Shown here: positions 1 through 64,000 of the stretch, piece after piece
Numbering within the stretch: position 1 is the first letter of the stretch
Layout of the letters: every line of letters starts with the position of its first letter
From: Neoroseomonas marina
GTDB lineage: Bacteria; Pseudomonadota; Alphaproteobacteria; Acetobacterales; Acetobacteraceae
Assembly (NCBI RefSeq): GCF_012927745.1
Contig: NZ_JABBKX010000004.1
Coordinates: forward strand, 124,001 to 188,000
Direction: 5' to 3'
Length of the DNA stretch: 64,000 nucleotides
Position numbers and translations under genes: made by a program
The notes under the pieces: model-generated
Told to the model about the DNA's origin: nothing
The model's database searches: none
Seen by the model: only the letters and a program-made list of their open reading frames with translations

Positions 1-392
1 AAGTCGAGGCGCGACTTGTCCGCCCCGATCTGCCCGCCCGTGACGCCCGCGCCCGGGATCAGGCTGCACAGCAGGTGCAGCGAGGTGTGCATGCGCATCA
101 GCCGGTGCCGCCGCGCCCAGTCCAGCACCGCGGCGACCTCGGTGCCGACCGGCGGCAGCGCGGCCTCGGGCGCGGGGAGGTGCAGCACGGTGTCCTCGGG
201 GCCCTTCAGCGTGTCGGCGACTACCATCTCGCCGCCCGTCCAGCGCAGCGCGCCGACATCGCCCGGCTGGCCGCCGGCGCGGGCGTAGAAATTCGTGCGG
301 TCGAGCACGACGCCCTCGGGCGCGGCAGAGACGACGCGGGCGGTGATCTCGCGCGCATAGGCATCGTCACGGAAGACGAGTTCGGTCGGCAT
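1..392 (-). CDS. AlaX-like alanyl-tRNA editing protein (partial, 3' end off the window)
   Basis: The reading frame opens with ATG at 392 and is still open at base 1, so only the N-terminal 130 or so residues are present. The translation resembles the editing domain of alanyl-tRNA synthetase and free-standing AlaX proteins, which deacylate mischarged Ser- or Gly-tRNA(Ala). The residues RTNFYARAGGQPGD match the family TxFYPxGGGQPxD motif. MRMHTSLHLL carries the HxxxH zinc-ligand pair; the second zinc motif would lie beyond the edge. The start directly abuts the TGA of the NUDIX gene upstream (393-395), so the two genes are probably co-transcribed. The family is clear; the substrate cannot be judged from this fragment. 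Confidence 0.85.
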   Translation of the reverse strand, partial: MPTELVFRDDAYAREITARVVSAAPEGVVLDRTNFYARAGGQPGDVGALRWTGGEMVVADTLKGPEDTVLHLPAPEAALPPVGTEVAAVLDWARRHRLMRMHTSLHLLCSLIPGAGVTGGQIGADKSRLD

Positions 393-1034
393 TCAGGCAG
401 TCCAGTCCTTGAGCATCGCCGCGCGGCGGCGCGCGAAGGCCGAAAGGCACAGCGCGCCGGTGGCGTTGCAGATGCGGTTGTCGTCGAGCATCGCCAGCGC
501 CTCATCGACCGGCAGCACGGACAGGCGGATGTCCTCGTGCTCGTGCTCGAGCCCGTGGTGCCCGACCACGCCCGTTTCCGGCAGGCGCACGCGCGCGAGG
601 AAGAGGCTGATCGTCTCGTCGCAGCCGCCCTGGGTCAGGATGTAGCGGCCGAGCGGGACGACGCGGTCGGGCTCGAGGCCCGTCTCCTCATGCAGTTCGC
701 GGCGCACGGCCTCGACCGGGTCCTCCCCGTCCTCGAGCAGCCCGGCGGGGCATTCCACCATCACCGGCGGCAGGCCGGCGGCGAGCGCGGGGAGGCGGAA
801 CTGCTCGATCAGCGCGACGCGGTCCGACCAGGGGTCCCAGGGCAGCACGGCCACCGCCGCGCCGCGGCGCAGCAATTCCCAGGTCTGCACCCCGCCTTCG
901 CCGCCGTCGAAGCGACGCTTGCGGAAACGGATGCGCTGCACGGGGAAGCGGCCGTCCCAGACCACCTCCTCCGAGAGCACCGTCACGTCGCGATGCGCCG
1001 GGATCGGCTTCGCCTTCGGGTGTCTGGCGTTCAT
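393..1034 (-). CDS. NUDIX hydrolase, ADP-ribose pyrophosphatase type
   Basis: This 213-residue protein carries a full NUDIX box at about residues 98-120 (G-x5-E-x7-RELHEETGL), which binds Mg2+ and hydrolyses nucleoside diphosphates linked to another moiety. The N-terminal strand region, the Gln-Phe-Arg stretch (IEQFRLPALAAG) and the ECPAG-like loop before the box match the ADP-ribose pyrophosphatase (NudF/TrgB) subgroup. It is the first gene of a two-gene minus-strand unit with the AlaX-like gene and diverges from the DMT transporter across 71 bases. ADP-ribose as substrate is an inference from subgroup features, not proven by sequence. Confidence 0.85.
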   Translation of the reverse strand: MNARHPKAKPIPAHRDVTVLSEEVVWDGRFPVQRIRFRKRRFDGGEGGVQTWELLRRGAAVAVLPWDPWSDRVALIEQFRLPALAAGLPPVMVECPAGLLEDGEDPVEAVRRELHEETGLEPDRVVPLGRYILTQGGCDETISLFLARVRLPETGVVGHHGLEHEHEDIRLSVLPVDEALAMLDDNRICNATGALCLSAFARRRAAMLKDWTA

Positions 1035-1105
1035 GCGGGCCGGACCCTACCCTTGGCCGCCCGGCCCGTCCATGCACCGGGGCGCAGGGGAGGGCAGCAG
1101 CCAGG

Positions 1106-2038
1106 ATGGAGAAGGCCAGCAGCGGCACGCGCGGGAGCGCCCCCGCCGATCCGCAGGCGCGCACCCGCGCCCAGCGCCGCGCGATCGTCCTCGTCCTGCT
1201 GGCGACTGCGGCCTTCTCACTGGCCGCGGCCTGCGCGAAGACCATCGGCGCCGGCATACCGGTCGCCGAGGTCATCCTGTTCCGCAACCTGTTCGCCATT
1301 CCCGCGCTGCTGCCGGTGGTGCTGGCGAGCGGCGGGCTCGCCGCGCTCGCCACCCGCAACCCCATGAGCCACGCCGCGCGCACGGTCTTCGGCATGATGG
1401 GCATGGTCGGCGCCTTCTACGGCTACGTCCATCTGCCGATCGCGACGGTCACCGCGCTCGGCTTCACCATGCCGTTGTTCCTGACCGTGCTGTCGGTGCC
1501 GCTCCTCGGGGAATCGGTCGGCTGGCGGCGTGGCCTGGCGGTCCTGGTCGGCTTCGCCGGCGTGCTGATGATGGTCCGCCCCGGCGGCGCGGCCATGGAA
1601 GGCGAGGGGCTCGCCATCACGCTCTGCCTGCTGGGATCGGTCGGCTGGGCGCTGGCGATGATCACCATCCGGCGCATGGGCGAGGCGGGGGAAAGCTCCG
1701 TCGCCATCGTCTTCTGGTTCGCGGTGGGGTCCGCGGTGCTGGCAGGGATCGCCGCGCTGCCCGGCTGGGTCTGGCCCAGCCTGACCGAATGGGCGCTGCT
1801 GCTCGGGATCGGGCTGATCTCGGCCCTCGCGCAGGTGGTGATGACGACGGCCTACCGCACCGGCGAGACGACGCTGCTCGCGCCCTTCGAATACGCGGCG
1901 ATCATCTGGACCACCGCACTCGGCGCCTTCGTCTGGGCGGAACTGCCCGACGGATGGGACTTCGCGGGGATCGCCGTGCTGGTGGGCGCAGGCATCTATA
2001 TCTGGCACCGTGAAGTCACGCTCGGCGTGAAGCGGTAA
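1106..2038 (+). CDS. DMT-superfamily transporter (EamA domains)
   Basis: A 310-residue inner-membrane protein with about ten hydrophobic helices arranged as two EamA repeats (roughly residues 27-155 and 168-295). The first helix follows a short Arg-rich cytoplasmic N-terminus (QARTRAQRRAI). The repeat ends resemble the family motif in which a Glu follows a hydrophobic stretch (LLGESVGWRRG in repeat 1, FVWAELPDGWD in repeat 2). Members export amino acids, nucleosides or other metabolites; the substrate cannot be assigned. The gene stands alone, divergent from the NUDIX gene and convergent with the DUF2165 gene across 31 bases. Confidence 0.85.
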   Translation: MEKASSGTRGSAPADPQARTRAQRRAIVLVLLATAAFSLAAACAKTIGAGIPVAEVILFRNLFAIPALLPVVLASGGLAALATRNPMSHAARTVFGMMGMVGAFYGYVHLPIATVTALGFTMPLFLTVLSVPLLGESVGWRRGLAVLVGFAGVLMMVRPGGAAMEGEGLAITLCLLGSVGWALAMITIRRMGEAGESSVAIVFWFAVGSAVLAGIAALPGWVWPSLTEWALLLGIGLISALAQVVMTTAYRTGETTLLAPFEYAAIIWTTALGAFVWAELPDGWDFAGIAVLVGAGIYIWHREVTLGVKR

Positions 2039-2069
2039 GGGGCTCCATCGCGCGTGTTGCCCGGGGCCG

Positions 2070-2561
2070 CTATCCGGTCTCGGCGGGCGACAGGTGCAGC
2101 AGGGCGATGCCGATGAAGGTCAGGAACATCGCCGCATTCGCCTGACCGTTCCATTCTCGCGACTGCCACATCGAGAACCACTCGCCTGCGACGACGAGGA
2201 AGCCGAAGCCGTACAGGACCGCGCCCATCGTCAGGCCCAGGATCGCCGGCCCGCGCGCCGCATTCCAAGCCGCGCCCGGGCCGCCCCGTGCACCCCACAG
2301 CCGGCCGACCCCGACCCATAGGAACACGGCGGTGCCGACCTGCCAGGCGATGATGGCCGCGTAGGCTGCGTGATGGGCCCAGGGGGCCGTCACCGCCCGC
2401 CACATCACTCCGGGCGAGCGGAAGGTCGTATCCATCGACAGCACATGCTGCACGAAGGCGAAATTGGTGCCGTAGTCCGTGATGTTGCCGAAGGCGATCA
2501 GGCTGAAGAAGGCTGCGAGCGAAGCAGTCAGTGCGATGCGGGACAGGCGCAGCGCACTCAT
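2070..2561 (-). CDS. DUF2165-type small integral membrane protein
   Basis: The start was placed at the ATG at 2561 because the translation from there (MSALRLSRIAL) begins directly with a hydrophobic helix, whereas the longer upstream frame runs antisense-like into the neighbouring acetyltransferase gene. The protein has 163 residues with about four membrane helices, and the N-terminal SLIAFGNITDYGTNFAFVQH stretch is typical of DUF2165 proteins (asn/tyr-rich loop between helices 1 and 2). Function is unknown. It lies 5 bases after the stop of the GNAT gene on the same strand, so co-transcription is likely. Confidence 0.75.
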   Translation of the reverse strand: MSALRLSRIALTASLAAFFSLIAFGNITDYGTNFAFVQHVLSMDTTFRSPGVMWRAVTAPWAHHAAYAAIIAWQVGTAVFLWVGVGRLWGARGGPGAAWNAARGPAILGLTMGAVLYGFGFLVVAGEWFSMWQSREWNGQANAAMFLTFIGIALLHLSPAETG

Positions 2562-2566
2562 CGTCC

Positions 2567-3016
2567 CTACAGCGCCTTGCGGAACCAGACCCGCGCATGG
2601 CCCGCGGGCATCCCCTCCAGCCGACCGAACTCGACATATCCGTTCGTTTGCCAGAAGCCCGGCGCCTGGAAGGAGAAGGTGTCGGTATAGGCGTTGGTGC
2701 AGCCGCGCTCGCGCGCGATCGCCTCGGCCCGCTTCAGCAGGTCGGCGCCGACGCCCTGGCCCCGCAGGTCGGGGCTGAGCCACAGCCAGTCGATGAACAG
2801 CCAGCCCCAGAAGGTCAGGCCGAGCAACCCGCCCAGCGTCTTGCCCTCGGCGTCCTGGACCAGCAGCGTCACCGGCTCGCGGTCGTAGGGCCCGCCCATC
2901 GCCTGGTTGAAGTCGTGCAGGCCGCGCTGGATGGCGCCGACCGCCTCGAATTCCGGCGCGGCATCCTCGACGATCTCGATGCCCTCGAGGCGGGGCTTGC
3001 GGGTCCGCACGCTCAT
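2567..3016 (-). CDS. GNAT-family N-acetyltransferase
   Basis: A 149-residue single-domain GNAT protein. The acetyl-CoA pyrophosphate-binding motif A is visible as LSPDLRGQGVGADLLKRAE (R/Q-x-x-G-x-G/A pattern) and is followed by the family's C-terminal segment with a G-F-W-x-x-N-G-Y element (APGFWQTNGYVEFG). The substrate is not identifiable. The ATG at 3016 overlaps the TGA of the upstream CopD-like gene (ATGA), indicating translational coupling. The DUF2165 gene follows after 5 bases. Confidence 0.85.
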   Translation of the reverse strand: MSVRTRKPRLEGIEIVEDAAPEFEAVGAIQRGLHDFNQAMGGPYDREPVTLLVQDAEGKTLGGLLGLTFWGWLFIDWLWLSPDLRGQGVGADLLKRAEAIARERGCTNAYTDTFSFQAPGFWQTNGYVEFGRLEGMPAGHARVWFRKAL

Positions 3017-3474
3017 CCGCCGAACCGTCCCCAGGCGGCGACGGCGACGGTCAGCACGCCGATTCCGAGATTGAGGGTCACGCCGAGCCGGATGCGGTTC
3101 ATCGCCGCCACGGCGTCCGCCGTCCGCCCTTCCGCGATGGCCCCGCGCATCGCCTTCCACGGCACCATCGTGACGTAGAGGAAGACGCCCGTCATCACGA
3201 TGCCGGTCAGGTTCATCAGGTGCACGTGCCAGATGCTGGCGCCGAATCCCCAGTAGGTCAGGCCGAAGATGGCCCAGCCGGTCAGCAGGATGATCGGCAC
3301 CACATGCCACAGCACGCGGAAGAAGCGCCGGAAGACGTCCTGCATCAGCGCGAGGCGCTGGGGGCCTTCGAGCACCCCGTGCGCGGCCGGGCGCAGCACA
3401 AGGACCGCGAACGCCATGCCGCCCACCCAGAGGACGGCGCCGAGCACGTGCAGGACATAGAGAATCGTCGCCAT
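3013..3474 (-). CDS. CopD-like integral membrane protein
   Basis: The 153-residue protein has four predicted membrane helices. The first helix contains HVLGAVLWVGGMAF, the motif of the CopD/copper-resistance D superfamily, where the His and Trp face the membrane. A second His-rich helix (VLWHVVPIILLTGW) and the LTYWGFGASIWHVHLMNLTG loop fit the same family. CopD proteins are linked to copper transport, but short stand-alone members are of unknown role, so copper handling is only a possibility. It lies downstream of the parA-like gene (9-base gap) and overlaps the GNAT gene by 4 bases. Confidence 0.7.
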   Translation of the reverse strand: MATILYVLHVLGAVLWVGGMAFAVLVLRPAAHGVLEGPQRLALMQDVFRRFFRVLWHVVPIILLTGWAIFGLTYWGFGASIWHVHLMNLTGIVMTGVFLYVTMVPWKAMRGAIAEGRTADAVAAMNRIRLGVTLNLGIGVLTVAVAAWGRFGG

Positions 3475-3483
3475 GCGAACGCC

Positions 3484-4107
3484 CTACGCGCCCCGCAGCG
3501 CGGCGGCAAGGGCGCGCATCTCCTCGGCCGCGACACCCTTCGGTGCCGCCTCCACCGCGCCGAGCCCCGCCATGAAAGCCTGCGCAAAGGCGGTCCGGTT
3601 GCCGATGGTGGCTCCGGCGAGCGGCAGGCCACGGTCGCGGATCGCCGCCGTCACGCTGTCCAGCAGGCGGCCCGAGGCCGGCGCGCGGTTCAGCACCAGC
3701 AGCACCTTGCGCCCTTCCTTCTTCGCCAGGTCCAGCGTCGCATCCATCGACCACAGGTCGGCGGCCGAGGGCTGGAGCGGCACGAGCACCAGATCGGAGG
3801 AGCGGATCGCGACCCGCGCATCGGTATCGTCGTGCGGGGCGGTGTCGAGCAGCACGACGTCGCTGTCCCGCCGCAAGCGGTCGAGAATCCCTGGCACGCG
3901 CCAGCCCGACGGGGCCTCGAAGTGCAGCGGGCGTGCCTTGGCGGAGCGGCCGCGCAGTTCGTCCCAGCGGGACAGGCTGTGCTGGGGGTCGACGTCGAGC
4001 AAGGCCACCCGCTGCCCCTGTTCGGCATAGGCGGTGGCGAGGTTCGCGGCGATGGTCGACTTGCCGGCGCCACCCTTGCGCTGCGCGACCGCGATGACGA
4101 AGGCCAT
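3484..4107 (-). CDS. ParA/MinD-type ATPase, orphan
   Basis: A 207-residue P-loop ATPase with the deviant Walker A box KGGAGKST at residues 11-18 and the Walker B stretch VALLDVDPQHSLSRW typical of ParA proteins. A second Asp-containing strand reads VVLLDTAPHDDTD. The length fits the small ParA/Soj or VirC1-like subgroup that lacks an N-terminal DNA-binding domain. There is no parB or centromere-like repeat nearby, so this is not an obvious partition cassette. It may position or segregate some other cargo. Transcription is probably shared with the CopD-like gene 9 bases downstream. Confidence 0.85.
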   Translation of the reverse strand: MAFVIAVAQRKGGAGKSTIAANLATAYAEQGQRVALLDVDPQHSLSRWDELRGRSAKARPLHFEAPSGWRVPGILDRLRRDSDVVLLDTAPHDDTDARVAIRSSDLVLVPLQPSAADLWSMDATLDLAKKEGRKVLLVLNRAPASGRLLDSVTAAIRDRGLPLAGATIGNRTAFAQAFMAGLGAVEAAPKGVAAEEMRALAAALRGA

Positions 4108-4162
4108 GTGCGACTCCGGTTACGGCGGCGCAGCATACCAGGGTGCTGCCCTGGCGGGCCGG

Positions 4163-4522
4163 TCAGTCGAGGAAGGGGTTTCGCCCGCCCCGCGTCCGCG
4201 GCCCGTAATGCTGCGCGAGATAGTTGACGATGGTCTCGCGGAACTCGCCCTCGAGCGGGTTCATGCCCTGCTTCTCCGCCATCCAGTCCATCAGGTCGTC
4301 CCAGCGCTCGCGGGAGAAGGCGCTCCGGCGGATCAGCGCCGTGTTGTGGCAGGCGGTGCAGTAGGCAAAGGTTTCGGATCGGCCTTCGCCTTCGGCCAGT
4401 ACGGTTTCCTCTTCCTCCGGAGGAGAGAACCCCGCCTGGCCCGGCGGGTTCCCTTGGGCGAGCGCCACCGCCACGACACCCGCGGCCAGCATCGCGGCGA
4501 TGGTCGGGACCTTTCCCCTCAT
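4163..4522 (-). CDS. sorB: SorB, monohaem cytochrome c subunit of sulfite dehydrogenase
   Basis: A 119-residue secreted c-type cytochrome: a signal peptide at residues 1-22 ends in VALAQ, and a single haem site CTACH is at 55-59, with His59 as axial ligand and a Met downstream (DLMDWMAEKQGMNPLEG) as candidate second ligand. The small size, the GRSETFAYCTACHNTALI context and the ATGA overlap with the molybdoenzyme gene identify it as the electron-accepting SorB partner of SorA in the periplasm. It would pass electrons from sulfite to the respiratory chain. Confidence 0.9.
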   Translation of the reverse strand: MRGKVPTIAAMLAAGVVAVALAQGNPPGQAGFSPPEEEETVLAEGEGRSETFAYCTACHNTALIRRSAFSRERWDDLMDWMAEKQGMNPLEGEFRETIVNYLAQHYGPRTRGGRNPFLD

Positions 4523-5820
4523 CCGACGAGGACCGCCGCGCGGCCGATGGCGTTGGCGCCATAGCCCTGCGGGTTCCAGTTGGCGGCAGCGTGGGGCTGC
4601 ATCCGGCCCTCGCTGTCGGTCGCGCGGTGCCAGATCTCGAAATAGCCATCCGAAGGCAGGCGCACGCTGCCGGTCCAGACCTGCCAGGCGTGGCGGTTGG
4701 CCGGTGCGCCGACCTGGACGGGCTGCCAGCTCGCCCCGAAATCGACCGAGACATCCACCGCGCGGACCGTGAGGTCGCCTGCCCAGGCCTTGCCGCGCAA
4801 CGGAACCTCTCGGGTGCCGGTGGGCAAGCGCGTTCCGTGCGCGAGATTCGTGAGGATCGAGCGCACCGGCATGCTCTCGAGGTCGGTGAAGTCCGCCCCG
4901 TTGTTGCGGCTTCCGGGCACGATCGGGCGTACCGGAACACGATAGGAGGTGCCGCCCATCCCGCGCCCGCGATGCGGTTCGGCAAGCACCTCGATGCGCG
5001 TGAACCATTTCTGGCTGAGGCTGCCGGGCCAGCCCGGGACGATGAGACGGACCGGGGCGCCGTTGATGTGGGGGATCGCCTGACCGTTCATGCGGAAGGC
5101 GATCAGCGTGTCCTCGTCCATCGCCTTGGCGATCCGCATGCCGCGGCTGATCGCCTCGCCCTGGGCCGAGAGGTGGCTGTCGGCGCCATGATGGCCCGTG
5201 AAGCGGGCCGTGTCGCGGATGCCGGCCGCGCGAAGGACGTCGCGCAGCCGGACGCCCGTCCATTCCGCGCAGGAGATCGCCCCGTTGCCCCACTGGTTGC
5301 CGGAGGTCTGCGGAGCGAAGGCGGATCGGCCATTGCCGCCGCATTCCATCTGGAGCCGGCGCGTGACCACCTCGAACCGCCCTTCGAGCTCGCCGAGGGT
5401 CAGTTCCAGCGGCGTCGCCACCTCGCCCGTCACGGCGATCTTCCAGCTGCGCGGGTCGCCGGCGGCGGCTTCGGGGATCTGGCCGTTGTTGCGGATGAAG
5501 ACCTTGTCGGCCGGGGTGACGTCGTCATCCAGCAAGTGCTCGGGCGTCTCGGCGACCAGCGGCCGCTCGCCCAGCACGATCAACGGCGCCTTGCCGTCCA
5601 TCTGCAGGAGCTGCGGTCCGCCCTGGCCCTGCGCCAGCGCAGCCGGCAGCAGCCCGGACGGCATCCGGCCCGCGAAGGGAATGCCGGCGCCGAGGGCCGT
5701 TCCCATGGCGGCCAGGGCGGCACCCTTGAGGCTTCCACGCCGTCCCCAGGCCAGCGCATCCGCGCGTTCGGGGTCATCGCGATACAGTTCCTGAAGCGAG
5801 CGTTCCCGGCCGGTGGTCAT
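4519..5820 (-). CDS. sorA: SorA, molybdopterin sulfite dehydrogenase catalytic subunit
   Basis: The 433-residue protein starts at the ATG at 5820, preceded by a good ribosome-binding site (AGGGAGG on the minus strand). It has a long Tat signal with RRGSLKG at 27-33, consistent with export of a folded Moco enzyme. The sulfite oxidase fold follows, with the Moco cysteine in LQMECGGNGRSAF (Cys160) and the C-terminal Mo-co dimerisation domain from about residue 300. It oxidises sulfite to sulfate in the periplasm with SorB as electron acceptor. It is divergent from the nnrD-like gene over a 48-base gap that must hold both promoters. Confidence 0.9.
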   Translation of the reverse strand: MTTGRERSLQELYRDDPERADALAWGRRGSLKGAALAAMGTALGAGIPFAGRMPSGLLPAALAQGQGGPQLLQMDGKAPLIVLGERPLVAETPEHLLDDDVTPADKVFIRNNGQIPEAAAGDPRSWKIAVTGEVATPLELTLGELEGRFEVVTRRLQMECGGNGRSAFAPQTSGNQWGNGAISCAEWTGVRLRDVLRAAGIRDTARFTGHHGADSHLSAQGEAISRGMRIAKAMDEDTLIAFRMNGQAIPHINGAPVRLIVPGWPGSLSQKWFTRIEVLAEPHRGRGMGGTSYRVPVRPIVPGSRNNGADFTDLESMPVRSILTNLAHGTRLPTGTREVPLRGKAWAGDLTVRAVDVSVDFGASWQPVQVGAPANRHAWQVWTGSVRLPSDGYFEIWHRATDSEGRMQPHAAANWNPQGYGANAIGRAAVLVG

Positions 5821-5868
5821 GCTGTTCCCTCCCTGGCTTGATTCGGCGCGTCCGAGCATTCTGCATGG

Positions 5869-7302
5869 ATGCGCGATCCTGCAAGTCCGCTCGCCCTTCT
5901 GACGCCTGACGAGATGGCGCGCGCGGATGCCGCGGCGATTGCCCGGGGCGTGGCGGGCGATCGCCTGATGGAGGCCGCCGGCCGCGCGGTGGCCCGCGCC
6001 GCCCAGAGGCGCTTCCGGCCCTGCCGGACCCTGGTGCTGGCCGGGCCTGGCAACAATGGCGGGGACGGCTACGTGGCTGCGCGCCATCTCGAACAGGCCG
6101 GCTGGCCGGTGTCCGTCGCGGCGTTGGCGCCGCCCCGCGCTGGCAGCGACGCCGCCGCCGCCGCCGCGCGGTGGCGCGGACCGATGGCCGACTTTGCCCC
6201 GCATGAAGCCGCCCGGGCCGGCCTCGTGGTCGATGCCGTGTTCGGCGCTGGGCTGACGCGGCCGATCGGCACCGAGGTTGAAAGGGTGCTCGCGGCCTCC
6301 GGCGGGCCGATCCTGGCGGTCGACGTGCCTTCGGGCCTCGATGGCGCGACCGGGGAGGGCAGGGGTGCGGTCGCTCGCGCGGCCGTGACGGTGACGTTCT
6401 TCCGGCTCAAGCCCGGCCACCTGCTGATGCCCGGACGGTCGCTATGCGGTGAGACCGTGCTCGCGGATATCGGCCTGCCGGCCGAGGTGCTCGGGGACAT
6501 CCGGCCCAGGTGCTGGCAGGCCGCGCCCGGCCTGTGGCGCCTGCCGGACCATGGGCCGTCCGCGCACAAGTACAGCCGGGGGCACGTTACGATCCTGGCC
6601 GGGACGGGCATGACCGGGGCGGCACGGCTCGCCGCCGCCGGCGCGCGGCGAAGCGGTGCAGGGCTGGTGACGCTGCTCGCCCCGGACCGCGCCGTGGCCG
6701 GCCTGCTCAGGACCGGGGAGCCGGGCGTCATCGTCAGCGAGGAACCGCTCGAACGGGTGCTGGCCGACGAACGGCGTCGTGTCTGGGTGGTGGGTCCGGG
6801 CTTGCCGGCCGGGCCCGCGGCGCTCGACGCGGTGGCGGCCATCCGCGACGCGGGCCGCCTCGTCGTGGCGGATGCCGGAGCTCTTGGGGCCGCCGCCGGA
6901 CATCCGGAGGCTCTCGCTGGCTGCGCCGTGCTGACACCACATGAGGGGGAGTTCGTGCGGCTCTTCGGCCCGGTGCCGGGCGATCGCCTGAAAGCCGTTC
7001 GGCGGGCCGCCGCGAGCCTTGGGTCGGTGGTGCTGCTGAAGGGGCCCGATACGGTCGTCGCTGCGCCGGACGGTCGGACCGCGGTCAATGCGCATGCGCC
7101 GGCGACCCTGGGGACCGGGGGGACCGGCGATGTGCTGGCCGGAATGATCGCGGCGCTGCTGGCCCAGGGGATGCCGGCCTTCGAGGCGGCGGCAGCAGCG
7201 GCCTGGGTCCACGGGGAGGCGGCGTTGCGCTGCGGACCCGGCCTGCTGGCTGAGGATCTGCCGGATCGGATCCCGGCGGCCCTGGCTGCGGCCACCCGGT
7301 GA
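5869..7302 (+). CDS. nnrD: Bifunctional NAD(P)H-hydrate epimerase / ADP-dependent dehydratase
   Basis: A 477-residue fused repair enzyme. The N-terminal YjeF/NnrE half carries the nucleotide-binding GPGNNGGDGYVAARH loop at residues 59-73. The C-terminal ribokinase-like NnrD half starts near HKYSRGHVTILAG and ends with the catalytic loop GTGGTGDVLAGM at 415-426. Together they repair damaged NADHX and NADPHX. The length matches the usual fused form of about 480-500 residues. The ATG at 5869 was chosen because it is in frame with the first conserved helix (LTPDEMARAD); another ATG four bases upstream is out of frame. It is a monocistronic housekeeping gene as far as the sequence shows. Confidence 0.93.
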   Translation: MRDPASPLALLTPDEMARADAAAIARGVAGDRLMEAAGRAVARAAQRRFRPCRTLVLAGPGNNGGDGYVAARHLEQAGWPVSVAALAPPRAGSDAAAAAARWRGPMADFAPHEAARAGLVVDAVFGAGLTRPIGTEVERVLAASGGPILAVDVPSGLDGATGEGRGAVARAAVTVTFFRLKPGHLLMPGRSLCGETVLADIGLPAEVLGDIRPRCWQAAPGLWRLPDHGPSAHKYSRGHVTILAGTGMTGAARLAAAGARRSGAGLVTLLAPDRAVAGLLRTGEPGVIVSEEPLERVLADERRRVWVVGPGLPAGPAALDAVAAIRDAGRLVVADAGALGAAAGHPEALAGCAVLTPHEGEFVRLFGPVPGDRLKAVRRAAASLGSVVLLKGPDTVVAAPDGRTAVNAHAPATLGTGGTGDVLAGMIAALLAQGMPAFEAAAAAAWVHGEAALRCGPGLLAEDLPDRIPAALAAATR

Positions 7303-7636
7303 TGATGTGTTTTTGAATCAGTAGTTTATACGATATTTCTAAATGAATTTGTAAGAAACTTGGCGGTGAGGCTGCAACCATTCCGGGTGGCTATATTCAC
7401 GCCGGTGTGAGTCGGCCGCTGGTCGCGTCCCCAGGTCGCCCACGCCGCTGCTGTACATCCCATGGGCGTGTCCCGCGCCGCACAACCACCTCCGCGGGAA
7501 CTACATCTTGGTCACGGGCAGACCATCTCCCTACCACATGATGATCTGAAAAACGAGACTCTCGAAATTGACGCAAGCCGTTGATTTCACGACTCAGTTG
7601 CTCATACGTTAACGCATCCTTGAGCAGGGGGCCTCA
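7303..7636. other. AT-richer intergenic leader, no gene seen
   Basis: This 334-base gap is clearly richer in A and T than the rest of the window, most strongly at 7303-7360 and 7540-7620. I see no convincing ORF. Possible promoter elements sit near the 3' end: TTGATT at 7581-7586 with a weak TACGTT 18 bases downstream, and TTAA-N7-TTGA at 7609-7623, one base off the alphaproteobacterial CtrA site TTAA-N7-TTAA. An AGCAGGGGG stretch at 7623-7631 could serve as ribosome-binding site for the next gene. All regulatory calls here are tentative. Confidence 0.4.
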
Positions 7637-8011
7637 ATGAGCAGCAACCTCATCACCGCGCTCCACCAGGAAGAGCGGTCCATTATCGCCGAACTTCGCG
7701 CATCGCGGCTCTTCCAGCGTCTGGAAGGCGTACGGAAGTTGTTGTCGCTGTATGATGCGCAACCTTCGGTCACCACGGGCATCGACGGCCTGGCCGAAGG
7801 GGAACGCGCTCCCGCGGCAGCCGCGCCTCTCCGTATGGTGCAGCCGCAGGCGGCGCCGGTGATGGGCTCTCAGCCCATTCCGATGCCAGGGCCGGCGGAC
7901 GTCGTGTCGCATGAGCCCGTCCGGGCGCAGGCGGCTGGCGAGACCGCCGCCGAGGCAGGCAGCGTCGTGTCGAGCGTTCGTGCCGCGCTTCTGGGGATCG
8001 GCAAGCCCTGA
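7637..8011 (+). CDS. Small conserved-looking protein of unknown function
   Basis: I do not recognise this 124-residue protein. The first 45 residues look like an amphipathic helical region (ALHQEERSIIAELRASRLFQ, then RLEGVRKLLSLYD). The rest is Ala/Pro/Gly/Gln-rich and probably disordered, ending in a short helix (SVVSSVRAALLGIGKP). There is no signal peptide or membrane segment. The gene has a sensible upstream ribosome-binding site, its own AT-rich leader and its own downstream terminator, so it is likely a real monocistronic gene. The layout of N-terminal helix plus disordered tail would suit an oligomerising or scaffold protein, but that is a guess. Confidence 0.6.
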   Translation: MSSNLITALHQEERSIIAELRASRLFQRLEGVRKLLSLYDAQPSVTTGIDGLAEGERAPAAAAPLRMVQPQAAPVMGSQPIPMPGPADVVSHEPVRAQAAGETAAEAGSVVSSVRAALLGIGKP

Positions 8012-8037
8012 CGCCTCCCGGCGCATCAGTGAACGGG

Positions 8038-8075
8038 CAGGCCGTGCACCGGGGGGCGCACGGCCTGTTTGCTTT
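8038..8075 (+). terminator. Intrinsic terminator after the small orphan gene
   Basis: A perfect 10-bp stem (CAGGCCGTGC at 8038-8047 with GCACGGCCTG at 8058-8067) encloses a 10-base loop and is followed by TTTGCTTT. It lies 26 bases after the stop of the small gene and 76 bases before malonyl-CoA decarboxylase, so it separates the two transcripts. Confidence 0.8.
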
Positions 8076-8151
8076 CAGCTTCCTGCGAGTGGTGCTTTCA
8101 CTTCACGGGATGTGTCGCTAGATTTCAGGCGAGACACGACCGGGGGTGTGC

Positions 8152-9576
8152 ATGTCTGATGTCGCAATCCAAGCCGGCCTGATCGACCGTGCGCTGAGGC
8201 GGGTCTCGACCCTGTGGCGCGACATGGCGGCGGTGGTCGGCGTTGGCGACCAGGCGGATGCCGACCTGTCCTCCCGGCTCAGGGATTGCCTGGAAGGCCG
8301 CGGTGGCGAGATTTCCGCGCGGGCGCGCGCGGCCGGCCTGGCCGAGACCTACCGGACCCTCGATCCGGCGGGTCGCACCGAGTTCCTCCGGGCGCTCGCC
8401 GCCTTCGATTCCGATGCCGACGCCGTCGGCAAGGCGATGGAGAAGGTCGGTGCTGCCAGTGATGCCGCGGAGCGTGCCGTCGCGACGGCACGCCTGCGCC
8501 GGGCGCTGGAACCGCCGCGGATCCGGCTGCTGACGGCGGTTGCCGCCATTCCTGATGGCGTGAAGTTCCTGGTCGACCTGCGCGCCGACCTGCTGGCCCG
8601 GCAGGATGGGGACAAGCTGCTCCAGGCGCTCGAGACGGACCTCAAGGGGCTGCTCGCGTCCTGGTTCGACGTTGCCTTCCTCGAACTACGCCACATCGAC
8701 TGGCGCTCTCCGGCCGTCATCCTCGAGAAGCTGGTGGAATACGAGGCGGTGCATCGCATCCGCACCTGGCGGGACCTCAAGAACCGCTTGGACTCCGATC
8801 GGCGCTGCTACGCCTTCTTCCATCCCCGCATGCCCGAGGAGCCGCTGATCTTCGTCGAGGTCGCGCTGGTCCAGGGCATGTCGGACAGCGTCCAGCGGCT
8901 GCTCGACGAGAAGGCGCCGGTGCTCGACCCGCGCCAGGCCGATACGGCGGTCTTCTACTCCATCAACAACTGCCAGCGTGGGCTGGACGGCATCTCCTTC
9001 GGCAACTTCCTGATCAAGCGTGTGGTCGGGGTGTTGTCGGACGAAATGCGCAATATCAAGCAGTTTTGCACGCTTTCTCCCATTCCAGGTTACCGGAAGT
9101 GGCTCGATGCCGCCCTGGCTGCCGGGGAGATCGCGCTCACCGAGGAGGAACGGAAGGCGCTGCGCGCTCTCGCGCCCCTGCTGCCGCCGCCGTCTGAAGA
9201 TGCCCCCGAGCCGGACGAGGCGGCGATCCTGCGCAGCCTGCTCGCCCGTCGCCCGCCTTGGCGGGAGGAGGGGACGCAGAAGGTGCTGGAACCGCTGCTC
9301 TCGCGCCTCTGCGCCCGCTACCTGTTGAAGGAGGAAGCACCGCGCCGCCCGGGCCGCGCCCGCGACCCGGTTGCCCATTTCCACCTGTCCAACGGCGCGC
9401 GGATCGAACGCGTGAACTGGAAGGCCGACATCTCCGAGAACGGCCTGCGGCAGTCCCACGGCCTGATGGTCAACTATCTCTACGATCCCGAACGGATCGA
9501 GGACCACCACGAGGCCTATGTCGGCGAAGGGCGCCGTGCGGCGTCGACGGCGATCCGCAAGCTCGCCAAGGCCTAG
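8152..9576 (+). CDS. Malonyl-CoA decarboxylase
   Basis: The 474-residue protein has the two-part MCD layout: an N-terminal all-helical domain (to about residue 160) and a C-terminal GNAT-like catalytic domain. In the latter, PVAHFHLSNGARIERVNW and the terminal SENGLRQSHGLMVNYLYD are typical family signatures, with the candidate catalytic His in HFHLSNG. It converts malonyl-CoA to acetyl-CoA. The ATG at 8152 was preferred over an in-frame GTG two codons upstream because it gives the family start (MSDVA). The gene stands alone; no matB or matC lies next to it, so it may control malonyl-CoA levels rather than malonate use. Confidence 0.92.
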   Translation: MSDVAIQAGLIDRALRRVSTLWRDMAAVVGVGDQADADLSSRLRDCLEGRGGEISARARAAGLAETYRTLDPAGRTEFLRALAAFDSDADAVGKAMEKVGAASDAAERAVATARLRRALEPPRIRLLTAVAAIPDGVKFLVDLRADLLARQDGDKLLQALETDLKGLLASWFDVAFLELRHIDWRSPAVILEKLVEYEAVHRIRTWRDLKNRLDSDRRCYAFFHPRMPEEPLIFVEVALVQGMSDSVQRLLDEKAPVLDPRQADTAVFYSINNCQRGLDGISFGNFLIKRVVGVLSDEMRNIKQFCTLSPIPGYRKWLDAALAAGEIALTEEERKALRALAPLLPPPSEDAPEPDEAAILRSLLARRPPWREEGTQKVLEPLLSRLCARYLLKEEAPRRPGRARDPVAHFHLSNGARIERVNWKADISENGLRQSHGLMVNYLYDPERIEDHHEAYVGEGRRAASTAIRKLAKA

Positions 9577-10024
9577 GCGCAGGACTGCATGATCGCCCGC
9601 TCCGGCGGGTAAGCTGCCACCGCTGGCCGGCGATGACGCCGTCATGGCCGATGCCGGTCTGCAAGTGGTGGCTGCGCATCGAGCTCGGCAGGGACGGGGC
9701 CGCGACCGCGCCTCGCGCCCGTGGTGCTGCCGATGCCGGCGGAATGCTGCGTTGCACATGGCAGATGCGCGAGTGCTGCGCGCGGCCACGGCCTTTGGCG
9801 ACCGGGTGTGCGACCTTTGGCGTGCTCGCAACGGAAACCCGGCATGGTCGCTCTCGCCCGGTTCCTGCTGATCCTGGCGATGACGCTTGCCCGCATGCAC
9901 GGGCTGGCCTGCGGCGCCGCCCCGCCCGTGCGGGTGCGCCGGCGGCCCTGATCGCCGCGGCCTTCTCCCGCCCCGATCCAGGCCCCATAGTCAATGGGGA
10001 GCGAAGGGTCGGGGGAGTCCGGGT
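9577..10024. other. Intergenic region without recognisable gene
   Basis: Between malonyl-CoA decarboxylase and the transketolase-like gene lie 448 bases in which I find no plausible coding sequence; short open frames here have no domain features and are of the type that arises by chance in GC-rich DNA. A small hairpin (CCCCAT at 9983-9988, loop AGTCA, ATGGGG at 9994-9999) precedes the start codon of the next gene by 25 bases and might affect its translation. Confidence 0.4.
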
Positions 10025-12409
10025 ATGACCGCAGAGGGCAAGTCGCGCCGCCAGGACACGCCCGATGCCGCGCGCCGGGTGGAAATCCTTCACGCGCTGG
10101 AACGCAAGCTGCTCTGGCTCTCGGCCTGGATGATCCACCACGCCAACCACATCCGGCCCAATCGCGACGGGCTGAAGGTGGGCGGGCACCAGGCCTCCTG
10201 CGCCTCCTCGGTCTCGATCCTCGCCGCACTCTATTTCGGCATCCTGCGACCGGCCGACCGCGTGGCGGTGAAGCCCCATGCCGGACCGGTCTTCCACGCC
10301 ATCAACTACCTTCTGGGTCGCCAGCAGCGCGAGAAGCTCGAGACGCTGCGTCAGTTCGGCGGCATCCAGCCCTATCCCTCTCGGGTCAAGGACGGGCCGG
10401 AGGTCGATTTCTCCACGGGCTCGGTCGGCCTCGGCGTGGCGCTCGCCTCCTTCGGCTCGCTCGTGCAGGACTACGTCCACCTGCACAACCTCGCGCCCGA
10501 GGGCGTGCCGCCCGGCCGCCATGTGGCCGTAGTGGGCGATGCGGAACTCGACGAGGGCAACATCTACGAGGCCCTGCTCGAAGGCTGGAAGCACGACATC
10601 CGCAATGTCTGGTGGGTGGTCGACTACAACCGCCAGTCCCTCGACAGCGTCGTCCCCGACCGGCTCTTCGGCCGCATCGAGGGCCTGTTCCGCGACATGG
10701 GCTGGAACGTCGTCACGCTGAAATACGGGCGGAAACTCGAGGCCGCCTTCGCGCGCCCGGACGGGGATCAGCTCCGCCGCTGGATCGACGATTGCCCGAA
10801 CAGCCTCTATGCGGCGCTGACCTTCCAGGGCGGGGCGGCGTGGCGCGCCGCGCTGCTCGCCGAGCTCGGCCGGGTCGACGGCATCCGCGCCATCATCGAC
10901 CCGCTGACCGACGACGAGCTTGCGGCGCTGATGAACAACCTCGGCGGCCATGACATCGAGACGCTGACCGAGGCCTTCCACGCCCAGGACGCCGAGGGCG
11001 ACCAGCCCACCTGCTTCATCGCCTACACGGTCAAGGGCATGGGCCTGCCCTTCGCGGGGCACAAGGACAATCACGCCGGGCTGATGACCAAGGAGCAGAT
11101 GGAGGGCTTCCGCCAGTCGCTCGGCATCCGCTCCGGCCATGAATGGGACCCCTTCGAGGGCCTGGGCATCCCCGAGGCGGAGCTGCGGGACTTCCTGGCC
11201 TCCGTTCCCTTCGCGAAGACGCTGAGGCCGGGCGGGCGCTCGCTCGCCTCGCCCACGATCCATGTGCCCGCCGCCTTCGCCCCGCCGCGGGTGGGCGAAG
11301 GGCGGAAACTCTCCACCCAGCAGGCCTTCGGCGAGATCCTTGCCGAGATCGGGCGCGGGCAGGGCGAATTCGCCGACCTCGCGAAGCGCATCGTCACCAC
11401 CAGCCCCGACGTGACCGTCAGCACCAATCTCGGGCCCTGGGTGAACCGCCGCGGCATCTTCGACCGGCACAAGAAGAACGACGTCTTCCGCGACGCGAAG
11501 CTGGCATCCGCGCAGCGCTGGGGCATGTCGCCCGAGGGCCAGCATGTCGAGCTCGGCATCGCGGAGCAGAACCTGTTCCTGGTGCTGGCCGGGCTGGGGC
11601 TGGCGGATCGGCTCTACGGCGCGCGGCTGCTGCCGATCGGCACGGTCTACGATCCCTTCGTCAACCGCGGCCTCGATGCGCTGATCTATGCCTGCTACCA
11701 GGATGCGCGGTTCCTGCTGGTCTCCACGCCCTCGGGCCTGACGCTGGCGCCGGAAGGGGGGCAGCACCAATCCGTCAACACGCCGCTGATCGGCATGGCG
11801 GCGGACCGGCTGGCCTCCTTCGAGCCGGCCCATGCCGACGAGCTCGCCATCCTGCTGCGCCACGCCTTCGACCACATGCAGAAGCCGGACGGTTCGGCCG
11901 TGTGGTTGCGGCTTTCGACGCGGGGGCTCGAGCAGCCGCCGCGGACGCTCGATCCGGCGGCGGTCATCGCCGGCGCGCATTGGGTCGTGCCGCCGGGGCA
12001 GGGGGCGCGGATCGCCATCGCCTACCAGGGCGCGCTCGCGCCCGAGGCGGTCGCCGCCTTCGAGGAGTTGCGGAGCGAGGAACCCATGGCGGGCCTGCTC
12101 GCCATCACGAGCCCTGACCGGCTGCATGCCGACTGGCTCGCGGTGCGGCGGCAGGTGCGGGGCGGCGTGCGGGCGGGCTCGCATATCGAACGCATCCTGG
12201 CCCCGCTCGCACCCGGCGCGGCGCTGGTCACGGTGCTGGACGGGCACCCGGCGGCCCATGCCTGGCTGGGGGCGGTGCGCGGGCAGCGCGTCGTGCCATT
12301 GGGGGTCGACCGTTTCGGCCAGGCAGGCGACATCCCGGATCTCTATCGGGAATACGGGCTCGACAGCGACGCCATCCTCGACGCCTGCGCCGAAGCGCTG
12401 CTGGGCTGA
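10025..12409 (+). CDS. AceE-like transketolase / pyruvate dehydrogenase E1-type enzyme
   Basis: A 794-residue thiamine diphosphate enzyme. The N-terminal half holds the cofactor motif GDAELDEGNIYEALLEGWKH followed by VVDYNRQSLD, a variant of the GDG-x-NN box in which the second Gly is Ala. Other E1/transketolase elements are KVGGHQASCAS, the VDFSTGSVGLG loop and KGMGLPFAGHKDNHAG. The C-terminal half has a transketolase pyrimidine-binding domain (HVELGIAEQNLFLVLAGLGL). It is closest in layout to homodimeric AceE but about 90 residues shorter. No E2 or E3 gene is adjacent, so a free-standing role with a different aldehyde acceptor is possible. The ATG at 10025 gives the natural N-terminus. Confidence 0.8.
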   Translation: MTAEGKSRRQDTPDAARRVEILHALERKLLWLSAWMIHHANHIRPNRDGLKVGGHQASCASSVSILAALYFGILRPADRVAVKPHAGPVFHAINYLLGRQQREKLETLRQFGGIQPYPSRVKDGPEVDFSTGSVGLGVALASFGSLVQDYVHLHNLAPEGVPPGRHVAVVGDAELDEGNIYEALLEGWKHDIRNVWWVVDYNRQSLDSVVPDRLFGRIEGLFRDMGWNVVTLKYGRKLEAAFARPDGDQLRRWIDDCPNSLYAALTFQGGAAWRAALLAELGRVDGIRAIIDPLTDDELAALMNNLGGHDIETLTEAFHAQDAEGDQPTCFIAYTVKGMGLPFAGHKDNHAGLMTKEQMEGFRQSLGIRSGHEWDPFEGLGIPEAELRDFLASVPFAKTLRPGGRSLASPTIHVPAAFAPPRVGEGRKLSTQQAFGEILAEIGRGQGEFADLAKRIVTTSPDVTVSTNLGPWVNRRGIFDRHKKNDVFRDAKLASAQRWGMSPEGQHVELGIAEQNLFLVLAGLGLADRLYGARLLPIGTVYDPFVNRGLDALIYACYQDARFLLVSTPSGLTLAPEGGQHQSVNTPLIGMAADRLASFEPAHADELAILLRHAFDHMQKPDGSAVWLRLSTRGLEQPPRTLDPAAVIAGAHWVVPPGQGARIAIAYQGALAPEAVAAFEELRSEEPMAGLLAITSPDRLHADWLAVRRQVRGGVRAGSHIERILAPLAPGAALVTVLDGHPAAHAWLGAVRGQRVVPLGVDRFGQAGDIPDLYREYGLDSDAILDACAEALLG

Positions 12410-12514
12410 CAGCCGCCGCGAACTTTTTTCGTCCGCCCTGTCGATTCCGCCGCCCGACATTCGTCGCATCGGCAGGAGGGTCGATGGGGCCTTCCGCGAT
12501 CGAGGAGAACGACG

Positions 12515-12937
12515 ATGCGTGTGATGGTGATGGTCAAGGCGACGGCCGACAGCGAGGCGGGCGCCATGCCCACGACCGAGCTCCTGCAGGCGATGACCAG
12601 CTTCAACGACGAACTCGTGAAGGCCGGGGTGATGCTGGCGGGCGAGGGGCTTCGCCCGTCCTCGCAGGGCAAGCGCGTCGCCTTCGACGGGCCTCGGCGG
12701 GCCGTGATCGATGGTCCCTTCGCCGAGACGCGCGAACTGGTCGCGGGCTTCTGGCTGTGGGAAGTCAAGGACATGGCCGAGGCCGTGGAATGGGTGAAGC
12801 GCTGCCCCAATCCGATGCCCGGCCCGAGCGAGATCGAGATCCGGCCCGTTGTGGAGGCCGGCGATTTCGGTGAGGCCATGACCGAGGAACTCGGCGAGCA
12901 GATCCAGCGCCTGAGGGAGCAGACCGCCGGCCGCTGA
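12515..12937 (+). CDS. YciI-related DGPF-domain protein, partner of the ECF sigma factor
   Basis: The 140-residue ferredoxin-like-fold protein carries DGPFAETRE at residues 66-74, the hallmark of the DGPFxE (YCII-related) family. The family fold begins with MRVMVMVKA and ends with a Glu-Glu-rich helix. Genes of this type sit next to ECF42 sigma factors in many bacteria and are thought to act in the same pathway; the biochemical role is unsettled. The sigma gene follows after 47 bases, which supports one operon. The start has a GAGGAGAACG ribosome-binding stretch upstream. Confidence 0.88.
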   Translation: MRVMVMVKATADSEAGAMPTTELLQAMTSFNDELVKAGVMLAGEGLRPSSQGKRVAFDGPRRAVIDGPFAETRELVAGFWLWEVKDMAEAVEWVKRCPNPMPGPSEIEIRPVVEAGDFGEAMTEELGEQIQRLREQTAGR

Positions 12938-12984
12938 CCGGCGGCGGCTTGCCGCGTCACGCCCTGCCGCCGTAAGCGGGGGGC

Positions 12985-14259
12985 GTGGCGTCGACGGATC
13001 CTCACCGGGCGATCGAGGCGGTCTTCCGCATCGAACGGGCCAGGCTCATCGGAGGCCTGGTCCGGATGCTGCGGCAGATCGACCTTGCCGAGGAATGTGC
13101 CCAGGACGCGTTGCTGGCCGCCCTCGCCGAATGGCCACGGACGGGCGTACCGGCGAACCCCGGCGCCTGGCTGATGGTCACGGCGAAGCGGCGGGCCGTC
13201 GACCACATCCGTCGCGAACGGATGGTCAGCCGCAAGCACGAGGAAATCGCCCGCGAGATCGACACTGGCGGGGATGAGAGCGGCGCCGCGCGCGATGCCG
13301 CGTTGGACGACGAGTATGGCGACGAGCTGCTGGCCCTGATCTTCACCGCCTGCCATCCGGTCCTCGCCCCCGAGGCGCGTGCCGCCCTGACGCTCCGGCT
13401 GATCGGCGGACTGACGACGGAGGAGATCGCGCGGGCCTTCCTCTCCTCCGAGCCCACGATCGCGCAGCGGATCGTGCGGGCGAAGCGGACGCTCGGGAAC
13501 AGCGGCCTGGCCTATGCCGTGCCGCGGGGCGCGGAGCGGGCCGGGCGCCTCGCCTCGGTGCTCGAGGTTCTCTATCTCATCTTCAACGAAGGCTACGCGG
13601 CGACGGCCGGCGACAACCTCGTCCGCCCCACGCTGTGTGCCGAGGCATGCCGGCTCGGCCGGATCCTGGCAGGGCTGGCCCCGGAAGAGCCGGAGGTGTT
13701 CGGGCTGCTGGCCCTGATGGAGATCCAGGCATCGCGGCTCGCGGCGCGGATCGGGCCGGATGGCGCGCTGGTGCCGTTGCCCGCGCAGAACCGCGCAGGC
13801 TGGGATCGGCTGCGGATCCGGCGCGGCCTCGCCGCGCTGGACCGCGCCGAGGCCCTTGGCGGCGCGGACGGGCCTTATGCGTTGCAGGCGGCGCTCGCGG
13901 CCTGCCACGCCCGGGCGAGGTCCTACGCCGACACGGATTGGAGGCGGATCGCCGGGCTCTACGACCGCTTGGCCGTGGCGCTGCCATCACCGGTGGTGGA
14001 GCTCAACCGGGCCATCGCGCACGGCATGGCCTTCGGCCCGGAGGCGGGGCTCGGCCTGCTTGCGGCGCTGGAAGCCTCCGATGCGCTCGGCGGTTACGCC
14101 CCGCTGCCGGCGGCGAAGGGGGACGCCCTCTTCCGCGCCGGGCGGCTCGCCGAGGCGAAGGTCGCCTTCACCGAGGCGGCCGGTCTGACGCGGAACGCGC
14201 GGGAACGGGACTTCCTGCTCGGGCGCGCGGCCGCCTGCGGTGCCGGCACCATGCCCTGA
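12985..14259 (+). CDS. ECF42-type sigma factor with C-terminal TPR-like extension
   Basis: A 424-residue protein starting at GTG 12985. Region sigma2 lies at about residues 8-75 (DLAEECAQDALLAALAEWP, then AWLMVTAKRRAVDHIRRER), and sigma4 at about 115-175, with the helix-turn-helix around LTTEEIARAFLSSEPTIAQR. The remaining 230 residues form a helical TPR-like extension, which is diagnostic of the ECF42 group (ECF factors otherwise have about 180-200 residues). These factors lack a classical anti-sigma factor, and the C-terminal extension is thought to control activity. The neighbour with a DGPF domain is the expected partner. Confidence 0.9.
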   Translation: MASTDPHRAIEAVFRIERARLIGGLVRMLRQIDLAEECAQDALLAALAEWPRTGVPANPGAWLMVTAKRRAVDHIRRERMVSRKHEEIAREIDTGGDESGAARDAALDDEYGDELLALIFTACHPVLAPEARAALTLRLIGGLTTEEIARAFLSSEPTIAQRIVRAKRTLGNSGLAYAVPRGAERAGRLASVLEVLYLIFNEGYAATAGDNLVRPTLCAEACRLGRILAGLAPEEPEVFGLLALMEIQASRLAARIGPDGALVPLPAQNRAGWDRLRIRRGLAALDRAEALGGADGPYALQAALAACHARARSYADTDWRRIAGLYDRLAVALPSPVVELNRAIAHGMAFGPEAGLGLLAALEASDALGGYAPLPAAKGDALFRAGRLAEAKVAFTEAAGLTRNARERDFLLGRAAACGAGTMP

Positions 14260-14329
14260 CGCGGCTTGCCGCCGCCGTCGGCGCTCAGGGTCGGAACAGG
14301 GGCGCCGGCCTGACCCGGGTCCCAACCCG

Positions 14330-14953
14330 TCATGAGGGTGGGATGAAGGGCTGCTGGATCGCCTGGAAGGCCTCCATTGCCTCGAGGTCCCGGCAGCGGC
14401 GGGTGAGGGCAGGCAGGGCGACCGGATCGAGCAGGCCCGGATGGGCCTCCGTCACGAACCGCACCGCCGCGGCGAGCGCGATGTCGGCATGCGTGATGGC
14501 CGCGCCGCACAGGAACGGCGTCGCCGCGGTGGCGGCCGCGGTCTCGAGCACGGCTGCCGTTGCGGTCACCTGCGCCCCGCGCCTCTCGATCAGGAGGGGC
14601 GAAGGATGGTCGTGCAGGATCTTCTCGTAGAACAGGCTGACCGCGGTCTCCGCCATGCCTGTCGCGAGACCGACCAGCTGCCGGGCCGCCAGCCGGTGCA
14701 CCGGGTCCGCGGGCATCAGCGCGGTCCCCGGAGGCGCCAACTCGTCGAGTTGCGCCAGGATCAGGTGGCTGTCCGTCAGGGCCACGCCATCCACGAGCAG
14801 GACGGGAACGCGGGTGAGGGGGCTGAGCGGACGGATGCGGCCGGCGTCCCCGAAGGTGGACCACGGGCGGTGTTCGAAGGCGATGCCGTAGAGGGTCAGG
14901 GCGATCCCCACCCGCCTCACGAACGGCGAATCATACTGCCCGATCAGGATCAT
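14330..14953 (-). CDS. Glutathione S-transferase family protein
   Basis: A 207-residue cytosolic GST. The N-terminal thioredoxin-like domain (residues 1-78) begins MILIGQYDSPFVRRVGIAL, where Ser9 is the likely activating residue. The cis-Pro loop reads TRVPVLLVDG and the GSH-binding pair is in ALTDSHLIL. The C-terminal helical domain contains THADIALAAAVRF, the conserved N-capping Asp motif. It transfers glutathione to an electrophile or acts as an isomerase; the substrate is unknown. It is convergent with the sigma factor and 128 bases from the tRNA gene on the other strand. Confidence 0.88.
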   Translation of the reverse strand: MILIGQYDSPFVRRVGIALTLYGIAFEHRPWSTFGDAGRIRPLSPLTRVPVLLVDGVALTDSHLILAQLDELAPPGTALMPADPVHRLAARQLVGLATGMAETAVSLFYEKILHDHPSPLLIERRGAQVTATAAVLETAAATAATPFLCGAAITHADIALAAAVRFVTEAHPGLLDPVALPALTRRCRDLEAMEAFQAIQQPFIPPS

Positions 14954-15080
14954 CCGGCCCTCCTTGGCCCATTCCGGCCCGCTAGCCTCGCCTGGCCGGC
15001 CGATTTCCGTCCAGCCGCGCTTGGAAACCCCGGCCCCATGCGCTACACCCCGGCCCCTGCCGCCGCGCGGCGCCTCGCGG

Positions 15081-15165
15081 GCGGGCGTGGTGGAACTGGT
15101 AGACACGCCGGATTTAGGTTCCGGTGGCGCAAGCCGTGGGGGTTCAAATCCCTTCGCCCGCACCA
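15081..15165 (+). tRNA. tRNA-Leu (anticodon UAG)
   Basis: The 85-nt gene folds as a class II tRNA. The acceptor stem GCGGGCG (15081-15087) pairs with CGCCCGC (15155-15161), followed by discriminator A and an encoded CCA (15163-15165). The anticodon stem CCGGA/TCCGG encloses TTTAGGT, giving anticodon TAG at 15115-15117. The T arm contains GGTTCAAATCC, and a long variable arm is present, as expected for leucine. Confidence 0.97.
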
Positions 15166-15213
15166 AAGGCGCCGCCGGGTTTCTCTAGCCTTAGAATGGA
15201 TGGACGTCCCTCG

Positions 15214-17043
15214 ATGCAGGTCACCGAGCTCGCGAATGACGGTCTGAAGCGCGCTTATTCCGTCACCGTTTCCGCGGGCGACATCGCCTCCACGCGCGAC
15301 AAGCGCCTGGCCGAGATCGCCAAGACCGTGACCATGCCGGGCTTCCGCCCGGGCAAGGTCCCGATGTCGGTCGTCAGCCGCCGCTACGGTTCGGCCGTGC
15401 TGGGCGAGGTGCTGGAGCAGTCGGTGTCCGATTCGTCGCGCAAGGTGATCGACGACCGCGGGCTGAAGCCCGCGATGCAGCCGAAGATCGAGATCGTGAA
15501 CTTCGCCGAGGGCGCCGACCTCGAATTCAAGATGGAATTCGAGATCCTGCCGGATGTCCCGATGCCTGATTTCTCGGGAATCGCGCTGGAGCGGCTCAAG
15601 GCCGAGCCGACCGACGATGCGATCGAGAAGGCGCTGGCCTCCATCGCCGAGCGCAACGGCACGCTCGAGGACGCCGAGCCGCGCGCCGCGACCAAGGGCG
15701 ACGTGCTGGTCTGCGACTTCACCGGCCGCCTGCCCGCCGACCTGCTGAAGAACGGCCCTGGCCTCGGCGCCGTCCCGGGCAACCCCGGTGAGATGCCGAC
15801 CGGCTGGAACCTCTCGGTGCCGGCGGGTCTCGCCGCCGAGGTCTCGGCCATCGGGTCCGAGAAGGGCCTCCCCTATTTCGACGTGACGGTGAAGGGTTCG
15901 GCCGGCGAAGCGGGCGCGATCCGCATCGACGCGGGCGAGGCGGTTGCGGCGAAGCCCGGCGCCGTCCTGACGCTGTCGATCCTCGCCCATGTCGCCGCCG
16001 GCGCCCTGCCGGCCGGCGCTGCGGCGAGCTTCGGCCTGGAGGAGCGTTCGGCCGACGCGGCGCTGGGCGTCGCGCGCGCCAATGCCTCGCTCGGCGCGAA
16101 TGGCGACCGCGTCACCCTGACCCTGTCGGACGCCGCGGGCCTCGCCTTCGTGCGCCCGCTGATTGAGGTCGCGATCCCCGCCGGCGCGGCGGTTGACCTG
16201 ACGCTGCGCGTCGGCCCCGCGCGGCTCTATGCCGGCGCCGAGGAGCCCGAGGCCCGCATCTTCGCCGGCGGCACGGCCAGCGACATGCCGATCGAGGTCG
16301 GCGGTGCCGGCTTCATCCCGGGCTTCACCGAGCAGATGGACGGCATGGCGCCGGGCGAATCGCGCGACATCGACGTGACCTTCCCTGCCGACTACGGCTC
16401 GGCCGAGCTGGCCGGGAAGCATGCGCGCTTCACCATCGCGGCGAAGGCGCTGAAGACCCGCAAGCCGCGCGCGGTTGACGACGAACTCGCCAAGGCCGTC
16501 GGCATGGCCGACCTCGGCGCGCTGAAGGAGGCGATCCGCGGGTCGCTGCAGCGGGAGTATGACGCGCTGTCGCGCCTGAAGGTGAAGCGGGCGCTGCTCG
16601 ACAGCCTCGCCGACCGGGCGACCTTCCCGGTGCCGGACGGCATGGTGGATGCCGAGTTCAACCAGATCTGGCAGCGCGTGGAGGCCGACCTCAAGGCCGG
16701 GCGCCTCGACGACGAGGACAAGGGCAAGGACGAGGCGACGCTGCGGACCGAATACCGCACGATCGCCGAGCGCCGCATTCGCCTCGGCCTGATGCTGTCC
16801 GAGATCGGTCGGGCGAACAACGTCCAGGTCGCGCAGGATGAGATGACGCGCGCGGTCTACCAGGAAGCCTCGCGCTATCCCGGCCAGGAGCAGCAGGTCC
16901 TGGAGTTCTTCCGCAAGAATCCGCAGGCCGCGGAGAACCTTCGCGCGCCGCTGTTCGAGGAGAAGGTCGTCGACTTCATGCTCGAACTGGCGAAGGTCAC
17001 CGAGCGCCAGGTTGCGCCCGAGGAACTGACCGCCGCCGCCTGA
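15214..17043 (+). CDS. tig: Trigger factor with a large inserted domain
   Basis: Ribosome-associated chaperone and prolyl isomerase. The translation from ATG 15214 starts as trigger factors do (MQVTELANDGLKRAY), with the ribosome-docking signature MPGFRPGKVP at residues 41-50. An in-frame ATG 18 bases upstream is less likely. The FKBP-type PPIase domain begins at GDVLVCDFTGR (162-172) and resumes only at about residue 346, with SDMPIEVGGAGFIPGFTEQM and the PADYGSAELAGKHARF strand. Between them are about 168 extra in-frame residues not found in ordinary trigger factors (usual length 430-450; here 609). The C-terminal chaperone arms (about 415-609) look complete. It is monocistronic, with a terminator 28 bases after the stop. 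Confidence 0.93.
   Translation: MQVTELANDGLKRAYSVTVSAGDIASTRDKRLAEIAKTVTMPGFRPGKVPMSVVSRRYGSAVLGEVLEQSVSDSSRKVIDDRGLKPAMQPKIEIVNFAEGADLEFKMEFEILPDVPMPDFSGIALERLKAEPTDDAIEKALASIAERNGTLEDAEPRAATKGDVLVCDFTGRLPADLLKNGPGLGAVPGNPGEMPTGWNLSVPAGLAAEVSAIGSEKGLPYFDVTVKGSAGEAGAIRIDAGEAVAAKPGAVLTLSILAHVAAGALPAGAAASFGLEERSADAALGVARANASLGANGDRVTLTLSDAAGLAFVRPLIEVAIPAGAAVDLTLRVGPARLYAGAEEPEARIFAGGTASDMPIEVGGAGFIPGFTEQMDGMAPGESRDIDVTFPADYGSAELAGKHARFTIAAKALKTRKPRAVDDELAKAVGMADLGALKEAIRGSLQREYDALSRLKVKRALLDSLADRATFPVPDGMVDAEFNQIWQRVEADLKAGRLDDEDKGKDEATLRTEYRTIAERRIRLGLMLSEIGRANNVQVAQDEMTRAVYQEASRYPGQEQQVLEFFRKNPQAAENLRAPLFEEKVVDFMLELAKVTERQVAPEELTAAA
15740..16250 (+). other. Inserted domain inside the trigger factor PPIase region
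   Basis: Residues about 177-345 of the trigger factor. The segment opens with GPGLGAVPGNPGEMPTGW, continues with GSEKGLPYFDVTVKGSAG, and closes with GAAVDLTLRVGPARLYAGA. This order of motifs (GAVxGxPGxxPTGW, then GxExGxxYxDxxxxG, then a final AxDxTLRxGxPxL) resembles beta-sandwich, carbohydrate-binding-like modules that I associate with phage tail and tail-fibre proteins. Composition and codon use do not stand out from the host gene. The resemblance is my pattern recognition and needs a profile search; that it is an insertion is clear from the split FKBP domain. Confidence 0.7.
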
Positions 17044-17052
17044 TCCCGCGCG

Positions 17053-17066
17053 GAACCTATAGGTTC
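17053..17066. repeat. Perfect 14-bp palindrome after tig
   Basis: GAACCTATAGGTTC is fully self-complementary and lies 9 bases after the trigger factor stop codon, just before the terminator stem. It could be a protein-binding site or a short pre-terminator hairpin. No second copy is evident in this window. Confidence 0.6.
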
Positions 17067-17070
17067 GCAT

Positions 17071-17101
17071 GGGGCAGCCGGGTGACCGGCTGCCCCTTTT
17101 T
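17071..17101 (+). terminator. Strong intrinsic terminator of tig
   Basis: An 11-bp perfect GC stem (GGGGCAGCCGG at 17071-17081 with CCGGCTGCCCC at 17086-17096) with a GTGA tetraloop is followed directly by TTTTT (17097-17101). It ends the tig transcript and isolates the liv-type operon downstream. Confidence 0.95.
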
Positions 17102-17243
17102 CATGCAGCGTGTCCCTTCCGCTGCGAAAATCATGTGTTTTCAGAGAGTCCCGCTTGCGCGGGGCCCGGTGCCTTGCGTAGATGCGAGCGAGAGCAACGA
17201 GCGGTCGCCCAGGCCGCCAGCATGATAAGGGAGCGCTTCAAGG

Positions 17244-18018
17244 GTGTCCGACGCCATCCTGGAAACGAAGGGTCTGACGAAGGAGTTCCGCGGCTTCGTG
17301 GCCGTGAACGACGTCGACCTGACGGTTCGCCGCGGCACGATCCACGGTCTGATCGGCCCGAACGGCGCCGGCAAGACGACGTGCTTCAATCTGTTGACGA
17401 AGTTCCTGCAGCCGACCCGCGGCACGATCCGCTACGACGGCCGCGACATCACCGGCATGAAGCCCGCCGAGGTCGCTCGGCTCGGCCTGGTGCGTTCCTT
17501 CCAGATCTCCGCCGTCTTCCCGCACCTGTCGGTGCTGGAGAATGTCCGCGTCGCGCTGCAGCGCCAGCGCGGCGGGTCCTTCGATTTCTGGCGCAGCGAA
17601 GGCCTGCTGCGGCAGTACGACGACCGTGCGCGCGAACTGCTCGAGGATGTGGGGCTGTCAGCCTACGCCAATCTCACGGCGGGCGAGTTGCCCTATGGGC
17701 GCAAGCGCGCGCTCGAGATCGCGACGACGCTCGCGCTCGACCCGGTGATGATGCTGCTCGACGAACCGACGGCGGGCATGACGCATGACGACGTCGGGCG
17801 CATCGTCTCGCTGATCCGTCGCGTATCCGCGGGCCGCACGGTGCTGCTGGTGGAACACAACCTGACGGTCGTCTCGGGCTTGTGCGACGCCATCACCGTC
17901 CTCGCGCGCGGGCGCGTGCTGGCGGAAGGGGACTACAACACGGTCGCGCGCAACCCCGACGTCATCGCCGCCTATCTCGGCACCGAAGTCCCCCCCGCCG
18001 CCGCGACGGAGGCCGCCC

Positions 18019-18026
<8 letters not shown>
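17244..18026 (+). CDS. livG: ABC transporter ATPase, LivG type
   Basis: A 260-residue ATPase starting at GTG 17244, with an AGGG ribosome-binding element close upstream. Walker A GPNGAGKTT is at about 38-46, the Q-loop is in VRSFQISAVFP, the signature is the variant ELPYGRKRALEIATTLA, and Walker B with the D-loop reads MMLLDEPTAGM; the H-loop His is in LLVEHNLTVV. The ABC signature lacks the usual LSGGQ but matches the LivG subgroup. The C-terminal segment VIAAYLGTE is also a LivG trait. It energises the LivHM permease in this locus. The stop overlaps the start of livF by 8 bases. Confidence 0.93.
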
Positions 18027-18765
<739 letters not shown>

Positions 18766-18817
18766 GGCCCGTAGAAGGCCGCGACGCAGACACGAAGCAA
18801 CAGGGAGAAGCACCAGG

Positions 18818-20062
18818 ATGAACGAGACAAGCAGACGAGGCCTTCTCGCCGGCGCTGCGGCGCTGCCGGTCCTCTCGGGCCTGCCCGCGCCGCGCAGCGC
18901 CCGCGCGCAGGCGGCGAACACCGTGAAGATCGGCCTGCTGTCGGACATGTCCGGGCCGTACCGCGACCTGAACGGCCCGAACAGCATCGCCGCGGCGCGC
19001 CTCGCGCTGCAGGAGATGGCGCCGCGGGGGCTGACGCTCGACCTCGTCGTGGCCGATCACCAGAACCGTCCCGACGTCGGCGTGAACATCGCGCGCCAGT
19101 GGTTCGACCGCGACGGCGTCGACATGGTGCTGAACCTTGCGGCCTCCTCGGTGGCGCTCGCCGTGTCGGACCTGGCGCGGGAGAAGAACAAGGTGATGAT
19201 CGCGACCTCGACCGCGACGTCGGATCTCACCGGACGGGCCTGCAATCCGAACACCATCCACTGGGTCTACGACACCTACATGCTCGCCAAGTCGACCGGC
19301 TCGGCGATGGTGCGTGCAGGCGGCGACACCTGGTTCTTCGTGACGGCGGATTATGCCTTCGGCCACGCGCTGGAACGCGACACCTCGACCTTCGTGCGCA
19401 ATGCGGGCGGGCGGGTCGTCGGGTCGGCGCGGACGCCCTTCCCGGGGACGACCGATTTCTCCTCCTTCCTGCTCCAGGCGCAGGCCTCGCGCGCGAAGGT
19501 GATCGGCCTGGCGAACGCCGGGACGGACACGACGAACTGCATCAAGCAGGCCGCCGAGTTCGGCCTGACGCGGCGCGGCATCAAGCTCGCCTCGATGCTG
19601 ATGTTCATCACCGACGTCCATGCGCTGGGGCTCGAGACGGCGCAGGGGCTCGTCTGCAGCGCGTCCTACTACTGGGACATGAACGATCAGACGCGCGACG
19701 TGGCGCGGCGCGTGCGCGCGATCGCCGGCGGCGACACGCCGGTCGCGATGAGCCATGCGGGCGACTATTCCGGCACGCTGCACTACCTCAAGGCCGTGCT
19801 CGACATGGGCGTGGCGGCGGCGAAGGCCGATGGGCGCGCGACGGTCGCGCGCATGAAGGCGATGCCAACCCAGGACAACGCCTTCGGCGCCGGTTCCATC
19901 CGCGCCGACGGGCGCAAGATCCATCCCGTCTACCTCTTCGAAGTGAAGACGCCGGCGGAAAGCCGCGGCCAGCACGACTACTACAAGCTGCTGCAGACCA
20001 GCACGCCCGAGGACGCCTTCCGCCCGCTGAACGAGGGCGGCTGTTCCCTGGTCCGCAGCTGA
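18818..20062 (+). CDS. ABC substrate-binding protein, liv type, paralogue 1 of 6
   Basis: A 414-residue periplasmic binding protein of the Peripla_BP_6 (LivK-like) family. The N-terminus MNETSRRGLLAGAAAL has a twin-arginine-like motif, and an AxA-Q cleavage site (SARAQ) precedes the mature start AANTVKIGLLSDMSGPYRD. The family core is clear: DHQNRPDVGVNIARQWFDRDGVD, ASSVALAV, FVTADYAFGHALERD, SRAKVIGLANAGTDT and the C-terminal GGCSLVRS. Ser and Thr in the S-S-V-A-L-A-V loop would contact the ligand amino-acid or carboxylate group. The substrate is not known. It is the first and most diverged looking copy near the ATPase genes. Confidence 0.9.
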   Translation: MNETSRRGLLAGAAALPVLSGLPAPRSARAQAANTVKIGLLSDMSGPYRDLNGPNSIAAARLALQEMAPRGLTLDLVVADHQNRPDVGVNIARQWFDRDGVDMVLNLAASSVALAVSDLAREKNKVMIATSTATSDLTGRACNPNTIHWVYDTYMLAKSTGSAMVRAGGDTWFFVTADYAFGHALERDTSTFVRNAGGRVVGSARTPFPGTTDFSSFLLQAQASRAKVIGLANAGTDTTNCIKQAAEFGLTRRGIKLASMLMFITDVHALGLETAQGLVCSASYYWDMNDQTRDVARRVRAIAGGDTPVAMSHAGDYSGTLHYLKAVLDMGVAAAKADGRATVARMKAMPTQDNAFGAGSIRADGRKIHPVYLFEVKTPAESRGQHDYYKLLQTSTPEDAFRPLNEGGCSLVRS

Positions 20063-20093
20063 ACAAGAAGAACGACACGGCAGGAAGCGATCC

Positions 20094-21338
20094 ATGAGCA
20101 TCGGCAACACAAGCAGACGCAGCGTGATCGCCGGGGCCGCCGCTACGGCGGCCTGGGGCGCCCTCCCATACCGGAAGGCCAGCGCCCAGGCGGCGAACAC
20201 CATCAAGATCGGTGTCCTCAACGACGGATCGGGGATGTATCGCGACATCTCCGGTCCGACGGCTGCCGCCTGCGCGCGGCAGGCCGTGGCGGATTTCGGC
20301 GCCCGCGGATTCAACGTCGAGGTGCTGGTCGCCGACCATCAGAACAAGCCGGATGTCGGATCGAACATCGCCCGGCAGTGGATCGACCGTGACGGCGTGG
20401 ACGTGTTGCTCGACGTCACGACCTCCTCGGTCGCGCTCGCGGTCAACGACATCTGCCGCGAGAAGAACAAGGTCCACCTGAACAGCAGCGCCGCGACCTC
20501 GGACCTCACGGGCCGCGCCTGCACGCCGAACACCATCCACTGGACCTACGACACCTGGATGCTCGCGAAGTCGACCGGCGGGGCGATGGTGCGCGCGGGC
20601 GGCGACAGCTGGTTCTTCATCACCGCCGACTACGCCTTCGGCCATGCGCTCGAACGCGACACCGGCGGTTTCGTCCGCGCGGCCGGCGGCCGGGTGCTCG
20701 GCCAGGTGCGGACGCCCTTCCCGGGGACGACGGATTTCTCCTCCTTCCTCGTGCAGGCGCAGGCGTCGCGCGCGAAGGTGATCGGGCTGGCGAATGCAGG
20801 GTCCGACACCACCAACTGCATCAAGCAGGCAGCGGAGTTCGGGCTGACGCGGCGCGGCATCAAGATCGCCTCGCTGCTGATGTTTCTCAACGACGTGCAT
20901 GCGCTGGGGCTGCAGACGGCGCAGGGCCTCGTCTGCACCGAGACCTTCTACTGGGACATGAACGACCGCACGCGGCGCTTCACCGACCGCGTGCGCGCCG
21001 CCATGGCGCCGAACATGCCCTGCATGACCCATGCCGGCTGCTATGCGGGCGTGCTGCACTACCTCAAGGCGGTGCAGGACATGGGCGTGACGGCGGCGAA
21101 GGCGTCGGGCGTCGCGGCGGTCGAGCGCATGAAGGCGATGCCGACCGACGACGACTGCTTCGGCGCCGGCGCCATCCGCGCCGATGGCCGCAAGATCCAC
21201 CCATCCTACCTGTTCGAGGTCAAGACCCCGGCCGAGAGCCGCGGGCCCTGGGACTACTACAAGCTGCTGCAGACCACCTCAGCCGAGGAAGCCTTCCGCC
21301 CCGTGAGCGAGGGCGGCTGCTCGCTGATCCGAAGCTGA
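20094..21338 (+). CDS. ABC substrate-binding protein, liv type, paralogue 2 of 6
   Basis: A 414-residue paralogue of the preceding gene with the same layout: twin-arginine-like signal (NTSRRSVIAGAAATA), cleavage after KASAQ, then AANTIKIGVLNDGSGMYRD. The shared ligand-pocket stretch reads VTTSSVALAVND, with ITADYAFGHALERD and QASRAKVIGLANAGSDT further on, ending GGCSLIRS. Here the Asp-rich cleft loop is GDGVDVLLDVTTSS, close to paralogue 3. It follows paralogue 1 after 31 bases with no hairpin between them, whereas a strong hairpin follows it. It presumably docks to the same LivHM permease with a different ligand preference. Confidence 0.9.
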   Translation: MSIGNTSRRSVIAGAAATAAWGALPYRKASAQAANTIKIGVLNDGSGMYRDISGPTAAACARQAVADFGARGFNVEVLVADHQNKPDVGSNIARQWIDRDGVDVLLDVTTSSVALAVNDICREKNKVHLNSSAATSDLTGRACTPNTIHWTYDTWMLAKSTGGAMVRAGGDSWFFITADYAFGHALERDTGGFVRAAGGRVLGQVRTPFPGTTDFSSFLVQAQASRAKVIGLANAGSDTTNCIKQAAEFGLTRRGIKIASLLMFLNDVHALGLQTAQGLVCTETFYWDMNDRTRRFTDRVRAAMAPNMPCMTHAGCYAGVLHYLKAVQDMGVTAAKASGVAAVERMKAMPTDDDCFGAGAIRADGRKIHPSYLFEVKTPAESRGPWDYYKLLQTTSAEEAFRPVSEGGCSLIRS

Positions 21339-21348
21339 GTTCCGCAAC

Positions 21349-21380
21349 GGGGCGCGGCGACCCTGCCGGCGCCGCGCCCC
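21349..21380 (+). other. Intercistronic hairpin between binding-protein genes 2 and 3
   Basis: GGGGCGCGGCG (21349-21359) pairs perfectly with CGCCGCGCCCC (21370-21380) across a 10-base loop. No T-run follows, so it is more likely an mRNA-stabilising or processing stem than a full terminator. Confidence 0.7.
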
Positions 21381-21404
21381 ACCTGGAGTGAAAGGACGAC
21401 CCCC

Positions 21405-22646
21405 ATGATCGACACGACCCGCCGCGGCCTTCTGATGGGCACTGCCGCCGCCGCCTCATTCGGTGCGCTGCCGCTGTCACAGGCGCGCGCCCAGGCGGGG
21501 ACTGCGATCAAGATCGGCGTCCTCAACGACCAGTCGGGCCTGTATCGCGACCTTTCGGGGCCGGGCTCGACGGCCTGCGTGCGCCAGGCCATCGCCGATC
21601 TCGGCCAGCTCGGCTTCAACGTGGAGGTCATCCAGGCCGACCACCAGAACAAGCCGGATGTCGGGTCGAACATCGTGCGCCAGTGGCTCGACCGCGACGG
21701 CGTCGACCTCGTGATCGACGTGCCGACCTCCTCGGTCGCGCTCGCGGTCGCGGGCATCGTGCGCGAGAAGAACAAGGTCTACATCAACAGCACCGGCGCC
21801 TCCTCGGACCTCACCGGGTCCCAGTGCAGCCCGAACACGGTGCACTGGACCTACGACACCTGGATGCTGGCGAACGGCACCGGCGGCGCGATGGTGCGCG
21901 CGGGCGGCGACACCTGGTTCTTCATCACCGCCGACTATGCCTTCGGCCATGCGCTCGAACGCGACACGACCAACTTCATCCGCGCCAATGGCGGCCGGGT
22001 GCTCGGCTCCGTGCGCACGCCCTTCCCGGGGACGACGGACTTCTCCTCCTTCCTCGTGCAGGCGCAGGCGTCGCGCGCGAAGGTCATCGGACTCGCGAAT
22101 GCCGGTGGCGACACCATCAACTGCATCAAGCAGGCGGCGGAATTCGGCATCACGCGCCGCGGCGTCCGGCTTGCCGGCCTGCTGGTCTTCATCACCGACG
22201 TCCATGCGCTCGGCCTGCAGGCGGCGCAGGGCCTGGCGCTGACCGAGAGCTTCTACTGGGATCTGAATGACCGCACGCGGGCGCTGACCACGCGCGTCCG
22301 GCCGTCCATGCCGGCCAATGCGCCGCCCACTATGGCGCAGGCGGGCTGCTATGCCGGCGCGCTGCACTACCTCAAGGCGGTGAAGGACATGGGCGTCGCG
22401 GCGGCGAAGGCCGATGGCGCGGCGGTCGTGGCCCGCATGAAGGCCATGCCGACCAATGACGACGCCTTCGGCGAGGGCGTGATCCGTCCCGACGGCCGCA
22501 AGATCCATCCGGTCTACCTCTTCGAGGTGAAGAAGCCGGAGGAGAGCCGCGGCGCCTGGGACTACTACAAGGTCCTGCAGACCGTGCCGGCCGACCAGGC
22601 CTTCCGCCCCCTCAACGAGGGCGGGTGCTCGCTGGTGCGGAGCTGA
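21405..22646 (+). CDS. ABC substrate-binding protein, liv type, paralogue 3 of 6
   Basis: A 413-residue paralogue with signal DTTRRGLLMGTAAAA (twin-arginine-like), cleavage after ARAQ and mature start AGTAIKIGVLNDQSGLYRD. The pocket reads VIDVPTSSVALAVAG, followed by FITADYAFGHALERD and GGDTINCIKQAAEFGITRRG. It is closest by eye to paralogue 2 in its DRDGVD cleft loop, while paralogues 4 to 6 have YDQGVD. The ribosome-binding region is AGTGAAAGGACGA upstream of ATG 21405. The protein ends in GGCSLVRS, as do most copies. Confidence 0.9.
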   Translation: MIDTTRRGLLMGTAAAASFGALPLSQARAQAGTAIKIGVLNDQSGLYRDLSGPGSTACVRQAIADLGQLGFNVEVIQADHQNKPDVGSNIVRQWLDRDGVDLVIDVPTSSVALAVAGIVREKNKVYINSTGASSDLTGSQCSPNTVHWTYDTWMLANGTGGAMVRAGGDTWFFITADYAFGHALERDTTNFIRANGGRVLGSVRTPFPGTTDFSSFLVQAQASRAKVIGLANAGGDTINCIKQAAEFGITRRGVRLAGLLVFITDVHALGLQAAQGLALTESFYWDLNDRTRALTTRVRPSMPANAPPTMAQAGCYAGALHYLKAVKDMGVAAAKADGAAVVARMKAMPTNDDAFGEGVIRPDGRKIHPVYLFEVKKPEESRGAWDYYKVLQTVPADQAFRPLNEGGCSLVRS

Positions 22647-22665
22647 CGCGACAATTCCGGGGCGT

Positions 22666-22683
22666 GGCGGGAACCAACCCGCC
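22666..22683 (+). other. Intercistronic hairpin between binding-protein genes 3 and 4
   Basis: GGCGGG (22666-22671) pairs with CCCGCC (22678-22683) over an AACCAA loop. It is shorter than the neighbouring spacer hairpins and has no T-run. Confidence 0.5.
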
Positions 22684-22718
22684 CGCCCTGTCCGGGCGAT
22701 TGAGATAGGGAGAGAGTG

Positions 22719-23957
22719 ATGACTGAACTGAACCGCCGCCATCTTCTTGCCGCCGCCGCGATCGGCGCCGGCGCTGGCGCGCTGCCGTTCCGATCGGCCC
22801 GCGCCCAGGCGGCGAATACGATCAGGATCGGCGTGATGAACGACCAGTCCGGCCCGTACCGCGACATCGGCGGACCGAACGGCGTTACGATGGCGCAGAT
22901 CGCTGCCCAGGAATTCGGCAATCGTGGCTTCAATGTCGAGGTGATCGGCGCCGACCACCAGAACAAGCCGGATGTCGGCGCCAACCTGGCGCGGCAGTGG
23001 TACGACCAGGGCGTGGACGTGATTCTCGATGTGCCGACCTCCTCGGTCGGGCTCGCGGTAAACCAGGTCGCGCGTGAGAAGAACAAGGTCTACATCAATG
23101 TCGGCGCCGCGACTGCCGACCTGACGGGGCCGCAGTGTTCGCCGGTGACCGCGCATTGGGTCTACGACACCTACATGCTCGCCAAGTCGACCGGCGGGGC
23201 CATGGTGCGGGCGGGCGGCAAGCGTTGGTTCTTCATCACCGCCGACTACGCCTTCGGCCACGCGCTGGAACGCGACACGACGAACTTCGTGCGCGCGGCC
23301 GGCGGCTCGGTGGCAGGGTCGGTGCGCTATCCTTTCCCGGCCACGACCGACTTCTCCTCCTTCCTGCTCCAGGCGCAGGCGTCGCGGGCCGAGGTGATCG
23401 GCCTGTGCAACGCCGGCCAGGACACGATCAACTCCATCAAGCAGGCGGCGGAATTCGGGCTCACGCGTCGCGGCGTGAAGATCGCGGCGTTGCTGATGTT
23501 CATCGCCGACGTCCACGCGCTCGGCCTCGAGCAGGGGCAGGGGCTGGTGATGACCGAATCCTTCTATTGGGATCTTAACGACCGCACGCGGGCCTTCTCG
23601 CGGCGCGTGCAGCCGCGCCTGAACCAGCGCGCGATGCCGAACATGGTCACGGCCGGCAACTACTCGGCGACGCTCCATTACCTGAAGGCGGTTGCCGACA
23701 TGGGCGCCGCCGCGGCCAAGGGGCCGGGCGTCGAGGTCATGAACCGGATGAAGGCCATGCCGGTGGAGGACGAGGCGTTCGGGCGCGGCACGCTGCGCCA
23801 GGACGGACGGATGATGATCCCGTCCTACCTTTTCGAGGTGAAGAAGCCGTCGGAATCGACCGGCCCGTGGGACTATCTCAAGCTGCTGCAGACCACGCCG
23901 GCGGATGAGGCCTGGCGGCCGCTGTCCGAAGGGGGATGCCCGCTGGTCCGCAGCTGA
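22719..23957 (+). CDS. ABC substrate-binding protein, liv type, paralogue 4 of 6
   Basis: A 412-residue paralogue. The ATG at 22719 was preferred to the adjoining GTG; a purine-rich GGGAGAGAG ribosome-binding stretch lies just upstream. The signal TELNRRHLLAAAAIG is twin-arginine-like and ends ARAQ. The mature start is AANTIRIGVMNDQSGPYRD. It differs from copies 1 to 3 in the cleft loop (YDQGVDVILDVPTSSVGLAVNQ) and in NVGAATADLTGPQCSPVTAH, features shared with copy 5. The C-terminus reads GGCPLVRS. Substrate unknown. Confidence 0.9.
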   Translation: MTELNRRHLLAAAAIGAGAGALPFRSARAQAANTIRIGVMNDQSGPYRDIGGPNGVTMAQIAAQEFGNRGFNVEVIGADHQNKPDVGANLARQWYDQGVDVILDVPTSSVGLAVNQVAREKNKVYINVGAATADLTGPQCSPVTAHWVYDTYMLAKSTGGAMVRAGGKRWFFITADYAFGHALERDTTNFVRAAGGSVAGSVRYPFPATTDFSSFLLQAQASRAEVIGLCNAGQDTINSIKQAAEFGLTRRGVKIAALLMFIADVHALGLEQGQGLVMTESFYWDLNDRTRAFSRRVQPRLNQRAMPNMVTAGNYSATLHYLKAVADMGAAAAKGPGVEVMNRMKAMPVEDEAFGRGTLRQDGRMMIPSYLFEVKKPSESTGPWDYLKLLQTTPADEAWRPLSEGGCPLVRS

Positions 23958-23967
23958 TGTGACGACC

Positions 23968-23993
23968 CCGGGCGGGGCAACGACCCCGCCCGG
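23968..23993 (+). other. Intercistronic hairpin between binding-protein genes 4 and 5
   Basis: A perfect 10-bp stem, CCGGGCGGGG (23968-23977) with CCCCGCCCGG (23984-23993), has a CAACGA loop and lies 11 bases after the stop. No T-run follows. Confidence 0.7.
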
Positions 23994-24037
23994 TTGCACC
24001 AAGAACGATCACAGGGAACGACACGGAGGACGTCTGG

Positions 24038-25261
24038 ATGGAGATGAATCGCCGAAGCCTGCTTGCCGCAGGCACCGCCGCTGCGATCGCGCCGCTCTCG
24101 CGCGCCCGCGCGCAGGCGAACACGATCCGCATCGGCGTGCTGACCGACATGTCGGGCACCTATCGCGACAACACCGGCCCGACCTCGGTCGCCGCGACGC
24201 GCGAGGCGGTGGCCGAGTTCGGCACCAGCCACGGGTTCACGATCGAGGTGCTGGAGGCCGACCACCAGAACCGCCCCGATGTCGGGTCCAACATCGCCCG
24301 GCAATGGTACGACCAGGGCGTCGACCTGATTCTCGACGTGCCGACCTCCTCCGTCGGCCTCGCGGTCAATCAGATCGCGAAGGAGAAGAGCAAGGCCTAC
24401 ATCAATGTCGGATCGGCGACGGCAGATCTGACGGGGCCGCAATGCGGCGCGACGACCCTGCACTGGGCCTATGACACCTACATGCTCGCGAAATCGACCG
24501 GCGGGGCGATGGTGCGTGCAGGCGGCGATACCTGGTTCTTCATCACCGCCGACTACGCCTTCGGCCATGCGCTCGAGCGTGACAACACCAACTTCGTGCG
24601 CGGCGCCGGCGGGCGGGTGCTGGGCTCGGTTCGCACGCCCTTCCCGGGAACGACCGATTTCTCCTCCTTCCTGGTGCAGGCGGCGGCCGCTCGGCCGAAG
24701 GTGATCGGCCTTGCGAACGCTGGCGCGGACACCGCGAACTGCGTCAAGCAGGCCGCCGAGTTCGGCATCACCCGCCGCGGCATCAAGCTCGCGGCGCTGC
24801 TGCTGTTCGTGAACGACGTCAACGGCATCGGCCTGCAGACGGCGCAGGGCCTGGTCTGCACGGAATCCTTCTACTGGGACACGAACGACAAGACCCGCGC
24901 CTGGACCCAGCGCGTCGTGCGTCGCACGCCGACCAACTACCCGAACATGATCCACGCGGGTTGCTATTCGGCGGCACTGCACTTCCTCAAGACGGTCGCG
25001 GCGATGGGCGTCCCGGCTGCCAAAGCCTCGGGTCTCGACCTGATCAACCGGATGAAGGCGACGCCGTCCGAAGACGATTGCTTCGGGCGCGGCGTGATCC
25101 GCCAGGACGGGCGGCGCCTGATCCCCTCCTTCCTGTTCGAGGTGAAATCCCCGGCCGAGAGCCGCGGTCCCTGGGATTTCTACAAGCTCCTGCAGACGAC
25201 GCCGGCGGACGAGGCCTTCCGGCCGCTGTCCGAAGGCGGCTGCCAGCTTGCGAGGACCTGA
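24038..25261 (+). CDS. ABC substrate-binding protein, liv type, paralogue 5 of 6
   Basis: A 407-residue paralogue starting MEMNRRSLLAAGTAAA, with a twin-arginine-like motif and cleavage after ARAQ; the mature start is ANTIRIGVLTDMSGTYRD. The pocket reads ILDVPTSSVGLAVNQIAKEK, close to copy 4, and the segment INVGSATADLTGPQCG is also shared. The start of the gene is nearly identical in DNA to that of copy 6, which points to recent duplication or gene conversion at the 5' end. Unlike the others it ends GGCQLART. Confidence 0.9.
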   Translation: MEMNRRSLLAAGTAAAIAPLSRARAQANTIRIGVLTDMSGTYRDNTGPTSVAATREAVAEFGTSHGFTIEVLEADHQNRPDVGSNIARQWYDQGVDLILDVPTSSVGLAVNQIAKEKSKAYINVGSATADLTGPQCGATTLHWAYDTYMLAKSTGGAMVRAGGDTWFFITADYAFGHALERDNTNFVRGAGGRVLGSVRTPFPGTTDFSSFLVQAAAARPKVIGLANAGADTANCVKQAAEFGITRRGIKLAALLLFVNDVNGIGLQTAQGLVCTESFYWDTNDKTRAWTQRVVRRTPTNYPNMIHAGCYSAALHFLKTVAAMGVPAAKASGLDLINRMKATPSEDDCFGRGVIRQDGRRLIPSFLFEVKSPAESRGPWDFYKLLQTTPADEAFRPLSEGGCQLART

Positions 25262-25269
25262 CGGAAACC

Positions 25270-25293
25270 GGGGCGGCGCAGCGGCGTCGCCCC
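25270..25293 (+). other. Intercistronic hairpin between binding-protein genes 5 and 6
   Basis: GGGGCGGCGC (25270-25279) pairs with GCGTCGCCCC (25284-25293) around an AGCG tetraloop, 10 bp with one G-T wobble. It starts 8 bases after the stop and is followed by CCACATC rather than a T-run. Confidence 0.65.
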
Positions 25294-25320
25294 CCACATC
25301 AAGCGTAGGGAGGACAGTCT

Positions 25321-26535
25321 ATGGAGATGAATCGCCGTAGCCTACTCGCCGGAGCAGCGGCCGTGGCCGCCCCGCTCTCCCGCGCCCGCGCGCAGGCGAC
25401 CACCATTCGCCTCGGCGTGCTGACCGACATGTCGGGACCGTACCGCGACACGACCGGGCCGGGCAGCGTCGTGCTGACTCAGGCTGCCGCGTCGGAATTC
25501 GGCAATCGCGGCTTCAACGTCGAGGTGCTGTCCGCCGACCATCAGAACAAGCCCGATGTCGGCGCCAACATCGCGCGGCAATGGTACGACCAGGGCGTGG
25601 ACGTCATCCTCGACGTCCCGACCTCCTCCGTAGCGCTCGCGGTCAACCAGATCGCGCGAGAGAAGAACAAGGTCTTCCTCAATTCCGGGGCCGCGACCTC
25701 GGACCTGACGGGATCGCAGTGCAGCCCGAACACGGTGCACTGGACCTACGACACCTACATGCTCGCCAAGGGCACGGGCGGGGCGATCGTGCGGACCGGC
25801 GGCGACAGCTGGTTCTTCATCACCGCCGACTATGCCTTCGGCCACGCGCTGGAACGCGACACGGCGAATTTCGTCCGTGCTGCGGGCGGGCGCGTGCTGG
25901 GCCAAGTGCGCTACCCGTTCCCCGCGACGACGGATTTCTCGGCCTTCGTCGTGCAGGCCCAGGCGTCGCGGGCGAAGGTGCTCGGCATGGCGAATGCCTC
26001 GACCGACACCGTCAACACCATCAAGGCGGCGCGGGAGTTCGGCCTGCACCGCTCGATGAAGTTCGCCGCCCTGCTGATGGGGGTGATGGACATCCACGCC
26101 CTCGGCCTCGAATCCGCCCAGGGGCTGATGCTGACGGAATCCTTCTATTGGGACCTGAACGACCGGACGCGAGCGCTGACGCAACGCGTGCGCGCGGCGA
26201 ACCAGAACCGCCCGCCCGCGATGGTGCCCGCCGGCTGCTACGGCGCGGCGCTGCACTACCTCAAGGCCGCGGCCGACATGGGCGCGGCGGCCGCCAAGGC
26301 CGATGGCCGGGCGGCGGTCGCCCGCATGAAGGCGATGCCGACCGACGACGACGCCTTCGGACCCGGGCGCATCCGCGAGGATGGGCGGAAGCTGCATCCG
26401 GTGTTCCTCTTCGAAGTCAAAAGCCCCTCGGAATCGCGGGGCCCGTTCGACTACTACAAGGTTGCCGCCACCACGCCGGGGGACGATGCGTTCCGCCCGC
26501 TGGCCGAGGGCGGCTGCTCCCTCGTGCGTTCCTGA
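25321..26535 (+). CDS. ABC substrate-binding protein, liv type, paralogue 6 of 6
   Basis: The last and shortest copy, 404 residues, starting MEMNRRSLLAGAAAVAAPL after a GGGAGGA ribosome-binding site. Mature start ATTIRLGVLTDMSGPYRD; pocket ILDVPTSSVALAVNQIAREK. It diverges from the others in the second lobe: TIKAAREFGLHRSMKFAALLMG replaces the TNCIKQAAEFGLTRRG stretch common to copies 1 to 3, which may alter ligand choice. The permease gene livH follows after only 18 bases, so this copy sits at the junction with the membrane components. Confidence 0.9.
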   Translation: MEMNRRSLLAGAAAVAAPLSRARAQATTIRLGVLTDMSGPYRDTTGPGSVVLTQAAASEFGNRGFNVEVLSADHQNKPDVGANIARQWYDQGVDVILDVPTSSVALAVNQIAREKNKVFLNSGAATSDLTGSQCSPNTVHWTYDTYMLAKGTGGAIVRTGGDSWFFITADYAFGHALERDTANFVRAAGGRVLGQVRYPFPATTDFSAFVVQAQASRAKVLGMANASTDTVNTIKAAREFGLHRSMKFAALLMGVMDIHALGLESAQGLMLTESFYWDLNDRTRALTQRVRAANQNRPPAMVPAGCYGAALHYLKAAADMGAAAAKADGRAAVARMKAMPTDDDAFGPGRIREDGRKLHPVFLFEVKSPSESRGPFDYYKVAATTPGDDAFRPLAEGGCSLVRS

Positions 26536-26553
26536 CAGGAGCCTGATCACCGC

Positions 26554-27438
26554 ATGGACGAAATATTCGGCATACCGGCACCGCTGCTCTTCGGGCAGTT
26601 GCTGCTGGGACTCATCAACGGCGCCTTCTACGCGATGCTCTCGCTCGGCCTCGCGGTGATCTTCGGGCTGCTCAACATCATCAACTTCACCCACGGGTCC
26701 CAGTTCATGATGGGGGCCTTCGTGGCGTGGATGCTGCTCGCCTGGGCGGGGCTCGGCTACTGGTGGGCCCTGCTGCTCGCGCCGCTCATCGTCGGCGCGA
26801 CGGGCGTCATCATCGAACGATTGATGATCAGTCGATTGTACAAGCTCGACCATCTTTACGGCCTGCTGCTGACCTTCGGCATCGGCCTGATGATCGAGGG
26901 TGTCTTCCGCAACGAGTTCGGTTCCTCGGGCCTGCCCTATCGCATTCCGAACGAGCTCCAGGGCGCGTGGGACCTCGGCTTCATGTTCATGCCGGTCTAT
27001 CGCGGCTGGGTGGTGGTCTTCGCGCTCGCCTGCTGCCTTGCGACCTGGCTGGTGATCGAGAAGACGCGCCTCGGCGCCTATCTCCGCGCGGCGACGGAGA
27101 ACGCCGCGCTGGTCCAGGCCTTCGGCGTGAACGTGCCACGCATGATCACCCTGACCTACGGGGCGGGCGTGGCGCTCGCGGCCCTCGCCGGCGTGCTGGC
27201 CGCGCCGATCTATTCGGTGAACCCGCAGATGGGCACGAACCTGATCATCATCGTCTTCGCGGTGGTGGTGATCGGCGGCATGGGATCGATCCTGGGGTCC
27301 GTCATCACCGGCTTCGGCCTCGGCATCGTCGAGGGGATGACCAAGGTCTTCTGGCCCGAGGCGTCGTCCACCGTCATCTTCGTCATCATGGCGATCGTGC
27401 TGCTGACGCGGCCGGCCGGCCTGTTCGGGAGGGCCTGA
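26554..27438 (+). CDS. livH: ABC transporter permease, LivH type
   Basis: A 294-residue membrane protein with about eight helices. The first helices read GLINGAFYAMLSLGLAVIFG and LLNIINFTHGSQFMMGAF, a signature of LivH permeases. The EAA-like cytoplasmic loop that docks the ATPases is in the region GAYLRAATENAALVQAFGVNV. The C-terminal part has VVVIGGMGSILGSVITGFGLG. It forms the translocation channel with LivM. It is 3 bases upstream of livM, with no room for a separate promoter. Confidence 0.93.
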   Translation: MDEIFGIPAPLLFGQLLLGLINGAFYAMLSLGLAVIFGLLNIINFTHGSQFMMGAFVAWMLLAWAGLGYWWALLLAPLIVGATGVIIERLMISRLYKLDHLYGLLLTFGIGLMIEGVFRNEFGSSGLPYRIPNELQGAWDLGFMFMPVYRGWVVVFALACCLATWLVIEKTRLGAYLRAATENAALVQAFGVNVPRMITLTYGAGVALAALAGVLAAPIYSVNPQMGTNLIIIVFAVVVIGGMGSILGSVITGFGLGIVEGMTKVFWPEASSTVIFVIMAIVLLTRPAGLFGRA

Positions 27439-27441
27439 TCC

Positions 27442-28431
27442 ATGGCATCCGAAACCACTGTCGGCGCGATGCCGGCGGGCGTGCATGAAAGCCACGGGGT
27501 CTGGGGCTTCACCAAGGCGCAGTTGACGGCGCTCGTGCTGCTGGTCGCCTTCCTCGCGATCGGGCCGTTCTTCCTCTACCCCGTCTTCCTGATGAAGCTG
27601 CTCTGCTTCGCGTTGTTCGCCTGCGCGTTCAACCTGCTGATCGGCTATGTCGGGCTGCTGTCCTTCGGCCATGCCGCCTATTTCGGGATGGGCGGATATA
27701 TCGCCGGCCATGCCGCCAAGGTCTGGGGACTGACGCCGGAGCTCGCGATCGTCGCGGGCGCCATCGTTGCGGGCTTCCAGGGCTGGGTGTTCGGCTGGAT
27801 CGCCATCCGCCGGCAGGGCATCTACTTCGCGATGATCACCCTCGCGCTCGCACAGATGATTTACTTCCTGTGCGTGCAGGCGCCCTTCACCGGCGGCGAG
27901 GACGGCATCCAGGCCATTCCGCGCGGCAGCCTGTTCGGCTCGATCAGCCTGTCCAACGACATGGCGATGTACTGGTTCGTCGCGGCCGTCTTCCTGTTCG
28001 GCTTCCTGATGATCCACCGCATCATCCATTCGCCCTATGGCCAGGTGCTGAAGGCGATCCGGGAGAACGAGCCGCGCGCGACCTCCCTCGGCTACCGCAC
28101 GGACGACTACAAGCTGGTGGCCTTCATCCTCTCGGCGACACTTGCCGGCGTGGCCGGGGCGACGAAGTCCCTGGTGTTCGGCATCGCGACGCTGACGGAC
28201 GTGCACTGGTCCATGTCGGGCGAGGTGGTGCTGATGACGCTGGTGGGCGGCCTCGGCACGGTGTTCGGCCCGGTCGTGGGCGCTGCGGTGATCGTGACGA
28301 TGCAGAACTACCTGGCCGAGATGGGCGCCTGGGTGACGGTCATCCAGGGCGGCATCTTCGTCACGGTCGTGCTCGCCTTCCGGCGCGGCATCGTGGGTGA
28401 GATCGCCAATGTCTTCCGCGTGAAGCTGTAG
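27442..28431 (+). CDS. livM: ABC transporter permease, LivM type
   Basis: A 329-residue permease with about nine helices. Typical LivM elements are CAFNLLIGYVGLLSFGHAAYFGMGGY, the ATPase-coupling loop SPYGQVLKAIRENEPRATSLGY and LVGGLGTVFGPVVGAAVI. It has a long N-terminal cytoplasmic stretch of about 30 residues before the first helix (KAQLTALVLLVAF). It is the last gene of the liv-type operon; the transposase remnant begins about 120 bases beyond its stop, and I see no clear terminator between them. Confidence 0.93.
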   Translation: MASETTVGAMPAGVHESHGVWGFTKAQLTALVLLVAFLAIGPFFLYPVFLMKLLCFALFACAFNLLIGYVGLLSFGHAAYFGMGGYIAGHAAKVWGLTPELAIVAGAIVAGFQGWVFGWIAIRRQGIYFAMITLALAQMIYFLCVQAPFTGGEDGIQAIPRGSLFGSISLSNDMAMYWFVAAVFLFGFLMIHRIIHSPYGQVLKAIRENEPRATSLGYRTDDYKLVAFILSATLAGVAGATKSLVFGIATLTDVHWSMSGEVVLMTLVGGLGTVFGPVVGAAVIVTMQNYLAEMGAWVTVIQGGIFVTVVLAFRRGIVGEIANVFRVKL

Positions 28432-28553
28432 GAGCCAGCCGGAAAGACGTTGGATCGATCGACTCCGCTTCCATTCGCTTGTCCCGCGGCCGATTCGGGG
28501 TCGCGCGGACGGCGGAACATGGACAAGCGGCGGATCGCCAAGGCCTGCGTCAA

Positions 28554-28950
28554 CTGTCCGACCTGACGGATACCGGACGGGCGCTGGTGTCGCCGGCGAT
28601 CCGTGCGGCGAGGCAGGTAAGGACCCGTGCACGGAGGATGCCGAACGCGGTGTTCGAGGTGCGCTCGACCGGCTGTCAGTGGCAGGCGCTGCCCGAGGGC
28701 CTGCCGCCGAGGGGACGGTGTGGGACCCGCTCGCTCGATGGGCATCCACCATGTGCCCCACGCGGCGGCGCCCGATCAGGCGCGGCGCTGTTCATCGGCG
28801 GCCGGACCGCGACGGTGGCGCACAGGGGGGCTCTACGCCCGGCCCGTCCGACGGGCAAAATGGTCGTCGTCCGTAAGCGCCATCCGCTGAGCGACACCGT
28901 GGACATCCGGCCGGCGTTCAGGATCGCGAAGGGGCCGCGCCGCGGCTGCG
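28554..28950 (+). pseudogene. Decayed IS5-family transposase remnant
   Basis: Pieces of an IS5-type transposase survive in order but in shifting frames. LSDLTDTGRALVSPAI matches the N-terminal L-T-D-x-E-W-A-L-I-x-P motif. VFEVRSTGCQWQALPEGLPP matches the highly conserved Y-x-L-R-T-G-C-Q-W-R-x-L-P-x-x-F-P-P motif. After a frameshift, GTVWDPLARWA resembles the STVYxYFRRW stretch. Further on VVVRKRHPLSDTVD resembles the G-R-K-R-H-x-x-V-D-T segment. Stops and shifts make it non-functional. No clear terminal inverted repeats were identified. The surrounding 28432-29029 gap holds nothing else that I recognise. Confidence 0.6.
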
Positions 28951-29029
28951 TCCCGGGCATTGACGTACCCCGCGCACACGGTCAGAGCGGAGGCGTCGAT
29001 GCGATCCGTGCTTCTGCGGGGGCAACTGA

Positions 29030-29521
29030 GTGGGGGAGCGTGTGGGGAACTCGCTGGATGCATCCGCTGAAACGCCGCGAAATGCGTCGCGCCCGGCGTT
29101 GTGCCACGTTCGTCGTGAATGGGTCGACCACTACGGGCATATGAATCTCGCCTTCTATCTGGTGGCCTTCGACCTCGCGACGGACGCGTTGTGGCCGTCA
29201 CTCGGGCTCGGCAAGGCGTTCCGCGAGAAGGGCCTCGGCACCTTCGCCGCGGAATCCTGGCAGGCCTATACCCGCGAGGTGACGGAGGGCGCGCCGCTCG
29301 CCTTCGACAGCGAGGTGCTGGCCTATGATTCCAAGCGGCTGCTCTGCCGCCACGTGATGTACCACGCGGCGGAAGGCTGGCAGGCGGCGGAGAACGAGGT
29401 GCTCTACCTTTGTGTCGACCTCGAAGCGCGGCGTGTCGCCACCTGGCCCGAGGAGGTTCTGGCGCGCTTTGCCGCGCAGGCGACTGGCGGCGCGGCGAAG
29501 CGGCTCGCGCTGAAGCGATAG
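29030..29521 (+). CDS. Hot-dog-fold acyl-CoA thioesterase (4HBT family)
   Basis: The 163-residue protein has the 4-hydroxybenzoyl-CoA thioesterase motif VDHYGHMNLAFYL, in which the Asp and the GHxN segment form the active site. The long helix and the strand AYTREVTEGAPLAFDSEVL complete a hot-dog fold. It likely hydrolyses an acyl-CoA thioester in the cytoplasm. The start is uncertain: GTG 29030 has a GCGGGGG stretch 7 bases upstream, but GTG 29042 is also possible. Neighbours give no hint of the substrate; it is convergent with the GlcG/HbpS-like gene. Confidence 0.8.
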   Translation: MGERVGNSLDASAETPRNASRPALCHVRREWVDHYGHMNLAFYLVAFDLATDALWPSLGLGKAFREKGLGTFAAESWQAYTREVTEGAPLAFDSEVLAYDSKRLLCRHVMYHAAEGWQAAENEVLYLCVDLEARRVATWPEEVLARFAAQATGGAAKRLALKR

Positions 29522-29528
29522 AGCGGAT

Positions 29529-29556
29529 CCCGATCAGGCGGGCTCACCCGATCGGG
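29529..29556. terminator. Possible bidirectional terminator between convergent genes
   Basis: CCCGATC (29529-29535) pairs with GATCGGG (29550-29556). Inside, GGG and CCC (29540-29542 and 29547-29549) extend the stem around a CTCA loop with a 4-base bulge. It lies 8 bases after the thioesterase stop. There is no T-run on either side, so the terminator call is weak. Confidence 0.35.
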
Positions 29557-29617
29557 CAAAGATGCTTGCGCAACGGGCTGGAGACGTGGCCGTGAGCGTG
29601 CGCCCACGGAGACGGCT

Positions 29618-30103
29618 CTAGTTCAGCCGCTCGCGGATGCGGGCGATGCCGGCCTCGGCGCATTGGTCGTCGAGGTGTCCGCCCGGCGCGCCGCCCACGC
29701 CGATCGCGCCCACGACCTCATCCCCCGCGCGGATCGGCATGCCGCCGCCGACGACGAGGAAGCCCTCGATGTCCGGCAGCCGCGCCGCGCCCGGATTGGT
29801 GCGCACCGTCTCGAGGATCTGCGACGTGCCCGTGCGCATGGTCGCGGCCGTGTAGGCCTTGGCGCGCGACGACGGGACGGTGTGCGGACCGGCGCCGTCC
29901 GCGCGCAGCACGGCGCGCACCACCCCGGACCGGTCGACGACCGTGGCGGCGACGCGGTAGCCGCGCGATGCGCAGGCTTCCACGGCCGCCGCCGCCGCCT
30001 CGGCGGCGAGGCTCGCGCTGATGGTCCGTTCGGTGACGAGGCCTTGGGCCATGCCGCTCACGGGAAGCAGGACAAGGCATGCCAGGAGAATGCTGCGCCG
30101 CAT
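29618..30103 (-). CDS. Secreted GlcG/HbpS-family protein
   Basis: The protein has 161 residues from the ATG at 30103, which begins a signal peptide (MRRSILLACLVLLPVSGMAQG) with a probable cleavage site after GMA. The mature part shows the GlcG/HbpS fold: AAEAAAAAVEACASRGYRVAATVVDRSG, then SSRAKAYTAATMRTGTSQ, and PIRAGDEVVGAIGVGGAPGG near the end. Some family members bind haem, but most are of unknown function. The translation upstream of this ATG has no family features, so I excluded it. It precedes the amidohydrolase operon region in reverse order with a 69-base spacer. Confidence 0.82.
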   Translation of the reverse strand: MRRSILLACLVLLPVSGMAQGLVTERTISASLAAEAAAAAVEACASRGYRVAATVVDRSGVVRAVLRADGAGPHTVPSSRAKAYTAATMRTGTSQILETVRTNPGAARLPDIEGFLVVGGGMPIRAGDEVVGAIGVGGAPGGHLDDQCAEAGIARIRERLN

Positions 30104-30172
30104 GATGGTCTCGCTGTTGGGTTCCGGCCCGCAACACCTCGCATGCCGGACCACCTGGCGGGAAGAGGGAGT

Positions 30173-31792
30173 TCAGCCCCCGTGCCGCAACATGCCGCCA
30201 ACGACGGTCGCGATGACGCCGGTCCCTCGGATGGCCGCCGGATCACAGGTGAGGATGTCGGTATCGAGCACGGCGAGATCCGCGAGCTTGCCGACCTCGA
30301 GGCTGCCCTTCTCGTGCTCTTCCCGCTGCGCCCAGGCGCCGAGTGTCGTGTAAGCCGCGAGCGCCTCCATCGGCGTCACGGCTTCCGAGGCATCGAGGTC
30401 CGCGCCGGTTTGGCTGCGGCGCGTCACCATGGCGCCGAGCGCGGTGAAGGGATTGACCCTGCAGACCGCGAAGTCCGAATGGCCCGGCGCGGGAATGCCG
30501 GCGGCGATCAGGCTGCGATGGGGCCACATGTGGCGCAGCGCCGCCTGGCCGCGATTGGCGACGTAGGCCTCGCCAAGTTCGTCCATGAAGCCGGTCGCGG
30601 AGGAATCGACGAAGCCGCCGCGCTTCAGCCGCGCGAGGATGGGCGGCGTCACGTAGCAGCAATGCTCGACCCGCATCCGATGGTCCTCGACCGGATGCGC
30701 GGCGAGGGCGGCTTCCATGACGTCGAGCGCGAAGTCGATGCCGCGGTCGCCCACGCCCTCGATCATAACCTGCAGCCCGGCCTTGTGCGCGGCGGTGGCG
30801 CGCGCGGTCAGGTCGTCCTTGTCGTAGAGGATCATGCCGGTGTTCGGCACCGGCTCGCCCGGCACCGTGGTGCCGACATAGGGCTCCCAATAGGCGGCGG
30901 TGCGGCCGGAGGTGGAGCAGTCCGGGCACCACTCGACGCCGATCATCCGCAGCCATTCGTCGCCGAAGCCGGACCGGATCCCGGCGCCGATCAGATGCGG
31001 GATCAGCGGCTCGTCGCGCCCGGAGGCGATGATGCCCATGCGCATCCGCCAGCGCCCGTCGCAACGCATGTCCTGATAGGCGCGGATCGCCTTGGAGGGC
31101 GTCAGCGAGTTCGCCACCGAGGTGATGCCGTGGCGCAGGCATTCGTCCTGCACCACCTCCATCCCTTCGGCGATGTCGGACTCGCTGTCGGCGCCGTGCA
31201 CGGCGCCGAGGAAGATGTGCGCCGCCGTCTCCCGCACCAGGCCGGTGAAGGCGCCTGTCGTGGGGTCGCGGTCGAAGGCGCCGTAGGGCGGGTCCTGCGC
31301 CTCGGGCCCGATGTCGCAGGCGGCGAAGGCGGCGCGGTTCGCAAGGCCCAGATGCCCGTCCGTGCGCAGGATGAACAGCGGTCGTCCGCCGCTCGCCGCG
31401 TCGAGCTCGTCGAGAGTGGGGTAGCCGCCGGAGGCGCGCTCGTTCAGCCGGTAGAAGGCGCCCCAGCGGCCGGGCGGCAGGGTCTCGCAGACGCGGCTGA
31501 TGGTCGACAGCACCTCGTCCCGCGAACGCACGCGGTCGGGGGAGAGCAGCGTCCAGGTGCGCAGCCGGACCGCATAGGCATCCGGATGGGCGTGGCTGTC
31601 GACGATGCCGGGAATGACGCGCCGTCCGGCGGCATCGAGCACGCGCGTCGCGGGGCCGACATGGTCGCGCATGGCCGCGCTGGTGCCGGTCGCCACGATG
31701 CGGCCGCCGAAGGCTGCGAGCGCTTCCACTTCCGTCCCCCTCCCGTCCATCGTGGCGATGCGGCCGTTCAGGAGGACGAAATCGGCGTTCAT
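30173..31792 (-). CDS. Amidohydrolase, YtcJ-like
   Basis: A 539-residue metal-dependent hydrolase of the amidohydrolase superfamily. The N-terminal beta-sandwich (ADFVLLNGRIATMDG) leads into PGIVDSHAHPDA, where the two His are metal ligands. A further strand reads RMRVEHCCYV, and the C-terminal part includes GHSDFAVCRVNPFTALGAMVTR, typical of YtcJ-like members. They hydrolyse C-N bonds in cyclic or aryl amides; the substrate here is unknown. The ATG at 31792 overlaps the stop of the upstream FAD oxidase, so the two are co-translated, which suggests one degradative pathway. Confidence 0.87.
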   Translation of the reverse strand: MNADFVLLNGRIATMDGRGTEVEALAAFGGRIVATGTSAAMRDHVGPATRVLDAAGRRVIPGIVDSHAHPDAYAVRLRTWTLLSPDRVRSRDEVLSTISRVCETLPPGRWGAFYRLNERASGGYPTLDELDAASGGRPLFILRTDGHLGLANRAAFAACDIGPEAQDPPYGAFDRDPTTGAFTGLVRETAAHIFLGAVHGADSESDIAEGMEVVQDECLRHGITSVANSLTPSKAIRAYQDMRCDGRWRMRMGIIASGRDEPLIPHLIGAGIRSGFGDEWLRMIGVEWCPDCSTSGRTAAYWEPYVGTTVPGEPVPNTGMILYDKDDLTARATAAHKAGLQVMIEGVGDRGIDFALDVMEAALAAHPVEDHRMRVEHCCYVTPPILARLKRGGFVDSSATGFMDELGEAYVANRGQAALRHMWPHRSLIAAGIPAPGHSDFAVCRVNPFTALGAMVTRRSQTGADLDASEAVTPMEALAAYTTLGAWAQREEHEKGSLEVGKLADLAVLDTDILTCDPAAIRGTGVIATVVGGMLRHGG

Positions 31793-33117
31793 GCGGCAGC
31801 CCTGTCGATATGGTCGCGCAGACGGTACCAGCCGCCGATCAGCGGCAGGAACCAGTTCGGATTGCCGTTGTAGAGGGGAACGGTGGGGAAGGTCAGCCCG
31901 TCCAGCGCGAAACCCTCATTGTCCGCCCCCGCGATCTTCAGCGCCGCGCGGTGGCCGAGCCAGGTCGCCATCGCGACACCCGATCCCTGGCAGCCGGCCG
32001 CGTAGTGGATGCCGTCCTGCAGGCCGATATGCGGCAGGAAGTCGAAGGTGAAGGCGACGTTGCCGGTCCAGGCATGGGTGATCTGGACCTCCTTCAGCTC
32101 GGGGAAGACGGCGAGCATCATCCGACGCAGCGCGGGCGCCGCCTTCTCGGGCTCGGTCGGGCCGAAGGAGGCGCGGCCGCCCCACAGGATCCGGTTCCCG
32201 TAGGGGGAGGGACGGAAGTAGTTCAGCACCCGCCTGGTGTCGCTGATCATCCGTCGGCCGGGGAAGAAGGTGTCGATGGCGTAGTGCGGCAGTTCCTCGG
32301 TGGCGATGATGTAGGAACCGACCGGGATCATCCGCCGCGCCAGCCAGGGCATCGCCGCATTGCCGTGCTTGTCGCGCGAATAGCCGTTGGTCGCGACCAG
32401 GACGGCATCGGCGCGCATCTGCCCGCGATCCGTGACGATGCGGAAGGACGACCCGTCGCGCCGGATGCCGTTGGCGCGCACGCCGTCCACCAGGCGGGCG
32501 CCGGCGCGCTCGGCCGCATCGGCCAGGCCCCGCGCGTACTTGCCGGGATGCAGGCTGCCCGAGGCATCCGCGATCATCCCGCCATGGTAGTGGTCGCTGC
32601 CGAGGGCCTCGCGCTGTCGGTCGCGGGACAGCATCCGCGTGGGCAGGCCGGTGATCTCGGCGATGCTCTCCGCGCGCGATGCGAGGGCGTCGTAGTGCTT
32701 CGGCGTCCAGGCCGGGACGAAGCGGCCGCAGCGGACATAGTCGCAGGCGATGCCTTCGCGGGAGATCGTCTCTTCGATGAAGGGGAAGGAGGCGGCCGCG
32801 GCCAGCGCGATGGCTCGGGCGCGTTCGGTGCCATAGGTCTTCTCGAGCGGTCCCGAGGCGACCTTCAGCCCACCCGAGACCATGCCGCCATTGCGGGACG
32901 ACGCGCCCCAACCGATCCGTTCGGCATCGAGCACGGCGACGTCGTGGCCCAGGCGCCGCAGGGTCAGCGCCGCCGACAGGCCGGCATATCCTCCGCCGAC
33001 GATGGCGACGCCGACGCGGTCGGGCAGGACGCTGTCGCGCTTGGGCGGTTCGGCGGCTTCCCACCACCATGGCGTGGTCTTGAAGTCCGGAGCGAAGATG
33101 AACTGCGCGTCGGTCAT
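31789..33117 (-). CDS. FAD-dependent amine/amino-acid oxidase (DadA/PuuB-like)
   Basis: A 442-residue DAO-family oxidoreductase. The Rossmann FAD site is VAIVGGGYAGLSAALTLRRLG, followed by the WGASSRNGGMV segment that binds the flavin near the isoalloxazine ring. A second nucleotide motif and the C-terminal GCQGSGVAMATWLGHRAA complete the family. Layout and the WWWEAAEPP N-terminus are similar to gamma-glutamylputrescine oxidase PuuB. I used ATG 33117, giving MTDAQFIF; an in-frame GTG at 33165 has no better ribosome site. It lies divergent to a polyamine-type ABC operon, which fits an amine substrate. Confidence 0.85.
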   Translation of the reverse strand: MTDAQFIFAPDFKTTPWWWEAAEPPKRDSVLPDRVGVAIVGGGYAGLSAALTLRRLGHDVAVLDAERIGWGASSRNGGMVSGGLKVASGPLEKTYGTERARAIALAAAASFPFIEETISREGIACDYVRCGRFVPAWTPKHYDALASRAESIAEITGLPTRMLSRDRQREALGSDHYHGGMIADASGSLHPGKYARGLADAAERAGARLVDGVRANGIRRDGSSFRIVTDRGQMRADAVLVATNGYSRDKHGNAAMPWLARRMIPVGSYIIATEELPHYAIDTFFPGRRMISDTRRVLNYFRPSPYGNRILWGGRASFGPTEPEKAAPALRRMMLAVFPELKEVQITHAWTGNVAFTFDFLPHIGLQDGIHYAAGCQGSGVAMATWLGHRAALKIAGADNEGFALDGLTFPTVPLYNGNPNWFLPLIGGWYRLRDHIDRAAA

Positions 33118-33252
33118 TGCCGTGAAGGCCTGCCCATGGTGAAGTTTCGACACGGGAGACTTCACGCCGGCACGGCGACAACCGCAAGTGGTATTGCCCG
33201 GTCAGGCCGCACCTGCGCCGGGCGCTGCGTTGCAGCGCGAGGAGAGACGGTG

Positions 33253-34362
33253 ATGCAGAGCTTCCAGCAAGATTGCGTGGACCTGGCCTTCCAGAAGTTC
33301 CGGCGCGGACAGATCAGCCGGCGCGGCCTGCTGACCGCGCTCTCCGCGCTCGGCGTGGCGCCGCTCGCAGGCGGCGAGGCCCGTGCGCAGGGCAATCGCC
33401 AGCTGGTCATGGTCAACTGGGGTGGCTTGGCCAACCAGGGCTTCGGGCGCTTCTACGGGGACCCCTTCATGGCCGCGAACCAGGGCTGGACGGTGGTGCA
33501 GGACAGCACCGGTCCGTCGGCCGGCCGCATCCGCTCGATGGTCGAGAGCGGGCGCACGACCTGGGACATGTGCGACTCCTCGGCCTCGTCCTCGAACCTG
33601 CTCGGGCGGCAGAACCTCGTGACGAAGATCGACTACAGCATCGTCAAGAAGGAGGACACGCTGCCGGTCGGCTTCGCGCTGGAATACGGCGCCGCGCCGT
33701 ACTCGTTCAGCAGCGTGCTCTGCTACGACAGCGCCAAGTTCCCGGAGGGCGGACCGACCTCCTGGGCCGATTTCTACGACCTGCGGAAGTTCCCCGGCAC
33801 GCGCCTGCTGCGGCGCGACGCGCTGGCGACGCTCGATGCCGCGCAGATGGCGCTCGGCAAGGATCCGGCGAACCTCTATCCGCTCGACGTGCGGGCCTGC
33901 CTGCGCAAGGTGTCGGAACTTCGCCGCAACGCCGTCTATTGGAACAGCGGCAGCGAGAGCGAGCAGTTCCTGCGCACGGGCGAGGCGGTGATGGGCCAGG
34001 TCTGGCATACCCGCGCGACCGTGCTGGAAGCCGAGACGAACGGCCGCATCAAATTCATCTGGCCGCAGGCGCTGCTGCAGGCAGGCATCTTTGTGATCCC
34101 GCGCGGCAACCCGGGCGGCGAGATGGCCCAGCGCCTGCTCGCCTCCATGCTCGCCAATCCGGAACCGCAGGTCGGGTTGCTGCAGTTGCTCGGCAACGGG
34201 CCGACCAACCCACGCGCGGCGGCGCTGGTGCCGCAGGACCTCCGGCGGAAGAACCCGACGGATCCCGAGAATGCGCGGGTGCAGGTGGTGCTCGACGGGA
34301 ACTGGTGGGGCCAGAACTATCAGCAGGTGAACGCGGACTTCATCGACACCATCACCGGCTGA
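33253..34362 (+). CDS. Periplasmic substrate-binding protein, polyamine (PotD/PotF) type
   Basis: A 369-residue binding protein. After a positively charged N-terminus, ISRRGLLTALSALGVAPL forms a twin-arginine-like signal, ending near GEARAQ. The mature protein begins QLVMVNWGGLANQGFGRFYGDPF, followed by the cleft elements SGRTTWDMCDSS and AVMGQVWHTRA, as in spermidine/putrescine binding proteins. Ligand-defining residues cannot be read with certainty. A GGAGAGACGG ribosome-binding stretch precedes ATG 33253. It heads an operon with the matching ATPase and two permeases, separated by two metabolic genes. Confidence 0.85.
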   Translation: MQSFQQDCVDLAFQKFRRGQISRRGLLTALSALGVAPLAGGEARAQGNRQLVMVNWGGLANQGFGRFYGDPFMAANQGWTVVQDSTGPSAGRIRSMVESGRTTWDMCDSSASSSNLLGRQNLVTKIDYSIVKKEDTLPVGFALEYGAAPYSFSSVLCYDSAKFPEGGPTSWADFYDLRKFPGTRLLRRDALATLDAAQMALGKDPANLYPLDVRACLRKVSELRRNAVYWNSGSESEQFLRTGEAVMGQVWHTRATVLEAETNGRIKFIWPQALLQAGIFVIPRGNPGGEMAQRLLASMLANPEPQVGLLQLLGNGPTNPRAAALVPQDLRRKNPTDPENARVQVVLDGNWWGQNYQQVNADFIDTITG

Positions 34363-34370
34363 AGCTGTCC

Positions 34371-35309
34371 GTGATCCTCGTGGTGAAGTCGGGGGGCGAA
34401 TCCGCCCTCCCCGAATGGCGGGCGCATTTCGCTGAATGCGCGCCCGATCTTGAGCTCCGCTGGTGGGACGACCCGTCTCTCGATCCCGCTGCGGTCGACT
34501 TCGTGTTGGTGTGGGATCCCGATCCGGGCCGTCTCGCGCGGATGCCGAAGCTCCGCGCGATCTTCGGCTCCGGCGCCGGTGTCGATGGGATCGTCGCCGA
34601 TCCCGACCTGCCGCGGCATATCCCGCTGGTGCGCTGCGTCCCGCCTGAGGCGACGCAGCGCATGGGCGAGTTCGTCACCTGGGCCGTGCTGTCGCTGGTG
34701 AAGGATGCGCGCCGCATGGCGATCGCGCAGTCCCGGGGCGTCTGGGACTATTTCGAGGCGCCTTTCGCCGCGGCCGAGCGGACGGTGGGCGTCATGGGCC
34801 TGGGTGCCATGGGGCTGCGCAGCGTCGAAATGCTGCGCGCCCTCGGTATTCCGGTGATCGGGTGGTCGCGCACGCGCAAGGACGTCCCCGGCGTCGAGAC
34901 CTTCGCCGGCGCTGACGAACGGGATGCCTTCCTTGCACGATGCGACATCCTCGTCTGCCTGCTGCCGGCGACGGAGGAAACCCGCGGGCTGCTGGACGCC
35001 CCGTTGTTCTCCCGGCTGCCGCACGGCGCGGGCCTCGTGCAGGTCGGGCGTGGCGTGCAGCAGGTGGTGCCGGATATCCTGACCGCGCTCGATAGCGGGC
35101 AGTTGTCGGGGGTCATGCTGGACGTCTTCGACCCGGAGCCCCTCGCGGCGGACAGCCCGCTCTGGTCGCACCCGCGCGTCACCGTCACGCCGCATGTCGC
35201 CAGCCTGCCGAGCCGCCGCGAGCGCGCCCGCTACGTCGCCGACTGTATTGCGCGTCTCGGGCGTGGCGAGCCCTTGCCCAACGTCTACGACCCCGAGCGA
35301 GGCTACTGA
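34371..35309 (+). CDS. 2-hydroxyacid dehydrogenase, GhrA-like
   Basis: A 312-residue D-isomer-specific 2-hydroxyacid dehydrogenase that starts at GTG 34371, 8 bases after the binding-protein stop. The NAD(P) site is VGVMGLGAMGLRSVEMLRALG, followed by a basic SRTRKD segment that suits NADPH. Catalytic residues are the Arg in QVGRGVQ, the Glu in DVFDPEPL and the His in TPHVASLPS. This matches glyoxylate/hydroxypyruvate reductase A. It could reduce a keto acid formed by amine oxidation in the same operon. Its stop overlaps the start of the aldolase by one base. Confidence 0.87.
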   Translation: MILVVKSGGESALPEWRAHFAECAPDLELRWWDDPSLDPAAVDFVLVWDPDPGRLARMPKLRAIFGSGAGVDGIVADPDLPRHIPLVRCVPPEATQRMGEFVTWAVLSLVKDARRMAIAQSRGVWDYFEAPFAAAERTVGVMGLGAMGLRSVEMLRALGIPVIGWSRTRKDVPGVETFAGADERDAFLARCDILVCLLPATEETRGLLDAPLFSRLPHGAGLVQVGRGVQQVVPDILTALDSGQLSGVMLDVFDPEPLAADSPLWSHPRVTVTPHVASLPSRRERARYVADCIARLGRGEPLPNVYDPERGY

Positions 35310-36079
35310 TGGCCCTCCCGCCGCCGCCGGCGAAGCCGGATCCGAACCGCCCGCAGACCGAGCAGGAGGTGCGCGAGGACCTTGCGGCCGCCTACCGCCT
35401 CGTTGCCTATTTCGGCATGACGGACTTGGTCTTCACCCATCTCTCCGCCCGCCTGCCGGGGGAAGGGCACCGTTTCCTGGTGAACCCCTACGGTCTGCTG
35501 TTCGAGGAGGTCACGGCCAGCAGCCTCGTCGTCGTCGACGCGGAGGGCGCACCGGTGCAGGAGACCTCCTGGCCGGTGAACCCGGCGGGCTTCGTCATCC
35601 ATTCCGCCGTGCACCGCGCCTGCGAGCACGCGATGTGCGTGATGCACACCCATACCCTCGCGGGCATGGCGGTGGCCGCGCAGTCGGGCGGGCTGCTGCC
35701 GCTCAATCAGATCAGCATGGAGTTCGACGGCCGCGTCGCGCTGCACGACTACGAAGGCATCGCCGCGGACGACAACCTGTCGGAACGCGACCGCCTGGTG
35801 CGCGACCTCGGCGACAAGCCCTGCATGATCCTGCGCCACCACGGGCTGCTGACCGTGGGCCGCACGGTCGCCGAGGCCTTCTACTGGATGTACTACCTGG
35901 AACAGGCGTGCCGCATCCAGTTGGCGGCGCAGTCCTCCGGCGCACCGCTCGCGGTGCCGCCGGCCCCGGTGGTGCGACGTGCCCGGGACCAGTTCGGGAC
36001 TGGCCCGACGAAGGGCTGGCTGCCCTGGCAGGCGCTGCGCCGGAAGCTCGACCGCGAGCAGCCGGACTACGTCTCGTGA
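35309..36079 (+). CDS. Class II aldolase/adducin family protein
   Basis: A 256-residue zinc-dependent class II aldolase. The metal-binding histidines are in VMHTHTLAGMAV (HTH) and LRHHGLLTVG. FGMTDLVFTHLSARLPGEGH is the family N-terminal motif, with the phosphate- or carboxylate-binding loop ending NPYGLLFEEV. Family members act as fuculose-phosphate aldolases, dehydratases or decarboxylases, so its precise reaction is open. It overlaps both neighbours (TGATG at its start, GTGA at its end), consistent with one polycistronic message. Confidence 0.87.
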   Translation: MALPPPPAKPDPNRPQTEQEVREDLAAAYRLVAYFGMTDLVFTHLSARLPGEGHRFLVNPYGLLFEEVTASSLVVVDAEGAPVQETSWPVNPAGFVIHSAVHRACEHAMCVMHTHTLAGMAVAAQSGGLLPLNQISMEFDGRVALHDYEGIAADDNLSERDRLVRDLGDKPCMILRHHGLLTVGRTVAEAFYWMYYLEQACRIQLAAQSSGAPLAVPPAPVVRRARDQFGTGPTKGWLPWQALRRKLDREQPDYVS

Positions 36080-37176
36080 GCGCCGCGGCCGGGCACGCGC
36101 TGGGGCTGCGGGGGCTGACCAAACGCTACGGCGACTTCATCGCGGTGAACGACGTCTCGCTCGAGATCGAGCAGGGCGAGTTCGTGACGCTGCTCGGGCC
36201 GAGTGGCTCGGGCAAGACCACGATCCTGATGGCGATCGCGGGGTTCGTGGCGCCGAGCGAGGGCGCGGTGCTGCTCGACGGGCGGGACATCACGCCGCTG
36301 CCGCCCGAGAAGCGGAACTTCGGCATGGTCTTCCAGGGCTATGCGCTGTTCCCGCACATGACGGTGGCGGAGAATGTCGCCTTTCCGTTGCGCGTCCGCG
36401 GCATGTCGCGGGCCGATCGCGACGCCAAGGTGCGGGCGGCGCTCGACCTGGTACAGCTCGCGCAGTTCTCGGGGCGGCTGCCGAAGCAATTGTCGGGCGG
36501 GCAGCAGCAGCGCGTCGCGCTCGCCCGCGCACTCGTCTTCGATCCGAGCCTGCTGCTGCTCGACGAGCCGCTCTCGGCCCTCGACAAGAAGCTGCGCGCC
36601 GAGTTGCAGGAGGAGCTGAAGGCGCTGCACCGCCGCGTGGGTCGCACCTTCATCAACGTCACCCATGACCAGGAGGAGGCGCTGTCCATGTCGGACCGCA
36701 TCGCCATCCTGAACCATGGGCGGTTGGTCCAGGCCGGCGCGCCGGGGGAGCTGTATGAACGCCCGCGCACGCGCTTCGTGGCGGACTTTCTCGGCAAGTC
36801 GAACTTCCTCGAAGGCACGGTCCGGCAGCCGGCTCCCGGGGGCTTCATGCTCGAGGTCGGCGCGTCGCGGCTCGCGGTTGCGCACGGGCCGGGGACGGCG
36901 CCGTCGCCGGGCACCCGGAGCCTGCTCTCCCTGCGCCCCGAGAAGATCTCGCTGCTCGCCGAAGGCGAGGCCGCGGAGAACCAGGTCGAGGGCCGCATCC
37001 TCTCCTGGGCCTATCTCGGCGCAGGCTTCGCCCTGCGCATCGCGACGGCGGACCTCGGCGAGTTGCGCGCCGTGCTGCCCTCCTGGAAATCCCCGGTCGC
37101 GCCGGCGGAGGATCTGCCGGTCCGTCTCGGCTGGTCCGCGGACGCCGCCGTGCCGGTCGAGGAGGACGCGGCGTGA
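36076..37176 (+). CDS. ABC transporter ATPase, PotA type
   Basis: A 366-residue ATPase starting at GTG 36076, overlapping the aldolase stop. Walker A GPSGSGKTT, signature LSGGQQQRVALARAL, Walker B LLLLDEPLSALDKK and the H-loop NVTHDQEEAL are all present in the first 240 residues. The C-terminal 120 residues form a TOBE-like regulatory region (SLRPEKISLLAEG), typical of the CUT1/polyamine group. It drives the permeases encoded just downstream. Confidence 0.92.
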   Translation: MSAAAGHALGLRGLTKRYGDFIAVNDVSLEIEQGEFVTLLGPSGSGKTTILMAIAGFVAPSEGAVLLDGRDITPLPPEKRNFGMVFQGYALFPHMTVAENVAFPLRVRGMSRADRDAKVRAALDLVQLAQFSGRLPKQLSGGQQQRVALARALVFDPSLLLLDEPLSALDKKLRAELQEELKALHRRVGRTFINVTHDQEEALSMSDRIAILNHGRLVQAGAPGELYERPRTRFVADFLGKSNFLEGTVRQPAPGGFMLEVGASRLAVAHGPGTAPSPGTRSLLSLRPEKISLLAEGEAAENQVEGRILSWAYLGAGFALRIATADLGELRAVLPSWKSPVAPAEDLPVRLGWSADAAVPVEEDAA

Positions 37177-38018
37177 GTGCCGCGGGGCGTACCGGCGCGG
37201 GTTGGTGGCTGCTGATCCTGCCGGCCTTCCTTCTGCTGGTTGTCTTCTACGTCGCTCCGATCGCGCAGGTGCTGACCATCAGCGTGACCGAGCCCGAGCT
37301 CGGCCTCGGCAATTACGAGAGGCTCTTCACCTCCTCGGCCGTGCAGCGGGTCATCGAGACGACGCTGCGCATCTGCCTGATCACCACCGTGCTGGCGCTG
37401 CTGCTGGGCTACGGTATCGCCTATGCGATCACGCTCGCCCGCCCGCGGGCGCAGGGGTGGTGGATCCTCGCGGTGCTGGTGCCGCTGTGGATCTCGGTGC
37501 TGGTGCGCGCCTTCGCCTGGGTGACGCTGCTGCGCCGCCAGGGGCTGGTGAACAACGCGCTGCTCGGCGCCGGCGTGATCGATGAGCCTCTCCCGCTGGT
37601 GTGGAACGAGTTCGGGATCATCGTCGGCATGGTGCACTACATGGTGCCCTTCGCCGTGCTGCCGATGCTGGCATCGATGCGGGAGATCGACCCGCGGCTC
37701 CTGGCCGCCGCGCGGGGTCTCGGCGCCAGCCGTGGTGAGGTGTTCCGCCGCGTCTTCCTGCCGCTGTCCCTGCCTGGCGTCATCGCGGCGGGGGTGCTGG
37801 TCTTCATCTTCTCGCTCGGCTTCTACATCACGCCGGCGATCCTCGGCGGCGGCAAGACACTGATGGTCGCGGAATGGATCAGCCTGCAGATCCTCGACCT
37901 GATCCGCTGGGGCCTCGGGACGATGATGGCGACGATGCTGATCGCGGCCATCCTGGTGACGCTGCTGGTGTTCTCCCGCATCGTGGACCTGCGGCGCATC
38001 TTCGGGGCGGGGGCCTGA
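37173..38018 (+). CDS. ABC transporter permease, PotB type
   Basis: A 281-residue permease with six predicted helices. The first helix WWLLILPAFLLLVVFYVAPI is typical of PotB, and the EAA loop reads EIDPRLLAAARGLGASRGEVFRRVFLPLSLPG. It begins at a GTG within the end of the ATPase gene (GTGA overlap), so its translation is coupled. It pairs with the next gene to form the channel. Confidence 0.9.
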   Translation: MSAAGRTGAGWWLLILPAFLLLVVFYVAPIAQVLTISVTEPELGLGNYERLFTSSAVQRVIETTLRICLITTVLALLLGYGIAYAITLARPRAQGWWILAVLVPLWISVLVRAFAWVTLLRRQGLVNNALLGAGVIDEPLPLVWNEFGIIVGMVHYMVPFAVLPMLASMREIDPRLLAAARGLGASRGEVFRRVFLPLSLPGVIAAGVLVFIFSLGFYITPAILGGGKTLMVAEWISLQILDLIRWGLGTMMATMLIAAILVTLLVFSRIVDLRRIFGAGA

Positions 38019-38022
38019 TCCG

Positions 38023-38811
38023 GTGGATGGCATCTACAGCCCAGGCGCCGCCAGCCGCAGCCTGGCCTGGGCCACGGCCTTCTACCTGGTGCTGCCGATC
38101 CTGATCGTCGTGCCGGTGGCGCTGACGGACCAGCGCTACCTTTCCCTGCCGCAGGACGGGATCTCCTTCCGCCATTTCGCGACGGTGTTGTCCTCGCCGG
38201 AATGGCTCGGCTCCATCTGGCAGTCCTTCACCATCGCGGTGGCGGCGACGATCCTGTCGGTCACGGCGGGGACGCTGTGCGCCATCGGCTGCTGGCGCAT
38301 CTCGCGCCGGACCACGGAACTCGTCCGCGTGCTGATGCTGCTGCCGCTGATCATCCCCTCGATCGTCTATGCCATCGGGTTGTACCGGTACTTCGGGCCA
38401 CTCGGGCTTCTGGACCGCTTCCTCGGCGTGGTGATCGCGCACGGGGTGACGGGGATTCCCTACGTGGTGATCACCGTGTCCACCGCGCTCGCCGCCTTCG
38501 ATCCGCGGCTCGAGCAGGCGGCCCGCGGCATGGGAGCATCCCTGTCGCAGACGCTGCGCTGGGTGATCCTGCCACGCATCGCGCCGGGCATCTTCTCGGG
38601 CGCCATCTTCGCCTTCATCCATTCCTGGGATGAACTGGTCATGGTGCTGTTCATCGCCTCCCGCGACGTCTTCACCCTGCCGCGCCGGATCTGGGACGGG
38701 ATCAACGAGAACCTCGATCCCGCCATGGCCGCCGTCGCGGTGCTGCTGATCCTGTTCACGCTGCTGCTGCTCCTCGCCGACCGCGCCCTGCGGCGGCGCA
38801 ACGAAGGATAA
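38023..38811 (+). CDS. ABC transporter permease, PotC type
   Basis: A 262-residue permease from GTG 38023, 4 bases after the PotB-type gene. It has six helices; the first reads SLAWATAFYLVLPILIVVPVAL. The EAA loop is DPRLEQAARGMGASLSQTLRWVILPRIAPG, followed by SWDELVMVLFI, a PotC trait. With the other permease, the ATPase and the binding protein it completes one transporter. Confidence 0.9.
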   Translation: MDGIYSPGAASRSLAWATAFYLVLPILIVVPVALTDQRYLSLPQDGISFRHFATVLSSPEWLGSIWQSFTIAVAATILSVTAGTLCAIGCWRISRRTTELVRVLMLLPLIIPSIVYAIGLYRYFGPLGLLDRFLGVVIAHGVTGIPYVVITVSTALAAFDPRLEQAARGMGASLSQTLRWVILPRIAPGIFSGAIFAFIHSWDELVMVLFIASRDVFTLPRRIWDGINENLDPAMAAVAVLLILFTLLLLLADRALRRRNEG

Positions 38812-38817
38812 GACGCC

Positions 38818-39828
38818 ATGTCGCGCGCGATGAGCGAGTTCGACCACCGCTACAACATGCTGATCGAGCGGTTCCATTCCGAAGCGGAACCGGCCTTCAA
38901 CAGTGCCGCCGAGCAGGAGTTCGGCTGGGGCCGCCGCTGGGGCTGCAATTCCGACATCGGCCGGCTGCGCGTCGTGCTGATGCACCGGCCGGGAGAGGAG
39001 ATGAAGGTCCTCGACGGTCTGCCGCTGATCCCGGAGCTCGGTGCCTATGGCGACCCGAAGACCGGCGCCTATTGGCGCGGCGAGGTCATCCCGCCGCTGG
39101 CCGAGCAACTGGCGCAGCACGACGCGCTGGCCGCCGCGCTGCGGGAGGAAGGCGTCGAGGTCGTGATGCTGAATCGCGCGGCACCCGGCCGGCACAAATC
39201 CGTCTACACGCGCGATTCCTGCATCGCGATCGATGGCGGCGCCGTCGTCACCCGCATGGGCCCGCGCATCCGTCGTGGCGAGGAACGCCCGGTGACCGAG
39301 ACGCTCGCCGCCCTGGGCATGCCGATCCTGCGCACCATCGCCGGCACCGGGCTGATGGAAGGCGGGTCCTTCGCCTATGTCCGCCCCGATGTCGCGGTGA
39401 TCGGCGTCTCCTCCCGCGTCAACGAGGAAGGCGCGCGGCAGATGGAGGAGGTGCTGGCCCTGCAGGGCACGCGCCTGATCCGCGTGCAGATCCCGGGCTA
39501 TCGCCTGCACATCGACGGCGCCTTCGTGATGATCGACCACGACGTCGCCATCGTGAATCCGGTGATCCTGCCCTTCGTCTTCATGGAGGAGCTGAAGCGC
39601 CTGGGTATTCGCATGATTCCGCTGAACCACGAGGATCCGTCCTGGGCGATCAACTGCCTAGCCGTCGCGCCCGGCCGCGTGCTGATGAGCGACCAGGTCG
39701 GCCCCCGCACGCAGGAGGCACTGGACAAGGCCGGGATCTCCGTGCGGCTGGTGGCCTACGACAAGGTCTATCTCGGCGGCGGCGGCATCCATTGCTCCAC
39801 CAGCCCGCTGGTGCGCGACCCGATATGA
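38818..39828 (+). CDS. Amidinotransferase/arginine deiminase-superfamily enzyme (DDAH-like)
   Basis: A 336-residue guanidino-modifying enzyme. The catalytic set is readable: YTRDS (Asp133), EGGSF (Glu181), LHIDGAF (His231) and the nucleophile Cys326 in GGGGIHCSTSPL. These are the residues used by dimethylarginine dimethylaminohydrolase, arginine deiminase and amidinotransferases to attack a guanidino carbon. I cannot distinguish among those from sequence alone. Placement after a polyamine-type transporter suggests it works on the imported compound, such as a substituted arginine or agmatine. It starts 6 bases after the permease stop. Confidence 0.85.
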   Translation: MSRAMSEFDHRYNMLIERFHSEAEPAFNSAAEQEFGWGRRWGCNSDIGRLRVVLMHRPGEEMKVLDGLPLIPELGAYGDPKTGAYWRGEVIPPLAEQLAQHDALAAALREEGVEVVMLNRAAPGRHKSVYTRDSCIAIDGGAVVTRMGPRIRRGEERPVTETLAALGMPILRTIAGTGLMEGGSFAYVRPDVAVIGVSSRVNEEGARQMEEVLALQGTRLIRVQIPGYRLHIDGAFVMIDHDVAIVNPVILPFVFMEELKRLGIRMIPLNHEDPSWAINCLAVAPGRVLMSDQVGPRTQEALDKAGISVRLVAYDKVYLGGGGIHCSTSPLVRDPI

Positions 39829-40643
39829 GCGGCGCGATGCCCGGCTGGCGACCGGCGATGGAGGGACGCACCCCCTTCTTCGCCTGCGCCGCCGAGCCGC
39901 GCTTTCCCTACTGCCTCTATGTCCCTTCGGGTCTGGGGCCGGACCCCGCGCCGCTGATCGTCGCCGTGCATGGCAGCGACCGGCGGCCGGGGGCCCTGCG
40001 CGACCTCATGGCGCCATTCTGCGATCGTCGCGGCGTCGTGCTGCTGACGCCCCTGTTCCCGATCGGCAGCACCGCGCCCGACGACGAGCCCAGCTACAAG
40101 TTCGGCCTGTTCCGGGGGCTGCGTTACGACCAGGCGTTGCTCGCCATGGTCGCGGACGCGGCGACCCGCGTGCCGCTCGCGACGGATCGCTTCATGCTGA
40201 CGGGCTTTTCCGGCGGCGGGCAGTTCGCGCTGCGCTTCCTGATGCTGCACCCGCACCGGCTGTCGGCGGTGTCCATCGGCGCGCCCGGCTACGTCACGCT
40301 GCTGGACGAGGCGCTGCCCTGGTGGGCCGGTACGCAGGATTTCGCGGCCATCTTCGGGCAGCCGCCCGACCTCCATGCGATGCGCGGGGTCGCGATCCAT
40401 CTCGTTGTCGGCGCCGACGACCTCGAGACCGAGGTTCTGCGCGTGCCCGAAGGCCATCCGCTCTGGGTCCGCGGCGCGGAGCAGGCGGGCCCGACCCGCG
40501 TCGCGCGGATCGAGGCGCTGGCGGCCAGCCTGCGCGCGGCCGGCTGCGCCACGGCGCTCGACCGCGTCCCCGGCGTCGAGCACTCGCAGGAAGGCGTCTG
40601 GCCGGCGGTCGAGGCCTTCCTTGACGCACAATCCGGCGGCTAG
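39825..40643 (+). CDS. Alpha/beta hydrolase
   Basis: A 272-residue alpha/beta hydrolase starting at ATG 39825 in a 4-base overlap with the amidinotransferase-like gene. The nucleophile elbow is GFSGGGQ (Ser129). The oxyanion region is VAVHGSDRRP, and the likely catalytic His is in GVEHSQEGVWP near the C-terminus. The fold resembles dienelactone hydrolase or poly-hydroxybutyrate depolymerase-type esterases, without a signal peptide. As last gene of the operon it may hydrolyse an ester or amide intermediate. Its stop overlaps that of the convergent CnbZ-like gene in the shared bases CTAG. Confidence 0.82.
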   Translation: MSGAMPGWRPAMEGRTPFFACAAEPRFPYCLYVPSGLGPDPAPLIVAVHGSDRRPGALRDLMAPFCDRRGVVLLTPLFPIGSTAPDDEPSYKFGLFRGLRYDQALLAMVADAATRVPLATDRFMLTGFSGGGQFALRFLMLHPHRLSAVSIGAPGYVTLLDEALPWWAGTQDFAAIFGQPPDLHAMRGVAIHLVVGADDLETEVLRVPEGHPLWVRGAEQAGPTRVARIEALAASLRAAGCATALDRVPGVEHSQEGVWPAVEAFLDAQSGG

Positions 40644-41392
40644 GCCGGCAGCACGCGCTCCATCGCGACGCCGCGGCAGTCCATCTCGTAGTCCAGGCCC
40701 TCGACCGGCGGGCGGCAATCCTGCCAGGTCAGGCCGTGCCGGGCGGCGCCGCGGGTGACGATCTCCTCGGTCAGCGCCGGCGGCAGGGGGTAGACGGTGT
40801 AGGCCTGCACCCCGGTCGTGTCCGGCCAGCCGAAGCCGAGCAGCCCCATGCGGCGTTCCATCTCGCCCAGGACGTAGCGGCCCTTCTGCAGCATCCCGGC
40901 CGGCGAGGTATCGCCATAGGCGACGGTGCTCTCGCGATAGGTTGCCTTGCCCTCGATCGATTCTCCGCTGCCCGCGACGACGAAGGACGGCGGCGCGCCA
41001 TCCGCCGGCACCGTGAAGGCAAAAGCGTGGAAGGCGGGCGCCGCGGGCGGCGCGACGCGCGGGCAGACATTGCTGCGGGCGACGGGATTCTGGCCCGCCC
41101 GCAAGACGCCCCATTCCGCCAGGACCTCGGCATAGCCGCGGTTGAAGGCCGCGAATCCGGCCTCGCTGAACGGGGCGGGGGAACGCAACTCGCAGGCTGC
41201 GAAGGCGGTCAACGGCCGGCCGATCGAGCCGAGATAGGCCGCGATGCGCCGCCACCCCTCGGCCATCGGCACGGGTTCGGCAAAGCGGACGCGTTCCAGC
41301 CGGAAGCCGGGCAGCGCCACGACGCCGGCCGAATACTGCATCACCGCGGGGATGAAGCGGTAGCCCGCCTCCTCGATCGCAATCGTGCTCAT
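40640..41392 (-). CDS. CnbZ-like protein (2-amino-5-chloromuconate deaminase family, tentative)
   Basis: A 250-residue protein without signal or membrane segment. The segments CELRSPAPFSEAGFAAFN, NPVARSNVCPRVAPP and the C-terminal GLDYEMDCRGVAMERV resemble the family annotated as 2-amino-5-chloromuconate deaminase (CnbZ). The family is related to RidA-like folds. I know this resemblance from memory only and cannot verify it, and chloro-aromatic breakdown is not otherwise supported here. The ATG at 41392 overlaps the stop of the upstream dipeptide-type binding-protein gene. Confidence 0.55.
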   Translation of the reverse strand: MSTIAIEEAGYRFIPAVMQYSAGVVALPGFRLERVRFAEPVPMAEGWRRIAAYLGSIGRPLTAFAACELRSPAPFSEAGFAAFNRGYAEVLAEWGVLRAGQNPVARSNVCPRVAPPAAPAFHAFAFTVPADGAPPSFVVAGSGESIEGKATYRESTVAYGDTSPAGMLQKGRYVLGEMERRMGLLGFGWPDTTGVQAYTVYPLPPALTEEIVTRGAARHGLTWQDCRPPVEGLDYEMDCRGVAMERVLPA

Positions 41393-42978
41393 CGCTTCGT
41401 CACGCCCCAGAAGACCGGGATGATGGTCGGGCGCAGCCCTTCGACATTCGCGCGATAGGCCGCGAGCGTCCGGTACTGCCCGGCATTGACGTAGGGCAGG
41501 ACCTGGAAGGCGCGGGCCTGCACCTGGTCCAGGATCTGCCGGCGCTTCGCCGGATCGCTTTCCTCCCACCAGGCGGCACGCAGCCGCTCGAGCTCGGCGT
41601 CGCAGGGCCAGCCGGCCGGGGCGGTGTCGCAGGACGCTGCGAGGTAGACGTTCACCAACGGGTTCTGCGCGTCGAGCACATTCGCGATGGTCACGAACAG
41701 ATTCCACCCGCCCTGGTCGATCGGCTCACGCCGGTTGCGGCGCTGGGTGACGGTGGCCCAGTCGGTGGTGACCACATCCACGTTCATCCCGGCGCGGCGC
41801 ATGTTCTCGGCCATGGTCAGCACAACGGCGTTGTTCGCGGCCCAGTCGCCGGCGTTCAGGAACACCACGCGTTCGCCGTTGTAGCCGCCTTCGCGCAGCA
41901 GCGCGCGGGCGCGGTCGAGGTCGACGGCGCGCAGCCCCTGGGCGCCGGCCGCGCTTTCCAGTGGCGTGCCGCAGAGGAAATAGGCCGGGCAGTAGGGCAC
42001 CTGCTCGGCGGGCGGCACGCCGATCGCCTGCAGGTTCTCCTCCTGGTTCACCATGAACAGCAGCGCCTGCCGGGCGGCGGGGTTGTTGAAGGGCGGGATG
42101 TGGTGGTTCGGCCGCAGCCAGACCATCGAGCCGATCGGGTTCTGCGCGAAGGTGCGGACGTTGCGGTTGCGGGTGAGCAGCGGCAGCACGTCCGGCGTCG
42201 GCGTCTCGAGGAAGTCGATCTCACCCGACTGAAGGGCGGCCGCGGCCGTCGCGGGGTCGGAGATGCCGAGCCATTCGACGCGCTCGAGGCTCACCACCTT
42301 GCCACCCGCGAGACCGTCCGAGGGTTCGCTGCGCGGGCGATAGGCCGGATTGCGCACATAGACCGCGCGCTCGCCGGGCAGGAACTCCTGCGCGCGGAAG
42401 ATGAAGGGGCCCGAGCCGGTCGCGTCGGTGATGGCGGTATTGGCCGGCGTGCGCGCGATGCGCTCCGGCATGATGAACAGCGCGCTGGCGGTCGACCGTG
42501 CGAGGGCTTCCGCCACCAGGCCGAAGGGCTTGGACAGGCGGAGCGTGAAGGTCTTGTCGTCCACCACTTCGAGGGCCGCTGTCGCGGCCATCAGGGCGCG
42601 GCCGGCGATGTCGCGTTCGCCCCAGCGGCGGATCGAAGCCACCGCATCGGCCGCGCGCACCGGCTGCCCGTCATGGAAGGCGAGGCCGTCGCGCAGGGTG
42701 AAGCGATGCGTCATGCCATCGGTCGAGACCTCGTGCCGGTCGACCATCTGCGGCCGCGCGACGCCCTGGCTGTCGAGCCCGAAGAGCTGATCGTAGACCA
42801 TGAAGCCATGGTTGCGGATGATCGCGGAGGTGGAGACGACCGGGTCGAGGCTCGGCAGCGGCCCGACCATGACGATGCGCAGGGTGCTCGACGGCGGCGC
42901 GGTCTGCGCCGTGGCGGCGCCCCCGAGGCCGAGCAGCGCGAAGGCTGCCGCCATCAGGGCGTTGCGGAACCTGGACAT
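41389..42978 (-). CDS. ABC transporter substrate-binding protein, dipeptide/nickel type (SBP_bac_5)
   Basis: A 529-residue periplasmic protein with a signal peptide (MSRFRNALMAAAFALLGLGGAATAQ). The family pattern is clear: LRIVMVGPLPSLDPVVSTSA, the lipid-like cleft stretch RFTLRDGLAFHDGQPVRAADAV, GSGPFIF, and NPAYRP. It binds peptides, sugars, nickel or similar solutes for an ABC importer. No permease or ATPase gene lies nearby, so it is an orphan that must use components elsewhere. It is coupled by a 4-base overlap to the CnbZ-like gene and divergent from the DUF1028 gene. Confidence 0.87.
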   Translation of the reverse strand: MSRFRNALMAAAFALLGLGGAATAQTAPPSSTLRIVMVGPLPSLDPVVSTSAIIRNHGFMVYDQLFGLDSQGVARPQMVDRHEVSTDGMTHRFTLRDGLAFHDGQPVRAADAVASIRRWGERDIAGRALMAATAALEVVDDKTFTLRLSKPFGLVAEALARSTASALFIMPERIARTPANTAITDATGSGPFIFRAQEFLPGERAVYVRNPAYRPRSEPSDGLAGGKVVSLERVEWLGISDPATAAAALQSGEIDFLETPTPDVLPLLTRNRNVRTFAQNPIGSMVWLRPNHHIPPFNNPAARQALLFMVNQEENLQAIGVPPAEQVPYCPAYFLCGTPLESAAGAQGLRAVDLDRARALLREGGYNGERVVFLNAGDWAANNAVVLTMAENMRRAGMNVDVVTTDWATVTQRRNRREPIDQGGWNLFVTIANVLDAQNPLVNVYLAASCDTAPAGWPCDAELERLRAAWWEESDPAKRRQILDQVQARAFQVLPYVNAGQYRTLAAYRANVEGLRPTIIPVFWGVTKR

Positions 42979-43100
42979 CGAAGCCTCCCATCACGCGAGC
43001 GGGCGCATCATGGCAGCCCGGACCGTGCTCTCCAAGGCGTGGCCTGGACGCGCGGCGGCGCGCGGCCTTGAATGCGGTCGATCGAAATCGGGGCACGGGC

Positions 43101-43757
43101 ATGACCTTTTCGCTTCTCGGACGATGCGCGCGGACGGGGCAGTTCGGCGCGGCGGTGACGACCTCCTCCATCGCGGTCGGCACGCGGGTGCCCTTCCTGG
43201 CGGCGGGCGTCGGCGGCGTGCTGACGCAGCACCGGACGGATCCGCGGCTGGGTCCGCGGGGGCTCGACCTGCTGCGCTCGGGCTGTTCGGCCGAGCAGGC
43301 GCTGGCGGCAATCATCGCCTCCACGCCGGATCATCGCTGGCGGCAGATCGCGGTGATGGACCGGCAGGGCCGCACCGCGCACTTCGACGGGGCACGGGTG
43401 AAGCCGGCGCGCAGCGTCAGCCACGGCAAGGACGTGGTGGCGCTCGGCAACATCCTCGCGAACGAGCGCATCGCCCATGCCATGGCGGAGGCCTTCCTCG
43501 CCAGCCTCGACCAGCCGCTCGCCGAACGCCTGGTGCGCGCCCTGGAAGCCGGCGAGGCCGCCGGCGGCGAGCACGGCGAGGTGACCTCGGCGAGCCTGCT
43601 GGTCGTGGACCGCGAGGTCTTCCCCTATGTCGACCTGCGCATCGACAAGGCCGTCGGGCCGATCCCGGCGCTGCGGCGGCTGTGGGAGGAGTATGCTCCG
43701 CTCGCGGATGGCTTCGTGAAGCGCGCCATCGACCCCGAGGACGCGCCGATCATCTGA
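43101..43757 (+). CDS. DUF1028 family protein (Ntn-hydrolase-like)
   Basis: A 218-residue protein beginning MTFSLLGRCARTGQFGAAVTTSS, the usual start of DUF1028 proteins, with the core motif AVMDRQGRTAHFDGARV and GNILANERIAHAMAEAF. The family has an Ntn-hydrolase-like fold and is thought to act in peptidoglycan- or amino-acid-related hydrolysis, but no reaction is established. I chose ATG 43101 as the family-typical start. Its stop overlaps the start of the PLP enzyme by one base. Confidence 0.85.
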   Translation: MTFSLLGRCARTGQFGAAVTTSSIAVGTRVPFLAAGVGGVLTQHRTDPRLGPRGLDLLRSGCSAEQALAAIIASTPDHRWRQIAVMDRQGRTAHFDGARVKPARSVSHGKDVVALGNILANERIAHAMAEAFLASLDQPLAERLVRALEAGEAAGGEHGEVTSASLLVVDREVFPYVDLRIDKAVGPIPALRRLWEEYAPLADGFVKRAIDPEDAPII

Positions 43758-44869
43758 TGGATCCGCTCTTCGACCCTGCCGATTTCCGCATCCCGTCCGG
43801 CATCGCGCATGTCTGCGCCGCCGGCGAGACGCCCTTCCTGCGCCGCCACGACGCAGCCTTCGCGGCCTATGCCGAGGACAAGTCGGCCGGCCCACCCGGC
43901 CGTGCGCGGCAGGAGGCGACGATGGAGGCGGCGCGGGAGAAAGCCGCGCGACTGTTTGCCGTCGCGCCGGGCGACATCGGCTTCGTCTCCTCGGTCGCCG
44001 AGGGCGTCTCCATGGTGGTCGAGAGCCTCGACTGGCGGGATGGCGACGAGGTCCTGGTCGATCCGGACGAGTATCCCTCGGTCGCGGCGCCGCTGGCGCA
44101 GAAGGGCGTGACGCTGTGCTTCGCGCCCATGCTGGACCCCGCTGCCGTCGCGGCGGCGGTCACGCCGCGCACGCGCATGATTGCGGTCAGCGCCGTCTCC
44201 TTCCTGACCGCGGCGCGCTACGATCTGGTCGCCTTGCGGGCGGCAGCGGACAAGGTCGGCGCGCTGCTGGTGGTCGACTTCACGCAGGGCGCGGGCTGGA
44301 TGCCGATCGAGGCCGGCGTCGCCGATTTCGGGTTCTCCGCCACCTACAAATGGGTGCTGGGCTGCACGGGCACGGCCATCGCCTTCTGGAACCGCGCGCG
44401 GCAGCCGGGCTGGGTGCCGGGCACGGCGGGGTGGCATTCCATGGCCTCCATGGGCAGGCCGGATTGGTCTAGGCGGCCGGACCTGCTGCCGGATGCCGCG
44501 CGCTTCACGCGGGGCAATCCGTCGCATGTGGGGCTGTATGTCCTGGATGGCGCGCTCGATTACCTCGCGGGTTTCGGTGCGCCGGCGATCGAGCGCCACG
44601 TGCAGGGGCTGACCAAGGCGATGCTCGCGCGGCTCGCCGAAGCGAGCATCCCGTCCACCACGCCGGTCGATCCGCGGCGCCATGGCGCGAGCGTGTGCGT
44701 GCAATCGCCCCATGCCGCCGCGATTGTCGCCGGCATGCAGCGCCGCGGTGTCTTCGCCTGGAATGGCCGCGGGCGCGTCCGCGTGTCCTTCCACGGCTAC
44801 AACGGCAGCGCCGACATGGATCGCGCGACGGATGCCCTGATCGCGGAGTGGCGCGCCGCCTCGGCTTGA
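43757..44869 (+). CDS. Class V aminotransferase-like PLP enzyme
   Basis: A 370-residue fold type I PLP enzyme of the class V aminotransferase/cysteine desulfurase group. The Schiff-base lysine is in FSATYKWVLGCTG, the cofactor-binding Asp in LLVVDFTQGAGW, and VSSVAEGVSMVVESL is the N-terminal cofactor loop. The C-terminal domain ends with RVRVSFHGYNG, as in kynureninase-like proteins. It may act on an imported amine or peptide with the DUF1028 protein, to which it is coupled by a TGATG overlap. The exact reaction is unknown. Confidence 0.85.
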   Translation: MDPLFDPADFRIPSGIAHVCAAGETPFLRRHDAAFAAYAEDKSAGPPGRARQEATMEAAREKAARLFAVAPGDIGFVSSVAEGVSMVVESLDWRDGDEVLVDPDEYPSVAAPLAQKGVTLCFAPMLDPAAVAAAVTPRTRMIAVSAVSFLTAARYDLVALRAAADKVGALLVVDFTQGAGWMPIEAGVADFGFSATYKWVLGCTGTAIAFWNRARQPGWVPGTAGWHSMASMGRPDWSRRPDLLPDAARFTRGNPSHVGLYVLDGALDYLAGFGAPAIERHVQGLTKAMLARLAEASIPSTTPVDPRRHGASVCVQSPHAAAIVAGMQRRGVFAWNGRGRVRVSFHGYNGSADMDRATDALIAEWRAASA

Positions 44870-44923
44870 CGGTTCGGCGCCCGCGCGGTCCCCTGACCTT
44901 CGTCCAACGGAGGAAATGCGGGC

Positions 44924-46057
44924 ATGCGCATCAAGGCGGCCGTCCTTTATCAGCAGGGCCTTCCGCGCCCCTATGCCGAAACGCGCCCGATGGTGGTGGA
45001 GGAGGTCGAACTCGACCCGCCGGGCCCCGGGGAATTGCTGATCGAGGTCGCCGCCGCGGGGCTCTGCCATTCCGATCTCTCGACCATCGAGAACCAGCGC
45101 CCGCGCCCCCTGCCGATCGTCATCGGTCATGAGGGTGCGGGCATCGTCCGCGAGGTCGGGCAGGGGATCACCGACCTCAAGCCGGGCGACCACGTCATCA
45201 CCGTCTTCGCGCCATCCTGCGGGAATTGCCGCTATTGCGTGCGCGGCCGGCCGAACATCTGCCCGACCGGCAATGCGGCGCGCGCCGCCGGACAGTTGCC
45301 GACCGGCACGAAGCGGCTGAAGCGGCTGGACGGCACGCCGATCAACCACAATTCCGGCCTGTCGCTTTATGCGCAGTTCGCCGTCGTCGCGCGGCGGTCC
45401 TGCGTGAAGATCGACAAGGACATCCCGCTCGACGACGCCGCGATCTTCGGCTGCGCGGTGATGACCGGCGCGGGTGCGGTGCTGAACACGGCCGGCATCA
45501 AGGCGGGCGAGGAGGTCGCGATCATCGGCCTCGGTGGCGTCGGCATGAACGCGCTGTTCGGCGCCGTCGCGGCGGGGGCGGAGCGGATCATCGCCATCGA
45601 CACCAATCCGAGGAAGCTCGAGATGGCAAAGCAATGGGGCGCGACCGACGTCTTCCTCGCCGGCAACGACGATTGCGCCGCGGCCGTGCGGGACGCGACC
45701 GATGGCGGCGTCGACAAGGTGGTGGAGACGGCGGGCTCGATTCCGGCGATGCAGCTTGCGCTCGCCATCACCGCGCGCGGCGGCGAGACCATCAGTGCCG
45801 GCCTGCCGAACATCCGCGCCGAGGTGTCCTACCTGCACGCCTCGCTGGTCAGCGAGGAACGGTCGATCCGCGGGTCCTACATGGGATCCTGCGTGCCGGA
45901 ACGCGACCTGCCGCGACTGCTCGGTCTCTATCGCCGCGGCAAGCTGCCGGTGGACAGGCTGAAGACCAGCCACATCACCTTCGACCAGATCAATGAGGGC
46001 TTCGACCTGCTCTCGGACGGCGCGGTGCTGCGGCAGATGTTGCGCCCGAACGGCTGA
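44924..46057 (+). CDS. Zinc-dependent alcohol dehydrogenase, class III-like
   Basis: A 377-residue MDR alcohol dehydrogenase. The catalytic zinc ligands are Cys in GLCHSD and His in GHEGAGIVREVG. The structural zinc cysteines are in CGNCRYCVRGRPNIC. The NAD-binding Rossmann motif is VAIIGLGGVGMN. Overall length and the CGNCRYC lobe match the family of glutathione- or mycothiol-like dehydrogenases and aryl-alcohol dehydrogenases. The substrate cannot be read. The gene has a good GGAGG ribosome site before ATG 44924 and stands between the PLP enzyme and the urease cluster. Confidence 0.9.
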   Translation: MRIKAAVLYQQGLPRPYAETRPMVVEEVELDPPGPGELLIEVAAAGLCHSDLSTIENQRPRPLPIVIGHEGAGIVREVGQGITDLKPGDHVITVFAPSCGNCRYCVRGRPNICPTGNAARAAGQLPTGTKRLKRLDGTPINHNSGLSLYAQFAVVARRSCVKIDKDIPLDDAAIFGCAVMTGAGAVLNTAGIKAGEEVAIIGLGGVGMNALFGAVAAGAERIIAIDTNPRKLEMAKQWGATDVFLAGNDDCAAAVRDATDGGVDKVVETAGSIPAMQLALAITARGGETISAGLPNIRAEVSYLHASLVSEERSIRGSYMGSCVPERDLPRLLGLYRRGKLPVDRLKTSHITFDQINEGFDLLSDGAVLRQMLRPNG

Positions 46058-46106
46058 GGAACTGCCTGCGGCGCGGGCAGGGAATGCCTGCGATGTGAGC
46101 GTTTGA

Positions 46107-46131
46107 GCCCGGGTTGCGCTGCGGCCCGGGC
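46107..46131 (+). other. GC hairpin just upstream of ureD
   Basis: GCCCGGG (46107-46113) pairs with CCCGGGC (46125-46131) across an 11-base loop, 18 bases before the ureD start codon. It may terminate the alcohol dehydrogenase transcript inefficiently or regulate ureD translation. There is no T-run. Confidence 0.4.
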
Positions 46132-46149
46132 GTGGCAGTCTCGCGCGCC

Positions 46150-46980
46150 ATGTCACGCGCCGCCACCTTGCCGTCCCACCAGCGTTCGCGCGGCGGTGCT
46201 TCCCTGCGCTTCGAGGTGGCGCGCGGCGCGACGCGCCTGGCGGACCTGCACCAAGCCTCGCCCATGCGCATCCTGTTCCCCGAGCCGGAACCGGGCGAGC
46301 CGCCGCTTGCCGCGCTGGTGAATACGGCGGGCGGGCTCGCCGGCGGGGATGCGGTGGAGGTCGGGATCGCTCTTGGTCCCGGCGCCGAGGCCTGCGTCTC
46401 CACCCCCGCGGCCGAGAAGATCTATCGCAGCCTCGGCGCCGAGACGCGCATCGCGGCGCGGCTCGAGGTCGAGGCTGGCGCGACCCTCGAATGGATCCCG
46501 CAGGAGACGATCCTGTTCGATGGGGCGCGACTGTCGCGCCGGCTCGAAGCCGATGTCGGCGCGGATGCGCGCCTGGTCATGGCCGAGATGCTGGTCTTCG
46601 GCCGCCATGCGCGCGGGGAGGCGCTGCACGCCGGCAGCCTGTTCGATTCCTGGCGACTTCGGCGAGAGGGGCGCCTTGTCTGGGCCGATGGTACGGCGTT
46701 GGACGGGGCGCTGCGCGAACCGCTCGACAGCCCGTTCGGCTTCGATGGTGCCGAGGCCTGCGCGACGCTGGTGCTGCTGGCGGAAGGGCCTCTGGAGGAG
46801 GCGCGGGACGCGCTGCGCGCCGAGGGCATGGCCGCGACGATCCTGCGGCCCGGGATGCTGATCCTACGCTGGCTCGGCCGCGCCGTCCCGGTGCGTGACG
46901 GGCTCGGACAGGCGATCCGGATGCTGCGGGCGCGTGTGCTGGGGCGGCCGTCGTCGCTGCCCCGGCTGTGGACGTGTTGA
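46150..46980 (+). CDS. ureD: Urease accessory protein UreD
   Basis: A 276-residue UreD/UreH. The conserved core reads ALVNTAGGLAGGDAVEVGIALG, then STPAAEKIYRS, LEWIPQETILFDGARLSR and AEMLVFGRHARGE, followed by the D-S-W motif region. It binds apo-urease and scaffolds UreF and UreG during nickel insertion. ATG 46150 was chosen because the translation upstream has no family features. The gene leads the urease operon; ureA follows after 68 bases. Confidence 0.93.
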   Translation: MSRAATLPSHQRSRGGASLRFEVARGATRLADLHQASPMRILFPEPEPGEPPLAALVNTAGGLAGGDAVEVGIALGPGAEACVSTPAAEKIYRSLGAETRIAARLEVEAGATLEWIPQETILFDGARLSRRLEADVGADARLVMAEMLVFGRHARGEALHAGSLFDSWRLRREGRLVWADGTALDGALREPLDSPFGFDGAEACATLVLLAEGPLEEARDALRAEGMAATILRPGMLILRWLGRAVPVRDGLGQAIRMLRARVLGRPSSLPRLWTC

Positions 46981-47048
46981 GAGGCGACCCGCCATGATGG
47001 CGCGGGGATTGCTGCGTCGGAGCCGGGCGGGCTGAGGAGTGGAGCGGG

Positions 47049-47480
47049 ATGAACCTGACGCCGCGTGAGAAGGACAAGCTGCTGGTCGCGATGGCCGCGA
47101 TCGTCGCGCGCCGGCGGCTGGAACGCGGGCTGCGCCTCAACTATCCCGAGGCCGTCGCGCTGATCACCGACTATGTCGTCGAAGGTGCGCGCGATGGCCG
47201 CAGCGTCGCGGAGCTGATGCGCGACGGCGCCAAGGTGCTGACCCGTGCGCAGGTGATGGACGGCATCGCCGAGATGATCCACGAGATCCAGGTCGAGGCG
47301 ACCTTCCCCGACGGCACCAAGCTCGTCACGGTGCACGAGCCGATCCGCGATGCGGCGGCGGCGAAGCCAGCGAAGGCGAAGGCCAAGCTCGCCGCGAAGA
47401 AGCCGGCGCCGAAGAAGGCCCCGCCGAAGCGCAAGCCCGCGGCGAAACCGAAGCCCAAGGCGAAAGGAGCCCGCCGATGA
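47049..47480 (+). CDS. ureA: Urease gamma subunit UreA with a basic C-terminal tail
   Basis: The first 100 residues are a complete gamma subunit ([60 protein letters not shown]). The usual protein ends there. Here it continues for 43 residues (101-143) of almost only Lys, Ala, Pro and Arg, a histone-H1-like tail. The GATGA overlap places its stop inside ureB, so the tail is in frame and translated. UreA, UreB and UreC form the urease holoenzyme, which splits urea into ammonia and carbamate. Confidence 0.93.
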
Positions 47481-47782
47481 TCCCGGGCGAGATCATCCCG
47501 GCGGCCGGGGACATCGAACTCAATGCCGGCCGCGCCGCGATCGAGATCGAGGTGGCCAATACCGGCGACCGCCCCGTGCAGGTCGGCAGCCACTACCACT
47601 TCGCCGAGACCAACCCGCTGCTGCGTTTCGACCGTTCGGCGGCGCGCGGCCGGCGGCTCGACATCGCGGCCGGCACCGCTGTCCGCTTCGAGCCAGGCCA
47701 GACGCGCAAGGTGCGGCTGGTCGAGATCGCCGGCGCGCGGATCGTCCACGGCTTCCGCGGCGAGACGGAAGGAGCGCTGTAG
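47477..47782 (+). CDS. ureB: Urease beta subunit UreB
   Basis: A 101-residue beta subunit: [19 protein letters not shown] at the start, then [24 protein letters not shown], which is the most conserved part, and the end [14 protein letters not shown]. The length is normal (about 100-110). It overlaps the end of ureA by 4 bases, and ureC starts directly after its TAG. Confidence 0.95.
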
Positions 47783-49498
47783 ATGGCCACCCGGATCTCC
47801 CGCGCGGCCTATGCCGGCATGTACGGCCCGACCGTCGGCGACCGCGTTCGCCTCGCGGACACCGAGATCTTCATCGAGGTGGAGCGCGACCTCACCACCT
47901 ACGGCGAGGAGGTGAAGTTCGGCGGCGGCAAGGTCATCCGCGACGGCATGGGCCAGTCGCAGGTGACGCGCGCGAACGGCGCGATGGACACCGTCATCAC
48001 CAACGCGCTGATCCTCGATGCTGTGACCGGCATCCTCAAGGCCGATGTCGGGCTGAAGGACGGCAAGATCGCCGCCATCGGCAAGGCCGGGAACCCGGAC
48101 ACCCAGCCGGGTGTCACCATCATCATCGGCCCGGGCACGGAGATCATCGCCGGCGAGGGGCGCATCCTGACCGCCGGCGGCATCGACCCGCACATCCACT
48201 TCATCTGTCCGCAGCAGATCGAGGAGGCGCTGGCCTCCGGCGTGACCTCGATGTTCGGCGGCGGCACCGGGCCGGCGCACGGCACGCTCGCCACCACCTG
48301 CACGCCGGGGCCCTGGCACATCGCCCGCATGCTGCAGGCGGCCGAGGCCTTCCCGATGAATCTCGGCTTCCTCGGCAAGGGGAACGCGGCGCTGCCGGCG
48401 GCGCTCGAGGAGCAGATCAGGGCGGGTGCCTGCGGCCTGAAGCTGCATGAGGACTGGGGCACCACGCCCAAGGCGATCGACACCTGCCTGTCGGTCGCGG
48501 ATGCGATGGATATCCAGGTCGCCATCCACACCGACACGCTGAACGAATCCGGCTTCGTCGAGGAGACGATCAAGGCCATCAAGGGCCGCGTGATGCAGGC
48601 CTTCCACACCGAAGGCGCCGGCGGCGGCCATGCACCGGACATCCTGCGGCTGGTGGGGGAGGCGGGCATCCTGCCCTCCTCGACCAACCCGACGATGCCC
48701 TACACGGTGAACACGGTGGACGAGCATCTCGACATGCTCATGGTCTGCCATCACCTCGACCCCCGCATCGCCGAGGACGTCGCCTTCGCCGAGAGCCGCA
48801 TCCGCAAGGAGACCATCGCGGCCGAGGACATCCTGCACGACATCGGCGCGATCTCGATGATGTCCTCCGACAGCCAGGCCATGGGCCGCGTCGGCGAGGT
48901 CATCATCCGAACCTGGCAGACCGCCCACAAGATGAAGGTCCAGCGCGGCCGCCTGCCGGAGGAGACCGGCGACAACGACAACCGCCGCGCGCTGCGCTAC
49001 ATCGCGAAATACACGATCAACCCGGCGATCTCCCAGGGCGTGGCCGACCACGTCGGCAGCGTCGAGGTCGGCAAGCTCGCCGACCTGGTGTTGTGGTCGC
49101 CGGCCTTCTTCGGCGTGAAGCCCGAGATGGTGCTGAAGTGCGGCGCCATCGCCATGTCGCTGATGGGCGATCCGAACGCGTCCATCCCGACGCCGCAGCC
49201 GGTGCATTACCGTCCGATGTTCGGGGCCTTTGCCGGGGCGAAGCGTGCGACGTCGGTGACCTTCGTCTCCCAGGCTGCGATCGAGGAAGGCATTGCCGAA
49301 CGCTTCGGCCTGTCACGTCCGCTCGCTGCCGTGCGCAATTGCCGCGGCGGCATCGGCAAGCGGTCGATGCTGCACAACGACGCCCTGCCGCGCATCGAGG
49401 TCGATGCCGAGACCTATGAGGTGCGCGCCGACGGCGTGCTCCTCGTCTGCGAACCCGCCAAGGTGCTGCCGATGGCGCAGCGCTACTTCCTGTTCTGA
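47783..49498 (+). CDS. ureC: Urease alpha (catalytic) subunit UreC
   Basis: The 571-residue nickel enzyme has every catalytic feature: His137 and His139 (DPHIHF), the carbamylated lysine Lys220 (LKLHEDWG), His249 (IHTDTLNES), His275 ([13 protein letters not shown]), the flap with Cys322 (MVCHHL), and Asp363 (SSDSQAMG). Length and spacing are as in other bacterial ureases. It should be active once loaded with two nickel ions by UreDEFG. The start follows the ureB stop without a gap. Confidence 0.97.
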
Positions 49499-49500
49499 GG

Positions 49501-50049
49501 ATGATGATGGACCAGGAGAGCATCCCCCGCGCGACCACCGTGCACCGCGCCGGCGAATGGCCGCAGGCGGAAACCCGCGACGCCGTGCTGGTGGATTTCG
49601 ACGACCGCTTCCGCCGCCGGAAGCTCTATACGGGGGAGGGTGGGCTAGCCTTCCTCCTCGACCTGCCCGAGGCGACGGTGCTGCGGGAAGGCGACGGCCT
49701 GGCGCTCGCGACCGGCGGCTTCGTGCGGGTGCAGGCGGCGCCCGAGCCGCTCGTCGAGATCACCGCGAAGAACCACGAGCATTTCGCGCGCCTCGCCTGG
49801 CACTTGGGCAACCGCCACCTGCCGACGCAGATCGACGGCGACCGCCTGCTGATCCGCGATGACCATGTCATCGTCCATATGCTGGAAGGCCTGGGTGCGA
49901 CGCTGCGCAAGGTGAACGTCCCCTTCGATCCGGAGGGGGGGGCCTATGGCGAGCAGAACTACAGCCCGACCCAGCATCACCACCACCACCACGATCACGG
50001 CGACCACCACCATCACCACGATCACGACCACTGCGACCACCACCACTGA
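49501..50049 (+). CDS. ureE: Urease nickel metallochaperone UreE with His-rich tail
   Basis: The N-terminal domain (1-75) and the metal-binding domain with LGNRHLPTQID (His106) and DHVIVHMLEGLG are typical of UreE. The last 24 residues (159-182) contain 17 His plus Asp, Gly and one Cys, a nickel-storage tail like that of Klebsiella UreE. Three consecutive ATG codons (49501, 49504, 49507) could start it; the GAGG at 49497-49500 favours 49507. The tail-coding DNA also encodes the start of UreF in another frame. UreE delivers Ni2+ to UreG. Confidence 0.94.
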   Translation: MMMDQESIPRATTVHRAGEWPQAETRDAVLVDFDDRFRRRKLYTGEGGLAFLLDLPEATVLREGDGLALATGGFVRVQAAPEPLVEITAKNHEHFARLAWHLGNRHLPTQIDGDRLLIRDDHVIVHMLEGLGATLRKVNVPFDPEGGAYGEQNYSPTQHHHHHHDHGDHHHHHDHDHCDHHH

Positions 50050-50715
50050 GGCGCTCTACCGCCTGCTGACCTGGCTTTCACCGGCCTATCCGGTGGGGGC
50101 CTACACCTACAGCCATGGGCTCGAGGCCGCGGTGGAGGAAGGCGCGGTGACGCGGCGGGACGACCTCGTCGCCTATGTCGCCACGGCCCTGCGCGACGGG
50201 GCAGGGCGCGTGGATGGCGCGCTGCTGGCCGCGGCGCATCGCGCCTTGGCGGCGGGGAAGGCGAGGGCGCTCGACGCCGTCGCGGAACTCGGTGCGGCCT
50301 GGCGAGGCACGCCGGAGACCGCGCTGGAGGCAGAGGCGCAGGGGACGGCCTTTCTCAACGTGACGCTCGCCGCCTGGCCCGAGCCGCGCCTCGCGGCCTT
50401 CGTCGCGCGCCATCCGCGCCGCATCCCGCATGCCGTCGCCTTCGGCGCGGCCGCGGCGGCGCATGGCGTGCCTTTGCGCGATGCCGCCTTCGGCTATCTG
50501 TCCGCCTTCGCGGCGAATCTGGTCTCGGCCGGGGTGCGGCTGGTGCCGCTCGGGCAGACCGATGGCCAAGTCGCGACGGCGGCGCTGCTGCCGGTCGTCG
50601 CCGCGGCGGCCGAGGCCGCGCTCACCGCGGATCTCGATCGCATCGGCACGGCGAGCCCGGCGCTCGACCTTTTCTCCATCCGTCACGAAACCCAGTACAC
50701 GAGGCTCTTCCGGTC

Positions 50716-50719
<4 letters not shown>
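49946..50719 (+). CDS. ureF: Urease accessory protein UreF, N-terminus overlapping the ureE His-tail
   Basis: The conserved UreF body starts at [26 protein letters not shown] and runs to the [10 protein letters not shown] end. It has the [22 protein letters not shown] helix that binds UreG. No ATG, GTG or TTG occurs in this frame between that body and the ATG at 49946, so translation most likely begins there, 104 bases inside ureE. The added N-terminal 34 residues are Thr/Ile-rich because the CAC repeat of the His-tail is read as ACC in this frame. UreF is a GTPase-regulating partner in nickel insertion. A non-canonical start nearer the body is possible. Confidence 0.85.
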
Positions 50720-51323
<604 letters not shown>

Positions 51324-51327
<4 letters not shown>

Positions 51328-52247
51328 GTGCCCCGCGCCACACGGTCATCCTCGGCATGGGGCTGATGGGCTGCGACATCGCCGCCATCTTCCTCGCCGG
51401 CGGGTGGCGCGTGACCGCCGTGGAACCGGCCGAGTCCCGTTGGCCCGAGGCCCAGGCCCGCGTTCGGCAATCCATCACGCAGCTCGAAGGCAATCCCGAC
51501 GACGCCGCGCACCTCGCCTTGCTGAACGACATCGCCGCGCCGGACTACGCCTCGGCCGAGATCGTTATCGAGGCCGTGCCGGAGCGCCTGACACTGAAGC
51601 AGGAGGTCTTCGGCAGGCTCGACACGCTCGTGCCGCCACACATCCCCGTGGTCTCCAACGCCTCGGGCTACCGCATCACCGACATCGCGGGCCACATCGC
51701 CACGCGGGCGCGCTGCGCCAACCTGCACTTCTTCCTCCCGGCGCATCTCGTCCCCGGCGTCGAGGTCGTGCGCGGCGAGCACACCGATCCGGCCATCTGC
51801 GACGCCGTCGCCGACATCATGAACGGTCTCGGCCGCAAGGCGATCCGGGTCGCGAAGGACGTGCCGGGCTTTCTCGCCAACCGCATCCAGCACGCGCTGA
51901 TGCGCGAGGCCTTCGCCGTCATCGACCAGGGCCTCGCCAGCGCCGAGGATGTCGACAACGCCGTCCGCTACTGCTTCGGATTCCGCTACCTCGCAGCCGG
52001 GCCCATCACGCAGAAGGAGTTGGCGGGGCTCGAGACGCAGCTCGAAGCAGGGCGCACCATCTATCCCTCGCTGTGCAACAGCCCCGATCCCAGCCCGACG
52101 CTGGCGCGGCTGGTGGCGGAGAACCGCCTCGGCCCCAAGACCGGGCGCGGCTTCCGCGACTGGCCGGCCGACGTCACCGCCAAGGAACGGGCGCGCTACG
52201 AGAAGGCGCTGCTCGCCGCCGTGCGCATCCTCAAGGAAGAGGGTTGA
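51324..52247 (+). CDS. 3-hydroxyacyl-CoA dehydrogenase, single-domain
   Basis: A 307-residue NAD-dependent dehydrogenase. The N-terminal Rossmann domain begins [30 protein letters not shown]; catalytic elements are [25 protein letters not shown], the His in [17 protein letters not shown], and [17 protein letters not shown]. The C-terminal helical domain follows. It is a stand-alone form, as in L-carnitine dehydrogenase or 3-hydroxybutyryl-CoA dehydrogenase, so the substrate is open. The ATGA overlap with ureG is odd because the gene has no known link to urease. Confidence 0.88.
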
Positions 52248-52296
52248 CGGGGCAGGGCGCCGCCTTCCACCGTCAGCCCACTCCAGGGAGGCAAGA

Positions 52297-53001
52297 ATGG
52301 CGGACCCAACCCCCTACGCGCCGATCGCGCCCGGCAGCCAGCCGCCGCTCGACCTGCCATCCTATCTGAGCACCTCGCTCCGCCATCCGAAGGCGGAGCC
52401 GGTCCGCATCCCGACGACGGTCACGGAATCCTCGGCGCCGCGCTTCGCGCCCGCCTGGTATGCGCCGCATGCCGATCTTTCGGTGGTGCAGGGCAAGGCG
52501 GCGCTCGGGGAACGCATCGTCGTCGCCGGGCGCGTGACCGATGAGAACGGACGCCCCGTCGCGAACGCAATGGTCGAGGTCTGGCAGGCGAACGCGGCTG
52601 GCCGCTACCACCATGCACGCGACCGGCATGACGCGCCGCTCGACCCGAATTTCGTGGGTGAGGGCCGGGTCTTCACCGATGCGGAGGGCAACTACGCCTT
52701 CACCTCCATCAAGCCCGGTGCCTATCCGTGGCGGAACCCGGGCCCCGGCTGGCGGCCGCAGCACATCCATTTCGGTCTGCACGGCGCAGGCTTCGCGCAG
52801 CGCCTGATCACCCAGATGTATTTCCCCGGCGATCCGCTGCTCGACTTCGACGCCATCTTCCAGGGCAGCGGGGACGAGCCCGCGCGGCGACGCCTGGTCG
52901 CGACGCTTGACCCCGCGCTGATGCAGGCCGACTGGGCGCTGGGCTACCGCTTCGACATCGTGCTGCGCGGCCGCGCCGCCACGCCCTTCGAGAATGCCTG
53001 A
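52297..53001 (+). CDS. pcaH: Protocatechuate 3,4-dioxygenase beta subunit
   Basis: A 234-residue intradiol dioxygenase. The four Fe(III) ligands typical of the beta subunit are readable: Tyr in GRYHHARD, Tyr in AYPWRN, and the two His in PQHIHF. The VVAGRVTDENGRPVANAMVEVWQANAAG stretch is the family signature. It opens the protocatechuate ring to 3-carboxymuconate. ATG 52297 has a CAGGGAGGC ribosome site. The gene overlaps pcaG by 8 bases. Confidence 0.9.
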   Translation: MADPTPYAPIAPGSQPPLDLPSYLSTSLRHPKAEPVRIPTTVTESSAPRFAPAWYAPHADLSVVQGKAALGERIVVAGRVTDENGRPVANAMVEVWQANAAGRYHHARDRHDAPLDPNFVGEGRVFTDAEGNYAFTSIKPGAYPWRNPGPGWRPQHIHFGLHGAGFAQRLITQMYFPGDPLLDFDAIFQGSGDEPARRRLVATLDPALMQADWALGYRFDIVLRGRAATPFENA

Positions 53002-53542
53002 CATGACCCACGCGACTGCCAGCCAGACCGCCGGTCCCTACTGGCACATGATCGACTTCCCGGCCTGGGCCGACCTGCTGCGCGCGGACGGCCCCAATGC
53101 GGGCGCGGCGGGCGAACGCATCGTGCTGACAGGCCGCATCACCGATGGTTCCGGCGCCGTGGTGCCGGACGCGATGGTCGAGATCTGGCAGGCCGATCCG
53201 GAGGGCCGTTACGATTCGTCATTCCACGGCTTCGGCCGCTGCGCGACCGATGCCGAGGGTCGATACCGCTTCGTCACGGTCCGGCCCGGCGCGGTCCCGG
53301 GGCCCGGCAACAGCACCCAGGCTGCGCATGTGGTCATCACCATCTTCGCGCGCGGGCTGATGAAGGGCCTCGTGACCCGCGCCTATTTCGCAGGGGATGC
53401 GCGGCTTTCGCAGGACCCGGTGCTCGCGCTGGTACCGGCGCCGCGGCGCGGAACCATGATCTCGACGCCGTCGGACGGGGGCGAGTGGCGGCTCGACATT
53501 CGCCTTCAGGGTGCGGGCGAGACCGTTTTCCTCGAGGTCTGA
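52994..53542 (+). CDS. pcaG: Protocatechuate 3,4-dioxygenase alpha subunit
   Basis: The 182-residue partner has the same fold (ASQTAGPYWHM, GRITDGSGAVVPDAMVEIWQADPEGRY) but lacks the iron His pair, as expected for the alpha subunit. It contributes substrate-binding residues to the heterodimeric dioxygenase. The rest of the pca pathway (pcaB, C, D, IJ, F) is not in this window, so the pathway must be completed elsewhere. Confidence 0.9.
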   Translation: MPDMTHATASQTAGPYWHMIDFPAWADLLRADGPNAGAAGERIVLTGRITDGSGAVVPDAMVEIWQADPEGRYDSSFHGFGRCATDAEGRYRFVTVRPGAVPGPGNSTQAAHVVITIFARGLMKGLVTRAYFAGDARLSQDPVLALVPAPRRGTMISTPSDGGEWRLDIRLQGAGETVFLEV

Positions 53543-53763
53543 ACCCCGCGCCCGCGCTGCGGCGCAGCACGAATCGGCACATTGCTCCGAGGGCCGCCTT
53601 GGGGCAGATTCCCGTCAAGCCGTTGAACGGCGGGGAGTGGACCAGACGTAATGACAACTGCGTTTGCGCGATGGCCGTCGAGCCACCGCAGCCAGGACAT
53701 CAGGAACGCATCCAACGGAGTGCTCCACGCTTTGCGGCATCCAGCCCAAGGGAGGCTCCGCGC

Positions 53764-55557
53764 GTGAAGCCGACGGACATCTCGTCCCCGGACTATTTCC
53801 ACAAGGTCGTCGATTGCCAGTGGGCCTGTCCGGCCCACACGCCTGTGCCCGAGTACATCCGGTTGATCGCCGCGGGCCGGTATTCCGACGCCTACATGGT
53901 CAACTGGCATTCGAACGTCTTCCCCGGGATCCTCGGCCGCACCTGCGACCGCCCCTGCGAGCCCGCCTGCCGGCGCGGTCGCGTGGAGGAGGAACCCGTT
54001 GCGATCTGCCGGTTGAAGCGCGTCGCGGCCGACAACAAGGGCGAAGTGCTCTCCCGCATGCCGGAGATCCCGAGCGAGCGGAACGGCAAGCGCATCGCCT
54101 GCGTCGGCGCAGGCCCGGCGAGCATGACCGTCGCGCGTGACCTCGCGCCGTTGGGCTACGAGATCCACGTCTTCGACGGCGCCGCGAAGCCCGGTGGCTT
54201 CATCCGCCAGCAGATCCCGCGCTTCCGTCTGCCCGAGGAAGTGATCGATGAGGAATGCGGCTTCGCGCTCGATCGCGGCGGCGTGGTGAGCCATATGAAC
54301 CGCCGGGTCGACAGCCTGAAGGCCCTGTTGGCCGAAGGGTACGATGCGGTGTTCGTCGGGTCGGGCGCGCCGCGCGGGCGTGAGCTCGACGTGCCGGGCC
54401 GCAAGGAAGCGGCGGCCAACATCCATCTCGGCATCGATTGGCTGGCCTCGGTCTCCTTCGGGCATGTGACGTCGATCGGCAAGCGCGTCATCGTGCTCGG
54501 CGGTGGCAACACGGCGATGGATTGCTGCCGCTCCGCCCGCCGCCTCGGCGGCGAGGAGGTGAAGGTCGTCGTCCGCTCCGGCTTCGACGAGATGAAGGCC
54601 TCCCCCTGGGAGAAGGAGGACGCGATGCATGAAGGCATCCCGATCCTCAACTTCCTCGTGCCGAAGGAAGTGCTGCACGACAACGGCCGCCTGACCGGCA
54701 TGGTGTTCGAGAAGGTCGCCGCGCAGTACGACGAGAAGGGGCGCCGGTCCCTGCTGCCGACCGGCGAGCCTGACGTGACGATCGAATGCGACGACGTCCT
54801 CGTCGCCATCGGCCAGGAGAACGCCTTCCCCTGGATCGAGCGCGATGCCGGGATCGAGTTCGACCGCTGGGGCCTGCCGAAGCTCGACGCCGACACGCTG
54901 CAGTCGACCGACCCGCGCGTCTTCTTCGGCGGCGATGCGGCCTTCGGCCCGAAGAACATCATCTGGGCCGTGGCGCATGGCCACCAGGCGGCGGTGTCCA
55001 TCGACCTGTTGTGCAAGGGCGAGGACGTGAAGGCGCGCCCCGCGCCGGATGTCCGCATCGCCAGCCAGAAGATGGGCATCCACGAATGGGCCTATGATAA
55101 CGCGGTCTCGCTCGACCTGCGGTACAAGGTGCCGCAACTGCCGGCCGAGAAGGCGCTGCGCGACATCACCGCGGAGGTCGAACTCGGCTACGACCGGGAG
55201 ATGGCCTATCTCGAGACGCAGCGCTGCCTGAACTGCGACGTGCAGACGGTGTTCACGGCCAAGGCCTGCATCGAATGCGACGCCTGCGTCGACATCTGCC
55301 CGACCGACTGCATCACCTTCACCGAGAACGGCGAGGAGGATGAGCTCCGCACGCGCCTCAAGGCGCCGGCGGTGAACACCTACCAGGATCTCTACGTCCA
55401 GGATGGCCTGAAGACGGGCCGAGTGATGGTCAAGGACGAGGACGTCTGCCTGCACTGCGGCATGTGCGCCGAGCGCTGCCCGACCGGTGCCTGGGACATG
55501 CAGAAGTTCCTGCTCGAGACCGCCAAGCCGAAGGCGCACGCATGCCACAGCCGATAA
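53764..55557 (+). CDS. GltD-like FAD oxidoreductase fused to a 2[4Fe-4S] ferredoxin domain
   Basis: A 597-residue protein from GTG 53764, with the ribosome-binding site AAGGGAGG 8 bases upstream. The N-terminal Fe-S region has WACPAHTPVPEY and CDRPCEPACRRG. The FAD motif is IACVGAGPASMTVARDLA and the NAD(P) motif VIVLGGGNTAMDCCRSARRLG, as in the small glutamate synthase subunit. The C-terminal 100 residues carry two ferredoxin clusters, CIECDACVDICPTDC and CLHCGMCAERCPTG. It should link NAD(P) to the 2-oxoacid oxidoreductase encoded immediately downstream. The layout is like PadH/PadI-type partners in phenylglyoxylate dehydrogenase. Confidence 0.88.
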   Translation: MKPTDISSPDYFHKVVDCQWACPAHTPVPEYIRLIAAGRYSDAYMVNWHSNVFPGILGRTCDRPCEPACRRGRVEEEPVAICRLKRVAADNKGEVLSRMPEIPSERNGKRIACVGAGPASMTVARDLAPLGYEIHVFDGAAKPGGFIRQQIPRFRLPEEVIDEECGFALDRGGVVSHMNRRVDSLKALLAEGYDAVFVGSGAPRGRELDVPGRKEAAANIHLGIDWLASVSFGHVTSIGKRVIVLGGGNTAMDCCRSARRLGGEEVKVVVRSGFDEMKASPWEKEDAMHEGIPILNFLVPKEVLHDNGRLTGMVFEKVAAQYDEKGRRSLLPTGEPDVTIECDDVLVAIGQENAFPWIERDAGIEFDRWGLPKLDADTLQSTDPRVFFGGDAAFGPKNIIWAVAHGHQAAVSIDLLCKGEDVKARPAPDVRIASQKMGIHEWAYDNAVSLDLRYKVPQLPAEKALRDITAEVELGYDREMAYLETQRCLNCDVQTVFTAKACIECDACVDICPTDCITFTENGEEDELRTRLKAPAVNTYQDLYVQDGLKTGRVMVKDEDVCLHCGMCAERCPTGAWDMQKFLLETAKPKAHACHSR

Positions 55558-57383
55558 CCGCGACGAACGACTTCGTCGTCAAGTTCGCCAACGTCAACGG
55601 ATCGGGTTCCGCCTCGGCAAACGGGCTCTTCGCGAAATCGATCCTGCGGATGGGCGTGCCCATCGCGTCGCGCAACATCTTCCCCTCGAACATTCAGGGC
55701 CTGCCCACCTGGTTCGAGGTCCGCGTCAGCGAGGCTGGCCACATGGGCCGGCGTGGCGGCGTGGACATGATGGTGGCGATGAACCCGCAGACCTGGGATC
55801 GCGACGTCGCCGAGATCGAGCCGGGCGGCTACCTGTTCTATGACTCGACCCGGCCGATGCCGAAGTCGAAGTTCCGCGACGACATCACGATCATCGGTTG
55901 CCCGCTGACCGAGATCACGAACAACGCCTATTCCGATCCGCGGCAGCGGCAGTTGTTCAAGAACATCGTCTATCTCGGCGCGCTCTCGGCGCTGCTCGAC
56001 ATGGACGTGGAGGCGGTGAAGGCGTCCATCGCCGCCCAGTTCAAGGGCAAGGAGAAGCTGGTCCCGGCCAATTTCGCCGCGCTCGAGATGGGCCGGACCT
56101 GGGCGCAGGAGAACCTTGCCTGCCCGATCGGCCTGCGGCTGCGCAAGGCGGATGCCGTGGGCGAGCGCATCTTCACCGACGGCAATTCCGCCGCAGCGCT
56201 CGGCGCGGTCTATGGCGGCGCGACCGTCTGCGCCTGGTACCCGATCACACCCTCGACCTCGCTCGCCGAGGCCTTCGAGAAGTATTGCGGCCGCCTGCGC
56301 AAGGACCCCGAGACAGGGGCGAAGCGCTACGCGATCGTGCAGGCGGAGGACGAACTCGCCTCCATCGGCATAGTGGTCGGCGCCGCCTGGAACGGTGCCA
56401 GGGCCTTCACGGCAACCTCCGGCCCCGGCGTCTCGCTGATGCAGGAATTCCTCGGCCTCGCCTACTTCGCCGAGATCCCGACCGTGCTGTTCGACGTGCA
56501 GCGCGCGGGGCCGTCGACCGGCATGCCGACGCGCACGCAGCAATCGGACCTGCTCTCGGCCGCCTATGCCAGCCATGGCGATACCAAGCACGTCATGCTG
56601 CTGCCCGAGGATCCGGCCGAATGCTTCGCCTTCGGGGCGGACGCCTTCGACCTGGCCGACCGGCTGCAGACGCCGATCTTCGTCATGCTCGACCTCGATA
56701 TCGGCATGAACGACTGGCTGTGCGAACCCTTCAAGTGGGATCCCGCGCGGAGGATGGATCGCGGCAAGGTGCTCGATGCCGCGGGCCTCGACGCCGCGAA
56801 GACCTTCGGCCGCTACCTGGACGTGGACGGGGACGGCATTCCGTATCGCACCTGGCCGGGCACCCATCCGGAGAAGGGGTCCTTCTTCACCCGCGGCACG
56901 TCGCGCGACCGCTACGCCCGCTATACGGAAGATGGCGCGCCGTATGTCGATAACATGCAGCGCCTGCTGAAGAAGTTCCACACGGCGCGCGCCATCGTCC
57001 CGCATCCGGTCGTGACGCCGGCCAAGGAGAAGGCGCGCGACGGCGTGATCTTCTACGGCTCCACCGCGGCCGCGATGCGGGAGGCGCTGGCGGCGCTGGA
57101 GGCACGGGGCATCCACCTCGATGCGATGCGCATCCGCGCCTTCCCCTTCCACGACGACGTCGCGGCCTTCATCGCCGCGCATGAGCGCGTCTTCGTCGTC
57201 GAGCAGAACCGCGACGCCCAGCTCCGGACCCTTCTCATCAACGAGGAGGAGATCGATCCCGCGAAGCTGGTACCGGTGCTGCACTATGACGGCACGCCGA
57301 TCACCGCGCGCTTCATCCTGTCCGCCATCGCCGACCGGGCGTCGGCGGCGAACGTCCTTCCCTTCCGCAAGGCCACGCCATGA
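55542..57383 (+). CDS. 2-oxoacid:acceptor oxidoreductase, fused gamma-alpha subunit
   Basis: A 613-residue fusion. The N-terminal 190 residues form a gamma domain (GSGSASANGLFAKSILRMG, SEAGHMGRRGGVDMMVAMNP). The rest is the alpha subunit, with the WYPITPSTSLAEAF pyrimidine-loop motif and ATSGPGVSLMQEF, then the transketolase-C-like domain (IFYGSTAAAMREALAALE). It binds thiamine diphosphate together with the beta subunit and oxidises a 2-oxoacid to its acyl-CoA. The ATG at 55542 overlaps the upstream stop by 16 bases. Confidence 0.9.
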   Translation: MPQPITATNDFVVKFANVNGSGSASANGLFAKSILRMGVPIASRNIFPSNIQGLPTWFEVRVSEAGHMGRRGGVDMMVAMNPQTWDRDVAEIEPGGYLFYDSTRPMPKSKFRDDITIIGCPLTEITNNAYSDPRQRQLFKNIVYLGALSALLDMDVEAVKASIAAQFKGKEKLVPANFAALEMGRTWAQENLACPIGLRLRKADAVGERIFTDGNSAAALGAVYGGATVCAWYPITPSTSLAEAFEKYCGRLRKDPETGAKRYAIVQAEDELASIGIVVGAAWNGARAFTATSGPGVSLMQEFLGLAYFAEIPTVLFDVQRAGPSTGMPTRTQQSDLLSAAYASHGDTKHVMLLPEDPAECFAFGADAFDLADRLQTPIFVMLDLDIGMNDWLCEPFKWDPARRMDRGKVLDAAGLDAAKTFGRYLDVDGDGIPYRTWPGTHPEKGSFFTRGTSRDRYARYTEDGAPYVDNMQRLLKKFHTARAIVPHPVVTPAKEKARDGVIFYGSTAAAMREALAALEARGIHLDAMRIRAFPFHDDVAAFIAAHERVFVVEQNRDAQLRTLLINEEEIDPAKLVPVLHYDGTPITARFILSAIADRASAANVLPFRKATP

Positions 57384-58435
57384 GCTACCTGCCGAAGCCG
57401 AAGCTTCACCACCCGAAGCTGCCGACCAACGCGATCGGCCTGACGCGGCGCGACTACGAGGGCGCGATCAGTACCCTCTGCGCCGGCTGCGGGCATGATT
57501 CGATCAGCGCGGCCATCATCCAGGCCTGCTTCAACCTCTCGCTGCCGCCGCATCGCGTCGCGAAGCTCTCGGGCATCGGGTGTTCGTCCAAGACGCCGAC
57601 CTACTTCCTCGGCGCGGCGCACGGGTTCAATTCCGTGCATGGGCGCATGCCCTCGGTGCTGACCGGCGCCTATCTCGCGAACCGGGACCTGATCTACCTA
57701 GGTGTCTCGGGCGACGGGGACAGCGCCTCGATCGGCTTCGGGCAGTTCGCGCACAGCATCCGCCGCGGCGTGAACATGACCTACATCGTCGAGAACAACG
57801 GCGTGTACGGGCTGACCAAGGGCCAGTTCTCCGCGACCTCGGACAAGGGCTCGGTCGCGAAGAAGGGCAACGTCAACACCGACCAGCCGATCGATCTGGC
57901 AGCCATCGCGGTGCAACTCGGCGCCACCTTCGTGGCGCGGTCCTTCTCGGGCGACAAGGAACAGCTGGTGCCGCTGATCGAGGCGGCGCTGCTGCATGAA
58001 GGCTCCGCCTTCATCGACGTGCTGAGCCCCTGCGTCGCCTTCAACAACCACCCGGGCAGCACGAAGTCCTACGACTACGTGCGCGAGCACAACGACGCGC
58101 TGAATCGCCTCGACGTCATGCTGCCGCGGCAGGAGATCACCGCCTCCTACGCCCCGGGCGCGCTGACCGAGGTTGTGCAGCATGACGGCAGCATCCTGCG
58201 CCTGCGCAAGCTGCATGATGGGCACGATCCGACCGACCGCACCTCCGCCATGCACTACCTGATGGAGCGCAAGGCCGCGGGCGAGATCGTCACCGGCCTG
58301 ATCTACGTCGAACCCGAGGCGACGCCGCTGCACCAGAACCTCGGGACGGTGCCAGTGGCACTGAACTCGCTCGGCGACGCGGATCTCTGCCCCGGCGCTG
58401 ACGCGCTCGAGAGGATCAACGCCTCGCTGCGGTGA
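57380..58435 (+). CDS. 2-oxoacid:acceptor oxidoreductase, beta subunit
   Basis: The 351-residue beta subunit carries the TPP-binding motif VSGDGDSASIGFGQFAHSIRRGVNMTYIVENNGVYGLTKGQ (GDG-x-NN). The CAGCGHDSI segment with its Cys and SGIGCSSKTPTYF contribute to the Fe-S cluster. It has no fused ferredoxin; that role is played by the FAD/Fe-S protein. ATG 57380 overlaps the alpha-subunit stop. Together the three proteins make a complete oxidoreductase. Substrate candidates include indolepyruvate, phenylglyoxylate or branched-chain ketoacids. Confidence 0.9.
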   Translation: MSYLPKPKLHHPKLPTNAIGLTRRDYEGAISTLCAGCGHDSISAAIIQACFNLSLPPHRVAKLSGIGCSSKTPTYFLGAAHGFNSVHGRMPSVLTGAYLANRDLIYLGVSGDGDSASIGFGQFAHSIRRGVNMTYIVENNGVYGLTKGQFSATSDKGSVAKKGNVNTDQPIDLAAIAVQLGATFVARSFSGDKEQLVPLIEAALLHEGSAFIDVLSPCVAFNNHPGSTKSYDYVREHNDALNRLDVMLPRQEITASYAPGALTEVVQHDGSILRLRKLHDGHDPTDRTSAMHYLMERKAAGEIVTGLIYVEPEATPLHQNLGTVPVALNSLGDADLCPGADALERINASLR

Positions 58436-58444
58436 TCGGCCGCG

Positions 58445-59104
58445 ATGTGGCGTGGCACGCTCTTCCGCGACCGACGGGAGGCGGGGGAGCGCCTGATCCC
58501 GCTGCTGGCACCGCTCGGGCTGAAGGATGCGCTGGTCTATGGACTGCTGCGCGGCGGCATCGCCGTCGCCGCGCCGGTCGCCGAGGGGCTCAAGGTTCCG
58601 CTGCTGCCCTTCCTGGTGCGGAAGCTTGGCGTGCCCTGGCAGCCGGAACTCGGCTTCGGCGCGCTGGCCGAAGGCGCCGATGCGCCGGTTCTGAACCGCG
58701 ACATCGTCGCGGGGTGCGGCCTGGACCCCGACGACATCGCCACGGTCGAGACGCACGAGCGACACGAACTGGAACGTCGGCAGGCGCTCTACCTGGCCGG
58801 CCTGCGGCGGCCGGAGCCACGCGGGCGCGCCGTGATCCTGGTCGATGACGGGCTCGCCACAGGCGTTTCGGCGCGCGCCGCGCTGCGGTCGCTGCGCGGG
58901 CAGGGGGCCTCGCCGCTGATCCTCGCGATCCCTGTCGCGCCGGCGTCGTCGATCGCGTCGCTCGAAGGCGAATGCGACCGCATCGTCTGCGCCGAGATCT
59001 CGGACATCCCGGCCGGCATCGGCGGCTGCTACGCGGATTTCCACCAGCTCGAGGACGAGGAGGTGCTCGCCATCCTGCGCGGCGCCGGGAAGGAGGCCCC
59101 ATGA
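58445..59104 (+). CDS. Phosphoribosyltransferase-family protein
   Basis: A 219-residue PRTase-fold protein. The PRPP loop reads VILVDDGLATGVSARAAL, the diagnostic motif of the type I family, and GLLRGGIAVAAPVAEGLKVP is the usual start. The PELGFGALAEG stretch is typical of a subgroup of stand-alone proteins with unknown substrate. It lies 9 bases after the oxidoreductase and overlaps the next gene by 4 bases. Confidence 0.85.
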   Translation: MWRGTLFRDRREAGERLIPLLAPLGLKDALVYGLLRGGIAVAAPVAEGLKVPLLPFLVRKLGVPWQPELGFGALAEGADAPVLNRDIVAGCGLDPDDIATVETHERHELERRQALYLAGLRRPEPRGRAVILVDDGLATGVSARAALRSLRGQGASPLILAIPVAPASSIASLEGECDRIVCAEISDIPAGIGGCYADFHQLEDEEVLAILRGAGKEAP

Positions 59105-60345
59105 CCAGTATCCCCGCCACCGGCCGCAGCCGCACCGAGCTCACGGCCGAACTCGCCGCGCGCAAGGGGGGCGACCGCGACTGGCGGCACGGCAAGCTCG
59201 CCGTCTATTTCTATTGGCTCGACGAGGAACTCGAGCGCGTCCAGCAGGAGGCCTACCTGGCCTACTGGACCGAGAACAACCTCGGCCAGCGCGCCTATCC
59301 GAGCCTGAAGTCGCTCGAGGACGACGTCATCGCCATGTCGCTCGGCCTGCTCGGCGGCGGGCCGAAGGCGGGCGGGACCTTCACCTCGGGCGGGTCGGAA
59401 AGCATCTTCCTCGCCATGATGGCGGCGCGGAACCGCGCGCATGCGCGGCGCGGAACGCCGCGGGGCAACATCGTGCTGCCGGACAGCGCACACCTTACCT
59501 TCGACCGCGCGGCCGAGGCCCTGGGCCTCGAAGTCCGGCGCGTGCCGGTCGGCCCGGACTTCCGCGCCGATGCCGTGGCCATGGCCGCGCGCATGGACGG
59601 CGACACGGTCGCGCTGGTCGGTTCCGCGCCGAACTATCCCTTCGGGACCTTCGATCCGATCGCGGAGCTTGCTGCGCTGGCGGCGGAACGTGGCGCCTGG
59701 ATGCATGTCGATGCCTGCGTGGGCGGCTTCCTGGCGCCTTATGTGCGCCGGCTCGGGCACGACATTCCGCGCTTCGAACTCGATGTGCCGGGTGTGACCT
59801 CGATGTCGGCGGACATCCACAAGCATGGCATGGCGCCGAAGGGGGCCTCCCTGCTGCTGGTGGCCGATGCGGCCGACCGCGAGTGGCATAAATTCGAAAG
59901 CCGCGCCTGGCAGCGCGGGCCCTATGCCGCCTATACGACGCAGGGCACGCGGCCGGGCGGCGCGGTCGCGGCCGCCTGGGCCTCGATGAACCATCTGGGC
60001 GACGAGGGCTATCTCCGTTGCGCCCGCCTCATCATGGAGGCCAAGGCCATCATCACCGCGGGCATCGAGGCCATTCCGGGCCTCGAGGTCCTCAGGCCGA
60101 ACGACCTCGGCATCCTGGTCTGGCGCACCACGGACCCGGCGCTGGACATCGGCAAGGTCGCTGCGGCGATGGATGCCGAGGGCTGGCTCGTCGGCCGCCA
60201 GCAGCAGCCGGACGGCGTTCACCTGCATCTCAACCCGATCCACCGACACTACGCGGAGGACTACGTTGCCGCCGTCTCCCGCGCCGTTACCGCCGTGCGC
60301 GGCGGTGCGGCGGCGCGCATGGGCGCCAACGAGCGGACCTACTGA
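59101..60345 (+). CDS. Group II PLP-dependent decarboxylase / sphingosine-phosphate lyase-like
   Basis: A 414-residue fold type I enzyme. The Schiff-base lysine is in SADIHKHGMAPKGAS (Lys241, D-x-H-K pattern), the cofactor Asp in WMHVDACVGGF (Asp204), and the phosphate site in TSGGSESIFLAMM. Length and the MADIHK-like motif suit sphingosine-1-phosphate lyases and amino-acid decarboxylases. The substrate is not determinable. The 4-base overlap with the phosphoribosyltransferase indicates co-translation. It is the last gene of this plus-strand run and convergent with the patatin gene. Confidence 0.85.
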   Translation: MTSIPATGRSRTELTAELAARKGGDRDWRHGKLAVYFYWLDEELERVQQEAYLAYWTENNLGQRAYPSLKSLEDDVIAMSLGLLGGGPKAGGTFTSGGSESIFLAMMAARNRAHARRGTPRGNIVLPDSAHLTFDRAAEALGLEVRRVPVGPDFRADAVAMAARMDGDTVALVGSAPNYPFGTFDPIAELAALAAERGAWMHVDACVGGFLAPYVRRLGHDIPRFELDVPGVTSMSADIHKHGMAPKGASLLLVADAADREWHKFESRAWQRGPYAAYTTQGTRPGGAVAAAWASMNHLGDEGYLRCARLIMEAKAIITAGIEAIPGLEVLRPNDLGILVWRTTDPALDIGKVAAAMDAEGWLVGRQQQPDGVHLHLNPIHRHYAEDYVAAVSRAVTAVRGGAAARMGANERTY

Positions 60346-60348
60346 CCG

Positions 60349-61371
60349 CTACAGGAACTTCGCCACCACGTCGGTCGAGGACCTTTCCCCGATGGCGTCG
60401 AAATGTGCGTCGAGGAAGGCCTCCGCCCGCTGGATGCCGAGGTCGCGCAGGTGGTGCAGGAATCCGGCGCTCGCATTCATCTTGGAACTCGCGTTGAAGG
60501 CGGCGAGCTCCGCCTCGGCATCGATCGTGTGGATGAAGCAGCGCAGGTGCTTCTCCTTGGGCAACTGCCCCTGGTCGATGAGGTCCGTCACGAAGCGGAT
60601 CATCCGCATCTCCCGCATCAGGGAGGAGTTGAAGGCGAGGGTGTTCATCCGGTCCACGATGGCGCGGATGTCGCGCGGTACCTCGGGGATGTTGATCGGG
60701 TTCAGCTGGACGATGAGGATGTCAGGCGCGCCGCCCATGTAGATCAGCGGGAAGATTGGCGGATTGCCGCAATAGCCGCCATCCCAGTAGTGCTGTCCCT
60801 CGACCTCCACCGCATGATGCAGCAACGGCACGCAGGCCGAGGCGAGCACCGCCTGGGAACTCATCTCCGACCGTTCGAAGACCCGCAGACGCCCGGTCAG
60901 CACATTGGTCGCGCAGACGAACAGGGCAGGGCCCGCGGCGCTGCGCAGCCGGGCGAAGTCGACGCTCGCTTCCAGGTGCTCGTGCAGCGGGTTCTGGTTC
61001 GCCGGGTTCAACTCGTACGGCGAGAACTGCCGCAGCATCACGTCCGCGATGCGCCACAGCGGGGAGAAATCCATGTTCCCCTTGCTGAACATCAGGTCGA
61101 TCGGCGTCGGCTGGATCGGGGACATCGCCGCCATGGCGCCGATGCCCTCCCAGAAGCAATCGAGCCGCCGCCGCGCCTCCTCCGGCCCGCCGGCGATCAG
61201 CCCGTCGGTCAGCACGGCGCCGTTCATCGCGCCGGCGCTGGTGCCGACCACGGCTTCCACTTCCAGCCGCTCGTCGGCCAGGATCCGGTCCAGCACGCCC
61301 CAGGTGAAGGCGCCGTGCGAACCGCCGCCCTGCAGGGCGAGCTTGATCTTCCTGCGGTTGCCCTTCGCCAT
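60349..61371 (-). CDS. Patatin-like phospholipase
   Basis: A 340-residue serine acyl hydrolase. The oxyanion glycine motif is GGGSHGAF (residues 15-22), the nucleophile Ser45 is in GTSAG, and the second catalytic residue Asp197 is in YWDGGY. There is no signal peptide, so it acts on membranes or lipid stores from the cytoplasm. The RRLDCFWEGIGAMA segment and overall length resemble patatins found near polyhydroxybutyrate genes. It follows the adenylate cyclase after 6 bases and is probably part of the same operon. Confidence 0.9.
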   Translation of the reverse strand: MAKGNRRKIKLALQGGGSHGAFTWGVLDRILADERLEVEAVVGTSAGAMNGAVLTDGLIAGGPEEARRRLDCFWEGIGAMAAMSPIQPTPIDLMFSKGNMDFSPLWRIADVMLRQFSPYELNPANQNPLHEHLEASVDFARLRSAAGPALFVCATNVLTGRLRVFERSEMSSQAVLASACVPLLHHAVEVEGQHYWDGGYCGNPPIFPLIYMGGAPDILIVQLNPINIPEVPRDIRAIVDRMNTLAFNSSLMREMRMIRFVTDLIDQGQLPKEKHLRCFIHTIDAEAELAAFNASSKMNASAGFLHHLRDLGIQRAEAFLDAHFDAIGERSSTDVVAKFL

Positions 61372-61377
61372 GCCTGC

Positions 61378-62586
61378 CTACTTGCTGTCGAGCTTCGTCA
61401 CCGGCGACCAGTCGCGCGGCGGTCCGTCCGGATATCGGGCGATGCGCGCGGCATAGGCGGCGATGAGAGGATCGTGCTCTGGATCGCCGGCCTCGCGCAG
61501 CGCCTCCGTGGCGCGGTCGAACTGTCCAGCGCGGAAGCGGCGGATCGCCTCGCCCCAGGCGGGCAGGCGCGCGACCAGCGCCGGGTCCGCGACCAGGGCA
61601 GCCTCCTTGGGCCCCGAGGCGACCGACAGCCCGACCAGTTCATGCACCTCGAGCGGATCCTGCGCGCCCTTGGCCAGAACCAGGTCCACGGGGCGGAAGA
61701 CAAAGCCGCTGCCGGCGCCGATGCGCGTCGATTCCGAGACCAGGATCTGCGTCCCGTACATCTTGTTCATGCCCTCGAGCCGCGAGGCGAGGTTCACCAT
61801 CGACCCGATCGCCGTATAGGCCATGCGGTCGGACGACCCAACATTGCCCACCACCGCGTCGCCGCTGTGCACGCCGAAGCGCGTATGCAGGCGCGGCCAG
61901 CCGCGGGCGGCGAAGTCCTGTTCGAGTTGCAGCGTGAGATGCTTGGCGTGCAGCGCGCCGCGGCATCCGTGCATGGCGTGCGCCAGGTCGCGCTTCGGCG
62001 CGTTCCAGATCGCCATGATGGCGTCGCCGATATACTTGTCGATCGTCGCATGCTGCTCGAGCAGCGTGTCCGTCAGCGCCTGGAAGTAGGTGGAGGTGAT
62101 GTGCATCAGCTCCTCCGGGTCCATGCGCTCGGCGATGGTGGTGAAGCCCTGCACGTCGGAGAACATCACCGTCAGGCGGCGTCGTTCCCCGCCGAGCTTC
62201 GCCTCGGCGCCCTCGGCCATCAGCTTCCGCACCAGGTCGCGCGGGACATAGACGCTGAACAGCCGCAGCGCCGATTTCATCCCGCCCATCGCATCGGCCA
62301 GCGCATCGACCTCGGCGGCGCCGCCCGGCGTCGGCGGCGTGCCGGCGAGGTCGAGCCGGCGGATGCCCTCCGCCTCCTTCGTCAGCACGCCCAGCCCGCG
62401 TCCGACCCGATGCGCCGCGTAGGCAAGCCCGCCCGCCACGACGAGGATGCCTGCCGCGGCGACGAGGAAGGCGATGATCGAATTGCGCCCCGTTGCGGCG
62501 ATCGCCACCGCGGCGAACAGCACGCCGCAACCGGCGAAGGCCATGCCGAGCATCGTCACCAGAAGCGAGGTCCCGCGGGACTTCAT
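61378..62586 (-). CDS. Membrane-anchored class III adenylate cyclase
   Basis: The 402-residue protein has two membrane helices (about residues 8-29 and 36-58), a HAMP-like linker (GVLTKEAEGIRRLDLAG) and a class III cyclase domain. Metal-binding Asp144 (MFSDVQGFTT) and Asp188 (IGDAIMAIW), base-selective Lys184 and Thr258, and the transition-state Asn265 and Arg269 (MVNLASRLE) are all present, so the cyclase should be active and specific for ATP. It overlaps the HD-protein gene by 4 bases. Confidence 0.92.
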   Translation of the reverse strand: MKSRGTSLLVTMLGMAFAGCGVLFAAVAIAATGRNSIIAFLVAAAGILVVAGGLAYAAHRVGRGLGVLTKEAEGIRRLDLAGTPPTPGGAAEVDALADAMGGMKSALRLFSVYVPRDLVRKLMAEGAEAKLGGERRRLTVMFSDVQGFTTIAERMDPEELMHITSTYFQALTDTLLEQHATIDKYIGDAIMAIWNAPKRDLAHAMHGCRGALHAKHLTLQLEQDFAARGWPRLHTRFGVHSGDAVVGNVGSSDRMAYTAIGSMVNLASRLEGMNKMYGTQILVSESTRIGAGSGFVFRPVDLVLAKGAQDPLEVHELVGLSVASGPKEAALVADPALVARLPAWGEAIRRFRAGQFDRATEALREAGDPEHDPLIAAYAARIARYPDGPPRDWSPVTKLDSK

Positions 62587-63506
62587 GGGGGCGTCCGGCT
62601 CCAGGCGAGGAGCGCCTCCGCATCCGCAATGTCCATGCCGTCCAGCGCCGCGGCCCCCGCCTCGGGCGTCGGCGGATCGATGGCGAGCCGTTGTGCGGCC
62701 TGGCCGTACGCCTCGATCTGCGCGGCCCGAACGGCATCGAGACCCAGCAGGCGCGCTGCCGCTGTCGGTGCCGGCTGCATCCGCAGCAACGCGAGCCGCG
62801 CGGCATGGCTCGCAACCTCCTCCGGGGAGGGCTGGCCGGCCGCGGCGAGTTCCACGGCCAGCAACCGGCCGAGCCGCGGGCCGAGCGTGGGCAGGGAACT
62901 GCCGAACAGATCCGCCTCCCGCGCCAGCCGGCAGGCGAGATCGGGCGCCTCCGCGTCCTCCCAGGGCCAGGTGGTGGCGAGGATGATGCGGCGCATCTCC
63001 GCCACGCCCGCCGGATCCATGCCGCAGTCTGTGGCAATCTCGGCCGCGGCATCGGCCGAACGGCGTTCCAGTACGCCGCGGTCCCCATGGACCTTCCCAT
63101 CGTGCAGGAGGTCATGGGCGGTCATCGCGACAACGGCGATCGCCGCTTCGGCGGGCCCGAGCAGACCGAGCCGGCGCGCCGCCCCGGCGAGCCAGCCCAT
63201 GGCCAGCGCCGTTTCGGCCTGATGGTGGCGGCTGTGATAGGCAGGTTCGGCGCCTGGAGCGAATCCGGCGCCGTGCCGTTCCACCGCAGCGGCGATCCGG
63301 ATCGCGGCAGCGCCGGCGGGATCCGCATCCGCCTGCGCGTCGCCCGTGGCGGCGGTCAGGGCCTGTCGAACCGCGCCGACGACATCCGGGGGCGCCGCAC
63401 GGCGCAGCAACAACTGTCGTTCTGCGCTGGCGAGGGCCGCGCCCGGCGGTCCCGCGCCCAGCGCCAGGCTCAGCACGCTGTCGGCGCTCTCGGGCCCTGC
63501 GGCCAT
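62583..63506 (-). CDS. HD/PDE-type domain protein (putative cyclic nucleotide phosphodiesterase)
   Basis: A 307-residue helical protein. YHSRHHQAETALAM (His91, His94, His95) followed by TAHDLLHDG (His131, Asp132, His135, Asp136) fits the H...HD metal-binding pattern of the HD and class I PDE superfamily. The rest is helical and not further recognisable. I used ATG 63506, after a GGCGAGG-like site; an in-frame ATG at 63533 is an alternative. It is the first gene of the minus-strand unit with the cyclase, consistent with a role in turning over the cyclic nucleotide. Function is inferred. Confidence 0.65.
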   Translation of the reverse strand: MAAGPESADSVLSLALGAGPPGAALASAERQLLLRRAAPPDVVGAVRQALTAATGDAQADADPAGAAAIRIAAAVERHGAGFAPGAEPAYHSRHHQAETALAMGWLAGAARRLGLLGPAEAAIAVVAMTAHDLLHDGKVHGDRGVLERRSADAAAEIATDCGMDPAGVAEMRRIILATTWPWEDAEAPDLACRLAREADLFGSSLPTLGPRLGRLLAVELAAAGQPSPEEVASHAARLALLRMQPAPTAAARLLGLDAVRAAQIEAYGQAAQRLAIDPPTPEAGAAALDGMDIADAEALLAWSRTPP

Positions 63507-63585
63507 GGTCCTCGCCGGAAATCGGGCGAGCATCCTAGACCGCAGGGCGCCCCGGAGGGAAAGCCCCCCGAAGGCCCCGCCGATG

Positions 63586-64000
63586 TCAGGCGGCGGCGAC
63601 CTTCGGCCCGAGGCCGAGCGTCTTGCGCATCCGCACCAGCATCTCGCGTGCCTTGTCGCCGAGTTCCTCGTCCGGGCCGGCGACATGCTCGACGGCGGCC
63701 AGCGCCTTGCGCCGCTCCGCGGCTTCCGGCAGCAGCGTCGTCAGCGTGTCGAGCGCCTCGTCGCGCATCAGGGTCACGATCACCGTCTGCTCGCGGATGA
63801 TCGCCTGGCGCGCGGCGGGGCTCATGCCCACGAAGGGCGGCTCGGTCGTCAGCAGCGCGTTGGAGCGGGCGAGGCGGGAGCGCCGCACGCCGCCACGGGC
63901 ATCGGCGAGCAGGATCATCATGCGGATCACCGCCTCGGCGTAGCCGCCCTCGGCGACCTTGGCGCGCGCCTCGGAGAGATGCGCCGGCTCGACCTGCACC
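63586..64000 (-). CDS. DUF3141-like protein, C-terminal fragment (5' end off the window)
   Basis: The frame is open to the right edge, so the start lies outside. The fragment reads GGYAEAVIRMMILLADARGG, then SNALLTTEPPFVGMSPAARQA and ends GLGPKVAAA. This resembles the helical C-terminal segment of DUF3141 proteins, whose N-terminal part is an alpha/beta hydrolase related to polyhydroxyalkanoate enzymes. I know this from memory and the fragment is short. A GTG at the very edge should not be taken as the start. Confidence 0.5.
   Translation of the reverse strand, partial: VQVEPAHLSEARAKVAEGGYAEAVIRMMILLADARGGVRRSRLARSNALLTTEPPFVGMSPAARQAIIREQTVIVTLMRDEALDTLTTLLPEAAERRKALAAVEHVAGPDEELGDKAREMLVRMRKTLGLGPKVAAA

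Follow-up and report, generated by a model that had tools for sequence, protein, structure and literature searches.

Trigger factor is the textbook three-domain chaperone. In the E. coli protein, according to excerpts of PMC6166725, the hydrophobic pocket is made up of F168, F177, I195, F198, F217, Y221 and F233. Excerpts of a second report (PMC11013033) describe the IF domain of SlyD as bordered by Ala-Tyr-Gly and Leu-Xaa-Phe motifs, and state that chaperone domains inserted near the active site of FKBP12 greatly increased folding activity. In the titles and abstract openings of the open PMC papers searched, no trigger factor with a domain inserted into it was described. A natural fourth domain between PPIase pocket residues, as found here, means that a housekeeping chaperone can be extended, and it may be nature's parallel, by way of an unrelated domain, to the FKBP12 insertions excerpted from PMC11013033.

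The window, i.e., the whole 64,000-nucleotide stretch of DNA that was analysed, lies in the 5.15 Mb genome of Neoroseomonas marina. Its tig gene and the tRNA gene in front of it have the following features, all on the + strand:

15081..15165, +: tRNA-Leu (TAG), 48 bp upstream of tig, marking the orthologous locus.
15214..17043, +: tig, encoding trigger factor, 609 aa (ORF, Pfam, NCBIfam, phmmer).
15214..15642, +: N-terminal ribosome-binding domain, residues 1-143 (Pfam Trigger_N), with GFRPGKVP at 43-50.
15661..15729, +: first piece of the FKBP/PPIase domain, residues ~150-172, with F169 equivalent to E. coli F168; the domain start is approximate.
15730..16260, +: the insert, residues 173-349, a predicted CBM-like beta-sandwich related to phage tail modules (alignment, predicted fold, profiles).
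16261..16473, +: second piece of the FKBP/PPIase domain, residues ~350-420 (phmmer, Pfam); the domain end is approximate.
16513..16986, +: C-terminal chaperone domain, residues 434-591 (Pfam Trigger_C).

The ATG was chosen because E. coli trigger factor begins at the matching position; the same frame is open from a GTG at 15124, which would give 639 aa. A preliminary description, made from the sequence alone, had noted that the FKBP domain is split in frame to give a 609-residue protein, and this observation is confirmed. Pfam places Trigger_N at residues 1-143, Trigger_C at 434-591, and FKBP_C at 346-403 only. The NCBIfam model TIGR00115 ('tig') matches in two stretches with 380.9 bits, which passes its curated equivalog cut-off of 180.2. 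A phmmer alignment with E. coli trigger factor (1w26) pairs residues 1-174 with 1-173 and residues 348-605 with 175-427, breaking at the insert. The insert had been put at 15740-16250 with about 168 residues; measured, it is 177 residues long and spans 15730-16260. The closest match among named genomes, from Neoroseomonas oryzicola, is 95% identical across the whole protein.

The chaperone around the insert looks intact, in that the sequence features for ribosome docking and the PPIase pocket are kept. On the E. coli alignment all seven pocket residues are retained in the window protein; those in the second FKBP piece are F350, I368, F371, F390, Y394 and F406, equivalent to F177, I195, F198, F217, Y221 and F233. 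Among the 27 insert-bearing orthologs the pocket residues are invariant, except that F177 is present in 26. The sequence GFRPGK[VI]P occurs in 27/27 of these orthologs, and its general form, GFRxGKxP, we take to be the trigger-factor ribosome-binding signature. Thus the window protein and E. coli trigger factor (TIGR00115) share the order of N, PPIase and C domains, the signature and the pocket, along with the tRNA-Leu locus and, in L018, the gene order tig-clpP-clpX-lon; the E. coli protein lacks the 177-residue phage-type beta-sandwich that splits the PPIase domain here.

The insertion point lies between the equivalents of F168 and F177, i.e., between F169 and F350. SlyD, an FKBP with its insert in the flap, likewise carries an extra domain within FKBP, near the active site by sequence position. 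The SlyD flap motifs, placed by eye in the window protein, fall at DYG 393-395 and ARF 404-406, so placed that the insert is far upstream; these motifs presumably correspond to the flap of FKBP12. A sequence search for that FKBP12 correspondence returned trigger factors and two weak WhiA matches, and no FKBP12. The IF domain of SlyD is in the flap, whereas the insert here is, by the same placement by eye, upstream of it, has another fold, and has a ribosome-binding chaperone as its host.

A tRNA-Leu(TAG) gene was found just 5' of tig in 46 of the 47 loci scanned, 25 with the insert and 21 (of 55) without it; the exception is a paralog, L002, considered below. Because the upstream tRNA-Leu(TAG) is shared, insert-bearing and insert-free tig genes occupy the same locus. 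Downstream of tig the order varies: L018 has clpP, clpX and lon, whereas the window and L005 have ABC transporter genes next and no clpP there.

Beyond the preliminary description, the analysis showed that the genome has a second copy with an insert, that sister species differ in whether they carry it, and that in some lineages the insert diverges fast and within sharp bounds. When the best 80 of 216 encoding a relative among the genome contigs were kept, 25 had an insert of 154-184 residues at the same place, and the other 55 had 5-16 residues there. A trigger factor was found in 34 of 35 genomes of the genus, at 39 places in total, five genomes having two copies and no second trigger factor being found in the other 29 of the 34. 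Open frames of at least 602 aa were present at 35 of the 39 places, the remaining four having 547, 431, 118 and 105 aa, and the insert profile matched 30/30 of the genus loci read (of the 39 places). One genus copy of tig, L139 (G581), has a single internal TAG, which may be a sequencing error or mark a broken copy. At class level, 19 trigger factors from other genera were read from the 37 genomes that have one, our own genome excluded; 18 of the 19 came from outside the family, and all 19 have the canonical short loop.

The preliminary description had left room for an ordinary variable loop, or for a chimeric assembly artefact. Alignment with trigger factors of related genera speaks against the former, the insert being absent from 55/80 relatives and 19/19 class-level proteins. 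The artefact is ruled out by the same architecture at the same site in 25/80 loci from separate assemblies and in 30/30 genus loci; we leave these two readings together virtually no probability. The insert is nevertheless missing in many close sister species, and is therefore dispensable there. With close species that have it and others that do not, a long-standing question, namely what trigger factor gains from its PPIase domain, becomes directly testable.

The insert had also been likened to beta-sandwich modules of phage tail proteins, and structure prediction supports this. Predicted alone, it gave an all-beta domain with a pLDDT of 86.8 and a pTM of 0.83. In a model of the full protein, blocks of the insert region had mean pLDDT values of 72-93, and since the pTM of the full model was only 0.52, it is uncertain where the insert lies with respect to the pocket. 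In a Foldseek search with the full model, the surroundings of the insert still matched trigger factor (2vrh, E 1.6e-26; 1w26, E 6.1e-26) and the insert part matched CBM4-2. Searched against the PDB, the predicted insert retrieved CBM4-2 (2y6j, TMq 0.64) and the phage tailspikes or fibres 8iq5, 8iq9, 7xyc and 5w6h, and its neighbours included CBM4, CBM16, CBM22 and CBM61 modules. Among the 50 matches listed from a viral library, many were tail (including minor tail), tail-fibre and uncharacterised phage proteins. With CBM4-2, related CBMs and the tailspike and fibre domains (8iq5, 7xyc) the insert shares the beta-sandwich fold (TMq 0.46-0.64), but it is only 16-20% identical to them and, unlike members of the CBM families, has no Pfam CBM match. 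The insert is thus predicted, from these models, to be a CBM-like beta-sandwich of the kind found in phage tail proteins.

Profile comparisons support homology with the tail modules, and not a likeness of fold alone. An hhalign comparison of 14 inserts with 15 phage-side modules gave a probability of 99.8 and an E of 5.2e-28 over 167 columns, and the insert profile matched the tail protein gp49 of Azospirillum phage Cd with 60 bits. The motif order PTxW, GxPYxDxRxxGT, VDxTLRxG is common to inserts and phage-side modules. In single-sequence searches, the window insert matched nothing in PHROGs, nothing in Pfam and no phage other than Azospirillum phage Cd (E 0.1). The 27 inserts taken singly gave a best E of 0.0015 in PHROGs, for one member, and nothing relevant in Pfam, with no CBM family among the matches; the insert profile against PDB sequences gave one match, at E 0.33. 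Because the single-sequence searches were weak or negative, the case for homology rests on profiles and fold.

Of 200 family genomes, 25 contained matches to the 14-insert profile. Fetched for 30 loci (of 32 places), the matching proteins were 11 trigger factors and 19 others. Ten carriers were scanned, nine of those 19 plus gp49 of phage Cd: eight match the PHROG category 'tail', three match GP46, DUF2460 or Mu Gp48 in Pfam, and one, L106, had no match in PHROGs or Pfam. The tail families matched suggest that the carriers in bacterial genomes are prophage genes. One candidate, L088, had appeared to be a trigger factor by a BLAST match from residue 151; it has no trigger-factor N or C domain and was reassigned to the phage side. 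Among viral contigs, with near-copies counted, the phage Cd module has relatives in nine and the L095 module in four; single-sequence searches of the viral contigs found none for the L090 module or the window insert. The module seems rare elsewhere in the class, at least 2 of 385 class genomes (our own and one other) matching at E 1e-4. In our own genome it was found only in two trigger-factor genes.

The tail modules (phage Cd gp49, phrog_5939, and the GP46, DUF2460 and Mu Gp48 fusions) are thus a homologous domain with the same motif order. Differences are that most phage-side modules start with RNPRxEG and end with PQLExG, whereas the trigger-factor copies lack both, and that the phage modules sit in virion or tail proteins, whereas the insert, inside a chaperone, is a derived and relocated relative. 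At L090:859-2076, L097:112-1119 and L107:844-1974 the module stands behind different tail or baseplate domains (GP46, DUF2460, Mu Gp48), and because it follows these several domains it seems mobile among tail genes too. The inserts of L023, L025 and L026 scored 1.3, 1.6 and 0.7 bits against the phage-side profile (maximum of 320 shuffled sequences, 5.8), and were weak matches, at 16.5, 8.8 and 2.0 bits, to the Neoroseomonas insert profile (shuffled maximum, 5.7).

We infer that transfer ran from phage to chaperone, perhaps in a single capture. A tail-protein module of a phage or prophage would have been captured into the FKBP domain between two pocket-lining residues, possibly on one occasion, in an ancestor of the Roseomonas-type Acetobacteraceae, with many losses or exchanges afterwards. 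Trees of the core were made without the insert columns and with four near-copies and L001 dropped. On the core tree of 87 sequences insert presence needs eight changes, at least seven of them forced by well-supported branches. A rooted core tree of 90 sequences, 27 of them with the insert and eight from the outgroup (the paralogs and 11 of the 19 outgroup sequences being dropped), can be explained by eight gains or by one gain and 16 losses. The likelihoods did not tell gain rates from loss rates (lnL -37.38 vs -37.41). For the tree of the module, 19 of 78 modules were dropped as near-copies or, in two cases, fragments, and L023, L025 and L026 were too divergent to enter. With full columns, the 30 trigger-factor inserts used formed one clade (support 98/96) apart from the 29 phage-side modules; without the end columns, two changes were needed instead of one. 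AU tests rejected neither one capture nor several.

If, in place of one capture followed by losses, related modules were captured several times independently at a single favoured site, this would suit the core tree, where eight gains do the work of 16 losses after a single gain, and the two changes on the trimmed module tree. It would also suit the inserts of Plastoroseomonas, Siccirubricoccus and Belnapia, for which the phage-side profile gives higher scores than the Neoroseomonas profile does, the phage-side profile being the broader one. We regard several captures as possible but less likely than not: the full-column tree unites all the inserts used, the AU test on trimmed columns does not reject one clade (p 0.45), the insertion site is identical, and the junction codons, inspected by eye, showed no evident target duplication. 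In the insert-free relatives the loop was longer than canonical in 33 of 55, and several share linker residues that flank the insert in insert-bearing sisters. Such longer loops agree with a loss that was imprecise, or with an insertion into a loop that had become longer. In L031, L043, L051, L074 and others, within 3517-3564, the loop is 2-11 residues above canonical, possibly as deletion scars.

The second copy in our own genome (L002; L204:8754-10619, contig C1) is 57% identical to tig in the N domain, 49% in the insert and 53% in the C domain. Its score with the tig model, 299.1, is above the cut-off of 180.2, and its pocket has V, V, L, Y and H at F168, I195, F198, F217 and Y221. The pocket of L085 is changed similarly, with F198 kept. 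In L087, L091 and L103 the module is retained and GFRxGKxP is gone along with several pocket residues, the aligned pocket positions being less certain at 25-42% identity outside the insert; with the tig model these three reach 123-126 bits, short of the cut-off. In sum, all five paralogs examined keep the insert, all five have an altered pocket, and three have lost the ribosome signature. By sequence, the module would seem to persist where isomerase and docking features have gone, so that, to judge from the paralogs, a captured domain may survive the loss of the pocket.

The insert evolves faster than its host protein, being less conserved than the core in all 351 pairs compared. In ten hand-chosen close pairs analysed by the crude NG86 method, dN/dS was 0.06-0.22 for the core and, for the insert, 0.17-0.37 in eight pairs and 0.72 and 0.97 in the other two; such values are unreliable at 37% identity. 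In all ten the insert was less constrained than the core and its dS exceeded that of the core. The extreme case is L018 and L020, whose cores are 96% identical and whose inserts (tig residues 174-348) are 37% identical. Windows in the insert have a nucleotide identity of 0.52-0.64 in this pair and the other windows one of 0.87-1.00, with sharp edges, and dS is 0.65 in the insert vs 0.13-0.32 in four neighbouring forward-coding ORFs. Allele replacement is possible for this pair. Overall, the pattern resembles that of a cassette replaced or running free in some lineages and held in others; since the core function is independent of the insert, the insert would be able to change quickly. Composition has shifted too. 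With 22 trigger-factor inserts set against 29 phage-side modules (related sequences, so that significance is nominal), median W/Y/F was 4.77% vs 7.65%, median Ser/Thr 10.1% vs 19.1%, about half, and median acidic residues 10.6% vs 6.0%. Fewer aromatics, Ser and Thr and more acidic residues are what might be expected of a domain adapted to the cytosol.

As a whole, sequence, models and analogy suggest a housekeeping trigger factor with a captured tail module, which likely serves as an accessory lobe beside the pocket for binding clients or partners. We hold this explanation, including its premise that the window tig is the organism's ordinary housekeeping trigger factor, at about an even chance. 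Near the PPIase pocket, the insert probably forms a lobe that folds on its own, and it would offer extra client or partner binding as the IF domain of SlyD does, but at another site and with another fold. Its placement beside the pocket, the binding function and the identity of the clients are what we infer; accessory binding is the likeliest role because, by analogy, domain insertions into FKBP12 raise folding activity. The purifying dN/dS values in eight of ten pairs and the insert's presence in every genus locus read lend support. Counting against the explanation are the loss of the one-clade result on trimmed columns, the weaker constraint on the insert, its absence from close sisters, the low pTM of the full model, the failure of the L023, L025 and L026 inserts to match the phage-side profile, and the weak or negative single-sequence searches.

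Some of the same observations suit the main rival, in which the module is a tolerated passenger: self-folding and harmless in a permissive turn of a dispensable domain, lost occasionally, and with no selected function. Patchy presence among sisters, the two pairs with dN/dS of 0.72 and 0.97, and the longer loops of 33/55 insert-free relatives, possible deletion scars, all agree with this reading. It accounts less well for the low dN/dS of the other eight pairs, although folding constraint alone could explain some purifying selection, or for the insert in 30/30 genus loci read, its retention in five paralogs with an altered pocket, and the shift in composition from the phage-side modules. We take it as a possible but tentative reading.

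Returning to the accessory lobe, sugars as its ligand had been suggested in the preliminary description, along with nascent chains, which it may bind. A CBM-like domain that still binds sugar, e.g., on a glycosylated client or a polysaccharide precursor, would be in keeping with the fold neighbours CBM4, CBM16, CBM22 and CBM61, and with two of the paralog neighbourhoods. The divergent L206 paralog is near glycosyltransferases (Glyco_trans_1_4, GT61) and a sulfotransferase-like gene, L206:11684-12481, that is below the Pfam cut-off. The L204 paralog directly follows a sulfotransferase-like gene, L204:7901-8746 (23.5 bits, cut-off 22), and L209, whose gene is 96.8% identical to that of L204, adjoins another, L209:10483-11328. 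Other paralog neighbours are Usp, MFS, ribonucleotide reductase, AMP-binding, rhodanese, DUF3237, Hint, HpcH/HpaI, DUF1190, MCP and short-chain dehydrogenase genes; the neighbourhoods scanned had no clear common functional theme, and no glycan genes were among 13 neighbour proteins (two without any match) of L205, L207, L208, L210 and L211. Trigger factor, moreover, is a cytosolic protein. The inserts are poorer in aromatics and more acidic than the phage-side modules, the reverse of a retained aromatic sugar platform, and this depletion, in overall composition rather than at mapped site residues, makes sugar binding unlikely. The suggestion is thus not supported, and a glycan-binding lobe seems quite improbable.

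A phage-facing role is hardly more credible, and we rate it as improbable. Here the chaperone would recognise nascent or assembling tail proteins, either hindering them, as a defence, or being exploited for their folding. The kinship to tail modules, the presence and absence among sister species, and the sharply bounded divergence, as in L018 and L020, would all suit such a role; high divergence, however, also fits relaxed constraint, PADLOC matched no family in the three proteins scanned, and no defence gene was noticed in an unsystematic look near the paralogs. More specifically, the insert might be a fast-changing, exchangeable cassette by which a phage's own tail domain, carried on a ribosome-bound chaperone, would capture or mis-assemble the tail proteins of infecting phages co-translationally. 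We consider this form very improbable; were it true, the paralogs that lack pocket and signature and keep the module would be dedicated effectors.

Further trigger-factor genes with the same insert were seen at L205, L206, L207, L208, L209, L210, L211 and L212, the copy at L212 being divergent.
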